A stretch of DNA of 64,000 nt from Brachionus manjavacas (taxonomy: Eukaryota > Rotifera > Eurotatoria > Ploima > Brachionidae). Numbering within the stretch: the stretch's first letter is position 1; each line of letters begins with the position of its first letter. The notes under the pieces are model-generated. The model made no database searches, was not told the DNA's origin, and saw only the letters and a list, made by a program, of their open reading frames with translations. The DNA lies in contig JAHQIY010000007.1 in assembly GCA_019054805.1 (NCBI GenBank), positions 5,027,501 to 5,091,500 on the forward strand. Reading direction: 5' to 3'. This document shows positions 1 through 64,000 of the stretch, one piece after another. The translations under genes and the position numbers were made by a program.

Positions 1-494
1 TGAACTCTTTGGGTTTAAGTCAAGTCATCGACACCATCCAAGCTTTGGGCACTGACTACTGGAACCAAATCAAACAAATTGCCACTCAATTGTTGTTCGC
101 TGGTCAACAAATCTGGCAACAAGCTACAGTCGTTTTCCAACAATTGGTCGCTGATTTGCAAAACCACGCCACAGATGCTTTGCCATTAGTTGTCCAAGCC
201 ATTGGTCAATTGACTTCGTTGGTCGGTCAATCAGGCAAAAGAGATTTGGTCGACTTTGCTTTGAACTCTTTGGGTTTAAGTCAAGTCATCGACACTATCC
301 AAGCTTTGGGCACTGACTACTGGAACCAAATCAAACAAATTGCCACTCAATTGTTGTTTGCTGGTCAACAAATCTGGCAACAAGCTACAGTCATCTTTCA
401 ACAATTGGTCGCTGATTTGCAAAACCACGCCACTGATGCTTTGCCATTAGTTGTCCAAGCCATTGGTCAATTGACTTCTTTGGTTCAAGGTTAA
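1..494 (+). CDS. Tandem-repeat secretory-type protein, 3' end only
   Basis: The reading frame is open from the window edge (first complete codon at base 3) to TAA at 492-494, so the start lies upstream. It encodes one repeat and the start of another in an 87-residue period: the string LNSLGLSQ begins at base 3 context and recurs 261 bp later. The two copies differ at only a handful of bases, mostly silent. The unit is rich in Gln, Leu, Val and Ile and reads as amphipathic helices (IKQIATQLL, IWQQATVVFQQL). A GQSGKRD junction separates the copies; GKR is a typical prohormone-convertase and amidation signal, so a processed polyprotein is possible. The last copy ends SLVQG. I do not recognise the family. 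Codon use is cleaner and more GC-rich than the flanks, which supports real coding. Confidence 0.8.
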   Translation, partial: NSLGLSQVIDTIQALGTDYWNQIKQIATQLLFAGQQIWQQATVVFQQLVADLQNHATDALPLVVQAIGQLTSLVGQSGKRDLVDFALNSLGLSQVIDTIQALGTDYWNQIKQIATQLLFAGQQIWQQATVIFQQLVADLQNHATDALPLVVQAIGQLTSLVQG

Positions 495-768
495 ATCTAA
501 AATATTCTTATTTATTTTAATAAAATTTTAAAAAAAATTTTATTTTTCCCTGTTAATTTTTAATGACATGTTGTTAAATTTTGTTTAAAGGAAAAGTTTC
601 TTTATTTTTAAATTAAATTAAAAATTAATAATCATATATTAATAATAATTATATGTTAACCTCCATTAATAACCATGTTACCATGGCCAGTTCAAGTGTG
701 CTTGGGTGCACTATCGCGGCTGCTGAATTACCCTTTCTACTCGTTCATTTTTTTTTTTTTGTGTTTGA
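495..768. other. 3' flank of the repeat gene
   Basis: AT-rich sequence after the stop codon, with AATAAA-like strings near 520. From about 650 it merges into the 3' untranslated tail of the LINE fragment on the minus strand, including a short CCATGG-centred palindrome near 680. Confidence 0.5.
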
Positions 769-1100
769 TCATTTGGGATTTCTCGTTTTCACGTGGTTAT
801 CATAGTTCGGTTTGAAAGTGTCCTTTGATGTAGAGTTGACTACAAAATGCGGGAGTTTGTTCCAAACCGGAATAATTGAATTTACGAGGAAGTTTTCTCG
901 CTGGCCATAGTTCCTTGTGAATTGTCTTGCTACTCTGTGTTGGTTTCCTCGAATACTACAAGCCGGCCCGTCTGACTTCAACGCTTGTTCTACACTATTT
1001 GATAGGAACCAGTTAACCGAGGTTTTTCCATTAGCAATTTTATAGAATGTGACGGCAGATCCTCGGATTCTTCTCTCTTCAAGATTACAAATTGGTAAAA
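769..1100 (-). pseudogene. Non-LTR retrotransposon reverse transcriptase, C-terminal fragment
   Basis: Minus-strand translation gives the usual tail of a LINE open reading frame: LEERRIRGSAVTFYKIANG, then GPACSIRGNQHRVARQF, then ENFLVNSIIPVWNKLP, ending at a stop at 769-771. These correspond to the conserved LExRRxRGD and FFxxRxxxxWNxLP blocks that follow the RT domain in jockey/CR1-like elements. The RT catalytic core is absent, so this is a 5'-truncated copy. The minus-strand flank downstream (about 650-768) should be its 3' UTR. Confidence 0.75.
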
Positions 1101-1482
1101 TCTAGTCTGGAAGCATTTATCTCATTTTTGAAACTTTTTCAAATGAAACTAATATTCATGTTAGAATCTTTTATCTAATTATATTGCAAAAAAAAATCAA
1201 TTTTTATTTTTTTAAAAGAGAAAATCAAAATTTTAATCATTTATAAAGAATTCATTGATCAATTATGAATTTAAGTTATCAAATAATTTTTGATTTAATC
1301 ATTGAAGTTTCTATTAGAAGGAACATGATTCTCATTTAAATTATTGGAATTTTTTTTATTTTTTTCTTATTCAAAAAGTTGTAGATTCTATTAATAGAAA
1401 AGTCTTTTGTCTATATTTTGCCATTTCTAAAGCTTATCTTGCAATCTAATTAAAATTAATCTACCTCCTTATCTTATTTACT
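1101..1482. other. No gene seen
   Basis: AT-rich sequence with no coding signal, RNA gene or repeat that I can recognise. Confidence 0.5.
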
Positions 1483-2579
1483 GATACCTTGAATTCACCA
1501 TATTTTACGTAAATTATTTATTTATTGAATTGAATTAACCTCTTTTAAGGAGAAGTAAAAAAATAAAAAAATTTTTTTTTGTGATTTTGTGTTTTTTTTA
1601 AAAATGAAAAATTATTACCTAAAATAAAATTACAAAAAAAAAAAAAAAAAAGTAAACAAGGAACATTAGTTCGAAAATAGAAAAAGGCATGAAAGTTAGA
1701 AAGCAAGATAATTTGGACCATAATTCATGAATTTAATTTATTTTGAATTAGCTCGTTTAGGAGAGTTCTGTAATGTTTTAATTTTAAATTGCATAGACAT
1801 AACCAAATTGAATCAGATATACCATCATTAGAAATCAGATTAATCTAAAGATTTTCTTTAAGTTGGTTTGTATTTACTGTAATTTTTGAGGTTTCAATTT
1901 TAAAGTACTTGGAAATAAGAACCAAGTCAGAGGAAAAAGATTTATTAGATTTATTAAGCATATATTTTAAAAATTGTGATGATAGATAATTATATTTAAT
2001 TGCATCATTAAAAGTTAGTTTTGAAAATAGATAAAGTTCATCAAAGTTGAAAACTTTCAGTACTTTTATGACTCTTGAAATTATGGTAAATTCACGATAT
2101 TTTACCATATTTACCGTAAAATATAGTAATCTACCGATAATTATTGTAAAATTCAGTGAATAAAAAAATTTCCAAAATTTCTCGAAAAAAACCGATTTTC
2201 ATGAAAAAAATTTTACTTTGAATTTTTGAAAAAGAAAAAAAAAATTCGATTGAATTTTGTGACAAAAATTGACGTAAATTTCGGTAAAATTTTGTAGAAA
2301 AAGATAAAAAATGGTAAAAATTCTACAAAAAAGGATTTTTTTTTCATTCAATTTTTTTTAAACAAATTATGAAAATTAATATTTAAACATTATTTACAAA
2401 ATAATTTTTTTTTTCACTGAATTTTACAATAATTATCGGTATTTTACGATAATTATCGCTATTTTACGAAAAATACCCTTTTTTAGATTACCATATTTTA
2501 CGGTAAATGTGGTAAAATTTCGTGAGTTTACCATAATTTACGTAAAATATGGTGAATTCAAGGTATCGTAGCATCACTG
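1483..2579. mobile_element. Foldback/MITE with TTACGTAAA-type inverted termini, split by an insertion
   Basis: GATACCTTGAATTCACC followed by ATTTTACGTAAATTA at 1483-1516 is repeated inverted at about 2541-2574. The inner part of the arm (GGTAAATTCACG..., from 2084) pairs with about 2490-2540. The right end reads CATCACTG followed by TA (2580-2581), as in the Tc1-type elements at 28-33 kb. The outermost bases of the left end do not match, so the left terminus is eroded. No transposase is visible, so this is a non-autonomous element, probably mobilised by a Tc1/mariner transposase. Confidence 0.6.
1517..2077. mobile_element. 561-bp insertion inside the left arm of the foldback element
   Basis: The left inverted repeat is continuous only if 1517-2077 is removed. 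AAATTA occurs immediately before (1511-1516) and at the right edge (2078-2083), consistent with a 6-bp target duplication. The insert is AT-rich with an A19-type run near 1633 and has no obvious inverted termini. A minus-strand open frame (1845-2108) may be a decayed LINE fragment, but I cannot show it. Confidence 0.5.
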
Positions 2580-3639
2580 TATACGCTTTAAAAACTCAGT
2601 CATTAATTTTTCTTGACTAGTATTGTAGCTTATTTCTATTAAACACGCAAGTAGTAAATTTTAATTGAGTCATTCATCGATTATTTGTTAAGCATACTCA
2701 ATTTCTATTAAGATTCGTTAATCAGAGTTATTCAAAAATCTTAAGCCAAGCTAAAGTCACTGACTTTAAATTTTTTTCAAGTTAATCTTATTTTAATTTG
2801 CAATACCAATTTTAGAAATTTTATTTATTTTTCCCTTCTCGTCGATCAAAAATTCAAGATTATTTAAATCAAGTAAAAAATTGGCTTAAGTGACTTTGGC
2901 TTAAACTTGTGACTTAAAAACAAGCCTGGCCTAAATATCAACATCATTAAAAAAAATAACCATCTTTTTTCTGACAAATTAGACTTTGCTCTATTAACTA
3001 ATTTAATTAATTAATGATTTTTTTCTAAAGATTAGCCTAAATTAATAGAGAAATAGATTTCGGAAAAAATGAGGTATGTACCTAATCATAATCGAATCCG
3101 AATCGAATACTTGGACTATTGAAGTCAACGAAAAGCTCTGGTCTAGTTGAGACAAATTCGACAACTCAAGTTAACCGTCGCCAAAAAAGTAAAATCACAC
3201 GACTAGCGATGCCGACTTTAATAAGTAGTACAATACGACAAAGAGTCCTTTAAAATTATTGTTAAATGATGAGAAACCATAAACCACAATTTTTTAACAG
3301 TTTTTGTTAATAATATTAGTTATAAAATTTGTTTTGTTTAATTTAAGTAAAAATTGTATACTTAATTTACAAAGTATAATTAAGTTAATTTTTTGTTTTT
3401 TATGAGAATTTTTTTAATAATTAATTAATTTTTTAAAACAGACTTGAGTATTTTCTTATTTTTTTCAAAAATATTTTATAAATTAAATTAAAATAAAGAA
3501 ATAACAATTGATAAATTACTTTTAAATTTATTTTAACTTTTAAATATATTGTTTTCAAAAAAAAATTTTTAATTTTTAAAAAAATAACTTATTAAAATAA
3601 TAAAAAAAGTAAAAAAAAAATTTCTTAATTTATTTTAGA
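2580..3639. other. No gene seen
   Basis: AT-rich, stop-rich sequence. Short AAGTCACTGACTTTAA and AAGTGACTTTGGCTTAA strings at 2740-2920 form a weak inverted repeat related to the AAGTC-rich elements at 12.7, 13.3 and 17.8 kb. Nothing else is supported. Confidence 0.45.
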
Positions 3640-3790
3640 CCGTTTATTTTGCCGGTCCAAAAATTTGACCACCTAGCTGATCGGCCAAATGACCGCCCGC
3701 TTATAGGTTGTCCGGCTAATGCGGACACGGTCACGGTTTCTGAAAATTTTGGCCGGTTAAGTGTCCGCTTTTACGGATCCCAACACTATT
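3640..3790 (-). repeat. GC-rich dispersed repeat, copy 1
   Basis: An island of much higher GC than its surroundings with repeated GGCCGGT/ACCGGCC and CGGACAC strings. Read on the minus strand from AGTGTTG (about 3788) it resembles the right part of the repeat at 56.53-56.88 kb: AGTGTTG start, then ACCGGCC, CGG-rich segments, GATCA, CAAATTTTTG. It has no coding capacity and is probably a MITE-like element. Confidence 0.45.
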
Positions 3791-4700
3791 ATTTTCTGTC
3801 GTAATTTGGCACTGTGAACTTAAATGAATCTTGATCTAAAAGATGAGTGATGACTAAGTGAGTGATTTTGATTCGGTTATTCTTTTTAAATCAATCTCTT
3901 AAAAATTCTTTTAGTGTCAAATAAAACAGTTTTATCACGATTTTTAGTTACAGTATCATTTTTTAATAATTTTTTAAATTAAATTTTTTCTAATTTTGAT
4001 TTTTCAAATGAATTAAGGTTTATTAAATACATTGGAGAAAATATCATTTGAAAAAGTGACCTTTAACAAAAAGATCAGGATTTTCAAATTTTAATCAAGA
4101 GTTTTTTAATAATAAGAAATTAGTTTTCAATTATCTCTTTTATGAGTGGTGAGAAAGTTAAATAAAAAGAAATGTGAAAAATGAAGTTCTAGCTACACAA
4201 ATAAATAAAAGAAAACTTTCTGAATAATTTCAAAGAAAAATTTAAATTAAAACTTTTACTATGAAAATACAGTGTTTTATTTTTAATAGTGGAAAAACTT
4301 TTTGAAATAATAAGAAAGTTTAAATTTCATTTGTTTGATACAACTTTTTCAGATTTTTTTAATTGCGTGTTTTGTTTAAAATTCCCAAAGGAATTTTTCC
4401 GTTTTTAAATTTTGTTATCTAATTTAAAAAAAAGTACATTTTATAAAGAAAATGAAAATTAAAATGTTATAGAAAAATTTAAATATTTTTTAACAAAGAT
4501 ATGTAGAATTTTGAAAGGTAATTTTTCTTAAATCTTTTATTTTCTTTGCCCTGGTCTTTCGGATTTTTTACAAATAACAGTCTAGTTTTAAATAACCATA
4601 GATTTAATTGAGAAAATGTGTCAATAGTATACTATATAAATCAAAAATAAAACCAAATATTTTATAATAATGTCTTCGACAACTACTTATGTTTAAACTT
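3791..4700. other. No gene seen
   Basis: AT-rich with frequent stops in all frames. No repeat or RNA gene recognised. Confidence 0.5.
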
Positions 4701-4712
4701 ACTTATTTTCAG

Positions 4713-4858
4713 CAAACTCTTGTTCCTCGGCAGTACACATAACATTAGTTATATCCTCAAAGAGATTTTTCAACTTGCGATATTTCTGCTCGAGGGTGTT
4801 AGGTCTCAAACAGTCCTTTGTAACCAATGTTATGTGTACTGCCGGGGAACAAGAGTTT
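4713..4858. repeat. Inverted duplication of a short coding segment
   Basis: CAAACTCTTGTTCC...ACATAACATT at 4713-4747 is repeated inverted at 4825-4858 with only a few mismatches, and the loop is about 77 bp. Each arm read on its own strand encodes NVMCTAxEQEF. The minus copy is preceded by KYRKLKNLFEDIT and followed by AENK and an in-frame TAA, so the duplicated unit was exonic. Confidence 0.65.
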
Positions 4859-5128
4859 GTTGACCAAGAGAAAAGGTTGAAAAACTTTTTGGATGTAATT
4901 CAAACAAACAGCCAAAGAAATGAGACAGCTTCAAGTTTTTGTATATTAGATCAGTCTACTCCAAGATCACCAAAACGTAGTAACAATTATATGATGAATG
5001 AGAACAATATCTCAAATAAAAGTAGCTGTCGAAGAATTTTGTTAAATGAGTTTAACAACGAACTTAACTATGAGGATGTAACCGATTTAAGCATTACTCA
5101 ACAAATATTTGGTTTTATTTTGATTTAA
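4822..5128 (+). pseudogene. Coding fragment downstream of the inverted duplication
   Basis: An open frame from about 4822 to TAA at 5126-5128 gives NVMCTAGEQEFVDQEKRLKNF followed by a Ser/Asn-rich tail (STPRSPKRSNN, NISNKSS). The composition and lack of stops over 100 codons suggest it is, or was, exonic. I recognise no domain. No convincing start codon or promoter lies upstream, because the sequence before it is the inverted copy of itself. It is most likely a displaced exon of an unknown gene; a short real gene starting at an upstream TTG or ATG is less likely. Confidence 0.4.
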
Positions 5129-5823
5129 AAATTTATATTTTTATATTTCAATTAAAAACTCTTTTGCTTTATTTAATAAAAATTTTTAAAAAATCTTAGA
5201 TTAAAGATCATATCATGTGGCAATAGCCTATACTATTGCATTCAGTAATTTTAAATTAAATCTAATTAAACTTTAAGGCCATCTAAAGGTTTTATAGAAT
5301 GGTTTCACATTTTTTCAGTCTAATTAATTAGAAAAATAAAATAAAGTTGCTGACTAAATTCGCTATACTGATAATTATTATTATTTAATTGTTTACTAAC
5401 TGAGCCAAGCTAAAGTTCTAATTATCTGATAAAAAATTTATTTTTTTTAATTTAATTTTTAATTGACAAATTTTTTTAGAAAAACAGATGAGTTTTAAAA
5501 TATTTTTAAATTTTAAATTGTAAAATTTTCATTCAAATTTTAAGCTATTCATGTAAATTTTTAAGACTAAAATATGATTTAAATCTGCTAGCAAAAAGCA
5601 CAACATTAATTCATAAGAAAAATATTGCAAATTTCTAATAGAAGCATAAACTTATGATTATATTTTTCTCTACAATTGCAAAATATTTTCATAATTTCAA
5701 AAAATGGTTTCTCAAAACTAATACTTCTATTCATTTGGGTTTATTTTTTTCTAAAACTGCAAATTATTCACTTTTTGAATTACTCTCTCTATTTAAGAGA
5801 TTCGACATAGTTTTTTTTGAAAA
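5129..5823. other. No gene seen; 5' flank of the PAM2 gene
   Basis: AT-rich. TATTTAAG near 5790, about 30 bp before the PAM2-protein start codon, is the only promoter-like string. Confidence 0.4.
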
Positions 5824-6339
5824 ATGAGCGATCCACTAAGCTCTTCCAAGTTAAATCCAAGCGCAGTTGAGTTTGTGCCCAGCTTTCTGCAGAACAGGAA
5901 CTTCCAGCCGCCAAGTTTGCAGAGCGATGTAGATCCCTTCGAAATGGAGGCACGATGTGAAGCAGTTGTAGAGATTCTCCAAGATGACCGAATTCGGGAT
6001 CAACTGAATCCTGCCGCTCAGCAGGCCGCCTCGCCTAAAAGTCCGCCCCAAGAAGCGATCGAAAACGCTTGTGAAGAAGAAGATATGATGGAAATGATGG
6101 CGATGCAAGAGGAATGTCGCTTGGAAATGATGAAATTTTACATTCAATCTCAGAACCCCAATTTATTTGAGGAAATTTACCATGACGTGAGCTATCCCGA
6201 AAAACTGCTTGAGCCCAAGAAAAAGACCGAAAAAGAAGTCAAAGTGGAAAAAGCCAAAGACGAAATTGTAAACGATCTGAACACCTCATCCCCTGACTAT
6301 ATACCAAAAAAAATGTCCCAACTTGACATAAACAAATAA
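5824..6339 (+). CDS. PAM2-motif protein, probable poly(A)-binding-protein partner
   Basis: A single-exon 171-residue protein. Residues 9-22 (KLNPSAVEFVPSF region) match the PAM2 consensus LNxxAxxFxP, the peptide bound by the MLLE domain of cytoplasmic poly(A)-binding protein, so a role in mRNA translation or turnover is likely. The middle (about 85-110) is acidic and Met/Glu-rich, followed by QNPNLFEEIYHDVSYPEKL, and the C-terminus is Lys/Glu-rich and probably disordered. PAIP2 has its PAM2 near the C-terminus and an acidic PAM1 region before it; here the order is reversed, so I do not call it PAIP2. The start is the first ATG after a TATTTAAG string. The much lower AT content than the flanks supports coding. 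Confidence 0.75.
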   Translation: MSDPLSSSKLNPSAVEFVPSFLQNRNFQPPSLQSDVDPFEMEARCEAVVEILQDDRIRDQLNPAAQQAASPKSPPQEAIENACEEEDMMEMMAMQEECRLEMMKFYIQSQNPNLFEEIYHDVSYPEKLLEPKKKTEKEVKVEKAKDEIVNDLNTSSPDYIPKKMSQLDINK

Positions 6340-7590
6340 ATTTTTTAATTGACTTTGATGAGTTTGATTTTATCCTGTAACTTATAAAAATTTGCTGTTT
6401 GTTGTACAAATGGTTGAATTATATTTTGGATAATTTTTTGTTAGATTATGAATTCGTTTAATAGAAATAAAAAAAAGCATCTAATCGAAATAAAAATCTG
6501 GATTTTTTTCTTCTTATCTTTTAATTTTTTTTCGAATATTTTTTAAATTTAAAAATAAAAAATACGAAGCCTTAGTTTTAATGAGACAAAAATTTCAATT
6601 ATTAAATTAAATTAAATTTTTTCATTTACTGATAATTTTAGAAAAATTAAATGGAGCGCTCAAAAAAATTGATAAGACTAAATTTTTATTCTTTACTCCA
6701 TTTATAATATATCAAATTTATTACAAAACCAATTTATTTAAAAAAATAATAATTATAAAAGCATGGCGCTACTAAGAAAAATTAAGAAGTTTTTAGAATA
6801 CTAAATACTGGGAAAAATAGAGGGCTGAGAAAGTAGGAGTATAACATTTTACCCCATCAAATTTAGAAATGTCCTGATGTCAAAATATCAGTCAATTTTT
6901 GGTCTTAATTCAAAACCATAAGATTTTTCATGTTGCATCTAATTTTTGTCTAGCTCTTCTCGACTTTATTCTGTGTAACTTTGTTTAGAAAAGAACTATA
7001 GTATCATATGACTTATATTCCATTAAAAAAATTAGACACTAATTTTAACTTAAATTTTTCTTTAAATTACTTTGAAAAAAATCAAATCTTAAAAGATTTC
7101 TTCAATAAAAAGAATTGAAAAATATCAAGTTTTCAAATGATGATTATTAGATGATTGTTAATGAATCGTTAATGAAATTTAATGAAATTGAATTGAATGC
7201 AATAATTTTGAAGACTTATAAAATCTTATAAAAATCATTAAATTTGGTTTGACTGGGACTTGGAATTGTTATAGGTATTTTAAAAATAAGAGAATTATAA
7301 GATTAGAACGAATTTAAACTCAACGGTAAGAATTAAATATAATTTAAAAAAAAATGAATTCCATGTAATTGAAAAAATGATTTTCTTTTTAATTCAATAA
7401 TTGAAATAATGCATCGCGTTCCAAAGCTTAGATAATTTAAGATTAGCCTTGATACTTTATGAAATATTTGTTTAAAAATAAAATTTCATTTAAATTGTTC
7501 TAGGGCTCAGAACTATTGAATTTTGTCATTTGAATTTTTTTTTGTACTTTTATGGAAGACAAAGTAAGTTATAAATAAGACCATCATACC
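6340..7590. other. 3' flank and gene-free stretch
   Basis: AATAAA strings near 6466 could end the PAM2 transcript. The rest is AT-rich with no gene or repeat that I can support. Confidence 0.45.
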
Positions 7591-7990
7591 AAACCGTATC
7601 GAACGCAAGGCGTTCCACTCGTTGATAACTCTGTTGATGAAGAAGTTAGCTCGCTGCTGACATTTGGTCGTGACTTGGCCAGAAAGTCTTCTCCTGTGTC
7701 CCCTAATATTGCCAGCTGGTCCTGCTTGCGAGAGAGAGTTACAGTGTTCCATAGGTTTCACCCAGCGTACAGCGTTGACTTCGCGATAGAATTTGAACAG
7801 CTGGATCGTGTCTCATCTTACACGGTGCTCCTGAAGTGTCGTGAGTCCCGAGACAGCGAGGCGATCAGCATAGCTCCAGTTCCTGTATCTGTTCACTAGC
7901 TTGGTGACCCTTCGTTGCACAGATTCGAGGATTTTGATGTCCTTCTTGTTGTGAGGAGACCAGACTGCTGCTGCGTAGATTATATTTACT
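7591..7990 (-). pseudogene. Non-LTR retrotransposon RT, C-terminal fragment
   Basis: On the minus strand from about 7987: YAAAVWSPHNKKDIKILES, VQRRVTKLV, LTTLQEHRVR then a stop, then TIQLFKFYREVNAV, AGNIRGHRRRL and FFINRVINEWNAL. This is the conserved post-RT region of jockey/CR1-like LINEs (AVWSPxxxxD, LExVQRRxTK, LxTLExRRxR, FFxNRVINxWNxLP). One in-frame stop and the missing RT core make it a dead 5'-truncated copy. It is a different subfamily from the 769-1100 fragment. Confidence 0.8.
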
Positions 7991-8200
7991 TATTTCTCTA
8001 TCTTTTGGAGGATTAATTAGATCATTATTCGGACTAAAAGTTTTTTTTTTAATTTACCAAAAAAGGAAGCTTTTTCCTCATCAGTTCTAAGTTCTTTATT
8101 ATTAGAGATTAAAGTAGGTATTAAAAGTGATCCTTTTTTTGATCAAAACTTATTAATTTTTTTTCAGAACGGTCTACTTGAAAGCGGATTTTTCCAATTT

Positions 8201-8295
8201 ACTTGATGGTGGCTTTAAGTTCTTCAACTTTGGCTAGCAAGTTCTCACCGTGATTCAATGGTGAAGGAAATTTGCCGGCTTTGTTCAAACCTCTA
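8201..8295 (-). pseudogene. Perfect 95-bp copy of an RPL10A exon segment
   Basis: These 95 bases are identical base for base to 10861-10955, inside exon 3 of RPL10A, and lie in the same orientation. The identity breaks abruptly on both sides (TTT then ACTTG on the left, CTCTA then TTTTTGG on the right). It covers part of one exon only, so it has no splice junction and cannot be a functional gene. The absence of mismatches implies a recent duplication or recent gene conversion. It abuts a LINE endonuclease fragment. Confidence 0.9.
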
Positions 8296-8610
8296 TTTTT
8301 TGGGTTATTTCTTCATTTAGTTCGTCAACTAATGCCGAATTTGATCCTAAGTTCGTATTTTGGCTTTTTGAAATAGTTAAGCTTCTTTGTCTGTGTTTTA
8401 GAGATTGCTAAGTAGTCATAAGATATACATGCCTCAATTGGAAAATGATCACTGGTCATATCTTGACTATTCAGAACCGTATAATCAGTTATTTTATCAA
8501 TTAATGAAGATGAAACTAAGGATAAAACTAGAATTTCAAAACATTCCCTATTGAATATGTTAAAAGTTGGGCACTTTTAATTGATTAGAGTGAAATTCAG
8601 CTCATTAATG
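8296..8610 (-). pseudogene. LINE endonuclease-domain fragment
   Basis: Minus-strand translation, with one frameshift, gives VSSSLIDKITDYTVL then MTSDHFPIEACI, followed by KTQTKKLNYFKKPKYEL and, in another frame, [19 protein letters not shown] is the C-terminal SDHxPI motif of the apurinic-like endonuclease of non-LTR retrotransposons, and the Tyr/Phe-Lys-rich segment after it is the usual EN-RT linker. It is truncated on both sides. Its 3' side runs straight into the RPL10A exon copy. Confidence 0.65.
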
Positions 8611-8859
8611 AATCGAAAATAACAGGATATAAATATAAAAAAAATAAAAAAAATAGGGAGAAGAACTCAAGTTATACCACGGACCCATAGCTTTTAATTA
8701 AATTTTATATCTTTGTCACAGACAATAGTCTTCAGGCACTATCCGAATTTCTAGAATGGTTTACGGATAGCACTTTTAGGACATATACAGCTAATTGGTC
8801 ATTCTGGCCTATACTAAGTGCCAGTATCAAAAGAAGAATCAACTTAACAGTTCAATGAC

Positions 8860-9200
8860 CAATATATGAAATGTTTGTTTGCCTTAGCTTTTATAACAGT
8901 GAACGACGTAGTCAATGTTTTTTAATCAATCGAAAAAACATCCCTTCGGAATTAGACTCACTTTATGATTATTTCGAGACCGACCACATCGGAGAAGTTG
9001 TTCCACAAGAAGGCGCAGGTCATCGACGAAGGAACAAGGACCGGAAGGAACCTTTATTTGCAATTAATGTCTGAAATCTGAACTACAAAGTTCTGTCTGA
9101 ATCATCGAGAACAATTAATTGTTTAGAAGCTTGCCATCGCGTTTTTCAACAAGAGAGAAACAATTTCTCATTCTCAAATACTAGTTTTATATCCAGCATA
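8860..9200 (+). pseudogene. MULE-type transposase, C-terminal fragment
   Basis: The plus strand encodes FALAFITVNDVVNVF, then after a frameshift PSELDSLYDYFETDHIG, RRRNKDRKEPLFAINV, a stop where the conserved Trp of xxxWN is expected, then ESSRTINCLEACHRVF. This resembles the DYFExxYIG - PLFxIxxWN - RTNNxxEGWHRxF series at the C-terminus of MULE/FLYWCH-associated transposases. Frameshift and stop show that it is dead. A 67-residue ATG-started frame at 8871-9074 is part of it and not a separate gene. Confidence 0.55.
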
Positions 9201-10418
9201 TAATTGAAATAGTCAACTAAAAAATCAAAGTATCCATAATTAAAGAATCAAACAAATTATCGAAAAAAACAAGATTTTCGATACCATTTAATATCTTAAT
9301 AACATAGGCATTTAAATTTTATTCTAAAAGTTTAAAATAAGTTGGTATATCAATGTTGCAGCATGGTACAACATTGATAGTTGCATCAAACATAAAGATC
9401 TGCTAGATTTACATGGTTTAGAATATAATTAGCATACTTTGACAGTTGACGCAACATTGGATGTTGTACTAAGCTGCATTCACAGAACTTAATTTTATCA
9501 TTTTGTTTAATTTTTTTGTACTGAATTAAACAAAACTCAATTTTTTTACAAATTTAATTATTTTTATGATCAATTTTTAAATTGAACAATTAAATTTTTA
9601 TTTTACTATGACTTTCTAACCATTTGATTTAAAATTTTTGGATATATGTTATTCTAACTACTAATGATAAATTATAGGGACTTTTTTCTTATAATTTTCT
9701 GAAATAATCTACAAAATTCTAAAAAAATATAAATTTAAAATTTCAAAATTGTTATTTTGTCATTATCTCAGTTCCTTGAACTTTTAGATTATCTTGTTCT
9801 TTAACTTTAAAAATAATAGTAATAATAATTTTCAGGATTAAAATTGAAAATAAAGTCATTCAACACATTTTTATGAATGTGAAAAATAATCCAAAATTTT
9901 TCGTTTGTTGTCTCTAATTTTTTGTAATAACAGATAAAATTCATTGACGGGCTAAAAAGATAATTTTCAATATTTTATAATTTTTTTGATTTTTTGGTAA
10001 ATATTTTATTAAAGAAAAAGTCATTTAGGTATTCTAGAATAAATGTCAAAAAATACTGAAATTCAATTGTAGAGATGAAGGATTTTTAAAGGATTAGAGC
10101 GTAAAAGTTTTTTTGAGTGGGTAGTAATTCATAGAAAAAAATGACTTCCAAAAATTTGTATAAAATTTTTTCAAAGGAATATTTTAATAAAAAAATAATA
10201 GTTTTAAAATTTTTCTATGCAAAAATTCATTTAATATTTCTCCTAATTCTTTTAATGATCTTCTATCAAAATATTTAAATTTTGAAAATGAATCTTTCCA
10301 AAGTAATATTATTTTCTATATTTGTGTGTGTTGTTAAAGAGGTTCTGCCATTTAAAATTAAAAAAAATTCATTCAAATTAATTTATTAATCAATTAAATC
10401 TATAAATTGAAAAATAAA
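9201..10418. other. No gene seen
   Basis: AT-rich. A weak imperfect inverted repeat around GTACAACATTGAT (9344-9395) and ATGTTGTACTAAGC (9455-9475) is the only structure noticed. Confidence 0.45.
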
Positions 10419-11533
10419 TTAAAAGATTCGGAAACTCGGGCCCATCGAACTTTTGATATACAAGGACCTAACGTTTTGCCAGTTCTTTTTCAACAAAGAA
10501 ACCAAAAAGTTAATGGACAAATTGATGTTTGAGGTCAACTCGTCACATTGCATGCCAACATTACCAACGGCAACAGCCAAGCACAAAACCTTTAAAAAAA
10601 AATTTTTAAAAAAAAGTCTCCAGGCCGAGTAAATAAAAACTCTCAGCAATATGCTTGTTTTGGTTACATTTTGTAATTCAATTCTCAAAGATTTTAAACC
10701 ATCATAGAGTTTTTTTCTTATCGAGTCCTATTTATAAGTCTCAGTTCTAGAGCTAATAAAAAACTTTCATTTTAATCAAGAAAAATATTCCTTGCGGAAA
10801 ATCATCATAGACTAGGACTCGATCTGAACTTTAAAATAAAACATACCTTTTTCATTTGAAACTTGATGGTGGCTTTAAGTTCTTCAACTTTGGCTAGCAA
10901 GTTCTCACCGTGATTCAATGGTGAAGGAAATTTGCCGGCTTTGTTCAAACCTCTACCCAAAACTTTTTGCAATTGTTTAATTACTGAATCTGAAGCCAAG
11001 AAAGCGTCATAGGAGTTGGCCAATTTGGCAACTTTCTTCTTTTCTTTGTTCAATTTTTTCAAATCATCCAAAGTCATGCATGGGATTCCTTGAGCTCTGG
11101 CCTCGTCACAGTGTCTTTCGTCACCGAGAACACAAACTTTGAATTTTGGTCTTGGCACGTATTTTAGCCTTTAAAATGAAATAAAAAATAGCTCTTTTAA
11201 TCGACCCTGGGACCAGGGTCTACCCATATTTTTTTAAGACTCAACTGGGTACGAGTCCGTCGCACAAGGCAACTACCTATTTTTTCCAATAGTTAAAAAT
11301 AGGTAAAAAACTCACCTAACAGTACCAGCAAAACGCTTATCTCTGCTTGGATCGTAGTTTTTCAAAGCGATTTGCAATTCAACAGTCTCGAGAAAGTTTC
11401 TCTTTTTAACTTCATGTGAATGCTTAAGCAAGCTAGCAACCGATTCGGTCAAAGCTTCTCTGGAAATTTTGCTTAAATTCGAAAAATTAGAAATTCCGCA
11501 TCTCTCAGACAGATTGCTGCATATTTACCTCAT
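10419..11533 (-). CDS. RPL10A: Ribosomal protein L10a (uL1), four exons
   Basis: The large-subunit L1-stalk protein. Exons on the minus strand are 11533-11529 (ATGAG only), 11471-11316, 11168-10847 and 10589-10419; every junction is GT-AG and the joined frame is 654 nt, 217 residues plus stop, exactly the usual eukaryotic length. Conserved strings include [64 protein letters not shown] and [19 protein letters not shown], all characteristic of uL1. The start exon with two bases after ATG joins as MSKISREAL. Introns are 57, 147 and 257 bp. Intron 2 holds an AACTATT-loop hairpin (ACCTATTTTT/AAAAATAGGT) and a CCCTGG/CCAGGG palindrome of unknown role. Part of exon 3 is duplicated at 8201-8295. Confidence 0.97.
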
Positions 11534-12149
11534 TTTTTTTTCAAGTTTTTAAACTCGTGCAATAATTTAAAACTAAACGAAAGCTTGCTTTTTTCTAATA
11601 TTAATAATTAAGATTTAAATTGCATTCTGCATAGGTTCATGGCAAAAATTTCAAATTTTAAAATTCAGTTTTTTTAATGAAACTGACTTCGAAAATTGGA
11701 AAAAAATTTGTCCGATTTTTTAAGAAAATTTGTTTTACTAAAATTTGCTTTTGTTTGTGTAAAGTGAATTTTTCAGCAAAAAAACGAAAAAATGCTCAAA
11801 TATTGGTTTGAAATTAAAAAAAAATTATCTTATTTTTTGTTTTCTTTAAATTTAGAATTTAATTTTTATAATTTATTTAGATACAAGAATAAACTATCAC
11901 ATAAAATACTTTTATACAACAATACTTTTCTAAATTATGTTTTTATTAAAATTGGTAAGTTTCGGTCAACAATTCTAAGGAAATTGTTTTTTCTTCCGAA
12001 AAAATCAGGTGTTTGATTAGTTTTCTCATAGATAACTCCTTTACAAGCTTAGATTTAATGGATTTAGACCAAGAATTTTAGATAGGGTATGTTGATCTTT
12101 AACTTGAAGGTCACAAAGATGTTTCTTGAAGATGGAAGTTACAGTTGAG
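11534..12149. other. 5' flank of RPL10A; no other gene
   Basis: AT-rich. A plus-strand 74-codon frame at 11792-12016 is very Phe/Leu/Lys/Asn-rich, as expected of random AT-rich sequence, and is not called. Confidence 0.4.
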
Positions 12150-12220
12150 TTAGCGATAAAAGTGGAATTGCGCAAGGTTAGGTGTTAGGCACTCTTCTAT
12201 TTTTCATTTCTTAGCAATTT
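12150..12220 (+). pseudogene. RT motif remnant
   Basis: The plus strand encodes SDKSGIAQG, a stop, then VLGTLLFFIS. SGIxQGxVLGxLLF is the motif surrounding the conserved PQG of LINE reverse transcriptases. It is very short and already degenerate. Confidence 0.5.
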
Positions 12221-12303
12221 GTTCAGCTGAATTAGATTTGAGTGATAATAATGATATTTTTAATATAATTGAGTCGCTTTTAAATAATTAGAACTTAAAA
12301 AGA

Positions 12304-12561
12304 ATGAGACAAACCAAACGAGATGAGCAAAAACGTTTTGAAATAGCAATTGCTGAGAGAATAACAGGTCTAACAGATTCGGATATCAAGAATGAAGAAA
12401 AGAGGCTATGGGCGAAAAATGGTATCATTGAACAACGTGTATCAGAAATTCACCGAGAATCAGCAAAAGCAAGTTTGATTAGTAAAATTAAAACTGAAGA
12501 AAATCAAAGAAAAGATTTGGATTTTTTTCAGAGATATTCAAATAATCCTAGCTCTTATTGA
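12304..12561 (+). CDS. Small charged hypothetical protein
   Basis: An ATG-initiated 85-codon frame rich in Glu, Lys, Arg and Gln (RDEQKRFEIAIAERITGL; EIHRESAKASLISKIKTEEN) with helical, coiled-coil-like spacing, ending at TGA 12559-12561. The composition differs from the Phe/Asn/Lys-only frames that random AT-rich DNA gives, so it may be a real exon or small gene. No domain is recognised. It lies just after an RT remnant, so a retroelement origin is possible. Confidence 0.35.
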   Translation: MRQTKRDEQKRFEIAIAERITGLTDSDIKNEEKRLWAKNGIIEQRVSEIHRESAKASLISKIKTEENQRKDLDFFQRYSNNPSSY

Positions 12562-14076
12562 GATTTAAGCAAGTATTAAATTTTTCTTATGAATTTAATT
12601 TATTATTTTATTAATTTTTTTTTAATTAAAATCTTATCAAAAATTTTTTATTTTAAATTTCAAGAGAAAAAAGGTTAATTTTACTATAACCATTTAACAG
12701 AGATGGTCAAAAGTCAAAGTCGACTTTGACTTGAGTCCACTCAGGTCAACTTAACTATTTTCAGGCTTTAACATTAAACCTCATCGTTCTATATTAACAC
12801 CAAATTACAGAAAAATTAACAATTATAAAATGTAATTAAAAAACATTGAAATTCGGGAACTAAATTTTATTTAAAACAAAAATTTAAAAAAAAGAATTTT
12901 AGTTTTAACTTAAATTCAAAAATATAAAATTTAAAGTCAAAGTCCAGACTTGACTTTAAATTCGTAAATTCGCTTGAGAACGTTAGTGGACCATGCTAGC
13001 TGACGTGGTCTATGTAATTTTTTATCTTAGACAATTGTATAAGGTTAACTCTGCTACTGCTTTTTTTTAGATTTAAAGATTCCAGTCTTTCGTAATATTC
13101 TTTTCTGAGTATTTCATTAAAAATTGCCTTGACAGTTTTTCTAATTTTAGATTGATTAAATTTGTTGATTTGTTGATTAAATTCTAATTTTAGTGAGATA
13201 GATCAAGTTTTAAAGCTCAAGTTTAAATTTAAAAAAAAATAAAAAATCCATCTAAAATATTATAAATGTCAGATATGATCAGAGTTGTTTAAAAGTCACA
13301 AGTATCAAGTCACTCCAAGTCCAGATTTTAATTAAATTAAAACTTACTGAGATTAAAGCAAATTTTAAATTTGATTTCGAGTTTTTTTACCACGAAAATG
13401 TTTGATTTCAACTAACTTAATTAGACTGCTAACTTATGCTAAGCAAAGGGTCCAAAAGAATAAAAAATCTTAGCATCTGTCAATAAACAAACTGTTAATC
13501 TTTAATAGGGCGAATACCTGGGGTAAATAGGATCCCGCCCTTTATTCCGAAAATTCACCCAGTTTAAACGAAAATTACTTATTTGACCGGATTACATCTT
13601 TTGCTTATGAATTTAGCTCAAGTGAAAATCGTAAAAACAATTTTATAAATGATTTATAAATGTAATTTTTAATTAACAATAATTTTAAATTTTGTTTTAT
13701 TTTTCAATATTTTTATATGATATTAGGGTCCTACTGACCCCCACTTATTTTACAAAGCAAAAATATGGTTAAATAATTTAACATGTCATTTCGTTTGGGA
13801 TTTTCTGTACTTTTTTAAAAATGTAATTATTTTTTTCTAAGAATTTTATTATATTTTTTATTTTATTCGACTGACACTCATTTTTCTTGAAGAGAATTCA
13901 CGAGTTTTCCAAAAATTTGTCTAGCTTTTTTCCAGAAAGAAAAGTTTTTATGATTTTTCAAAAAACTTTAAAATAATTTAAAAAATTTAATTTTGATGGT
14001 AATATTTGAAAAATTTGTTTTATTCTTTAAAAAATTAGACACGATATCTTGAATATTTAAATAATTTAATGTGAAG
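12562..14076. other. Gene-free stretch with hAT-like MITE ends
   Basis: CAGAGATGGTCAAAAGTCAAAGTC begins near 12700 and CAGAGTTGTTTAAAAGTC at about 13280. The second is identical over 18 bases to the terminus of the hAT-type MITE at 17797, but no matching right end or target duplication is visible, so these are solo or truncated ends. AAGTC/GACTT-rich sequence follows each. No coding region is supported. Confidence 0.45.
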
Positions 14077-14860
14077 CAGGTATTTTAGATACCCTGTTTG
14101 CACGAAATAGTTTTGATTTAGTTAAGGATTGTAATATAGAATTTGAAGTTAGACTAGAAAATAAAATTAGTGACAGACAAGCAGTCCGAGAAATTTCAAT
14201 TAGTGGTGGTCAGGGAATGGTATTGTCAGATTATAGACAATGAGCATGTTTTTATAGCTAATTATTCTTTTGTGTCCTTTTGTGTCCTTTACTTTATAAA
14301 GAATAACTATCCAACTATTCAATTAATTATATTTTTAAATTTTTTTTAATTATTATTATATTTAAATTTGAAATTCTCGATACAGTTTTTTAAATTAAGC
14401 AAAAAATTGATTAAAATTTTTAAAAATTAACAGTAAGTAATTATAAATTTAAAAAACATTCCAAAATTTTCTCAATAATTATGCATAGCCGGACCCCTTT
14501 TACTTATCTCAGATTTTTAAAATACTTTTTTTGTCAAAAAATTATAAATAAAATTAAAATGTTTTTTTATTTAGATACTCTTTAATCAAAAAATTTTTTT
14601 TTTTTTTAAAAAACAAAATTAAAAAAAATTATTATGAACACATATTAAGGACACTTAAGGTCACTAAAGGACAATATTTAATTCTGTAATAAGTAAAGGA
14701 CACAAAAGGCCATAAAAGAATTTTTAGGATAAAATTCAAGCTCATTGTCTATCCATGGGTCAGATGTAATTGTTGTGGTGGATGCTTGACAAATAGATGT
14801 TCATGTAAAAAAATGAATTTTGTGTAATTCAAGATGTCATGGTGCTAAAGGGAATTGTAA
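14077..14860 (+). pseudogene. Integrase-type transposon protein, Cys-rich C-terminal tail, interrupted
   Basis: Frame GILDTLFARNSFDL, then REISISGGQGMV, is interrupted at 14236 by a MITE. After it comes VRCNCCGGCLTNRCSCKK and, after a +/-1 frameshift, CNSRCHGAKGNCKNK. The order (ARNxFDL, xREAxxxGGQGF, CNCxxxCxTxRCxCxK, CNSRCHxxxxCxN) matches the tail that follows the integrase core in KRBA2-like and Ginger-type integrase proteins. The assignment is from memory of the pattern. Only the tail is present; no DDE core was found upstream. Confidence 0.5.
14236..14749. mobile_element. TA-flanked 514-bp MITE
   Basis: GACAATGAGC at 14236 pairs with GCTCATTGTC ending at 14749, and both sides are flanked by TA (14234-14235, 14750-14751). 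The arms extend inward through TTCTTTTGTGTCC/GGACACAAAAGG-type sequence for about 60 bp with mismatches, and the centre is AT-rich and non-coding. The TA duplication suggests mobilisation by a Tc1/mariner-class (or other TA-targeting) transposase. It sits within the Cys-rich integrase pseudogene. Confidence 0.7.
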
Positions 14861-15159
14861 AAATAAATAAAAAATTAATGAAAATTGTAATTTATATTCT
14901 TACTTATTTATTCAGTAAATTACTTGACTAATTTAGTGAATTAATCTTTTTTCAGTAAATTAATCGAACATATTTTTAAACTAGTAATTTTATATATTTT
15001 CTAAAAAGCTAGTTAATTTAAAAATTTACGGTAACATATATATCATTACAATATGCCAGGACACAATTTTATTCCAGATAAAATTTCATTATTTTTTGAT
15101 ATAAATATAAGCATTTAATTTTTACTTAATTTCAATTAATTATTCTGACATTGTTTAGA

Positions 15160-16212
15160 ATGGATTTGTTAAAGAATGAAATTGCGAAAAAACGTAAAGA
15201 ACTTGAGGAAGCCAATCTGTTAAAAAATGGCCAAAAAAAGTATTTCAAAAGAGGAGACTTTGACGAAATTCAAACCAGAAGATTTATAGAACAAAATTTA
15301 AAGAATGCGACCGAATCGGATGAATCAAGTCGGGATTCTCACGATCTAAACTCAAAAGCTGACAAAAACAGGGAAAAAGAAGATTCGGAGAAGAAAATTT
15401 TGCCAAGACATGAAGTGGTGCGTCGTCTTAAAGAACGCGGCGAACCAATTCGTTTATTTGGCGAAACAGATTTAGAGTGCTACAAGCGTTTGAATCTGAT
15501 TGAAACTAGTGAACCTAAAGAAAACGGCATGAGAAACGATTTTAGAATGGCTATTGAAAAATCTGAACAAGAAAATTTAAACGAACTTATGAAAACTGTG
15601 GACACAGATGAGCAAAAAAACCAGATGGATGTTGAGGTCAAAGATGATGGAATAGATTTTAATGAAATAGTTGAGTTGAGCAAAAAAGCTCGTGAGAAAA
15701 ACACAGACTCGCAGTTGGTTCTGAAATTTATAAAATTTTTGGTAAAGCAATGGGGTAAAAATTTGAACAGCAGGACTTTGGATGAAAAACTTACTGTCAA
15801 GGGCAAAATCGAGACCGCTCTACATTCACAAACAAGTCTTTATTTAAAACCATTATGCAGAAAATTAAAAGCCAGAGTTTTGCCAGATGATATTTTGGAC
15901 TCTTTGGTCAAAATATGCCTCCAGCTGATAGAAAGAAACTATATCAAGGCTAATGAGTTTTTTTTGGAAATGGCTATTGGAAATGCACCATGGCCGATAG
16001 GTGCAACTATGGTCGGTATACACGCTAGGCCAGGGCGGGAGCGAATTGCTTCGAAACACGTCGCTCACGTCCTAAATGACGAAACACAGCGAAAGTATAT
16101 TCAAGCTGTCAAAAGATTGATTAGCAAATGTCAACAATATTATCCAACAGATCCGTCTAGATGTGTTGAGTATGGCATCAAAAATGAGAACATAACCATA
16201 ATGCCTAAATAA
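15160..16212 (+). CDS. PRPF18: Pre-mRNA-splicing factor 18
   Basis: Second-step splicing factor associated with the U5 snRNP and SLU7. A single exon of 350 residues; human PRPF18 is 342. The start is the first ATG (15160), giving MDLLKNEIAKKRKE, the expected N-terminus. Residues about 82-112 form the SFM/PRP4-like motif (RHEVVRRLKERGEPIRLFGE). The five-helix Prp18 domain spans about 190-335, with the conserved loop EMAIGNAPWPIGATMVGIHA near 270-290 and ARPGRERI after it. The middle (about 120-180) is acidic and linker-like. AATAAA at 16245 is a plausible polyadenylation signal. No intron is needed. Confidence 0.96.
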   Translation: MDLLKNEIAKKRKELEEANLLKNGQKKYFKRGDFDEIQTRRFIEQNLKNATESDESSRDSHDLNSKADKNREKEDSEKKILPRHEVVRRLKERGEPIRLFGETDLECYKRLNLIETSEPKENGMRNDFRMAIEKSEQENLNELMKTVDTDEQKNQMDVEVKDDGIDFNEIVELSKKAREKNTDSQLVLKFIKFLVKQWGKNLNSRTLDEKLTVKGKIETALHSQTSLYLKPLCRKLKARVLPDDILDSLVKICLQLIERNYIKANEFFLEMAIGNAPWPIGATMVGIHARPGRERIASKHVAHVLNDETQRKYIQAVKRLISKCQQYYPTDPSRCVEYGIKNENITIMPK

Positions 16213-17796
16213 AATTTATGTTTATCAAAATTACTGTATATTTGAATAAATTTTGTTATCTAATTTTTATTTTTCAAAATTTTCATCTAAATAATAATGG
16301 AAGAATTTGTCCAAAAAAAAATTAATTTTTTTTTTTACTCGGAAATTATTTCAAATATTTTGGAAAATATTTCCAAGAGTACTTTAAATTAACACGTTTG
16401 ATGTTAACTTTTCCAAATTCAAAAGACTTTAGCTAACAGATAATAAAAATCAGAATGAAAATAATTTATCACTGATCGGAATCAATTATTTTTTCCATCA
16501 ATTACTTGTTTAGCCAGTGTTTTCCAAAATTATTTGTGATATGACTATATTTTTATCTAAACATATTCAAAACTGTTAATTTTCATTTTTATTGAACAAG
16601 AGCTTAAACACTTCAAAAATAAATCCTTTTCTTTAGAGAATATTGTGTCATCACACATTCGATTCCTGATCAGCACGTAATTTGAATAAAACTCATGTGA
16701 AATTTGCTTTTGAGCTTATAAATTTAATTTTTTAATCGAAACAAATAATTTCTATTTAAAAATTATAGAAAAAATTTATAAAGAAAATTTTAGAGTTAAA
16801 AGTCTTTAAATGTGTTTATTTATTTAAGACTTTGCTCGCATGTGTAATACATCTCCTTTGGGCTTAAAAGCAAACTTGTCTTTTTCGATTTGTAATGTAA
16901 TATTTGCGAACAACTCTTCCATTTTAGGACTAAGAAAAAGATTGGTTATTCATGTTACTAAATATTTGTCATCATGATCATAAAATTTACCCTGAACTCT
17001 TTTGAATTCAAAAATATCAAATGATCTTCTGTAAGCTGGTGAAAAACGCGCACCTAGTGTGTGTTGGTCAGCAATTTATCTGGACAAAAATTTTTTTGTA
17101 ATTTTATCTAATTTTTTTTTAAATAAACAATGCACTTAATCGGTGTGTTTTTCAAATTGTGTGCTCATTAGGAATTGCGTGTGTGGTGGCAAGAAGAACC
17201 TATTCTAAAGGACCATTAGTGCAATTTATTGAAAAATCAAATTCAGTGCCCAGTTCTATTTTAGATAGTAAATATATTGGAGGAACTAGCAAATAAATAA
17301 TTGAAGTTAATATTGTGTCAGAATAAGAATTTAGCCAGAGTTTTTTGAAATTCCCAAAATAAAGTCCAAGTCCTGAAATTGACACTTGCTAGACCGCCAC
17401 ATTAGCTACCCAGAACGGTAGAAATTTCATTTGTCCGTGATTCTGCCTGATAGATTGCCGATGCTATTTTTTTTACTCAGTTTAATTTAAAAAAAAAATT
17501 TTTTTTTTCTAAATAACCAAAATAAAAATTATAGAAATCAAAAATTAATTTAACTTAGTATATTTTTAATTTTATGTGTAAATTCTAGATAATCTAGATA
17601 ATTTTAATTTATTTTTAAATGATGCTATTTGTTGTTTGAAAGATGAAAATTAAATTTTGATGATTATTTTTGGAAATTGAACTATATTTTGACTTATTTT
17701 GGATTAATTAAGCTTTAAATTAAAAAAAGGGAAACCTGAAATTTGTTCAGAATTTTGTCTAGTTTTATAATTTAAGTAAAAAAGTTAGGGTCTTGG
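16213..17796. other. Intergenic; possible minus-strand exon remnants
   Basis: On the minus strand, 16930-16831 reads PKMEELFANITLQIEKDKF...HMRAKS then TAA and AATAAA, preceded by a TTCTTAG acceptor-like site. About 60 bp upstream, 17065-16990 reads DQHTLGARFSPAYRRSFDIF. The two do not join in one frame at the obvious GT-AG sites, so this looks like the decayed or misread 3' end of an unknown gene. A further minus frame at 17200-17385 is not convincing. The rest is AT-rich. Confidence 0.3.
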
Positions 17797-18641
17797 CAGA
17801 GTTGTTTAAAAGTCCCAAAAAAAAGTCTAAGTCATCAAAAAAAAAGTCCAAGTCAGGACTTTTTTGTTTTTTTTTTTTTCAAAGTCCAAGTCAGGACTTT
17901 TAAATTTTTTTTTTCAAAAAAAAAGTCTAAGTCAGGACTTTTTTTTTTTTTTTTTTTTTTAAAAGTCCAAGTCAGGACTTTTAAATATTTTTTTTTTTAA
18001 ATAAAATTTATTTGCTCTTTTTTTTTTTTAAACTTTCAATCATCTCAGAAAATTTCAATCAAAGTTAGTTGACTTGAGCTACATGGAATGGTTCTTTCCT
18101 TGTTAATAGAATTTTCTTCTTCCTGCCAAGGGCCTATATTTTTCAATTACTAGACTAGATTTAATTTTATAATATCTGGTGGAGTAAGAAGGGAGCAATT
18201 GACACTTTTTGATTTCATTACTTAAACACAAGTTACTTTTGTTGCTGTAATACTAAAAAGATTTAAAATTCAAAAAATTTCAGATGAACACAAAGAATAA
18301 TAAAAAAATTATAAAGTTTTTTATAACTTTGCAAAAAAAAGTAAGCAAAGTCTCAAATATTTATCTTTGAACCATTCCATTTCAAAGAACAGATTAATTC
18401 AAATCTTTCAAGGATGTTTTTTTAATCCATTTTCAAAAATAAATTAAAGAAAATAAAATTTATGGTTTTTTTTTTCAATTTTAAAATTGGATCAACAGAG
18501 ATGTTCCGCTTTTTTTTGACTTGGACTTTTTTTTGAAAAAAAAATTTTAAAGTCTTTGGTGGGACTTTTGAAAAAAAAAAAAAAAAAAAAAAAGTCTTGA
18601 CTTGGACTTGACTTGAGACTTGTGACTTTTAAACAACTCTG
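17797..18641. mobile_element. hAT-type MITE, 845 bp, with 8-bp target duplication
   Basis: The ends are CAGAGTTGTTTAAAAGTC and its exact complement GACTTTTAAACAACTCTG. GGTCTTGG occurs directly before (17789-17796) and after (18642-18649), an 8-bp duplication as made by hAT transposases, whose termini typically begin CAGRG. The subterminal regions hold repeated AAGTCCAAGTCAGGACTT units separated by T runs (17835-17985) and their complements on the right. The centre is AT-rich without an open frame. Confidence 0.85.
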
Positions 18642-18649
18642 GGTCTTGG

Positions 18650-19021
18650 GTCAATCCTCCGACGAGAATAAAAAAAACTGGAAAAAAGCACTAAAAAATT
18701 TTATTTTTTGGTTTAATGTGCAACTTAATTCCACTTAAAATACTTGAAAAATCATTTAATAGAGAATTTTGCGCTCTTTAAAAATTTATATAGATATAGT
18801 AACTTTTGAATGAAAACTCATCTCAAAAATTTCAAAAACCTAAACCACTGTTTTCAAAAACTATCAAACCTCAAGACCCTCTAGTCAAAAATCTTTCCCC
18901 CCCCCTAAAGAAACAAGTTTTCTTAGGTTTTCATATACGTAGATTACGAATATGCTATCGAAAATTGTCGATTAAGATAGTGCTGTCGTTTTGCTACGCG
19001 CGAACCTTATTAAGTTATTAG
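18650..19021. other. No gene seen
   Basis: AT-rich with a C8-containing low-complexity tract near 18898. An open frame here (18806-19021) has no recognisable features. Confidence 0.4.
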
Positions 19022-19350
19022 AAAAGTGCAAAGGAAAGCCACAAAAGCTGTACCAGATTTGAAGAAGAAATTTTACTAAGAAAAGTGAAATTACCAAAAG
19101 CCGAAGACAGATTAGACAGATACGACATGGTCCAGCTTTTTAAATGCAACAAATACATCAATCAAATAAAGCGGCACTGTCCGGTTAAAATCGGAAGCAG
19201 CTCCAGCTGGCGCAATTAGGGGTCCGAAGTACAAATTATACAGACGATTTGTAAGAAATTGTAGTCCAAAAAATTACTTCTTCTCAAATCGCACAGTGCC
19301 AATGTGAAACGAGTTGCCGGATGAGGCGAAGAACACCAACAAGGTTTATT
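19022..19350 (+). pseudogene. Non-LTR retrotransposon RT, C-terminal fragment
   Basis: Plus-strand pieces in two frames: KVQRKATKAVPDLKKK, LPKAEDRLDRYDMVQLFKC, then AAPAGAIRGPKYKLYRRF and KNYFFSNRTVPM-stop-NELPDEA, where TGA replaces the expected Trp codon. These match the LExVQRxATK, LExRRxRxDMxQxFK and FFxNRxxxxWNxLP blocks of LINEs. Frameshift and stop show that it is inactive. TTATTATTATT at 19345 could be its 3' tail. Confidence 0.75.
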
Positions 19351-19726
19351 ATTATTGCAGGTTAATTTTAATAATAATATTAATAAAAGGTTAAAATTTA
19401 AATTAAGTTTTAAGAAGTTTTTTATACTTCTCCGGTTTTAAAGGTTAACAAAAAAATGGGTCTTATAATGTTAAGCAATTTCAGATTTTGGAATACAAAT
19501 TTTAGAGAAGCTTTCAATGAGATATGGACTAAATCAAAAAATAAAAACATTCAAAAATTTTTTTTTGTTGTAAAATTTTATTAGAATTAATAGATAAAAA
19601 CTTAATCTCAAACAAACTTCCAAATTATATTTGGCAATTTATTTATCCGACAATAGAATACTACAAAACTTACCATTTATTGAAAAAAAAAAAAAAAAAC
19701 TTTAACAAAGACAGAATGATACAAAA
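19351..19726. other. 3' flank of the membrane-protein gene
   Basis: AATAAA on the minus strand near 19675-19681 lies about 50 bp after the stop codon of the neighbouring minus-strand gene. Nothing else is supported. Confidence 0.4.
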
Positions 19727-20395
19727 CTATTCATTTTTGAGTGGCTGCTTTTCTGGATCAGCTTGGTCGCTGGCCGACTTATTCTCATCCTTGTTGGACT
19801 CATTCAACTCGTTTAAAACATTTACGACAAGAGAAGATGAGGCCTTTTGTTCATTTAAATTGGACACTTCTTCATTTTTCTGTTCCGATTCGGTCTCTTC
19901 TTTCTTGATTTCTGTGACCACTTCAGTATTGGTCTCAATCACGCCTTCACATTTGCTCACTGACCCATTCTCACTAGAAGCGTTGGTCAACACACCCTTG
20001 GCACCGTCCTGGCCGTCTGATTTCTTGCCTCCCAAATTCCAGACAAACAATCTTCGCTTCTTGACATAAATTGCGCCGACCACGGCGCCAACTAAGCACA
20101 AAGCGGCCACTACAGCGACGACAACAACAGCTAGGACATTGGTCGAGGCCGACGACTCTATGTCCGGCTTTATATTCCTTCCAACTGACATGCCACTTCC
20201 ATTCACAATCAAATTGCTCTCTTTCTTGGCAAACATTGTCAAATTGTGGTTCTCAGTGATCACCGAATTGGTTGCTTCTGTTGTTGAGTCCACCGTTTCG
20301 TTGGCTACGACCTCAGTCGCAGTGTTGACAATTTCTTCACTCGAGCACAGCAATGCAAAGGTCACTAGGACGCATGCGATGTACAATTTGAACAT
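19727..20395 (-). CDS. Small type I single-pass membrane protein
   Basis: 222 residues in a single exon. Residues 1-19 are a signal peptide (hydrophobic core CVLVTFALLC, cleavage likely after CSS). The luminal part (20-85) is Thr/Val/Asn-rich with N-glycosylation sequons at about 32 (NET), 51 (NLT) and 66 (NGS). A Val/Ala transmembrane helix runs over about 87-110, followed by a KKRR stop-transfer. The cytoplasmic tail (about 112-222) is Glu/Asn/Ser-rich and disordered. I recognise no family; the layout suggests a short receptor-like or mucin-like surface protein. The minus-strand TTTCTAG just 5' of the ATG could be a splice or trans-splice acceptor. GC-rich codon use relative to the flanks supports coding. 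Confidence 0.75.
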   Translation of the reverse strand: MFKLYIACVLVTFALLCSSEEIVNTATEVVANETVDSTTEATNSVITENHNLTMFAKKESNLIVNGSGMSVGRNIKPDIESSASTNVLAVVVVAVVAALCLVGAVVGAIYVKKRRLFVWNLGGKKSDGQDGAKGVLTNASSENGSVSKCEGVIETNTEVVTEIKKEETESEQKNEEVSNLNEQKASSSLVVNVLNELNESNKDENKSASDQADPEKQPLKNE

Positions 20396-22089
20396 TTTTT
20401 GTTTCTTTCTAGAAAGAGAAAAAATCCAGTTGAGATTTAGTTTGAAATGAGCTGGCGCGAGTTATTTTCTGTATTGACCTGTAAATTTTTTTAAGGGCTC
20501 AAATTTTCGGATTAATTTTGTTGATTGAGCCTAGAAAAACAGCTTACGGAGAAATAACAGAAAGTAATTAGGTCTTAAATAGCACTAGAAAATCGAAACA
20601 AAAAATATATATTCGAAAAAAACAAAATTTTTCCAATATGTTGATTTTTATTGATTTTGATAAAAATCACCGGATTTTTTGTTGGCAAAAAAATAAACAA
20701 CTCTGTGTTTATTTATTATCGCTATTGATTAATCGCTGATAAGCAAAATCGAATTTTAATCGAATAATCGATCAGCACTGATAAGACCAAAACTGATAAG
20801 AATAGAGTTTTTATTTTGGCGCGCACAGGTCAATCGAAATTCAATCTGTATACACACTAACACAAACTAGTTAAGCTTAATTCAAATATTTTGCCAAATT
20901 TATAGAATTTTTCTTATTATCTCAGTGTGACAATAAAAGATAAATATTCTTATCTATTCTAGCAACAACAACAACAACAACAAAATATATGAGAGAGGAA
21001 AACAACTAATACAAATTCGTATATCTCTGTCAAATCGGTCTTCTTAATAAAGAGCAGATTTTCTTATCTATGGCTAGATTTTCGAGACACTGTGATTCCA
21101 TGAAGATAAAGCCATTATGTTTTGGACGCCATTTTGAATTATTTTTCCAAATGACCGTTTCAAAATTAGAAACTCTAATTAGTTATTTAGAAATATCGAT
21201 TTTTTAAATTTACATTTGCCTTTTGCATCCGGCTTATAGACCACACTTATAAACACACAATTTAATATCATGCGTTTCAATATCTTTTTTAATTAGCTTG
21301 ATAGCACATATTTGTCATTTATTCAATTAAGCTGCTTATTATACGCTTGAGTGACTGAAGACAAAAAAAGCGTCACTACTTAAATAAAATTCTGAAACTT
21401 TTATTCAATGCATTTGAATTTTTTCCTTATTCACTTCTTGCGGAACAAAGGGTCATGACCGGCCTTGGGATGCTACCGCTACTCCCTTGAGCTTCTTTCT
21501 TGATTTATTTGCAGCTAATTTAAATACTTAGGCAGTCGGGTAGTTGGCCCTACGCGCTTGCAGAAGAGCGGCTTAACATATTTACTTTTCTTCGGTTTTC
21601 TCCGAACCTTCGACCTTTTGCTTAGTTCACTACTTTTGAAAGATTACTTGAAAAAATCAAACCAAATGTCAGTTCTGAAATTTTGTTGATTTTTTTAAAT
21701 TGATTCTAATTGACGATTCTTTGAGACCTGATAAAGAAATTATAGGAATTTTTTACACAAATTAAACACATGATTTTGATAAGCCTTTAGAAAATTTTGA
21801 ATGCTTCAAAGAGTGTGTTTTTAACGATGACCAGATGTGTTTTTATTTTACTATCAGATAGTCACATACAAAAATGCATTACTAGAATAAAATCTGCTTT
21901 TACTTTAAAAAAATTCTGTGAATGAAATAACTGATAAAAAAAACAATGATAAATAGTTCCTTACTATTCACTCTTTTACATTTAAAAAACCTCGGCAATT
22001 GACTCCAATTTTCTAATTCCTTCTTTTTCATTTAACCCCAATCTCCCCAAAATATCTCAATTAAATCCATTAATGTCATTTGTTTTTTT
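20396..22089. other. 5' flank and gene-free stretch
   Basis: A short CAA microsatellite lies at about 20962-20985. A motif of about 35 bp (TTATTCACTTCTTGCGGAAC... AAAGGGTCAT, 21428-21460) is shared with 35338-35372. A GC-richer patch at 21465-21620 includes an AGGTTCGGAG string on the minus strand that loosely resembles a tRNA B box; I cannot fold a tRNA from it. Confidence 0.35.
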
Positions 22090-22992
22090 TTGACCTCGTC
22101 AGTCCTTTTAAATCATTTGCAAAGTTAAAATCCAACGTCACAGGATTTCCTTAAGGTAAAAAATAAAATTATCACGAAGTTAATAAAAAGCTCTCTTAAA
22201 TAACTTTTAAATATTTTAAATTTTTAAAAATTTTGAGTGAACTCATCAATGTCCAAGGAATTAGCAGAAAACAGACCTGTACACTTTTATTAATAAACTT
22301 TTTTAAAAAGACCTCGCCAGTCCTTTTAAATAATTTGCAAAGTTAAAGTCCAACGTCACAAGATTTCCTTAAGGTAAAAAATAAAATTATTACGAAACTA
22401 ATAAATGACTGTGTAAGTGCCTTAGCAATAAAATGCCATTCGGTGGTAAATGCAACGAGTTTGCACTAGAAATACCATTTTTTGTGTTTTTTTTCTAAAT
22501 TAAAAACATTTTAAATAATTTTAAAGTCATAAATTCTTTTCTAAAGAATAAGAAAAAACTGCAAAATTAGAAAAAAAATACTTATTTATTTCAAAAAGAT
22601 ATGAGGATTTACATTTATTTAAAACGAGTCAAAATTGTCTTTTTGGTGCTCGTTTAGCGTTCAAAGAATGAATGATTAAAAATGGATTTAATTTAAGAAA
22701 ATTTTTTTTTTGTTTTGTTTTGTGTTTTTAGTATCTTTACTTAATTGTACACAATAAAAATATATGAAAAATAAAAATTACACTTTAGCAGACACCGAAT
22801 TTGGATCAAACATTGTTTGTTTTGATACTGGGTAAAATTTTGTTGAAAGAAAGGAGCCAAGAGCTTCGAGTTCTCTATTAATATAAGTTATTCAGCTCTG
22901 TTTTCTGCTTATTCCTCGGACATTAATAAGTTCACCCAAAATATTTAAACTAAACTTGAGCTTTTGAATATTTAAAAATTATTTAAGAGAGT
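22090..22992. repeat. Direct and inverted duplications
   Basis: About 98 bp at 22090-22187 (ACCTCGTCAGTCCTTTTAAA... TTTCCTTAAGG...) recur as a direct copy at 22309-22406 with about 90% identity. The segment between (CTCTCTTAAATAACTTTTAA...GAAAACAGACCTGTA, 22193-22281) recurs inverted at about 22889-22992. No coding region or target duplication was identified; this may be the remains of a nested foldback element. Confidence 0.6.
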
Positions 22993-23034
22993 CTTTCCTT
23001 TGCTTACTATTTTTAAAATAGTCAGTACAGGTTA

Positions 23035-23090
23035 TTATTATTTATTTATTTGTTTTCTGTACCGAGCTAAAGCTCCTTCAGAATCAATTA
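23035..23090 (-). repeat. LINE/SINE 3' tail, GAGC-TTTA-GCTC hairpin type
   Basis: On the minus strand: CTGAAGGAGCTTTAGCTCGG, then TACAGAAAACAAATAAATAAATAATA. The same tail occurs on the minus strand near 55940-55990 and 61725-61785. At 55.9 kb it directly follows LINE coding sequence, so it is the 3' end of a non-LTR element: a short stem-loop followed by an A-rich tail. Confidence 0.65.
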
Positions 23091-23410
23091 AAAAAAAAAT
23101 AAAAAAAAATAAAATAAAAATAAAATTAAAGTAAATAAAATTAGATAAAAAAAAAAAAGAATCAAAATAGAGTAAATAAGCTAAAAAAAATTAAAGTTGA
23201 AATGACATAAATTGGAAAAGATTGTTTCATGTGGCACATGTTTAAATAGTTCAAGTTTCAGGAAAAAAAGATTCAGGTTCAAGTTTCAGGTTTTTGAAAA
23301 CAACTCTTATTATACAGATTACTTAAGATTATCACAATTTCTTCACCAATCTTTCCCACAGCAAAATAAATGTCCCTATTCTATCCTAGTGGATAATGGG
23401 AAGGCGCTCA

Positions 23411-23655
23411 TCTCCTTTTCAAGTACTTTTTTAGCAACGGCTTCGATCTGACACAGAGGCTTCTGCATCGAGTTGATCATCTACACCGCAATTATTACCC
23501 AGTCGAAACCGGCCCCCCTATTTTTATGATGAAAGAGGTTTAAACATTCGCCCCGTATTGCAGAGATATTTTGAAGATTTTTTCACCCTCAGCGGGTTTT
23601 GAACCCTCGATCCTCTGCTTGCATGATTAACACACAAATAATTTCGGCTATACGA
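23411..23655 (-). repeat. tRNA-derived SINE, copy A
   Basis: Reading the minus strand from about 23655: TAGCCGAAATT (A-box-like), then 30-odd bases later GGTTCAAAACC (B-box-like, 23594-23605), spacing typical of an RNA polymerase III promoter in a tRNA. A body of about 190 bp follows (ACGGGGCGAATG, GGGGGGCCGGTTTCGACTGG, CAGATCGAAGCCGTTGC). The same 245-bp unit occurs at 27488-27735 with over 90% identity. Two dispersed copies plus a remnant at 37 kb make it a family. Confidence 0.6.
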
Positions 23656-25809
23656 TTTTTATATATTAGTATCTTTACTTTAATCTTTAAATCACTCTTT
23701 CCATCATACACATCATTTCTATTTAAAATATTTTTCGGCTACTGACACAATATACTTCTAGACAAATGTTTAATTAAAGACCGAATTGTATCATGTCCGA
23801 TGTTCTATAAGCTCTAGGACTCATCAAAATTGGCCAACTTTACTTAATTTCGAAGATATCCTTCATCAGTTCTTCTTATTAATTCTATGTAATTTTTAAA
23901 TCTGTGCCCTTGGCCCAGTCTATCCACATCTCTCGTAACATGCATTGAAGCAGCTATTTATGCTCCTTCTTAACTTAGAAGCTCATGGTTAAGTTAGTCT
24001 AATTTTCCAGTGATACATTCATTTCACATCTTACTCCGCTTTAATAAAGCAAATGCTAGGGAACTATTGACCATTGTGAAAACTGCCGGATCACCAATGA
24101 CTGGGATCAGCCATAGACTATTACTCTTCCCAGGTACTAACTGAGACTCGTCAGGTAGCCGCTGCACGCACTTTAAACACTATTGCCTTCGAGGAGCACT
24201 TGTATTAGTCTTCTGGGCTTTTATCTTCGTCACCAGATGTTTTCATTACATTTTTTCTAATGAAGACTAGTTTGATTTATATAAATAAATAGTCTTTATA
24301 CCATTCTTTCAATTCTATGAGGCCATCACTCGACTAGAAGAATTTATTTGGCTCTTTTAAACGAGCAACAAAAGTGGTTAGCTAAAAAGAATGATCAAAG
24401 GAAAAAAGTGAAAAATTTAGCCCGTCGGAGAAGAAAATCTATGATCCTAGAAAATTATAAATTTTGAAAACTCAGTTTATTTGATACGAAATAGAACATG
24501 CCAAAAGTGGCAATGTCTTTTAAATAAATAGCTCTAACAAATATTCTTTTTGGCTCTTGGCCAATCTAGATAAATTCGTAAATAAGAACAAAAAACCAAT
24601 TCTAGCTGGTGTCAGCAAACATAACAAGCTGCTCGTCTTAAAATTAACAATGCGATAAAATGACAAAAATATTTCAGCAGACCAAAAATTCTAGCAAGAT
24701 TTAAAACTACTTTAGTACTCTGCTTTTTTCTGAGTTGATACAAAAAAATCTTAGCAATTTTATATTTCTATTCGACTAACAAATACCACTCAGATTGAGA
24801 TCGGATAAAAGCTTTTTTATTTTCAACATTGAACTCAATCAACAATTGTTCTTAAGTGCATTACTGCTTCACAATTTGAACCTAAATAAAACAACTCAAA
24901 GACCCTTCTGTCACTCATTACTTGACTCTCGATAAAAAAATCAAGTCAGACTTAAGAGTTTAGAGTGAAAAAAAATTTTTTTCTTCGAAGACTCGCGATT
25001 TCAGAACTGATAGTTGAGCTTGTAAGTGTGCATAGAAATAAATTTGAAACATTTGCTTTGAATCTCAAGCGGATTAGGAACTAAATACCGACAAAGTGTG
25101 TTCATTAGAAAAATAAAGCGTGATTAGCCATGGAAACTGAAAAGTTTATGAAAGTTGTGTGGCTTGACAAGCTCCGAGGTCAGCAAAGTTCGACTAGTTA
25201 AAAAAATCGATTTTTTCCTACTTAATGGATAGTTTGGACGCAACTGCTTAATAAATAGTAATAATTAGCCAAGTGTAATTCAAGTTCAAATTGGTCTGGC
25301 ATGTGGTGGGAACAAATGAAGCGAATGAGAAAAGAAATGATTGTGCAATAAAGCGGTGGGGAATTTAAGGCTTATGAGAATTCAAACAGAGATAGATTTG
25401 GCTGGCCAGTGAGAAATAGATCGTTAAAAACCCCTAGATTATCTAATTATTTGATACATGATACGTAAATATTTGCTAAATTTGATATCGCCTAGTTTTT
25501 TGCGATGACCACTAACATATGGTAATTATTTTGTTCTTTTTTATTAATATTCAAAATTAATCAAATCTATCAGCAAATATAAACATGAAATTCAAAACGA
25601 ATTTATAATCAATTCGTTTTGTTTATTCATGTGTGCGTTTGAGAGCTTTTGTTTTGTTGGCTTGAGTTTGAATTAAACTTTTAAAGAGAGAGGATTAGTT
25701 GCTTCAACGGTTTTTGATCTCATGTTCTCGACTAATGACTGTTTTGCTTTGTGTCTATCATTTATAAACCATTTCCAGCTTATCCGAATTTTCATCTAAT
25801 TTTTTTTTT
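23656..25809. other. No gene seen
   Basis: Moderately AT-rich (less extreme than elsewhere) but with stops in all frames, no RT or transposase motifs and no inverted termini noticed. Confidence 0.4.
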
Positions 25810-27184
25810 TTAAAGATTTATTTATTTAAATTTAATAAAAAATTTAAAATGGCTTCGAGCCCACTAATTGAGTGTTACCTCTTTCAGCTCGCTCCTTCAG
25901 CCTAAATAAGATAAAATAAATAACAATTAAATAATATTATTGTTTTACAATAAACGAGAAAAAAAAAAAAAAAAAAGTCAAACTAGTTATAAATTACTCA
26001 GGATAAATCAAATTTTTACGTTTGATTTTACACAGGAACCAAAGATTTTTCAACCTTTGGATAGAGCGTATATTAAAAAAAACAAGAGTAAGGTACAATC
26101 GAATTAGGACTATGCAGGCATACGCAATCCGAATAACTGAATAGAAAGCTCCCAAAGGAGTTGATGTAACATGCATTTTAGCAGTGATTGCTGACCACGC
26201 ACTAAAATATTCCTCAACAAGTAACATGGTAAACTTATTTTTATATTTAAAACATTTGGTGATATAACGTGAACCCATTTGTAAAAACCTATCTTTTATT
26301 GATAGTATTCTACTCACTATGAAAAGTTCCTTAGTTGGGCTATCCCACTTGAGTCTGTATATACATCTTATTGCTCTGTTTTGAACTGTTTGGACTGATT
26401 TGGTACTAGTAATTGAAACACTAGCAACAGTAAAAAAGGAATAGTCAAAAAGTGATCCTATCAAGGCTGAGTAAATGTTATTAAGTGTTTTTTTGCTAAA
26501 ATGCCATGACCGGTGAGAGAAAATCTTTGTGATATTGAGTCTCTTGAGTGCTCTAGTTCTTAGGTTAAGGAAATGTGCATTAAAACACAAAAATTCGTCA
26601 AAAGTTATACCTAAAAAGACTGGTTTTGGGTTATATGGTATTTCTTCGCCAAATAAGCGAAGCTTTAAACTCAAACCCCCTCGTCCACTACCGGAAAAAA
26701 TAGTATACATACATTTTGATACGTTCATTTTTAATCTCCAACTTAAGAGCCATAACATTAACTTGCTTAAATAACTATTAATTACGTGAGTTATTCGTCC
26801 TGTTTTTTTGAAAAAAAATATAGCCCCAAGATCGTCAGCAAAAAGTGCTGAGTAATTGGAGTTCTTTTCGTTAGCTAAAGGGATGTCACCAATGAAAACC
26901 AAAAAAAGGAGAGGTCCTAGCACAGAGCCTTGAGGTACTGAGCAAGTTATGGGAAACAGACTACTAAATTTGCCGTTGACCTTAACTTTGAAAAATCTGT
27001 TACTAAGAAAATTTCGAACAAATCTGATTAAGTAAATAGGAACTCCTAGATATACTAACTTATAAATGGCATGCCATACCTTATCAAAAGCTTTAGAGAT
27101 GTCAAAAAAAACACCACAGACTTTACTACCATGAATGTGTAATTTAGTGTTTTTATATTGTCGATGCTGGCTAAATGATCGCAA
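25810..27184 (-). pseudogene. 5'-truncated non-LTR retrotransposon with RT core
   Basis: An open frame of 396 residues (27184-25994) contains RT motif A FFDISKAFDKVWH, motif B SVPQGSVLGPLLF and the catalytic FADD box (SALFADDLGA), then the thumb region (FLGITFDEFLCFNAH), LIGSLFDYSF, VQTVQNRAIRCIYRLKWDSP and the C-terminal ILSIKDRFLQMGSRY. The frame is intact, but the N-terminal RT motifs and the endonuclease are missing. The 5' end stops abruptly at about 27184. On the 3' side, minus-strand CTGAAGGAGCGAGCTGAAAG (25880-25900) and an AAATAAATAAATC tail (about 25815) resemble the hairpin tail at 23.04 kb. The motif pattern suits a CR1/jockey-like clade. Insertion target not identified. Confidence 0.85.
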
Positions 27185-27487
27185 AATATTTCGCTATTGA
27201 GGTATTTAATTAAATAGCTCTTTGAGATAAAGCATTTGTGTCAATGTCTATTGATTAGCCTCTTTAAATATCAATAAAATAAAATTAGCACTTGACTTTG
27301 CAAACTATGCTTTTGACATGTTTAAATCAAATTCGTAAAAGGTATACAGCATTTCAGTTTTTTTGTTCTTTATCTGATTCAATTAATCAAATTTTTGATT
27401 TTATTATTTTTTTGCAGTTAATAAATTACTTCAAATATAATTTAAATGTAAATTTTATTTCATTAATTAAAGTAAAAATGACGCTGA
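27185..27487. other. No gene seen
   Basis: AT-rich spacer between the LINE 5' truncation point and the SINE. A 71-codon frame here is Phe/Asn/Lys-rich and is not called. Confidence 0.4.
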
Positions 27488-27735
27488 ATAATTATTTAGC
27501 CGAATGATTTGTGTGTTAATCATGCAAGCAGAGGATCGAGGGTTCAAAACCAGCTGAGGGTGAAAAAATCTTCAAATATCTCTGCAATACGGGGCGAATG
27601 TTTAAACCTCTTTCATCATAAAAATAGGGGGGCCGGTTTCGACTGGGTAATAATTGCGGTGTAGATGATCAACTCGATGCAGAAGCTTCTGTGTCAGATC
27701 GAAGCCGTTGCTAAAAAAGGTGCTCGAACAGGAGA
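27488..27735 (+). repeat. tRNA-derived SINE, copy B
   Basis: A-box-like TAGCCGAATGA at 27497-27507 and B-box-like GGTTCAAAACC at 27541-27551, 33 bp apart, then the same body as copy A. After a further 100 bp the copy appears to end with AATTACGCCAGATTCGGCGA and AAACAAATAAAGAAATA (27838-27885), a CGCC-AGATTC-GGCG hairpin tail unlike that near copy A. The same tail recurs on the minus strand at 56893-56935. Confidence 0.6.
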
Positions 27736-28353
27736 GCATTTCTTTACTGAGAAAAGCATGATTTATAGTAAAATCATCTCGTTTTTTTATCCCAAGAATA
27801 TAGAAATTTAACAAGAATTTAAATTTTTTTATTTCAAAAATTACGCCAGATTCGGCGATGAAAAAGAAACAAATAAAGAAATATTAAAATATTTTGTTCG
27901 ATATCAAGAAGTACTTACTTAACGAAACAGAAATAAAATTTTAGATAACTTCTACAGTACTGATTTGTTCCAGTGGCTTTACCAAAATTTACGCGAATTT
28001 ACCAAAATTTTAGTAAATTTACGGGAATTCCGGTAATTTTACGTAAAATCGCAAAAGTGAAAAACAGTAAATTTACCGGAATTCCCGTAAATTTACCAGA
28101 ATTTAACGGATTTTCCGTAAAATTTCGTAAAAACCAAAAGGGCCAAAAAAATCAAAATTTTTGCAATTTTTTCACTTTTTTTAGTTTTTTTTCAAAATTA
28201 ATAAAAAAATTTAAAAGAAAAAAAATGTATTTTTTTACGCAAATTTTCGTAAATTTTTATTGATTTTAGTGATAAATAGTAAAAAAAAGGGAAAAAAAGT
28301 TAAAATAAAAGAAAAATTTAAATTAAGTTTTTTTAATATTGATATTATTAGAT

Positions 28354-28517
28354 CATTGAATATCTAGTCAAATTTTAGTTTAACGCAATACAAAGTAGAA
28401 AAAATTCAAACCGCAAAATTTGTAGCCCCTTTATGAGAGATACCAGCCCAAATATTAAGCTTTCCTTCATATTTGGACGTACTTGCGTTAAACTAAAATT
28501 TGACTAGATATTCAATG
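28354..28517. repeat. 35-bp perfect inverted repeat around an inverted transposase segment
   Basis: CATTGAATATCTAGTCAAAT... at 28354-28388 is repeated exactly inverted at 28483-28517; the loop is 94 bp. The loop encodes transposase on the minus strand although both neighbours encode it on the plus strand. Confidence 0.9.
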
Positions 28518-29331
28518 AAAACATGAATTCAGTGTTATACAGGCAAATAATGTCAGAATATTTGTTACCATTTGGTGCAAGTAAATTCGATTCGGAATTT
28601 CAGTTGCACCAAGACAATCATCCTAAACACAGTAGTTTATTTTGCAGATCATTTTTAGATATAAACAAAACTAATTGGGTAAAATAATAAGTAAATATAA
28701 AATTTAAAAACTAATTTAGTAATTAAATTTAAGATTAAATCACCCCCTAACTCGCCAGATTTAAACCCTATTGAAATGCTGTGGAATGAAATGAAGGAAT
28801 TTGCTAGAAAAAAAATGGTGTTTACCATAGCTGATGCAGCATTGGCTATAAGAGAATTTGAAAAATCACTAACAGTTGAAAAATGTAGTACAGTGGTGTT
28901 CCGGATTTAGTAATTTACGATAATTTACGTAAAAAATAGTAAATTTACCGAATTTTACGTAAAATATTGTAAATTTACGTAAATTTACAAAAGTAAAAAA
29001 ACGTAAATTTACCAGATTTTACGTAAAAATTGGTAAATTTCGAACATTTTACGTAAATTTATGTAAAAAAAAAAATGTCCAAAAAATTGAAATAATTTGG
29101 CACTTTTTAAAAAAAATTGAATTTTTTTTATCCTTCAACATTTATTTTCAAAATTATGAATAAAAAAAAATTTACCATAATTTACGTAAATTTTGGTAAA
29201 ATGTTATAATTTTAATGGTAAAAAATGGTAAAAAATTGTAAAAAATTTAAAATAATTAAAGGAATATTTATTAACAAAAAATAACTTGATTAAATTGTCA
29301 TTAAACATATACAATTGAATAGATTAACATT

Positions 29332-30349
29332 TTATTTTTTTGATTTATCCATTTTGATTGAATTAGATGCCCTTTCCCAAGCTTCTCTAAAGGAAAGATG
29401 TTGGGGAACGAATTTAACTAGATCATCTTTTGAAAAAAATTATTATTCTGTTTTTATACTTAAAAATAAATACTTTTTATTTCTAAAATCCTGTTCGGAT
29501 AATTTGTTTGGTAATATCCAAGTGTTTTATTTGGATCGTCTTTAAATTTTTTTTCTAGCTCACTTCTTAAAAAATTAGTGAATTCTTTGTTAGAGACTAT
29601 TAGAATTAATTAATTTAACAATTTTTTTTTTATTGCGAAATAACCTATTCCAATATTTGATCCACTTTCCATAGATGAATTACTTATTATAACATTATTC
29701 TCCGACGAATGTTGAGTTCTTTCTGAAGGATTGTTTATAATTTCTCTTAAGTCTTTTAAGTCTCTTTGCTCTTCATGAATTTTCAGTAAGCTGGCATTTA
29801 ACTTAAATAGATTTTCATTTATAGATGAAAAAGACCTTTCTATAAAATCATTATTTGATTTGTTATCTCTATTAAGTTTTCCCGTCTAAAAAAAATTATT
29901 ATTTTTCATAAATTTAAACATGAATCACTACTCTTGTTTTTGGTATTCTGAATATTTTAGAGCACTGAATTGTAGCATCAACAATTAAAAATTGTTTTCA
30001 TGCTCATGGAAAAAGGAAATTCTAGTCCCCTTCAAAAGCTTATTAATTTAAAAATTTAAAAAAAATATATTTTAAAACTAAAATTTAAGACTACTTCGTT
30101 TTTTTCAAGTGGCTCAATTATTTTTTTTATTTCTACACTTCCGGGTACCTGATTTAAAAAAAAGAATGGATGTTTTTCATTTTGAATTTCATAGGTTATT
30201 GCTATCATTTCTAAGTCATCATCGGCTTTTGTTTTTTTTATTACTTTTTCTTCATAATCTGAACTTTCATCGTCACTCTCAACATTTCTTTTTTTCTTTT
30301 TTGATTCAATTTGTTTTTCTCTATTCTTATTTTTGAGCTTAGGAGCCAT
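29332..30349 (-). CDS. Passenger gene of the inner Tc1 element, function unknown
   Basis: A four-exon model: 30349-30095, 29885-29645, 29596-29474 and 29426-29332, all with GT-AG introns of 209, 48 and 47 bp. The joined frame is 714 nt with no stop until TAA at 29334-29332, giving 237 residues. The N-terminus is Lys/Glu-rich with NLS-like KKKKR and KKTK runs (about 17-41) and an acidic SDDESSDYEE stretch. The middle (86-165) is Asn/Ser-rich with LKIHEEQRDLKDLREI helices. The C-terminus has NFLRSELEKKF, TLGYYQTNYP and LVKFVPQHLSFREAWERA. The last codons lie in the left inverted repeat, so the right repeat holds a copy of the tail (MDKSKK). I recognise no domain; a nuclear accessory or DNA-binding role is only inference. 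Confidence 0.7.
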
Positions 30350-30461
30350 TATATAAATGTCGTATTTATTTAAAAAAATTTGATATTTTTAAGTTAATGT
30401 GATATCTAATTTATAGTGTTTGTTATTGAGCTTAGATTAATTTTTCTCTTTTAAGAAAAAA

Positions 30462-31809
30462 ATGGATTTTAAAATATCTCGTCGAAAAAAAAGAGAGTTA
30501 AAAAAAGATGAATTCAAAAAGCAAATTTTGTTGCTAAGTAAAAGAAAAAAAAGTCCAAAGCTTATTCGAAAGATTTTAAAGCTTTCATATAACAAACAAT
30601 CTCTCCCATCATAAGAAGTAATTATTGTTTCTGAAAGAAAATTTAATACAAGCTAATATTTCGAACAAGTACATAAAAAAGATTTTGAAAGAAAAACGTG
30701 ATACCATTAAAAAAAGAGCAAACAAGCTAGCTTTAAGTTGTAAGCTTACAAAGTATATTCAAGTAAATTTATTTTCGAATAAATTCTAAATCATTTAAAA
30801 TTAAAACTTTTAATAGGATCAAACTATTTCAAACTTGGGCTGCTATAGTTCGTCTGAAATTGTTAAAAAAATTTTTTTTAAATTCAAAATTAAAATTAGC
30901 AGCTCGATTATAAGAAAATATAGGTTTAAACTAGGTTTGTCTTTAATTTAGTTAGTCAAATGTAAATCTTATTGTTTTTATTGTTAAGGATTCAGATACC
31001 GACGTCTCCGGCAGTCCCCATACCTATCTGAATCTCATAAGCTCCAAAGGCTAATCTGGTGCTTAAAACATTATAATTGTGATTTTAAAGAATTTATTTT
31101 CGTTGATGAAACAACCATTCGGTTATTTGAACCTCCTATGTATCACCTTAGGTACCCATCTGCATATCCAGACGCGTTTCCTTGTACTTCAAAAACAAAA
31201 TCAAAGCTTAATGTTTGGGGAGGTATATCATTTATGGGACCAACAAATTTTGCAGTAATTTATTTTCAAAAATATTACTAGAATTTTAAAAATTTTATAA
31301 CAATAGGTATTCACATCGAATTTAGATTCGATATTGTATAGAGAAATATTGGCTCAATACTTATTGCCTTTTGGTGCAATAAATTATGATTTTTGGTTTA
31401 AATTACATCAGGATAATGACCCCAAGCATAGATCTAAAATTTGTACGAATTTTCTAGAGAAAAATAACATTTATTGGGTAAAATTTTCAAAAATTCAATA
31501 ATAAATTTAATGACATTTTGAGTTTTTTTTTGCTTTTTTTTCCAATTCTCAGAATGGTAAAGTTTGTTGTCTAATAAAAATGTTTTAAAAATTTAGGTCA
31601 AGTCCCCACCAAAATCACCCGATCAAAATCCAATTGAGTGTATGTGGAACGAATTAAAGGTTTTTTTAAGAATACAGAAAATTCAAAATGAAAATGATGC
31701 TTTAAAAGCTATCAAGGACTTCAAAATTTTGCTAACACCAGAAAAATGTCAAAATTACATTAAACATTTAAAAAAGGTTAAAATTGAAAATATAAAAATA
31801 AAATTGTAA
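30462..31809 (+). CDS. Tc1-type DD34E transposase of the inner element
   Basis: Exons after the first: 30817-30934, 30989-31254, 31307-31477 and 31597-31809, all GT-AG and in frame. They encode SSSIIRKYRFKLGFRYRRL, FIFVDETTIRLF (first Asp), KLNVWGGISFMGPTNFAVF, LLPFGA, KLHQDNDPKHRS (second Asp) and SPPKSPDQNPIECMWNEL. Exactly 34 residues separate the second Asp from the Glu. The intron before SPPKSPD is at the same place as in the outer element. The N-terminal HTH exon (from ATG 30462 to 30762) starts MDFKISRRKKREL and later reads LIQANISNKYIKKILKEK, but these are one frame apart around 30600-30630. Either there is a frameshift or an intron was missed. The catalytic half looks intact. Confidence 0.85.
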
Positions 31810-32921
31810 TTAATTTAAATTAAAATCTAGACAATAATTAAAGTAATTGAAAATCAAGGAGGTTGGTCAAACAATTAAAAAGCATTAAAACTATTCAATA
31901 TATTTTTTTTTATATTTAAAAAATGAAAATAAAAAGATTTCAATCAAAATGGATAAATCAAAAAAATAAAATGTTAATCTATTCAATTGTATATGTTTAA
32001 TGACAATTTAATCAAGTTATTTTTTGTTAATAAATATTCCTTTAATTATTTTAAATTTTTTACAATTTTTTACCATTTTTTACCATTTTTTACCATTAAA
32101 ATTATAACATTTTACCAAAATTTACGTAAATTATGGTAAATTTTTTTTTATTCATAATTTTGAAAATAAATGTTGAAGGATAAAAAAAATTCAATTTTTT
32201 TAAAAAGTGCCAAATTATTTCAATTCTTTTTGGACATTTTTTTTTACATAAATTTACGTAAAATGTTCGAAATTTACCAATTTTTACGTAAAATCTGGTA
32301 AATTTACGTTTTTTTACTTTTGTAAATTTACGTAAATTTACAATATTTTACGTAAAATTCGGTAAATTTACTATTTTTTACGTAAATTATCGTAAATTAC
32401 TAAATCCGGAACACCACTGTAAATATATAAATCATCTGAAAGAGGTTGAAATTTAAATTAAAGTTTTTGGCTTTTTAAAATATTAATTTTGATAAATTAG
32501 GTAATTGAAATTGTAATTGAGAAAAATGGCAACTGGTCAAATCACTAAAATACATGTATCTAATAATTTCAATATTAAAAAAACTTAATTTAAATTTTTC
32601 TTTTATTTTAACTTTTTTTCCCTTTTTTTTACTATTTATCACTAAAATCAATAAAAATTTACGAAAATTTGCGTAAAAAAATACATTTTTTTTCTTTTAA
32701 TTTTTTTATTAATTGTGAAAAAAAACTAAAAAAAGTGAAAAAATTGCAAAAATTTTGATTTTTTTGGCCCTTTTGGTTTTTACGAAATTTTACGGAAAAT
32801 CCGTTAAATTCTGGTAAATTTACGGGAATTCCGGTAAATTTACGGGAATTCCCGTAAATTTACTAAAATTTTGGTAAATTCGCGTAAATTTTGGTAAAAC
32901 CACTGGAACAAATCAGTACTG

Positions 32922-33353
32922 TATTTTTTAAGTTAAAAATAATTTCATTTATAATTTCAAGATGTTTTTACTCTCCTTTTGGTCTTGGATATAAGCCTTC
33001 AGTTTCAAATCATAGTCTTATAGTATTCCTATTTAAGCAGTACTTATCTGTAAAGTAGCAGTTTTTCTTATAACAACTTACTAGGGATTCTAGTTGTTCA
33101 AATTATCCTCTCACATTAGAGAGAATGAGATCTTCAGCAAGAAAAATACATCATTTTGTGCTGAATTGAATATTCTTGAAAAGCGATTGTATATCGAATG
33201 ACTTCACTATCAGCCAAAAGTGGTAAAATCTCTGATTTATTTCAGCTTTAAATGCTTAAATACTGGCTAAGTGGATTCAATTAAATTTACCATTGGCAAA
33301 ATTAACAATAGAGTCAATGAAGAGATGATAATATCTTTTATTTCTACAAATAA
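32922..33353. other. No gene seen
   Basis: AT-rich spacer after the Tc1 nest; no feature recognised. Confidence 0.45.
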
Positions 33354-34195
33354 ATAAATGAATTACTAAATAAGAGAAAACGAGCAGCACTAATAAAACT
33401 CAAAAATAATGAGCTAATAACCGAAAAAACCAGCGCGTACTTAAAAGGATATCTGTACAAAAGCTACATTATGCAAGTGCTATTCTATGGAATAGAAACG
33501 ATAAATCTTAATAAAAAGAACATGAATAGTCTAAAGAACTGTGACAACAACTTCCTTCATACTATATACGGCATACCAAAACGGTGTAGAATGATTAACC
33601 TAAGACTCATTTACAACATTAATCCAAATAAAAAACTTAAAATATTACACTTAAACTTCTTCAAGAAGCTTTGGCTTAACAATTACACCAAGGACATACT
33701 GAAAGAATTTTTTTTAGACGAACAGGTTAGGGTTACATCAAAAACCTACTTGAGATGCTGGATAAGATTGATTGATGCTCAGTGATCGATCGAAACATTG
33801 AGCTCCTAGGAAAATGAAAATACATCACATACAAGATGAACCTAGAATTCGAGTCAAAGGAAATAACCAAGATCTGGAACAGCTTAAAACACTATCAGGA
33901 AACACAATTGGACAAGTGAGAAGATAAACCAACTCTTAAGATATGACAGATGTTTAAATGACAATTCACTTTAATAAGAATATTGACGTTAAAATAAAAT
34001 TTTATATCTTATTTTTATATTTATTTTCGTTTATTGTTATCATCTGTACATCTTCGGCTTGTATTCGTTCAAAAATTTATGATATTAACTAAATTATTCA
34101 GGAATATAACGTCAACTTTCTTTACACGACGTTGAGAAAATGGTCGGAAAACGGCCTCGGCACTAGAAATAAATAAATAAATGAATCACTAAATG
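33354..34195 (+). pseudogene. Non-LTR retrotransposon 3' end, second clade
   Basis: Frame LLNKRKRAALIKLKNN, GYLYKSYIMQVLFYGIETI, NCDNNFLHTIYGIPKRCR, runs to a stop at 33782-33784. LYGxETxxL followed by xxxNxFLRxxxG is the post-RT signature of LINE-type elements whose RT tail differs from the other fragments here. Decayed C-terminal coding follows to about 33950. The 3' end at 34130-34190 has GGTCGGAAAACGGCC, which can form a short stem-loop, then a GAAATAAATAAATAAATG tail. 5'-truncated and inactive. Confidence 0.65.
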
Positions 34196-36984
34196 GTCTT
34201 CTGAGAGTAGACTTTGCTCATGTATAATCTTTAAATGTTTATTCAAATGTGATATTTAATAATCGTTTTAAACTATACTGAATTTTTATTTTTATTTATT
34301 TTCATTTTAATCAAATTTAAATCTTGTCATTTTGCTTTTTTAAAAAAATTACTTTTTTCCACGTTCTTAGCTGTTAAACTCAATTAAATATTTTACGAGG
34401 AATTTTGTTTGAAAATGGTAATTTTTAGTAAAAAATAGTAAAATGTTTAATTTTTTTTAAAAATTTTTTCAGAGGTTTATTTTCTTTTTTTTTAAATCAT
34501 TTTTTTAAATGATTTATTTTCTATTATTTGAGTATTTCGATAGTCGTTTTTGTCCTCTGAGTCTTTTTGATAATAATACTAAAATTAAATTTCAAAAATT
34601 TTGATTTTTAAAAAATTAATTGTGCTATTTGTGTTAGTTAAAATTGACGAATATGACTTAGCGGAAGTGGCTTTGCCGGAAAGGTCTGTCAGTCGTCCGC
34701 TGCACCCATTATCAGCACTTCTAAATAATAAAAAAACAGTTTGCTACTAAAAGAAAAAATCACCTCAAACTATCTTACCCAAAAAAGAATTAACAGTTTG
34801 GATTATTTGAATATCTCTCTTGAAATTCCAAGTCTTTTCTAAGATTTTCTTCAATTCTTTTACTGATAATTCATGTTTTTACTGTTTTTTCTCTTTCTTT
34901 CTAGTTATTACAGTTCTTTTTTTTTTTTAAATATTAATTGTTTTTTTAAAGAGTTTTTAGAATTTTATTTGGCCATCAATTAATGGACTGACAAAAAAAA
35001 TTAAATTTTACTGACAAAAAAAACTAAATCTACTGACAAAAAAACTCCTTTAGATGACAAGTAAATTAATTGACTGATAAAACAATTATTTGAGTGACAA
35101 AATATTTTTTTGACTAATTAATTATTTTACAACCAATTAATGATTTTGAGGTCACAATAAAAATCAAAATTTTGAACTAAAGCACCAAAATTAGAAGGAA
35201 GCTCCAGACAATTATGACAAACCGTTTTGTCCAACTCTCATCATCAAGCTAGAGTCAACTATGAGAAAGCGTCACAATTAAAGTTCATTCCTTACAATCT
35301 TAGAGAATTTAATTACTAAATAGCTTTCTTTTTTTTCGTTATTCACTCCTTGTGAAGCATAGGGTCATTACTTTTGATTTCCACTCAATTCGAACTAAAT
35401 AGCTTAATTAGAACTAAAATAAAATAAAATAAAAATGAATAAAATTTTGTCAGTGCAAAATTATTAAATAGTCAATTCAATATATATATATTTGTCATTC
35501 GTTTAGTTTTTTTGTCTGAATAATTAGTTTTTTATTGTCAGCTAAAATAGATTAAATTAGTCACCACTTTTAGTTATTTTTGTCATCTTAAAAAAATTAA
35601 ATTTGTCACCCCCAAAAAATTTAAGCCATTTTATTTTGGTGAATTTCTTTCGGTGAACAAGTAAAAAAATTGGGATATCTTTTATTTTTTGACATTGTGT
35701 CAAAGTAAAAAACCTGAATCTGTTTCTTTTAATTGGATTTCGGGATCTTCTGTTGGAAAAGAAAACGTGATAAACAATATATTTAAAAAAAAAGGATAAT
35801 TTTCCAAACTGGGATGATTTTACTAAATACCGGGACATGCGCCATTTCCAAAAGTAACATAAATACTGCATGCAATGACACTGACTCTCCTCATTTTAAT
35901 AATATATATTTAATAACGCGACGCATAGTAAAAAAATTTTTTTATTAATGATCCAAAAAATGAAATTTCAAAAAATGATAAAATTAGTAAATATAATTTA
36001 AATAAGAATAAGAATTTAAATTGTGGATATTTTTTTATCTTCTTTCAATTATCGAATTAAATTTTGTGACTAGTCAAATTTTTTAACGAGACTAAAAAAA
36101 AAATTGTTCATAAAATTAAATTTTTTTTTTCTCAAATAAATTTTGAGATCAACTGGTCTATAAATTAAATGGCGTCTTTTTTCGATAAAAATAATACCGA
36201 CTAATCATGAAATTGATCAGCCCCAATCACTTAAATCATTTAATCGATGAGATTACAAAAAGATTTAGGGTTCATCGCAAAATTCATCTTTGAAATAATT
36301 CAAGATAAAAATTAAAAAAAAGTTTTTTTTGAATCACTTATTGTTTTCAGAAATGGTTTTTCGACGCAACCGATTTTCTTTTTGATTAAAGAATTATAAA
36401 GAGTCAAAACTATCAGGATTTTAAAATTCTTGGAAAGGATCCACAAGAATGTTTTTCATCAAACGAGGCTATTTAAATTAAGCTTTTATGTTTTAAAAAA
36501 ATAAATTAAATACTTCTTATTTTAATTTGTTTGTTTCATATTTTTGTGCAATATTGCAATTTTTTAACTAAAAAAATAAAGGTTCTAGCGAAAGTGTGTT
36601 CCTTTTTCTTTTGGTACATCATCAGGCAAATAGATTTTTTGATTTTCTTAGCTGTTAAAGTCTGTTAAATATTTTTAAAATTATTATTCAATAAATAGGA
36701 ACATATTTTTTTACTTAATACTTGTCAAAATTTTGAAAATTTCTTTTGAACACTTGTTACATAAGAGGTATCAAGATAAAACGATTCAACAAGAAATTTT
36801 AATAGATAAAAAGAAAATAAAAAAAAATCAAACTTTTAGAGAAGATAAGTTTCGATCACTCACTGATAAACAATCACTTTCAAGAACTGAAATAAATAAA
36901 AGATCAATTTATGGAACTTAATATTGATATTGATATATTGAACTCGTTTAGTTTTTAATTAATCAAACTAAGAAATGGTAATTC
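34196..36984. other. Gene-free stretch
   Basis: Repeated ACTGACAAAAAAA strings at 34990-35110. CGGAAGTGGCTTTGCCGGAA and CCGCTGCACCC at 34665-34715 form a GC-rich patch that may be a remnant of the 3640/56530 repeat family. A 35-bp motif at 35338-35372 is shared with 21428-21460. Frames at 35557-35871 (-) and 36733-36921 (+) have no recognisable content and are not called. Confidence 0.4.
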
Positions 36985-37065
36985 AGTAAACGATCCCCCT
37001 ATTTTATATTTTTTCACCCTCAGCTGCTTGCATGACTTACACACAAATCATTCGGCTATACGGGC
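36985..37065 (-). repeat. SINE remnant, copy C
   Basis: CACCCTCAGCTGCTTGCATGA... TTCGGCTATAC matches the head of SINE copies A and B, with about 21 bp covering the B box deleted. Confidence 0.55.
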
Positions 37066-37834
37066 TTCTCTCAGAATTAAAATAAAGAAAAAAATTCCTA
37101 GATCATAATAGCTCATACAGCAATAAATTCCAATAGAACCAATTCCTTGCTTTATTGGTTAAATAATACATTCTCTGGTTCTCTGATGGCATCCTTCTCA
37201 TGTTAATTCAGTTTTTCCTGTTGTCTCCCAAAATGTTCATCTTATCACTGAAAATTGTCTCCATTTAAGCTTGCTTCATTATTAAACATTCAGACAGAAA
37301 CTTTTTCTATTTTTAGAGATAAATGTTTTGATGTAAAATTTCTGAGCGATTGCTCTTTTTCTTAACAATGAAAAATTATAAGTTAAACTGGTTTAATCAG
37401 TTTTTAGGAATAAAAAAAATTGATAAGAAAAAAGAATATTTTATTGATGATATATTTAAGACTAGATGAAAAATATCCATACACTTCAGTGAATGCGATC
37501 AGTATACTGTTCTGTGTTCACCATTATTTAAAATGAGTATTAATTAATAAATGTGGTAAATGAGTCTTTCACGTTCATTTCAACACCGAACACTGTTTGT
37601 CTCTATTTTTCTAATTTATCTCTCTTAAATTTACAAAAATAAATTTCACTATTTAAATTTTTTTATTTAATCTTTGAAAATATAAAAATAAGATTATTAT
37701 CTTTTGAAATTTATAATTTTGAAAAATCACTTAATTATCGAAAAAAATTTTGCTTTTTTTGAAACAAAAGTCAAATAATCATGTGCTTCGCAAAAAAAGT
37801 CACATGATTTATTTCTTTTATATCTTAAAGTAGG
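37066..37834. other. Upstream region of the S28 peptidase gene
   Basis: AT-rich; no gene. ATCATGTGCTTCGC and GTCACATGATTT near 37778-37810 repeat CATGTG/CACATG (E-box-like) strings close to the promoter. Whether they act is unknown. Confidence 0.35.
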
Positions 37835-37842
37835 TATAAATA
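37835..37842 (+). promoter_or_regulatory. TATA box of the S28 peptidase gene
   Basis: TATAAATA lies 35 bp before the ATG, implying a very short 5' UTR of roughly 5-15 nt. No alternative TATA lies nearer. Confidence 0.45.
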
Positions 37843-37876
37843 CAAAGATTTTTTAAATTTTAAAGTATTTTTCAAA

Positions 37877-39480
37877 ATGATTTCTAAGCAATTTTTGACT
37901 TTAACAATTATATTTACATCCTTGAGCTATGGCGAATCTTTAAATCATTTTATCCGCGGACGCCGTTTTGTTCAGAGCTCCGAAAAAATAAAACTCTTTA
38001 AAATAGAAAACAACATTACTGATTTGTACTATGACCAAGAGTTGGATCATTTTAAGGAAGCTGACAAGCGCACTTGGAAACAAGTAATTCTAATCCTGCT
38101 AAAAAATTGCTTTAAAATTTACTTGAATTTTTTTTCAAATAGCGTTACTGGGTGAATGATCAATTTTTTAGACGTCCATCAGGTCCTGTTTTTTTGATGA
38201 TTGGTGGCGAAGGCGAAGAAAATCCAATTTGGATGACCAAAGGCAACTGGGTAGAGTTGGCGAAAAAATATGTATATTAAAAAAAATAAATTTCTCAAAT
38301 ATTGATTTTACTAAGATTAAATTTTATTTTATAGAACGCTTTACTTGTTATGCTAGAGCACAGATTTTATGGAAAAAGCCGTCCAACCGAAGATATGAGT
38401 ACAGATAACTTAAAGTATCTGAGCAGTGAGCAAGGTTTGGCTGATTTGGCCACATTTCGTCAATTCATTCATTCTAGTTTTAATTTAACTGACTCAAATA
38501 GATGGATTTCTTTTGGTGGCTCATATCCTGGATCTTTAAGCGCCTGGTTCAGACTTAAGTATCCACATTTAGTCTATGGAGCTGTGAGCTCATCAGCGCC
38601 AATGCTGGCCTTGATCAATTTTACCGACTATTTAGTTGTGGTCAATAATTCCTTATCGTTGTACTCGGCCAATTGTCCGCGCTACATTTCACAAGCCACC
38701 AAACAAATTCAAGATCTAATGAAAACAGAAGGAGGCCGATTGACTCTGCAAAAACTGTTCCGCACATGTGATCCTATAGACACAGATGACGATGTGACCA
38801 ATTTTTATTCAGCAGTTTCCGGCAATTTTGAAGAAGCGGTCCAGTACAATAAAGATAACCGTTTGTCGAGCAATACTTCGATTACAATTGATCTTTTGTG
38901 TGATACCATGGCTCATGAGAGCATCGGGGACCCGTTGACCAGATATGCAGCTGTCAACGATATATTTTTGCAAGAATTCTCTCAATCATGCTTAGATATA
39001 TCATACAAGAAATTTATCAAGGAATTACAGCAAAGTTCATGGGAAAGCGAAGCTGCTGTTGGTGGTCGCCAATGGACCTATCAAACTTGCATAGAATTCG
39101 GCTTTTTTCAGTCAACTGACTCACAAAAACATCCTTTTGGTCAAACAGTACCGGCTGATTTTTACATTAAGCAGTGTAGAGACATTTACGGACCTGATTA
39201 TGACATAAAGTTATTAGAAAGGTCTGTTTTGGACACAAATACCAACTATGGTGGATACAACTACGAAGGCTCACGGGTCGTGTTCATAAATGGTGAAATT
39301 GATCCCTGGCATGCGCTTGGTTTTACTGCTAAACCACCTAATATGTTAACTGATACCATTTTTATCAAAGGAACAGCTCATTGCGCAGACTTGTATCCTG
39401 CTAGTGACCGGGATCCTATCTCGCTAATTCAAGCTAGACAAAAAATTGATACCAAAATTTCGCACTGGTTAGCACTTTAA
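37877..39480 (+). CDS. Peptidase family S28 (PRSS16 / lysosomal Pro-X carboxypeptidase-like)
   Basis: A secreted or lysosomal serine peptidase cleaving after proline or small peptides. Exons 37877-38083, 38143-38271 and 38335-39480, all phase 0, GT-AG, introns 59 and 63 bp, give 493 residues, the usual family length. Residues 1-19 are a signal peptide (LTIIFTSLSYG). N-terminal landmarks are YYDQELDHF, RYWVNDQFF and GPVFLMIGGEGEE. The nucleophile Ser is in GGSYPGSLSAW (about residue 175), Asp in NGEIDPWHALG (about 435) and His in KGTAHCADLYP (about 461), so the triad is complete. LLVMLEHRFYGKS is the conserved strand-helix before the nucleophile. PRSS16 is a closer length and motif match than DPP7, but I cannot separate them firmly. 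Confidence 0.95.
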
Positions 39481-40187
39481 TTTAGTCAAATTGTTAAAAA
39501 TTTATATTAAAAATAAATTATAAAGGCTTAAAATGTTTAACTTAATTTTCCAAGCAGAATATAGTTTGATTGTAAAGTTTTTTCTATTAATAACTTTGTG
39601 TCCATATTCAATAAGAAGAAGGACGAGTAAATTGGGTGTAATAAAGTCCCTGACAGCATTAATCCTTTTAGTCTCTGATCTTTTTCTTAGCGTGACAAAA
39701 AATAAAAATAGCTGGTCGAAAAAGAATGGATTAAAATGATTTTCAAATAATTATAAAATATTTAAGAAATATTTAAAAAATTTACAAAAGCTGATTTCAC
39801 AGTTAATGGGAATTATAAAGTGAAAAAAATTTTGAGTTCAAGTCAATTTTTAACTACTTAGGCTAATAAAATTTAATTTTATTCAATTAATTACATTTGC
39901 TTTAGTGCCGAATTTTCGCCTTAGAATTTATTTGTTAATTACTAAAAAAAATTAAAAAAAAAGAATATATTTGGGTTAGAAAATTTTAAAAAATTTCAAA
40001 TCTCAATAAAAAAATTGAGTCTACGGTCACTGTCTATTGCGGTAACGGTAATTTATTATTAAGCTCAATTTATGAGTTTAATATATCTGTTAATGTTAAT
40101 GTATATGTTGGTTTTTTATTCTCATTTATTTTCTTTGACAGTCTTTTGCATGGGGTTTCTACCACACTTCTTTTCGAAACCAATATT
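39481..40187. other. 3' flank of S28 gene; no other gene
   Basis: AATAAA near 39512 could serve polyadenylation. A 68-codon frame at 39533-39739 has no recognisable content. Confidence 0.4.
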
Positions 40188-40870
40188 TTAAAAGCTAAAA
40201 TCGATTAGGGTCAGTTTAGTCTTAATTGTGACTGCTATGTGTTTGGATAAATAATTTTTCAAGTATTTATTAAATGTGTGGGTGCTAAATTGCCATTCAG
40301 CTTTATTTAACTTTATTCTTTTTATAAATTTTTTGATCTTTAATAACTTTATTTGTCGATTCAAGAGCATTGTTGGTACTTGGAAAAGTTAAAGTAGCCT
40401 TTACTAGTTTGAATGCTTTGAATTCTTGTTTACGTTAACTGTATTTAATATTTAATGGTTGAGTAATTTTCGTTCATAACATTTTTACAATATTCTTTTA
40501 AGTAATTCATTTTTTTAAATTTTTTGTTTTTTTCCATTTATTTTCGATTGCATTAATTGCTTCTTAATAGTTTTCGAAAACTGACTCTAAATTCAAATAA
40601 ACAAGTCTCTTTATACGATTTTGGATATGTCAAATTGTTTGTCAAGCTCCATTACAATATCTTTTAGAGTTTATACTTGGAGCTACAGCGTCTTCATTGT
40701 CCGACTACAATTCTTCATCACTTTCAAAGTCAATCATTTTATAATGTTTTTATACTCGCTACTTATGTCTTTCGACGCCATTTTTTATAGTCCCCTTGAC
40801 TCGCGAGTCCTGACACCTTCCCATAGAAAGATGATCGCTGTTCTAATGTCAGGTTCCATTTTTTAGATGA
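40188..40870 (-). pseudogene. Possible degenerate MULE-like transposase fragment
   Basis: Minus-strand pieces interrupted by many stops: MASKDISSEYKN near 40790, then FQVPTMLLNRQIKLLKIKKF and FSTHTFNKYLKNYLSKH at 40380-40230. The residual TNNxLExxNxxIK-like string and the downstream helix resemble a decayed MULE/FAR1-type transposase tail. The call rests on pattern memory. Confidence 0.3.
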
Positions 40871-40984
40871 ATGGTAACAACCTCCTAGAGAAATGATTTG
40901 GCGATGAACTCAAACCAGGTGGCAAATAGAATCACAACACTGAAAGAATAAGCACAGGTCCATATTTTTTTTTTAACGTTGCAT

Positions 40985-41480
40985 CTATTTAACTTGACTA
41001 GGATTCGAACCTGGACTATCAGTCGCAATAAGCTGTTGTTTTACTCTTTTACTTCTACTTTCAAGCGTAAGGATACCAATTTTTGCTAATCTTGAGAGTT
41101 AATTGAGATTTCTGAGACCAGGCACTAGTTTGGTAGCTCTACATAAGAATTTTTCCATCCTTTTAATGTCTTTTATTTGCAAAGGGTTCCAAGCTATCCA
41201 GTATTCAAGATGCGATCTTACAAACGCAGTATAGAGTCTTCTAAAGTTCTCCGTTGTCCAGGATTTAAAGGAAATTTTGAGTTTTGAGCAAGGACTCCAT
41301 TTACCGTCTGGATTGCCTTGTCTATCTGCTCAGTCCATTTTAACTTACCGTTTATCATGAAACCTAAATCTCTTTCCACGGACGACTGTTCTAACACATG
41401 CCTGTGTGAAGCATCTATTTTCATGGTGAAAGGTATTTAAGGGTGCCTTTGGAGCCAAATCGCATAATTTTGAATTTTTT
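40985..41480 (-). pseudogene. Non-LTR RT C-terminal fragment with tRNA-like junction
   Basis: The minus strand encodes SSVERDLGFMINGKLKWTEQI, VNGVLAQNSKFP, then in a shifted frame FVRSHLEYWIAWNPLQIKDI and KRMEKFLCRATKLVPGL. VERDLGVxxDxxLKWxxHI, (V/L)RPHLEYxxxVWxP and LExVQRRATKL are standard LINE RT thumb and post-RT motifs. Frameshifts show that it is dead. At its 3' side the minus strand has GGTTCGAATCC (41011-41001), a perfect tRNA B box, but no matching acceptor stem or anticodon arm, so only a tRNA-like remnant is claimed. Confidence 0.7.
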
Positions 41481-42443
41481 TTGGTGAAATTTCATATGCC
41501 AAGTGTCAGCCCAGTTAAGTGAATAATGTCAATATTTTCTTGAACAAGTTTTATGTTTTACTTGTTATCAAACATATTTCTAGATGAAGATTTTTAATAT
41601 TAATAGTAATGTCAATTTAAAATTGTAATTCAGATAAGGTAAAAAAATAAACTTTAAAATTTAATTTTCATAAAGAATAGACCAGAAGCAAATAAGAAGA
41701 TATTTCAAAATATTGATATATTATTCGATCATTAGCATTTCCTTTGTAGTTTGAAATTAATTTAAATTTTTTGAATTTAGTGAAGCATATTTTGTTTTAT
41801 GTTGTTTCACCATCAAAGTTTATAAAGCACAATTTTGTCAATTTCAATTAATTAAAAAGGATTTTATTTTTGTAATTTTTGAAATGTCTGTATAAAAATT
41901 CACCATGTCAACAAATATCTTTAATCCGCACATCGTATTCTATAAATTAAAAAAAAAAAGATTTTCATTATCATGTTTTTTAAGAGGTAGTTGTCCAGTA
42001 TCCTTTTATAACTAAAAAATCTAAAAAACCTTTTTTTAAATAATAACTTTTGAGCATAATCTGTAAATTTTGTTCATTAACCTGTTGATAATTTATCAGC
42101 AAGTCCATTATTTAAGAATATCGAATTTCAATTTCCTAGTTTCCACAAAATTATTAAGATTTATATTTCGTAATTTTTTTGGTTTAACGCTTTTTAACTG
42201 AAAATCCATAATTTCGCGTAATTTTGCGAGCTATTGAGAATAGAGGCTCTAAAACCTTAATTTCTTTAATTCTTTAATTCCCTTTTTTTTATTTTTTCCT
42301 TTTTTACATTTACTTCTTCAAAATGGAGATTAATTCAATTTAATAAACATTAAATAGAGGCTCTAAAATACTCTCTAATAGAAAAAATGTTCTTTTTTTA
42401 CTTTTAAAAAAATATTTCCTTTTGGTTTTAGGTACAGGATTAT
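41481..42443. other. No gene seen
   Basis: AT-rich. AATAGAGGCTCTAAAA occurs twice (about 42240 and 42352). Confidence 0.4.
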
Positions 42444-42784
42444 GGCATCTTGAAGCTTAGGATCAAAAAAATCAGATCAAAAAGTATTTTTTTTACAACT
42501 TTTTAAATGGTATTTGATTAAATCTCTCTGCGAAATGCTAACTAATGCAGAAAACATGCTGAATATTATATAAGGCTCTGCAAAAGCTCTGCAATTTTGC
42601 AGTAAAATGCACGTCATTAAAAAGTATCTAATTCAACTGAGCATTTTAATTTCAGAGTTTTTGCAGAGCCTTATCTAAAATTTAGCATGTTTTTTGCATT
42701 AGTTAGCATTTCGCAGAGAGATTTAATCAAATACCATTTAAAAATTGTTGATCTGATTTTTTTGATCCTAAACTTCAAGATGCC
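42444..42784. mobile_element. Near-palindromic foldback element, 341 bp
   Basis: GGCATCTTGAAG at 42444 pairs with CTTCAAGATGCC ending at 42784, and the arms match for about 140 bp at roughly 90% identity, with only about 50 bp in the centre. Shared blocks include AAATCTCTCTGCGAAATGCT and AAGGCTCTGCAAAA. No clear target duplication and no coding. The whole unit could extrude as one long hairpin. Confidence 0.75.
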
Positions 42785-43515
42785 CAAGATTATTCTTTTT
42801 AAATTATAATTTAAATTTAAATACTTAATAATTATTTTTAAAATTATTATTTAATAAGCAATAGTTTAAAACGTTTAAAAAGCATGTCTTTTTTGCCAAG
42901 GAGATAAAATGTCTTTTTTAAAAGTACAAAACAATCCTTGTTTATTTTGTCATTGTCAATACTTGGATTTTGTTCAGTTTCAAATAATCGATTATATTTT
43001 TTTAATTATTTTTTTAATTATTGAATTTGATTTGTTTTAAATCAAGATTCTAGAAAAGAACAAAAAATCAGTTAAGAATAATTCTTTCAATTTATTTTTT
43101 CACTACCGTTGAAGAATTAATATGAAAAAATGAAGATTTTTTTAATATTAAAGTCTTAATTTATTATTTTATTATTAAATTTTTTTCTCGGACTCTATGG
43201 AGCTTTGTTTGAAAAGCTTCAGACCCTTAAAACGAACCAGTTCAATTCTTCTGGTCCAGAGGAGGTTTTATCAATTGCTGTATCTTTTTCCTTTTCTAAT
43301 TTTTATTTGTATTTAATTTAGCTTTCTTTTTATTTTTATGAAAAGCTCTAGTTTTATTTTAATTTTGGGTGTTCTTATTGAGGTTAATTTGAGTTAAATA
43401 AATAAAAAAATTTAACTTTTTTAGTTGGTTTTTGTATACTTTAATATCACAAGAAAAAACAATATTTATTTAAAAAAAGCTATCAGATAAAATAGACTAC
43501 TGGTACAATATATTA
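42785..43515. other. 3' flank of VWA-like gene; no other gene
   Basis: AATAAA on the minus strand near 43470 lies about 45 bp past the stop codon of the neighbouring gene. Nothing else is supported. Confidence 0.4.
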
Positions 43516-44094
43516 TCACATTTCTGCCAAAGATGATACAAAATGTTTTTCACTTGATACCAAAATTTTGCTATTAGTAAACTCGAGTAGAGGACTATTC
43601 AAAACTACCAAGTTTGCTGCATTTTTCAATCTGTTTAAAACCTTTCTCAATGAAATCAAGTCACCCAATGCATAATCTGCCTTTGAAACTAAAATTACTG
43701 TCGAATATTTGTTTTTGTCATTTTGAATAAGCCATCTTGCCAATTCTAAGCAAATACTTAACAATTTTGGTTGTTTTTCATCAATATTTGATTCCAATCC
43801 ATTTATTTCTCTTAACAGTTTGGTCTTATCATCAAAGTTTTGAAGATTAATTATTTTTAGCTCTTGTGATATTATCATTAAAATGAGATTGACCTCTTCG
43901 TCTAAAAAATTAATTTGGTTTATAAAGTCGATAAGGTCCGATTTCAGAACATCCAATTTCAATTCGTTAAAACCATGACTCAAATCGAGGATGATTACAA
44001 TTCTATTATTTATTCTGAAATTTTCCGAATTTTGCTGTCCACTTTTGAGACAAAATGCTTTACTAAAAACTAGAAATAAAAGCAAAATTTTCAT
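43516..44094 (-). CDS. Secreted von Willebrand factor A-like protein
   Basis: 192 residues in one exon. Residues 1-16 form a signal peptide (ILLLFLVFSKAFC). From about 30 a VWA-type fold is suggested: strand RIVIILDLSHGF with the MIDAS-like Asp-Leu-Ser, an amphipathic helix LKSDLIDFINQI, strand EVNLILMIISQ, helix CLELARWLIQNDK, strand STVILVSKADYALGD (second loop Asp) and a final strand ANLVVLNSP. The canonical DxSxS is altered (DLSHG), so metal binding may be weak. At 192 residues it is one VWA domain and little else. The assignment rests on secondary-structure order, not on strong identity. Confidence 0.6.
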   Translation of the reverse strand: MKILLLFLVFSKAFCLKSGQQNSENFRINNRIVIILDLSHGFNELKLDVLKSDLIDFINQINFLDEEVNLILMIISQELKIINLQNFDDKTKLLREINGLESNIDEKQPKLLSICLELARWLIQNDKNKYSTVILVSKADYALGDLISLRKVLNRLKNAANLVVLNSPLLEFTNSKILVSSEKHFVSSLAEM

Positions 44095-47000
44095 TTTTTG
44101 ATTTTTGATTTTTCGAAAATATTTTCCTACTTATAGTTTTTTTTTTCATTAGGTTCAAACAAGGCCACTTGAGCAAATGTATAAAGGAAGTATAAAATTG
44201 AAAAAAAATTACTTGAAGTTTTTTATTAAAATTGTTTGATTTAGACATCAAAAGGTAAAAAATCAATCTTTTTTGTAATATTAATAAAAATTCGATTTAG
44301 TTTTCAAAATTAATAAAAACAATAAATTTCTAAAAAGTCAGACATTGATTTTTAGATTGAAAAATATTTTATTATTTTTATGAGACAAATTAAAGATCGT
44401 AGAATTTAATTTTTTGTCAATGTTTTTGTGAAAATAACAAAACAGCCTCCAAAGACCCTAGACCATAAATAAAACACTTAAAATTGACAACTGAACAAAA
44501 ATGTATTTTTTTGCCATCAATCATCAATAGAATTGTTCATAATTGGAAAATTCAAAAAATTCAATTTAAATTTGATTAGCTTGATATAAATGAAATTAAT
44601 TTAAATCTAGCCTTGAGGTCATACATTTCTTTTATTTGATCAAATCTGCTTGATTAAAGATAAGATAAAAAAATTTTTTGACCAAAAATCTAAGCTAAAT
44701 GTCCATGCAAATAAAAATTTAAAGACTAATAAAATTATTTATTAAAAAAATTAAATTGCCTCGGTTGAAAAATCGATATTTTACTAAATATGCGGATTTC
44801 GTGGAGTCTGTGAGCTCTAGCCAAAATTAGAGCGATTGATTAATATTTGCTAAGTGAAAACAAAGCAAAAAAAGCCATGTTCCGCTCATAGTTTTTTTTT
44901 TTATTTCTTTGGCTCTTTTTGGTATTTGTTTAATCAAAAAAAAATAGCACTAAAAAGTTTTTAATTCTTTTGAGTTTCTTGTTTAGATTGAAACCAATAA
45001 ATTGGTAAAAACTTTTTGCAATTACGGCTTCTAAAATGATTGATATGATCGAGTCGGAAAGAGCGGAAAAAAGTTCTAATTTTTCCCCCTAGACAACCCA
45101 GTGAGCAAGATGCAAATATTGCCTCGGCTCTTTCTCTCTGGAAAACTAGTTATCTCATTTTGACTAGGAAAAATTAGCTTCAAATTCCCGATTTTTAAGA
45201 TGTTTTTTTAGAGCTTAGTTCAAGTTTTTATTTGAATTGTTACGTAGCTAACTTCTTAGCCAACTATATAAATAGGTATTCTATATATATCCAAAATTAA
45301 GTCTTAAACGCTCAAATAAACTGCAAAGCTTCGATTTGAAGAAATATTTAGCCTAATTTTTTCTGATGGTTTTTCAAATCTTTGATTGATATTTTAGATT
45401 TTATCAGATCTCGATTAATTAGGCCCAAAGCCGCACCACTAAGCATATTTTGGCCTTTATTTTAAAGTATCAAAAATAGAGCTAGAGCAAACTTTTAGCT
45501 TTAGTTGGACATTGAGTCCAATGGTAGTTGGTATTCATATTTAATCAATAGAATTTTGTCAATAAAAAAATTCAGCAAATATTATTTAATTGTTAGTGAT
45601 GAAAAAAAAATTAATTTTTTACTTTTTATTTGTAATCTGTACTCCTTCAGATTAAAAAAATTTATAATCAAAATACAATTAAACAAGAATAAAAAATAAG
45701 AATAAAATAAAATGTTTTAAGTATAATTTAAAAAAGAAAATGTTATGAAAGTATTAAAAAATAGATAGAATGAATTTTTTAATAAATCACTTTAATTTAT
45801 GGTGAGTTATTTTGTCAAGTTTAATTAATTGTCAGCCAAGTGAGAGGACATTGTGTATAGATAATTCGTGTCCGTAAAAATAAACTATTCGACACGATTT
45901 TCAACACTTTTAAATCGCCTAAGTCCACAATCTAGTTTGTTTTCCATTGCATGCAAACTTTGAAATCCAATACTCATTAGCTTATTTTTCTCCAAATATT
46001 TTTGCTACCAAATTCTAATGAGACAAGATTAAATTAATTTTTGACAAGTCAAATTCAATTTTTGGAAAGTTTTGTTGTCACCTCTTTGCAAGCTATGATT
46101 CCGGACAAATTATTAAGCCCTTAGTTTACAGCATTCGACATTTTAAACTTAATTAATCCGTGTTTTTCTAAGATTAATTTAATCACCAAACTACTCTATT
46201 AATAAAAGTCATTCAATTTACGAAATATTTTATTATTTTATTGTTTATTCTATTTTCTTTTGCTATCTGAATTTTTAATTAAAATTGTATTAAATTAATA
46301 AAACAACCAGGAGTGATACGTGGTCTAATTTTTGGACCAACTAGTCCGAGTTTATTTTTCAATCTAATTAAATAAGCCTAAAATTTTAGTTTAAATTTGA
46401 TAAAAAAATTTTTCTAAGTAAAGATAGCTCAATTTTGATCCGTGTGCCGGATAAGTACTTTTGATTTTTTTATACCTGCAAGACAAATTTCAAGGACTTG
46501 AGTTTAAAATACTTGAAGTTAAATGCTTTTAATTTGCTTTCTTAGAAGATAAAAGAAAAACTTGAGTCTCTTATTATGATCCGAAAGAAATATTCCGAGT
46601 CAAGTATTTGATGACAAGTTTGACGAATTAATGTGAAATTTTTTTCCCATATTTTTCACAGATTAGTCATGCCCGAGTTGGTTAATGCTAAAAGTAAACA
46701 AATGGACAAACTAGAACGAAACAATGCCACAGAATATGAATATTTTTCACATTAAACGGCATCAAGTTTCTTCAAAATCTGATACATCATTGTCCTTGTT
46801 TTTAATTTAAGTTTCACTCAATTAACTTCATTCTTTGTGAAGCTGCCTTTTTAAAATTTTTCTCTCCAGTTACATAAATTCCATTGAGGAAAGAAAAACA
46901 GTTTTAATCAGCTCCTTAATCGATTTAATTAAATTTTTAATTTATCAAATGCAGGTGATCTCTGCGGTAAAAAAATGAAGAAAATAATTTAATAGATCAA

Positions 47001-49032
47001 GTTTTTTTAAGTAAAAATTTTGCTTTTTGTTTTTTATTTATTTTTATCCAGCCAAAAAATACAAAATATCAAAAAGTAGAAAGTTTTCTTTAAATTTCAG
47101 GCTATCTGCAGCTAATTGGATCTATTGGGATACAATCTTTAAAAGTGATTAATGGAACTTAATCTTGATTCATTCTTGATAAACTTACAAAAGTGAAAAT
47201 TTGTCTATACAGGTCAATGATTAGTCTAACAGAATTTCGGTTACTTTTAAGAAGTTTGACAAAATGTCATTTTAATTTTTACAAATCTTCCAGATAAGAC
47301 CAAAAATAGATGGTTTTCAAAAAAAGTAGAACTAAATATTTTTTAGTTAATTAATCTATGGTCACGAAGTTCTTCTTTCTTCGAAAAGTGCTGGAATGCC
47401 ATGGAATGCCAGGTTTAAATTCCACTTAGATCACATTTCTAATTTCAAAGATAACATGTCATTTAATCATAGTTGTTTTTATTTATTTTTTTTTAAATTA
47501 GACTTTTCTTCATATCTTTAAAATTTTATGATCATTTGATGATGTAACTTTTTTCTTATTATTTTTCAATGAGACTCAATTTAATGGATAAGCAAACAGA
47601 TGACACATTTTTCAGAAATGATTATTAAATTCTGGAAAAAAAATGGAAAAAGGAGACTGGTGAATTTTATCTGCAAAAAGACAAAGACTGATAAACAAGT
47701 AAATTTTTTAGAAATAAAAGATAAAAAATCCAAAAATCTAAAGCTAATTGTAAAAATTATAATTTTATTTAATATTTATATTATGACTAAATGAATAAGT
47801 CAGCTCCCTAAAGAGATGTATAATGAATGAAAAAAAAATCTTCCTGTTGTCGCCTAGTTGCAGTCGTGAGTGCGAGAATATAGAAATGAGCTCAAAAATT
47901 TTCCAACTAATTACAAGATATTCATTAAAAATTGAATTACAAAGACAAAACTTTGAAGAATTCTAATCTCTTTTGTCTAAATGAGCTCAAGTTTAAATGC
48001 TCTATGAAATTGCATAAATATTTTATCATTATCAAGCTTTAGGGCTCATTTGAAATTAGGCAAACGAGGTTAAAGCTGTCAAGCTTAATTTATTATAAAG
48101 CATTATTTACAAACAGGATTCACCTTTAGAACAAACAAAATTTTATTAAATAACTAAATTAGATTGAATTTGGCAATTAGGCGTTTTTCTTAAATACTAC
48201 TTCTACTTGTGGTTGATGATTAAAGCATTTATTTGACCAAGCTCAAGCATTTATTGGTATATTTGGCTCTTTTGTCACATAGTTTTTGTTCAAAGTAAAT
48301 ATTTTATCATGTGCTCTCTCTTATCAATAACTAAATACTTCAAATTTAATTTTGATCATTATTCTTAATATATTAGCAAAAATATTTGTATAGTTTTACA
48401 CGTTTAGTGTTTTTTTTTGTTTTGTTTAAAAATTGTCAATGATAAGGTTTGTTTGGTAGACATTATCTCGTTTGAATAAAAAAAAGTTTATAAATTCAAG
48501 GATTTTCAAGCAAACTAAATTTTTGCCAATTCCTTTTCCCGTCAATAGAACTGAATGTGAATGCAAATTTTTTTCTCCAAAAGTTTAATTTATGGTGATT
48601 AATTAATAAATGGCTACAAATTTTTGTGCTAATTTTCCTGGGGAAATTGAACAAATTAAAATAACTTCCGAAATCAAAAGTTTTTGACAGAGTTGTTATT
48701 TAATTGAGATTGTGAAAATAAGCTCATTTAAAGCCATTAGTTTTTTTGAGATGTCATATGGCGAAAAAATCAAAAGTAAAATATAAGTTTAAAAATTAAA
48801 AATTTTTAATAATTTTTTTTAAATTAAATTTAACAAAAATGTCAAAATAAATTTTTTTTTTGTTTTTTCGCACAGAGATGATAATAAATATTTAAGATGG
48901 TGCCAAGTAATAAATTTACTCGACATCATCATCATTTAACCAGTCAACAGCATAATAAAAATATTTAAATAAATTAATTGAATTTTAGACTTTAAATGAT
49001 TTATTGAACATTTGTTGTATCATATTACCAAG
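44095..49032. other. Long gene-free stretch
   Basis: About 5 kb of AT-rich sequence. Only short random-type frames (for example 45505-45699 and 47600-47794), rich in Lys/Asn/Ile/Phe, and no transposon motifs. GGTCTAATTTTTGGACC at about 46321 is a small palindrome resembling part of the 56.5-kb repeat. Undetected small exons or regulatory DNA cannot be excluded. Confidence 0.4.
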
Positions 49033-49575
49033 ATGACAAGTCAGATAATGCCAAGTTTGGATATAGGAAAAAAACTCGAATCTATCGAGAAATATGAAAA
49101 GCGCTTTTTGAACTCGTTGGAAAATTTAAATTCTTCCAGTCTTTTAAAACCAAATTTAAAACTAGAACTAATAAAACAAAAACACGGCCCCAAGTTGGAT
49201 TCAACAAAGCCAAAATTTGTGTCACCTGCCGACAACCGAGCAGTTACGTCATCCCAAAGCCGCTATGACAGAATCCGCTCCAGATCGAGTCACAGCAGAC
49301 CCAGGTCTAGAAAAGAGAGGAACGACTCTAACTTGAGTAGTGTTGAGTCCAAGTCCCTGAACATTCTTACGCCTGTGATGAAGCGGTCAGCATCAAGTCA
49401 CTCTGCCTACGAAAACAGCTCGTTTGCTTTCAAAAATTCACTCTCTTCGCCCATGTCATCATCGCACTCATTAAATTCAAACTGGTACAAGCCAAAGCCA
49501 CTGCAAAAGCCCAACACAATCGCAAGCGCACAAACTAAAATTATGGATTCAAACAATGAATTAGGTAAAATTTAA
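49033..49575 (+). CDS. Ser/Arg-rich low-complexity protein
   Basis: 180 residues from the ATG at 49033 (MTSQIMPSLDIGKKLESIEK); an upstream in-frame TTG is not used. The N-terminal 50 residues are helical (ESIEKYEKRFLNSLENL). A Ser/Arg patch (RIRSRSSHSRPRSRKERN, about 80-98) and a Ser/Asn-rich tail follow, ending NNELGKI. Base composition is well above the flanks, with silent-site use like the neighbouring gene, supporting real coding. Because GAATTAG|GTAAAA at the 3' end is also a good splice donor, the frame may continue into an intron and the true C-terminus may lie elsewhere. No family recognised. Confidence 0.6.
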   Translation: MTSQIMPSLDIGKKLESIEKYEKRFLNSLENLNSSSLLKPNLKLELIKQKHGPKLDSTKPKFVSPADNRAVTSSQSRYDRIRSRSSHSRPRSRKERNDSNLSSVESKSLNILTPVMKRSASSHSAYENSSFAFKNSLSSPMSSSHSLNSNWYKPKPLQKPNTIASAQTKIMDSNNELGKI

Positions 49576-52500
49576 AATTCATTTTTTTTATTTTTTTTTT
49601 CCAAATCTCTATTTTCAAAGTAAATACAAATATAAAAATTAGACTTTTGTAAAATAAAATTTATATTGATGAAAATTAATTCAATTTAAATTAGGCCACT
49701 GGATTTTAGTTTAGTCGAGTGACATTTATTTGAGTCAAGATTACAAGAGATTAACATTTTATTTTTATAGAATAATTTTATTTTTTTTGTTGGGAAAATT
49801 AAATTCGATGTCGTTTAAAATACGAGTCTAATTTAAATTAGTCATTAGAAATTCAAAATTTAAAATAAATTTTAGCTTACACCTGGCTATTGATTGTTAT
49901 GCAATAATCGCTTGAATATGGCTCGTGTAGCGCTCAAGCTACGGCTGAGTTTAGAGCTTTGAATAGCGGCTTGGGTCCAAAGTGAATGGTTTGAATTAAT
50001 TGAATTTTATGCTCTATTTTTTTCAGTTTATTTAGATAAGCAATTGCTGGCACAAGCATTTTAGGTCACAGAATGAGTTTAAAAAAGTTAACTTTGTCAA
50101 AAGATTTGATTTAGAAAAATTTAAAAATTAAGATAAAAATTTTCAATTAACGAAGTTAAAAAGTAATTTAGAAAAAAAATATTCTATATTGTGCGAGAAA
50201 AGAAACTCGATCTTGATATGGTCTTAATATTGGACACCGAGTGTCACATGAAAATTAATCCGCATATTCTAATTCAAAGATCATGAATATTCAAATTAAG
50301 GGCTCAAATTACCTGGTTTAAACCATCTGCTTTCTGTTCATAATTTTTCCGACACCAATTGACCGAACGCAAATCGATAATTCTTTTTATCGATCTTCCA
50401 GATTCTAAATCCAGTCATTCAAGTGGCATAGAAACTAAAATCCAACAATTCACTTTGTAGAATGTCAGGTAAAATATGGCAAAAGAATATTGCAATTTAA
50501 AAATTTGACTAATTATAATTTTTAGTAAAAAGCATTGAAAATTTTTGGGCAATTTTGCTCAGACAAAATTAAAACAGTTGTCGATCACTTGAGAGCCAAA
50601 CAAAAAAAATAGTTCAAGTTTTAGTTCTATTTAGTCTAATTAATTAAGCTCAATTTTTAAATTTTTAATATTTTTTTTTAAAAATAAAAATTATGCAATT
50701 AAACAAGACTGTTTGAAAAAAAAATTTAATTTATTAATTAGATGCATAGTAGGTAAAGAGTGTCTAAAAAAAGGTGTAGAATGTTTGCCATTTGGATTAT
50801 TTTGATTGTAGGAAGCTCTGGTAGGATTTCGTGCAGCTTTGTGTAATTCAAGGTTCGCTATTTTAGAAGAGTAAACAAAAAGATGTGTAGCTTGAGGGCT
50901 TTCAAATTCTGGGCCTATTGAGACCTAAGCTGTTTCGAACAAATTTCGGGGAATAATTTATCAAAATTTAATAAAAAAAAATGAAAGAATTATTCACAAG
51001 GTGCATTGTTTGGATTTTTTTCGTTTCGTATTATGTTTCAAAGAGAGGCAAGCTCACGCGAGAGAAAAGCAAAAAAATCAATAGTTAAATAAATTTTTTT
51101 TAATTTTTAAATTTATAAACTATTTGCTTCATTAAATTGTCATAAATTGTGATCTGACATGAACTAGGTCTCAGTCGATTAGAGCAAAATCAATTATTTT
51201 ACAAAGTCCTAGCAACCGATAAGCTCTCATTCAATTTTTTTTAATTTATGTGAATAAAAATTTTATCTACCTGTACTGCCGCTTTTTCCAATACACTAAA
51301 AAGCCTAGCAGGGTTTTCAAAAATGCCTCTATCTTTTCTCTTTTTTTTCTCATTTAATTTAAATGCTCACAAGTTGACAATTCAATTAGAGTTTTTTTTG
51401 CAATGATAGTAAAATTTTTTCAAAATATTCAAAGAAAATTTGTTTAATTTTTGGTCAATAAACTTTCAAAAAATGATGGGAAACCAAATGGTTTTAACTT
51501 TTTTTTGTTTAGAAATTTACCAGGTGCCAGAATTTTTAGAATATTTTAATTGTTAATAAAAAAAATTTAAATGATTGAAAAAAATTATTCAGGAGAAAAA
51601 AAAATCATAAATTTAATTTTAGCATGTTTTTCTAACATTAAAAGTGCATGATCTTGAAGGCAATTTTTAATTGAATTAAATTTTGAATGTTAGAGTCTCT
51701 TGAGTGCAAACAGATGAAGCTAATGAGGCAAAAATAGGCCGAGATTGTAATAAATTATTAAAAGTTTATTGATTAGAAAAAATTCCTGTTTAAATCAACG
51801 ACCTTTATTGAATTTTTTTCCAAATAAATAAAATTCTAACACAAATAATATTTTTTTTAAGGATGAATACCCGTTATATCAATAATTAAATTTTCATATG
51901 ATAAAAAAATATATTCGTAATTAAAGATTTTAATTTATTAAAAGTTTAGTTATTAATTTTAATTTAAACTAAAAGTTCTCTAATCTACAACACACCCGAA
52001 TCCCTAAACCAGGACTTAACTCCGGTCCCCGTTTAATTTTTAAATGACAATCAATTTTTTTTTAATGACGATTTGATATGACGGCTTAATATTCTACCTT
52101 TTATTAATAGTTAAAAATTTTTTGCTAGCTCATAAATATAATAGCATAAGCCTAATTTGTTTAGCTAGTCTCCAATTTAAGTTCTTATAAGATTTCTTTA
52201 CTAGAGACTGATTGTTTTTTGATTCATGAAAAAAAAATTAGTTACACAATCACTATAAACCCGGGGTATAGTACTAGAATAGCTTGCCTTGGTGTTTGTA
52301 TATTATTTTCCAACAAATTATTTTTGTTCCAAAATCCAATCTAGATCGGAAGCTCAAAAGTCTCAGCTGATGTTGGCAATTAACCTTAACAATGACGGAC
52401 AATCAAAAATCTTTTAGAAAAAAATCAAGGATATTTTATTTTCTATAAAAATAAAAAATTGGGTTAAAAAAACACTATTATTTTTAATTATTTATTTAGT

Positions 52501-52596
52501 GATTAAGAGAAAGAATGAAAAAAAAAAAAAAAAATAATTTTTCGATTTATCAGGTCGCTTATTTAGTGTTTTTAAGATTTAAATGAAAAGCCGAAA
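49576..52596. other. Long gene-free stretch
   Basis: 3 kb of AT-rich sequence with no coding frame or repeat that I can support. If the 49033 gene is spliced, this could be an intron. TTTATCAG at 52546-52553 is an acceptor-like site 43 bp before the next start codon, and all three frames between contain stops, so it would join an untranslated leader. Confidence 0.4.
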
Positions 52597-55500
52597 ATGG
52601 CCGAGAACAAACTAGACATTTCGGAAGAGTACGACAATTTGACCGAGCTGAACCAATCTGTGGAACTGCCGGACTATCAGCAAAAGGCGAACGCGCAGTC
52701 CTTCATCATCCTGAACGACTCGGGCGCCAGCTTCCCAGACCAGGCGTCCAACTTGCACCAAATGAGCGAGGAGTTCGACGAGGACGAGATGGACGACTGC
52801 GAGCTCAGGACCTACGACGACGACTACAACTGCAACTACCAGAATGGCGACGACGAGTTTTTCCTGGTCTCGTCGCCTTTCATGGCCGAGGAGACAGAGC
52901 CCGTGCTGCGCGCCAACCCGCTCAGGTTCGAGAGCAATCGCCTGAGCAACATAATTGAGGAGGACGAGTCGCACAACATGTCGCACGACTCCGAACACGA
53001 AGACTTCAAGCAAATGCTCGAGCTGTCCAAACAGGTCACGGACGGCTACAAAAACATCCACAACGAGCTCAACTACAAGCCAGTGGTGAAAAAACGCGTC
53101 TACAACCTGAACAGAAGCTACTGCGAGAGGAGTGGCCAAGCAGAAGAAGAGCCCGAGTCCATTTTGAGCTACCTGATCGAACGCCTCAGCCAGCAGCACA
53201 AACTCGACCTGAGCAAGTTTGAACACTCGGACAAATTTGACCAAATGGACCGCGATTTGATCACCAAGTCCACTTTGGCCGAGAAGGACAGCGAATTTTT
53301 GCTAACCAAGTCGTTGTATGCCCAAAACAAGACCATCGGCGAGAACAACAAGCTTATCACTGCGCTCAGCATCAACGAAATAGAGACCCGCAAGTCCATT
53401 TGTGTTGACCAAGAGGAGAATGAGGAGAAAAAGATCCAGGAGGAAATTGTGCTCATAGGAGAAAAAAGCGACATAGACTCGCTGCTCGACAACGAGAACA
53501 ATCAGTTGTACAATCTCCTTGTGGCTAATAGCAGCCGAGTAAACCAATTGACAGACTTGGAGACCAATTTGAACAAGCAGAGGCTCAGCGGTCTTAGGCA
53601 AATAAGGCCTCTTGACGAGCATGTACAAATTGAAATCGAGCTCGACTCGGAGCCGACCAAAGAGGACAAGCAGGACCAGGAGTACGAAACAGAGCTGAAG
53701 GATGTGGCCAAATATTTGGTTGACGAAATAACCAAGATCAGCTTGAACAAGGTCAAAATAGACTATTTGAACGAGAAGTATGAGAGCAAGAGTTTGGACA
53801 TGGACAAGTTGATTGAGAAAGAAATTGGCGGCACCAGTGGCGCCAACAGTGGCACCAGCAGCGAGAGCAAACAACACTTGGTCGATTATTACAGAAATTT
53901 GGAGAAAAATTTGCACCAAGTGCGCTCCGAGATAGACAAGCTGAAGCAAGAGGCGGTCGAGGACCTGGCCTATTTGACCAAAGTGCTCAACACCGACCAA
54001 ATGGACATTGACGACTTCTATTTGAACAATGACACGGACACCGAGTACTTGTCCCAGTCGACTCTGAACAATGGCTCCAGTCAAGTTTACTTGACGCCTG
54101 CTGAAAGCTTTAGCAAGGCGGACGAGAACACGCTGACCAGTCCGACCGATGTCGAGTCGGACAACGAGGAGACCAGGCTGACTGTGAAGGAAATTGACCA
54201 AGAGGAAGAAGAGACAAGCACGCTGAACAACATCGAAATAGAAGATTTGTCCCATTTGGTCAAGAACATATTGACGTCACGTCCCAGCTTCAAAATCGAG
54301 GCTCTGGAGGCCAAGTTCGAGCCGCGCAGACAAACAGTGGACAAAAAGTCGGTGGAAAATTTGCTCAAGTTGGCGTCGAACTCGGCCAGCATGCTGAATT
54401 TGAGCGCTGAGGTGACGCCCGAGAAGCCGCCGGTCAAGCCCAGACACAAGAAAAGCTTCGAAAATCAGCTGACCAGCCTGATCCAGTCGAGCAAGCTGAA
54501 CAGTGCGAGCACTAACTTTAGGGTGCCGAGTTCGAGGCATTTTTGCGGCAGGCTCATGAGCGTCAGTCAACACTCGGTCGCGTCCTCCTCCTCGTCCTCC
54601 TCGTCCGCCTCCATCACCAACACCAACGAGGAGATCAGCATCGAGAGCGACTCGACCGAGTCCGCGTCGCCAGCCTCCGCCTCGCCAAACTCCCACTACA
54701 ACCACCAGCGCAACATGGCCAAGTCGGTCGAGTTTCTCGGCTCCAAAATAGAAGAGATCAAAAAAGAAAAGAGCCTGATGAACTTGATGGACGCGAGCGC
54801 CTTGTCCAAGTCCAACAAGGACTTGAGGAACTTTGTGAGCAATTCGTACTCGCCGTCACAGATAGTCAGACCCGAGCAGCTCGAGCACAAGAAACCTCTC
54901 GTTGTGAACCCGCTGGCCTTGAAGCCCATGAAAAACGAGCGCTCCGACCAAGTGCGCATCGAGTACTTGCAGCAGGAGCAGATCATTGCCAAGATGGAAA
55001 AGCAAAAGTTTGGTCAGCTGATCAAGACTGGTCTCACAGAGAACAATTACAGACAAGTGATGGAGTCGGATGATACGTTGATCAATTGTATTCTGGAAAT
55101 GAAGCCGCTTCCGTCGAATAGCATTGGCAAACAACAGCCCAATGTGAGGCCTCAGCCCCAGCCAAGAAGTAACAGCAGTCAGCAAAATATGTACAAAAAT
55201 TCAAGTATAAGTAGTTATAGTCTGAGCTCGAATTCGAATACAAATTCGAACAGAAACTCGGTCAATCAGGACAGCTCATTTAGAAAAGTAGGTTTTTTTT
55301 TTGATTTTAATAAAAATTGGTCAATTTTTAAGCTTTTTGTTTATTAAAAAAAAAATCTTAAAAATAAAATAAAAGCAAAAAACAATTAAAAAGTAGCAGG
55401 TGTTGTATTAAGAATGTTCAATATTATGGCAAGCAACAAAAAATATGTTCTTAATGACCATATGTTCGAGTGTAGCCAGAATTTGTACAAATATCTAATA

Positions 55501-58500
55501 TTAAATGATCAGTAACAATAATTTTTTTTTAATTTGATTTATTTAAAACTTTTGCAAGTAAAATATAGAAAAGTATAAAAATTAATTGCAATATACATGT
55601 TTATTTTTTTTTAAACAAAATTAGAAAAGAATGAAAAGAGCTTTTGTGGATTTACTTGCCATATTTAAGAGGAATCGAAAAGCCAATAACATACATAAAG
55701 ATGTTTTTATTTAAAATGTTTATTGTTAAAATCTTGATGTATCAATTACTTTTGACATTAAAAATTGGTCAATTCAACTAATTACTATTTCTGTTCTTTT
55801 ATCAACTTTTCTCTTTAGGTTTTTAAATCATTCATATTGCTCTTTTTTTGATAAAAAAAAAACGAAGCCAAAATTTTACTTAAAATAACTTTACCAATAA
55901 TAAAAAGAAAATTATTTACTGTTAAAATAAGTTATTATTTATTTATATATTTATTTTTTTCTGTACTGAGCTAAAGCTCTTTCAGTTTAAAAAAAATGTA
56001 AAGTTAAAATAGACCAATTTTAAAAGTAATGACAGGTGCAATATGTTTGGGAATGTAACAGCTAAGGAAAGAGAAGAAATAGTAAGATAGCAATGGAATT
56101 GGGTATTCGACATATCTTGAATCAAAACCCGCTTTATATTCATCAACCAGCTTGACAAACAATGGAACAGAAAGACGCAGTCCTCCCGCTACATATCTTT
56201 CGCTCAATTCAAAAAATCGACCCGAAACAGTTAAGAGTTTAAGTTTATTAAGGACCTCATGATGCACGCTAATCTTAAGATAAAAAAAATAACTAATGTT
56301 TATTGGAATATTTTGGGGTAAATTTTTTAACATTAGGGTTATGAATTTGGTCAGGTCCCAAAGCTCTTTTAAACTTTTAAGCGCTAATCAATTAAAAAAT
56401 TGATAATTGGCCTGCAAATTCACCAGAATTAGATAATCACAATTTTTATCAATAATAGAACTCCTTTGTGAAAAAGAAAAGTACTCAAGTAAAGTAAAGT
56501 CCGAAAAGTGAGATAAAAAAAAGAGCTGTGAAAATTTTAGCTCTGTCAGTCATTTGGTAGGTCAGCCAGGCGGTCTAATTTTTGGAACGTCAAAAAATAC
56601 GGCCAACTTTTTGGCAGGCGGTCACTTAAACTTGCATAAAATTTTGAAACAAATAAAAAATTATTAAAAAAACTAAAAAAAATTTCTACTTTTTTCATAA
56701 TTTTAATAATTAATTTTTTTTAGAATTTAAAAGAATTTTTCAAAATTTATCAATTTAGGTGGCCAACCGCCAAAAAGCTCAAAAATTTGGCGGCCTGGCT
56801 GAACAGACAAATGATCGCCAAAAACCGTCCGTGTATTGGGCCGGTTTGTCTTGACCGTATACAACACTAATTTTTATAATTGATTTTTTTCTCATCGCCG
56901 AATCTGGCGTAATTTTTGAAATAAATTAAATAATAATAAGAACAATTAAGAAATTAATTAAACTAGGACTTTTCTTTTGGCAGATATGAGAAAAAGTAAA
57001 GAGATACTTAACTTAGGCAATTGAAAAGAAGAAAAATTTTAGTGATTTTTTCCAACAACTTAAGAACTTTAAGTCACTAAAAATTATAAAGAGGAATGAT
57101 GAAGATGGCTAATACAAACAAAACAAAAATTGTCTAAATTAGATCTTAAAGAAAATATTTATTTTACTTGTCAAATTTTAAACATTCTTATTTGAACACC
57201 CGTTAAAATTTAAAAAAAAAATTAAAAAAAATTTAAGAGTTGGTTAAGCGAAGAAAAATTTAATTGCGTCAAAAATACATGATTTTGGATTTTTTTAACA
57301 TCTCAAAACGAATTTTTCAAAAGACGAGATTTTTTTTCAAAATTAATTTTTGATTTTTTTTAAAAAAATTCAGTTTCTTAAAAAAATTTTCATTAAAATT
57401 TCGAATGATGAATCTTTTAATGGAACTTAAAAAGTGATTTTGAAAAATATTAATCGTAATTTTTTTTAAACAAATTTCAAAGTTTGGTATTTAATCCTAA
57501 ATATCCGTCAGAAAGAGACTCTATTTTTGGATTTTTTTCTATTATTATTTAGATAATAATAGAATTGTTAACAAAAAAGTGATTTAAATAAAAAAAAAGA
57601 AGCTGAACATGAGAATGTTTTGAAACTTGGCATTATGAATTTTGGTAAAAAAATCAAAAACCAAAAGATTTACCTACTAAAATATTTTTTGGTTTTTTTA
57701 AGTAAAAAAAATATAAATTTTAAAATTTTACTTTTGAATCGTAAATTTAAAATCAAACGTTTTGTGCATTAACGAAAATAAATTTTTCAATAGAATTATC
57801 TTTTAGCCATGTTAGATTTTCCAAACCCAAAGGTTTCAAGGCATTTTTGATCTTGGTACAAAATATGTTTTGTAGATTGTGGCAAATGATAAATTCTCTG
57901 TACCACTACTGAAAGTTGAATTAGATTTATAATTAAATAAAATAATACAGAATATTGCAAAATCAGTATTTTTATGGTAGAGAGAATATATCAATTTACA
58001 GAGCATGTTTTGGTATTATATTTAAAAAATTTTTTCATTTATTTTTAAAATAATTTCTAAAAATTAAAAAAAAAATATTTATAAAAGCATCTTTTGCTCC
58101 TAACTTCACCACCGGTTTTTTATCTTTGACTTAAAATATTTAGTGCAAAAGCGACGCATACAAGTTTTCGTACCTGATCTCATCAATTTAAAATATGAGT
58201 TTTTGCTTTTTTTATCAAAAAAATTCAACATTTTAGTCCTTATTCAATTAAATGGAAAAGATGAATTCTGAATAAGTCTAATTCCTTTAATTATAACTTC
58301 TGAGTATGAATTTAGAGAAGTGAAAGAAAAATCTAAAATTGATCCCACCATAAATCTAGTAAAAAATATTAAGTCATGCTCAAAATTTATATTTTTTGAA
58401 TTTTTCGACTTTACAAAAATATTTTTATTAAAAATGATAATTTTGGTCAGGTTTTTAAATTTATCAAGTTGAAATAACTTTTGAAATTTTTTTTGACAAC

Positions 58501-59578
58501 CCATATAAAATATGTAGGCCAGCTAAAATCAAAATTAAAGCAAAAAATATAAAACTAGAAATAAATCTTGATTATTAATTTAAGATGACCCTTCTTTCAA
58601 AAAAAAACTTTTCTTCAATTGCTTTTTTTAAGGGAATTTATGTTCTTTATCTCTGTTGGAATTTTATCTCTTACTTTTAATGTAATCCGAAAAATATATT
58701 TTCATTTTTTTTTTATTTTCATATTATATTTCTTTTAATTAGATTATTTATTTTCCTAGTGAAGCCTTTGAATTAATTAAATTAAAAGGTTTCTTTGATT
58801 AAAAAATTCATTTCTTTTAAAAGGTGAAATTGATTGAATCTATTTTGTTTAAGGAAATCTCCTAAGGAAATATCTTGAAATAGATTTTTAAATTTATTTG
58901 TACTTTTTTAGGTAAATAATTATGTAAATTCAATTCAATTAAACAAAATTAGAATTTTTATTTTTAAGAGCTCAGTTAACAGAAAAACTGAGATAAAATT
59001 TTAAAGACTTAATACAGAGTCGAGTACATGTTTTAATTAAAAAAATTCAGTTTAACTCTCAAAAATAAAATAAAATCTTTTTAAAAACTTTTGATACTTA
59101 AAATTAATTTATCAGATAATTAAAAAATTTGAATTCTTATAAATTTTAATAAAAACGTAAAATTAAATACACAAAAAACTTATAGAAAAAAAATTCTTGT
59201 TCAATTAAACTTCTCGATTGACCAATTTAGATTATAAAATTAGAACAAAAAAATTAATTTTTTTATTCAAAGGAACCATACTCAATTAATCCATTAAACA
59301 AAACAAATCCAAGCCCTAGCCCCAACTCTAGGCCCCTTTTATCAGCATCTAACCTAAACAAGATTTATTCAAACACGTCAAATCAATCAAACAGATCACC
59401 ACAATACAATTTACTAGCTACAAGACCAGATCACATGTCAAGCCGAACAACTTCCAGCGACGGAATGTCGGTAAATTCAATTCATCAACAACGAACACGA
59501 CCGTACACCCCTCGTTCAAACATTAGCATTATACCTGATAATCGAAGTGGAAGAATCAAGAAAGAAACCAATCTTTGA
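52597..59578 (+). CDS. 998-residue acidic, Ser-rich protein with coiled coil, two exons
   Basis: Exon 52597-55287 (897 codons) joins in phase 0 through donor AAAA|GTAGG and acceptor TTCAAAG to exon 59273-59578 (TGA at 59576-59578). The protein is strongly acidic at the N-terminus (EEFDEDEMDDCE), has a coiled-coil segment at about 421-468 (LVDYYRNLEKNLHQVRSEID), a basic Pro patch KPPVKPRHKK-like near 610, a Ser run at about 664-676 and Asn/Ser-rich repeats near the end of exon 1. Exon 2 encodes NPSPSPNSRPLLS and a basic C-terminus GRIKKETNL. No catalytic domain is seen; a cytoskeletal or junctional scaffold is a guess. Exon 1 is far more GC-rich (near 50%) than anything else here, with C/G-ending codons, while exon 2 is not. 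Confidence 0.8.
55930..56340 (-). pseudogene. LINE 3' fragment inside the 4-kb intron
   Basis: The minus strand 56333-56004 encodes LNKLKLLTVSGRFFELSERY, LVDEYKAGFDSRYV and PIPL, matching the extreme C-terminus of LINE proteins (xxxKxRFxELxxRYI, LVxEY). It is followed by CTGAAAGAGCTTTAGCTCAG and a TACAGAAAAAAATAAATATATAAATAAATAA tail. This links that hairpin tail to a non-LTR element. Confidence 0.7.
56530..56880. repeat. GC-rich dispersed repeat, copy 2, with inverted arms
   Basis: GTCAGCCAGGCGGTCTAATT... GGCCAACTTTTTGGCAGGCGG near 56572-56620 is repeated inverted at about 56757-56805 (GGTGGCCAACCGCC, GGCGGCCTGGCTGA). The right part continues to CCGGTTTGTCTTGACCG and CAACACT at about 56870. 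It is homologous in part to 3640-3790. Foldback structure, no coding. Confidence 0.55.
56893..56935 (-). repeat. SINE/LINE 3' tail, CGCC-AGATTC-GGCG type
   Basis: The minus strand reads TTTCAAAAATTACGCCAGAT then TCGGCGATGAGAAAA, the same 30-odd bases as at 27832-27866 downstream of SINE copy B. Confidence 0.55.
58244..58504 (-). pseudogene. Possible decayed LINE RT fragment
   Basis: An 86-codon minus-strand frame containing FFTRFMVGSILDFSFTSLNS, then KGIRLIQNSSFPFN, resembling the (Y)xxLIRSxLDYSxxxxxxxS...LQxIQNxxLR block after the RT domain. No other motif is left. Confidence 0.4.
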
Positions 59579-59989
59579 TCAGTAGCTCGCAAATTTCTCT
59601 GATAAAACCAACATTCCATTTTAAATTGACAAGTTCTAACTTTTAGTGCAAATTTCTTTTTAATTTTTCTTCTTTTAAAAGAAATTTTTTAATTTCTTAT
59701 TTCTTATTTATTTACCTTGTCGAAATTGGTTTTCGAAAGGTAATAAAGAAGAATAAATTGTAAAAAAAGAAAGCACCTAGTTGGTTTTGAATGACGAACG
59801 ATACTGGTTTAAATAGCAACCAAAAACAACAAAGACCGTAGCAAGCAATCGTAAAACCATAGAATTAGAAAAAAAAATCAATAGATTTTGCGTTCTTTCT
59901 TTATTGTTTAACTTTTATTTTTCAGGTTAAATCAATTTTTGTAACTTATAAATTTTAATAAATATTTTATTTAAAAAAAATTTATTATT
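59579..59989. other. Intergenic spacer between two plus-strand genes
   Basis: Polyadenylation-like AATAAA at about 59741. TTTTATTTTTCAG at about 59913-59925 is a strong acceptor-like site 64 bp before the next ATG, suggesting a spliced or trans-spliced leader. Confidence 0.45.
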
Positions 59990-61030
59990 ATGCAAAAAAA
60001 TTGTGCTAATCCGGAGTGTCCAGCGACTAAAACTTGTCAGCCGTGTCACTACTGCCACACTTTGTATTGTTCGCGGTCATGCCGTCAGTCTGACTGGATC
60101 CGACACAAAACAAAGTGCACATCAGCCCGTCTGGCTTGGTACTGTAAAAAACTCTTGGCCAAAGTTGGTCGAAGTGCTCAGCTAAGGCATGAACTGAGCA
60201 AAATTGCTCTCACCGCCCTCGAAAATTTCCAAACCAAAGGCTTTGTTTGGCTCGATTTTGAGGCCGAATCGGATGCACACAATTTCCTGGCAAGCACAAT
60301 GCAACAGAATAGCAAGCAGTCAAATTTTTTGACCTTTTTTGGAAACAACCTTCTACCTAAATTTGTGCGAGCAACTCCAGGTCATTTATCCGAATCCAAC
60401 ATTTTAACCCAGCTTTTCTTAAACTACCTAATCGAAAATGAAGTCATCAATTTTGGCGATTTGATCCACAGCTACAAAGCTCAAAGAGAATTTATTTTGT
60501 TGGTAAGTGTTAAGTTGTACTCAGATAGCTTTGGTGATGAAGCAAAGCCCAAGCGATTTGGCATGGGAACAAGAGGTTTTACTTATGTATTCAAATATAT
60601 GAAGGTTAATTTAAGAATTGATTCAAAACGCGATCAAAAAGAGCTCGGTTCACCAAGTACTTTGATTTTGACTTCGTTGAACAAAGCCTCAAAAAATTAT
60701 GACAGAGAAAATCGGCAATTGTTTATGGCTAATTTACTAAATGAATTTCAGTCGAGGGGAATTAGTCTAAGAGATAAATATCCCAAAATTTACCGCGATT
60801 TGTGTTTGTATGTTGAAGAGAATCGCACCTTTACACCTTTGTGCTTGTTTCCCAGAGATGTGAATAAAAATAATTTGTTTATGTGTTTGATAATGCCAGG
60901 TTCGGACCCTATTAGTTATGAGTCTTGGTTGAATGTCAGTCAAAATTTGCTCGAGTTGACCAGAGAAGAATCAAGCAATGAGCTAATTCAGGCTCAGATT
61001 AGATTAGCTAAATATTTACAAATTGAATAG
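59990..61030 (+). CDS. MYND-type zinc-finger protein
   Basis: 346 residues in one exon. Residues 5-43 form a MYND finger: C5, C10, C19xxC22, C27xxxC31 and H39xxxC43, with the typical CxxCHxxxYCSRxCQxxDWxxHKxxC spacing. MYND fingers bind proline-rich peptides and recruit partner proteins. The rest (about 45-346) is mixed alpha/beta (FILLVSVKLYSDSF, STLILTSLNK, LFMCLIMPG) and I cannot assign a catalytic role; no SET-domain motifs are seen, so it is not a SMYD enzyme. A C-terminal region like that of apical-junction AJM1 proteins is a weak alternative. The start is the first ATG after the leader acceptor at about 59925. The stop at 61028-61030 is followed by TTAATAAAAA. Confidence 0.8.
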   Translation: MQKNCANPECPATKTCQPCHYCHTLYCSRSCRQSDWIRHKTKCTSARLAWYCKKLLAKVGRSAQLRHELSKIALTALENFQTKGFVWLDFEAESDAHNFLASTMQQNSKQSNFLTFFGNNLLPKFVRATPGHLSESNILTQLFLNYLIENEVINFGDLIHSYKAQREFILLVSVKLYSDSFGDEAKPKRFGMGTRGFTYVFKYMKVNLRIDSKRDQKELGSPSTLILTSLNKASKNYDRENRQLFMANLLNEFQSRGISLRDKYPKIYRDLCLYVEENRTFTPLCLFPRDVNKNNLFMCLIMPGSDPISYESWLNVSQNLLELTREESSNELIQAQIRLAKYLQIE

Positions 61031-62184
61031 CTAAATTAAAATTTGTTAGTAAGATCAAAATTTAATTATTTTTTAATAAAAATTTTTATTTTATTGTTTT
61101 CGATAAATTTAAACAAATGGAATGCCTGATATAGGGTATATTTTTTTTTTTAGAAACTCTTTTTTTGAATACTTTAAAATAATCTCGATGATTAAACCCA
61201 AATGTGTGAAAAAAAGTAAATTTTTATTCATATACTCACGATGGTTATTGCTAAAACACGGACCACCCCTTAGAGACCGGAGGAATAATTAAATAAACTT
61301 TCTTCAAATGTTTTTTAGGACAAAATTTTATGCTCTTTCACGAACAATTGAGAGCTCAACTCTAGGACTTTTAGTTTTTGCTGCAAATAAAAAAGAACCA
61401 AAAAAATTTACGGTTCATTTTTTTTGGCTAGAACCAAAAGCCCGCCTTTCCGGCGTCCACCACTTTTCTAGTGAAAATTATTGTGTTCTTTCAAGTGCAA
61501 TTTAGAGCTTAGCTCTAGAACCTTTCTTTCGAACTGCACAACTGTTCAAATGTCAAATATTTAGGATTTCGGACACGGACCACCGAAAAAAAACTTTCGC
61601 CAAAATTTCTCTCTTTTAATTTTGACATGCTTTGTTGATTCTAGCAATATGTAAACCCAATTTGGATGAAAAGTTTTATATTTTTTTTTAATATTTAATT
61701 ATAGTGCTTTTAAAATTATTTATTTATTTTATTTTATTTATTTGTGAATCTGTACGGAGCTAATGTTCCTTCAGAATAAGATTAAATAATGAAAAAAAAA
61801 ATTAAAGTTAATTTTAATTAAAGACTCAAAGCTTTTAAAGTAGTTCATAATCCATTTTTAAATAATAATATATTTATCTCTAGGCGCAAATTTGTTCCTT
61901 TTATATAGTAGCATTTATTTATTTACCATTATTATCCGAATTGAGTGACATGTCTTTAAAATAGATTACTCTTTTTTATTTATTGTTTATTCAATAAAAA
62001 AATAATTTAGGTACATGCCAAGACGGTTCAGAACGCTAAAAAACCTTCGTTTCAGCTTCATAAATTTTGTTTTAGATTTTTTAAAAAAAAGATAGAAAAG
62101 TCGAATTCGAATAATAATTGATCATAAAAATTTATTAATTAAAAATATATTTTTTTATTTTCAGTAGTGATTTGAAAATAGGAT
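61031..62184. other. Gene-free stretch with LINE tail
   Basis: ACACGGACCACC occurs at about 61256 and 61575, with similar TCTAGGACTTTT/TCTAGAACCTTT strings, suggesting a diverged direct duplication of about 300 bp. No coding is supported. Confidence 0.35.
61725..61785 (-). repeat. LINE 3' tail remnant
   Basis: The minus strand CTGAAGGAACATTAGCTCCG then TACAGATTCACAAATAAATAAAATAAA is a diverged copy of the hairpin tail at 23035 and 55940. Confidence 0.55.
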
Positions 62185-62450
62185 CCATCGTAAATTTACC
62201 AAAATTACCAAAATTAGCAAGAATTGTAAAAAATGGTTAATTAACTAAATTATACATAAATTGAAGTAAAATTACCAATTTTTACGTTAAATTATGTAAA
62301 ATCCAGCAAAAATCTCAAATTTTGCTGTTTTTCATAAAATTTTGTATACTTCTGAATTTTTTTTTTAATTTTATTTTTTTTAAATTTTTTACGTAAAAAT
62401 TGGTAAAATCCAAAATTTTACACGAAAATTTTGGTAAAATATGGTAAAAA
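62185..62450. repeat. TTTACGTAAA/GGTAAAATT-rich repeat
   Basis: Iterated TTTACCAAAATTACC, AAATTGGTAAAATCC and ACGTAAAAATTGG strings resemble the inverted termini of the Tc1-type elements at 28-33 kb and the foldback element at 1.5-2.6 kb. No complementary arm was found in the window, so it is probably a solo terminus. Confidence 0.45.
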
Positions 62451-62589
62451 AAGAAAAAAATCCAAAAGATAAAAAAATTTATAACATTTGATCTATCAAT
62501 GCATTGATTGATCAATAACTTAACTTAAACAAAAATATACCAATTTTTGCGTAAAAAATAAAACTAAAAAAAAAATTTCTAAAAGAAAA

Positions 62590-63416
62590 TTTTGTATTTG
62601 TAAAATTTACTTCTGGCACATTTGCAGGGTTTTCGTATTTTTGCACAAATTTGATTTTTTGGTTAATCAAGTAGTTGACCACTGTATTGACATAATGAAA
62701 GCTCGCCAAGTCGGGCCAGAAATTTTAGTTGCCGTCTGAATGATGCTTTTTAATAAAAGGAATGACTCCACGCTTTACAAAGTCTAAATAAACAGTTTGG
62801 TTGGCTGCAAGTCCACTTTTTCGTATGATTGGCGCCGAAATACCCCTCTTAGAAATGACCAAACAAGTAATTTCTTCTCAAATTTCTTAACTTTGTACTT
62901 GCTTGTGTTGCAGCAATGTTACTTGAGTAAAATATATCATTTCCATTGATTTTACCATGACTGAGAGTGAAATAAGTTTCATCGTCTAAAATCCAAGAAA
63001 TATTTCGATTTTTCGATTTTAATAAAAATTTCTACATTTAACTCTAGCTACTTCTTTTTGCATTTCGGTTCGGTCAGGGATTTTCATCTTTTATCTAGGT
63101 GTTATTTGAGGCTTCTTTAACAATTTTGAGACCATTTGCTGGCTTATATCAAACTTTTTGGCTGATTGACGCTGACTGATGTTGTCTTTGTGATCAAAAG
63201 CCTATTTTAGCTTGTTGAGTTGAACTTTAGTCATTTTTTTCGGTGTTTGACCAGATCCTTGTTTTCTTTAAAATTCGGTAAACAGTACTCCTTGGAATTT
63301 ATTCTGCCATAAAATGCCTGACAGTGAATATCTTTCCAAGTGATCTATTTTCGTTAAAAAAACGCGTACACGCGAATTCTTTAGGCCTCTCCTTTAGATG
63401 AATTTATTTTGGCCAT
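62590..63416 (-). pseudogene. Decayed mariner-like transposase
   Basis: Minus strand from ATG 63416, across several frames: NSSKGEA, IPRSTVYRILKKQGSGQTP, KKMTKVQLNKL and NISQRQSAKKFDISQQMVSKLLKK (two helix-turn-helix units). Then comes WILDDETYFTLSH with NGNDIFYSS (first catalytic Asp) and FWPDLASFHYVNTVVNYL (second Asp). The terminal string is KYENPANVPEV, where PPNCPELRPIE would hold the third acidic residue. DDExYFTLSH and FWPDLAS..Y belong to a mariner-type branch separate from the DD34E Tc1 elements above. Multiple stops and frameshifts make it inactive. Confidence 0.7.
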
Positions 63417-64000
63417 TTTTAATTCAAATTGAATAATTTTTTTTATCGTATTTAAAATTAAATTAACTACAAGAATATGGAAAAAAATAAAAAAAAAATA
63501 AAATGGCATTGAAAATGATACTTAAAGTTCGTCTCGATTTTAAGTTGTTACCCGTTAGGTTAACCCAGTTATCCCTAAATTTTAATTGAATTGATACGAA
63601 ATTTAATCTTATTTGCAGAATTTTAACCAATTTAACCCTATAACTGAGAAAATAAAGAAATCCTAAAATTTTATTAAAATTGATCAGAGAATTATATTTA
63701 TTGATTTATTAAATCATTAAAATATTATTTTCATTATAAAAATAAATAAATTAAGTCTTTTGACGAATAGTAAAACAAAGATATAACAAAAAAGATAAAG
63801 TTTTTCGGAATTGAATATTTTTTGGATCGTAAGAATATTTGACATGTGTCAGCTATAGTTCAAACCTTTCATGGTTCGTATAAGGTTGTTTTGGAAAGTG
63901 TTTAAGAATTTTAAAGTTTCAATAATAAATGATATGTAATTGAATCAATGAACAATAATATCAAAGAAAAAGGGACATTAAGAGATCGATTATCATTGAA
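63417..64000. other. No gene seen
   Basis: AT-rich to the window edge. No inverted terminus for the adjacent mariner remnant could be found. Confidence 0.4.

Follow-up and report, generated by a model that had tools for sequence, protein, structure and literature searches.

Results

Structure of the element and its surroundings

The window analyzed here, a stretch of 64,000 nucleotides from the rotifer Brachionus manjavacas, contains at positions 28891-32419 a TA-flanked Tc1-like DD34E transposon that encloses two divergent genes, a transposase on the plus strand and a second gene, ORF2, on the minus strand (Table 1). The TA target-site duplication is that of Tc1/mariner (IS630-Tc1-mariner) elements, and CAGTGGTGTTCCGG is present at both the left and the right end. 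This focal copy, designated W, has CAGTGGTG at either end and therefore CAGT-type termini, and TACAGT termini were also encountered in L013, L014, L015, L016, L019, L023, L027, L041, L043, and L044. The preliminary description had bounded the element by TA and inverted repeats of about 475 bp, in agreement with the TA on both sides and the terminal inverted repeats (TIRs) of 472 and 481 bp measured here. With TA counted in, the alignment of the two TIRs has 471 identities in 486 columns, the remaining 15 being gaps, and the TIRs contain an internal inverted repeat.

The transposon resides within an older, related element, a nested arrangement that is absent from the preliminary description. 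Transposase remnants of the older element were found at 28508-28898, and joining the flanks through a single TA restored the 3' end of an older transposase frame (ending in TVEKCSKYINHLKEVEI and a stop), which indicates that the insertion of 28891-32419 was clean. The G+C content is 28.3% in the window and 27.2% in 19 ten-kb loci.

The TIRs are filled with arrays of the motif TTTAC/GTAAA, which was chosen post hoc, after inspection of the TIRs. In all nine TIRs tested, derived from eight elements, none of 300 dinucleotide shuffles reached the value observed for these arrays, and multiples of 10 made up the majority of the distances (60 bp or less) between copies of the same motif in each TIR. 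Such arrays could also be a binding site for the transposase acting on its own.

Table 1. Features of the two nested elements (positions in the window).
Feature	Position	Strand	Remark
Older related element	27955..32921	+	Entered by 28891-32419; ends CAGTACTG, TA outside
Left TA target-site duplication	28889..28890		TA
Left TIR	28891..29362	+	472 bp; TTTAC/GTAAA arrays phased by 10 bp
ORF2 exon 4	29332..29426	-	Remainder of C-terminal region; final 31 nt inside left TIR
ORF2 exon 3	29474..29596	-	Start of conserved C-terminal region
ORF2 exon 2	29645..29885	-	Possible coiled coil, aa 97-134
ORF2 exon 1	30095..30349	-	Lys-rich, acidic, then conserved block aa 43-85
Space between start codons	30350..30461		112 bp; presumed bidirectional promoter
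Transposase exon 1	30462..30617	+	In-frame stop 30612-30614 in the focal copy
Transposase exon 2	30670..30762	+	
Transposase exon 3	30817..30934	+	
Transposase exon 4	30989..31254	+	First catalytic D, FVDET
Transposase exon 5	31307..31477	+	Second catalytic D, HQDND
Transposase exon 6	31597..31809	+	Catalytic E, NPIE; stop codon
Right TIR	31939..32419	-	481 bp; differs from left by indels only
Right TA target-site duplication	32420..32421		TA

Gene models of the transposase and ORF2

The transposase gene has six exons, with 34 residues from the second D to the E. The joined product, in which four intron-derived residues were included, matched Pfam DDE_3 (E 1.5e-7, 31.8 bits; cut-off 28.6), while HTH_Tnp_Tc3_2 remained below its cut-off (16.9 versus 31.5 bits) and exon 1 alone returned no family. 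According to the best-scoring model an in-frame stop is located near the end of exon 1, which leaves ORF2 as the sole intact gene of this copy; the intact second gene of the preliminary description was thus recovered as an open frame, but next to a transposase with a premature stop. The same combination of a transposase stop and an open ORF2 occurs in L009, L014, and L041, and the converse, an open transposase and a broken ORF2, in L013 and L015.

ORF2 starts at the ATG at 30347-30349 and comprises 714 nt including the stop codon, encoding 237 aa in four exons. The minus-strand frame proposed earlier was reproduced in full, with GT-AG introns at 30095/29885, 29645/29596, and 29474/29426, and its divergent orientation relative to a DD34E transposase is real, as judged from the anatomy of the locus and the recurrence of the pairing in diverged families. 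Alternative joins are open as well, since donor 30092 yields 238 aa and donor 29460 a product that ends after 210 or 211 aa. All three intron positions agreed within three residues in 9 of the 20 other copies modeled, a result biased toward these junctions because the query was the protein derived from them; the three introns also recur in L041. A full or nearly full ORF2 lacking stops and frameshifts is present in W, L009, L014, L027, and L041.

Pairing of the two genes in the genome

In the 114.17 Mb genome of the same animal, ORF2 exon 1 was located at 32 places (33 matches minus one second-frame duplicate of the same copy), and 16 of these have a divergent transposase catalytic exon within 4 kb, where approximately 0.06 would be expected. 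This count took the best 67 of 109 transposase matches and used 58 of 155 matches to the ORF2 C-terminal region. Four of the 32 places had an E above 0.01, one of them among the paired 16, and with E restricted to at most 0.01 the pairing was found at 15 of 28. Seen from the other gene, ORF2 exon 1 adjoins 13 of 14 transposase first exons, with 240-768 bp between the starts of the two hits, and these elements therefore differ from Tc1-like elements that contain a transposase only. The divergent pairing recurs in several diverged families. This contradicts a separate insertion of ORF2 into the element, which the preliminary description had named as a possible refutation; ORF2 is part of the transposon.

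Among the 67 transposase places compared, 51 have no listed ORF2 exon 1, and five of these were examined. Four (L029, L030, L040, and L043) also lack transposase exon 1, and such loss of both first exons resembles what internal deletions do; the fifth, L044, retains a remnant of ORF2 exon 1. Conversely, nine of the 16 ORF2 places without a divergent transposase were examined (L012 twice, L019, L020, L022, L024, L025, L027, and L028). L019 and L027 have TIRs but ORF2 as their sole gene, which carries a stop and a frameshift in L019 and is open in L027; L024 has transposase and ORF2 on the same strand, and one L012 place has a weak match to transposase exon 1; no transposase was found at the remaining five of the nine. 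L031 has the pattern of an internal deletion, which L034 does not share because both of its remnants are on the same strand.

Selection on both genes

Purifying selection between families was shown for both genes. Omega was 0.070 for ORF2 (8 copies, 224 codons; lnL -4306.1 versus -4507.7 at omega 1, a difference of 202 units), and the transposase value was 0.090 (10 copies, 324 codons; lnL -5201.9 versus -5522.1), both rough values because synonymous sites are saturated in most between-family pairs. Only one pair of near-identical ORF2 copies, W and L009, differs at both classes of site, and it gave an omega of 1.24 based on few changes. Apart from this pair, the frame is kept between families, the lack of which would have spoken against the gene as first described. 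The four families common to the ORF2 and transposase trees group in the same way in both (trees without support values).

Searches for relatives of ORF2

The absence of a recognizable domain noted in the preliminary description was borne out, as Pfam, PHROGs, and PDB searches with ORF2 gave no or merely sub-threshold matches. In one PDB search (0 hits) row 8 of the alignment carried the first eight residues of the query instead of those of L020, which affected no count. No known DNA-binding domain was found by Pfam and profile searches, and no Myb-like domain of the PIF/Harbinger partner type scored above the Pfam cut-off. Similarly, neither a tyrosine recombinase nor a zinc finger or kinase was matched by Pfam in ORF2 or in eight other contiguous element frames of at least 50 aa. 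A BEN domain at the C-terminus, first proposed by eye, was not supported, the profile-comparison probability being 0.9%; the 11 BEN places in the genome include none of the listed ORF2 places. Among viral contigs, 27 pattern matches to the ORF2 C-terminal profile were obtained, of which none was confirmed. AlphaFold modeling of exon 1 alone, without an alignment, was uninformative (mean pLDDT 64.4, pTM 0.16).

Discussion

A candidate role for ORF2

The reading favored here, to which a probability of roughly 0.5 is assigned, is that ORF2 encodes a nuclear, DNA-binding transposition accessory that acts on the TTTAC/GTAAA arrays. The six-exon transposase and the four-exon ORF2, transcribed away from each other, constitute a two-gene lineage in which the ORF2 product may enter the nucleus by means of its Lys-rich start, may oligomerize through its helical middle part, and may bind the arrays that fill the long TIRs with a phase of about one helical turn. 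Bound ORF2 would gather or open both ends for the transposase, or might instead aid expression or keep the element active. Non-autonomous derivatives retain the TIRs and have lost one or both genes. A wider version can be put forward only tentatively: a long-standing two-component animal Tc1/mariner lineage, in parallel to ciliates, in which the transposase depends on a co-evolving ORF2 of unknown fold that binds the half-kilobase TIR arrays and has taken over end recognition or escape from silencing. Derivatives with both genes, with ORF2 only, or with a (truncated) transposase only, as well as fold-back forms, exist naturally in this genome and could serve to test the role of the partner.

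Alternative explanations

By analogy with VANC of VANDAL elements, ORF2 might be an anti-silencing protein that binds the end motifs and blocks host silencing, which is considered unlikely. A silencer antagonist and a transposition accessory had both been raised in the preliminary description, and both may still apply. The concentration of short motif arrays in the element ends and a second gene of unknown fold would suit such a role, as would the tandem repeats that VANC targets often form, but the nine TIRs tested have one motif in common, whereas VANC targets are described as varying considerably among related elements (PMC5735166). Still less probable is an element-encoded repressor or copy-number regulator that would bind the TIRs or the 112-bp shared space. 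The four copies with an open ORF2 beside a transposase stop and the ORF2-only elements L019 and L027 are consistent with it, but the opposite copies L013 and L015 exist too, and constrained retention across diverged families better fits a gene that aids mobility.

A captured host gene carried as a passenger, one of the origins suggested in the preliminary description, found no support and is very improbable. ORF2 is spliced, as host genes are, and its last exon extends into the TIR, but the constraint and the recurring pairing are unlike a passenger and no stand-alone host-like copy emerged when the genome was searched with exon 1 sequences from three families, an approach that could miss a diverged or intron-split host gene. 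Of the 32 places in the focal search, a single one fell in a long frame, of 2213 aa (E 5.9), and queries from two other families returned 25 places, all in the focal list, and 27, of which 26 were in that list. Finally, short AT-rich introns offer many junctions, and other joins are open too, but an artefact of chance frames joined by GT-AG pairs can practically be dismissed, as the diverged copies L014, L027, and L041 can be aligned over these exons and junctions without stop or frameshift and omega is 0.07.

Comparison with known systems

Tc1/mariner elements are regarded as the simplest cut-and-paste transposons, in which a single protein does everything, and canonical animal Tc1-like elements (Tc1, Bari, Sleeping Beauty type) have one gene and CAGT ends. 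The element described here shares with them the TA target site, the CAGT ends, and a DD34E transposase with a DDE_3 domain, but differs in its two divergent multi-exon genes and its TIRs of nearly 0.5 kb with phased arrays. A literature search of titles and abstract openings brought up no Tc1/mariner element of an animal for which a second gene is described. PIF/Harbinger elements, which belong to another transposase family with another target site, encode a transposase plus a Myb-like protein and are likewise two-protein DNA transposons with a presumed DNA-binding partner, whereas ORF2 has no Myb match above the Pfam cut-off. The transposase of VANDAL elements is of the Mutator-type, unlike the DDE_3, DD34E transposase found here. 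Common to both systems are a second element gene, VANC in Arabidopsis VANDAL, and repeated short motifs outside the genes, located in the non-coding ends (PMC5735166).

The closest parallels are in ciliates, where the Tc1/mariner elements TBE of Oxytricha, Tec of Euplotes, and Sardine, Thon, and Anchois of Paramecium carry a transposase plus extra ORFs, some of unknown function, and all three TBE genes have a dN/dS well below 1 (PMC4724952, PMC7325037, PMC3464196). The preliminary statement that Tc1/mariner elements encode only a transposase thus holds as the normal case but not for these ciliate elements. An IS630/Tc1-type DDE transposase plus a further ORF is common to both groups, the ORFs being compared by description; there are two genes here and three or four in ciliates. 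In the same sources (PMC4724952, PMC7325037, PMC3464196), Tec TIRs are about 700 bp, and those of Sardine (425 bp) and Thon (about 700 bp) are palindromic, so that the long TIRs of all three resemble those found here and the palindromes recall the internal inverted repeat, whereas TBE (about 80 nt) and Anchois (22 nt) have short TIRs. The tyrosine recombinase described for Tec, Sardine, and Thon and the zinc-finger/kinase ORF of TBE (PMC4724952, PMC7325037, PMC3464196) have no counterpart among the frames scanned here. A conserved partner gene across families of one animal genome would mean that Tc1/mariner elements can evolve two-component systems outside ciliates.

Structure and surroundings of the element

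The Tc1-like element W is bounded by TA and by terminal inverted repeats (TIRs) of 472 and 481 bp, in agreement with the preliminary description, which had put the repeats at about 475 bp. Alignment of the two TIRs, TA included, yields 471 identities, 15 gaps, and no substitution in 486 columns, and this lack of substitutions suggests that W is a young copy. W is nested inside an older, related transposon, of which the own repeats are about 90% alike, and the insertion site is the 3' end of the older transposase. Joining of the W flanks via a single TA restores the end of that transposase (...TVEKCSKYINHLKEVEI followed by the stop), making the boundaries of the insertion firm; the restored end is similar to the C-terminus of the W transposase (...TPEKCQNYIKHLKKVKIEN). 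The remainder of the older element contains transposase pieces only, without a match to ORF2, the second gene of W. It also contains an inverted pair of 55 nt (84% alike) and, at this pair, a reversed fragment of transposase exon 4, from which it follows that the older element was rearranged internally. The region around W is a nest of mobile elements, flanked by ordinary host genes.

Features of the element and its surroundings (positions in the window)
Feature	Position	Strand	Remarks
Element W	28891-32419		
Older (outer) element	27955-32921		
Inverted 55-nt pair	28334-28537		older element
Reversed exon-4 fragment	28400-28480		older element
W transposase	ATG 30462, stop codon 31807-31809	plus	six exons, 338 codons
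In-frame stop in W transposase model	30612-30614		near exon 1 end
Reverse-transcriptase frame	25994-27193	minus	RVT_1, E 2.6e-16
Frame without Pfam match	33354-33785	plus	by eye similar to retroelement fragment
PAM2-motif protein	5821-6339		host gene
Prp18/PRP4-domain splicing factor	15130-16212		host gene
Serine carboxypeptidase S28	38335-39480		host gene

The W transposase has 34 residues from the second D to the E and a DDE_3 match in Pfam that exceeds the cut-off. At the site of its single in-frame stop the transposase of the sister copy L009 is open, with one stop elsewhere. The gene model predicted for ORF2 held in the analysis: joined at the proposed junctions, the four minus-strand exons encode 237 residues, and the gene is divergent from the DD34E transposase, on the opposite strand with the start codons 112 bp apart. 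The final 31 nt of ORF2 are located inside the left TIR.

Association of ORF2 with the transposase

Sequence comparison within the genome makes it very probable (roughly 95%) that ORF2 belongs to the element as its second gene and is conserved. Searching the own genome with its first 86 residues (exon 1; E up to 10) gave 33 rows. One row was a duplicate frame and was left out, and 28 of the remaining 32 places have an E of 0.01 or lower. A divergent transposase catalytic exon lies within 4 kb of 16 of the 32 places (15/28), with about 0.06 expected. Transposase exon 1 provides an independent line of evidence, as 13 of its 14 places have ORF2 exon 1 nearby, with 240-768 bp between the starts of the two hits, C19:184739 being the sole exception. 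In the reverse count, ORF2 exon 1 was encountered beside 16 of the 67 best catalytic-exon places. Five of the remaining 51 were examined: ORF2 and transposase exon 1 are both missing in L029, L030, L040, and L043, and a remnant of ORF2 exon 1 is present in L044. Nine of the 16 ORF2 exon-1 places without a divergent transposase were also examined. L019 and L027 have ORF2 and TIRs without transposase, L024 has ORF2 exon 1 and transposase on the same strand, and one of the two places in L012 is accompanied by a weak transposase exon-1 match; within the loci examined, no transposase was found at the other L012 place or in L020, L022, L025, and L028.

Two distant transposase matches (34-35%), at C32:512358 and C35:298404, are located in long open frames of 433 and 536 aa, with no ORF2 exon 1 among the matches listed for their contigs, and are perhaps ordinary single-gene relatives.

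Gene structure, lesions, and selection

Protein-to-DNA alignment of 20 other copies with the focal ORF2 as query placed the first intron within 3 residues of the focal position in 17 copies, and all three introns in nine (L009, L013, L014, L015, L016, L017, L023, L026, and L027), including L023, whose ORF2 protein is about 31% identical to the focal one where the two align. All three introns are also present in L041. ORF2 is full or nearly full, without stop or frameshift, in W, L009, L014, L027, and L041. None of the two-gene copies modelled is lesion-free in both genes, lesion counts varying with the splice choices of the model: in W, L009, L014, and L041 an open ORF2 accompanies a transposase with a stop, and in L013 and L015 an open transposase accompanies an ORF2 with a stop or frameshift.

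A codon model was fitted to eight ORF2 copies that lack frameshifts, the stops of L010, L013, and L023 being masked, and gave an omega of 0.070 (lnL -4306.1 versus -4507.7 when omega was set to 1). Ten transposase copies gave 0.090 (lnL -5201.9 versus -5522.1); these values are rough because synonymous change is saturated in most between-family pairs. Frame conservation, for which a dN/dS near 1 had been named as the contrary outcome, is thereby seen across the eight copies; against it, the near-identical pair W/L009 gives an omega of 1.24 for ORF2. This pair differs at 13 amino acids in ORF2, 10 of them at residues 173-201, in exon 3, and part of the exon-3 differences is common to L009 and L011. 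The clustering and the partial match to L011 look like gene conversion between copies in exon 3 of L009.

The C-terminal part and derivative elements

The last 72 residues of ORF2 gave at least 155 matches in the own genome with E up to 10, and five of the better ones (L031-L035) were examined. In L031, the ORF2 3' end lies opposite a transposase 3' remnant between repeats of 49-50 bp, which fits an internal deletion, and in L034 the ORF2 match and a transposase remnant share one strand. L033:1164-3013 is a fold-back whose two arms, 842 and 835 bp long, are 98% alike, are separated by 173 bp, and both carry ORF2 exons. In the stretches read, L032 and L035 showed no flanking TIRs and no transposase match below E 0.01.

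Motif arrays in the TIRs

TTTAC plus GTAAA, a motif picked after inspection of the sequence, was counted in nine TIRs, which belong to eight elements (both W arms, the outer element, L013, L016, L023, L027, L041, and L043). It occurred 16-30 times per TIR, whereas shuffled sequences averaged 2.9-4.7 and reached at most 8-11. Four TIRs had 57-71 occurrences per kb; the interior of the element had 2.0, and two stretches of the window had 3.5 and 4.2. Among same-motif distances up to 60 bp, multiples of 10 account for 46/67 and 49/71 in the W TIRs and for more than half in all nine. The full palindrome TTTACGTAAA is found 4-6 times in eight of the nine TIRs, and once in the outer element. The catalytic exons of the families with arrays are 53-64% identical to the focal one. 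The spacing of about one site per helical turn, and the occurrence of the arrays in diverged families, suggest that they carry a putative scaffold of bound protein, for which ORF2 and the transposase are both candidates.

Putative function of ORF2

ORF2 had no match of weight in Pfam, PHROGs, or PDB, and the structure predicted for exon 1 by itself was of low quality. The N-terminus of the protein is Lys-rich, with 10 K/R in 25, and an acidic stretch has 10 D/E in 23. Residues 43-85 form a conserved block, the middle part has hydrophobic residues at 8 of 11 heptad a/d positions when the best of the seven registers is taken, and the C-terminal region is conserved in the alignment. A BEN domain was considered by means of genome BEN places and profile comparison, and was rejected. 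An even chance is given to ORF2 acting as a DNA-binding accessory of transposition. Ranked behind this reading are an anti-silencing protein, modelled on VANC (PMC5735166), which is rather improbable, and a self-repressor of the element, which is less probable still.

Comparison with known elements

In the literature searched, with most subscription papers and Repbase outside its scope, no second gene was seen in a Tc1/mariner element of an animal. In Tec elements the TIRs measure about 700 bp and three ORFs are present (PMC7325037). The TIRs of Sardine (425 bp) and Thon (about 700 bp) are palindromic, Sardine has up to four ORFs, and Anchois combines two hypothetical ORFs with short TIRs (PMC3464196). 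W differs from these ciliate elements in having two genes only, and in that the frames scanned gave no recombinase or zinc-finger/kinase match; in plan, W is like Tec, Sardine, Thon, and Anchois.
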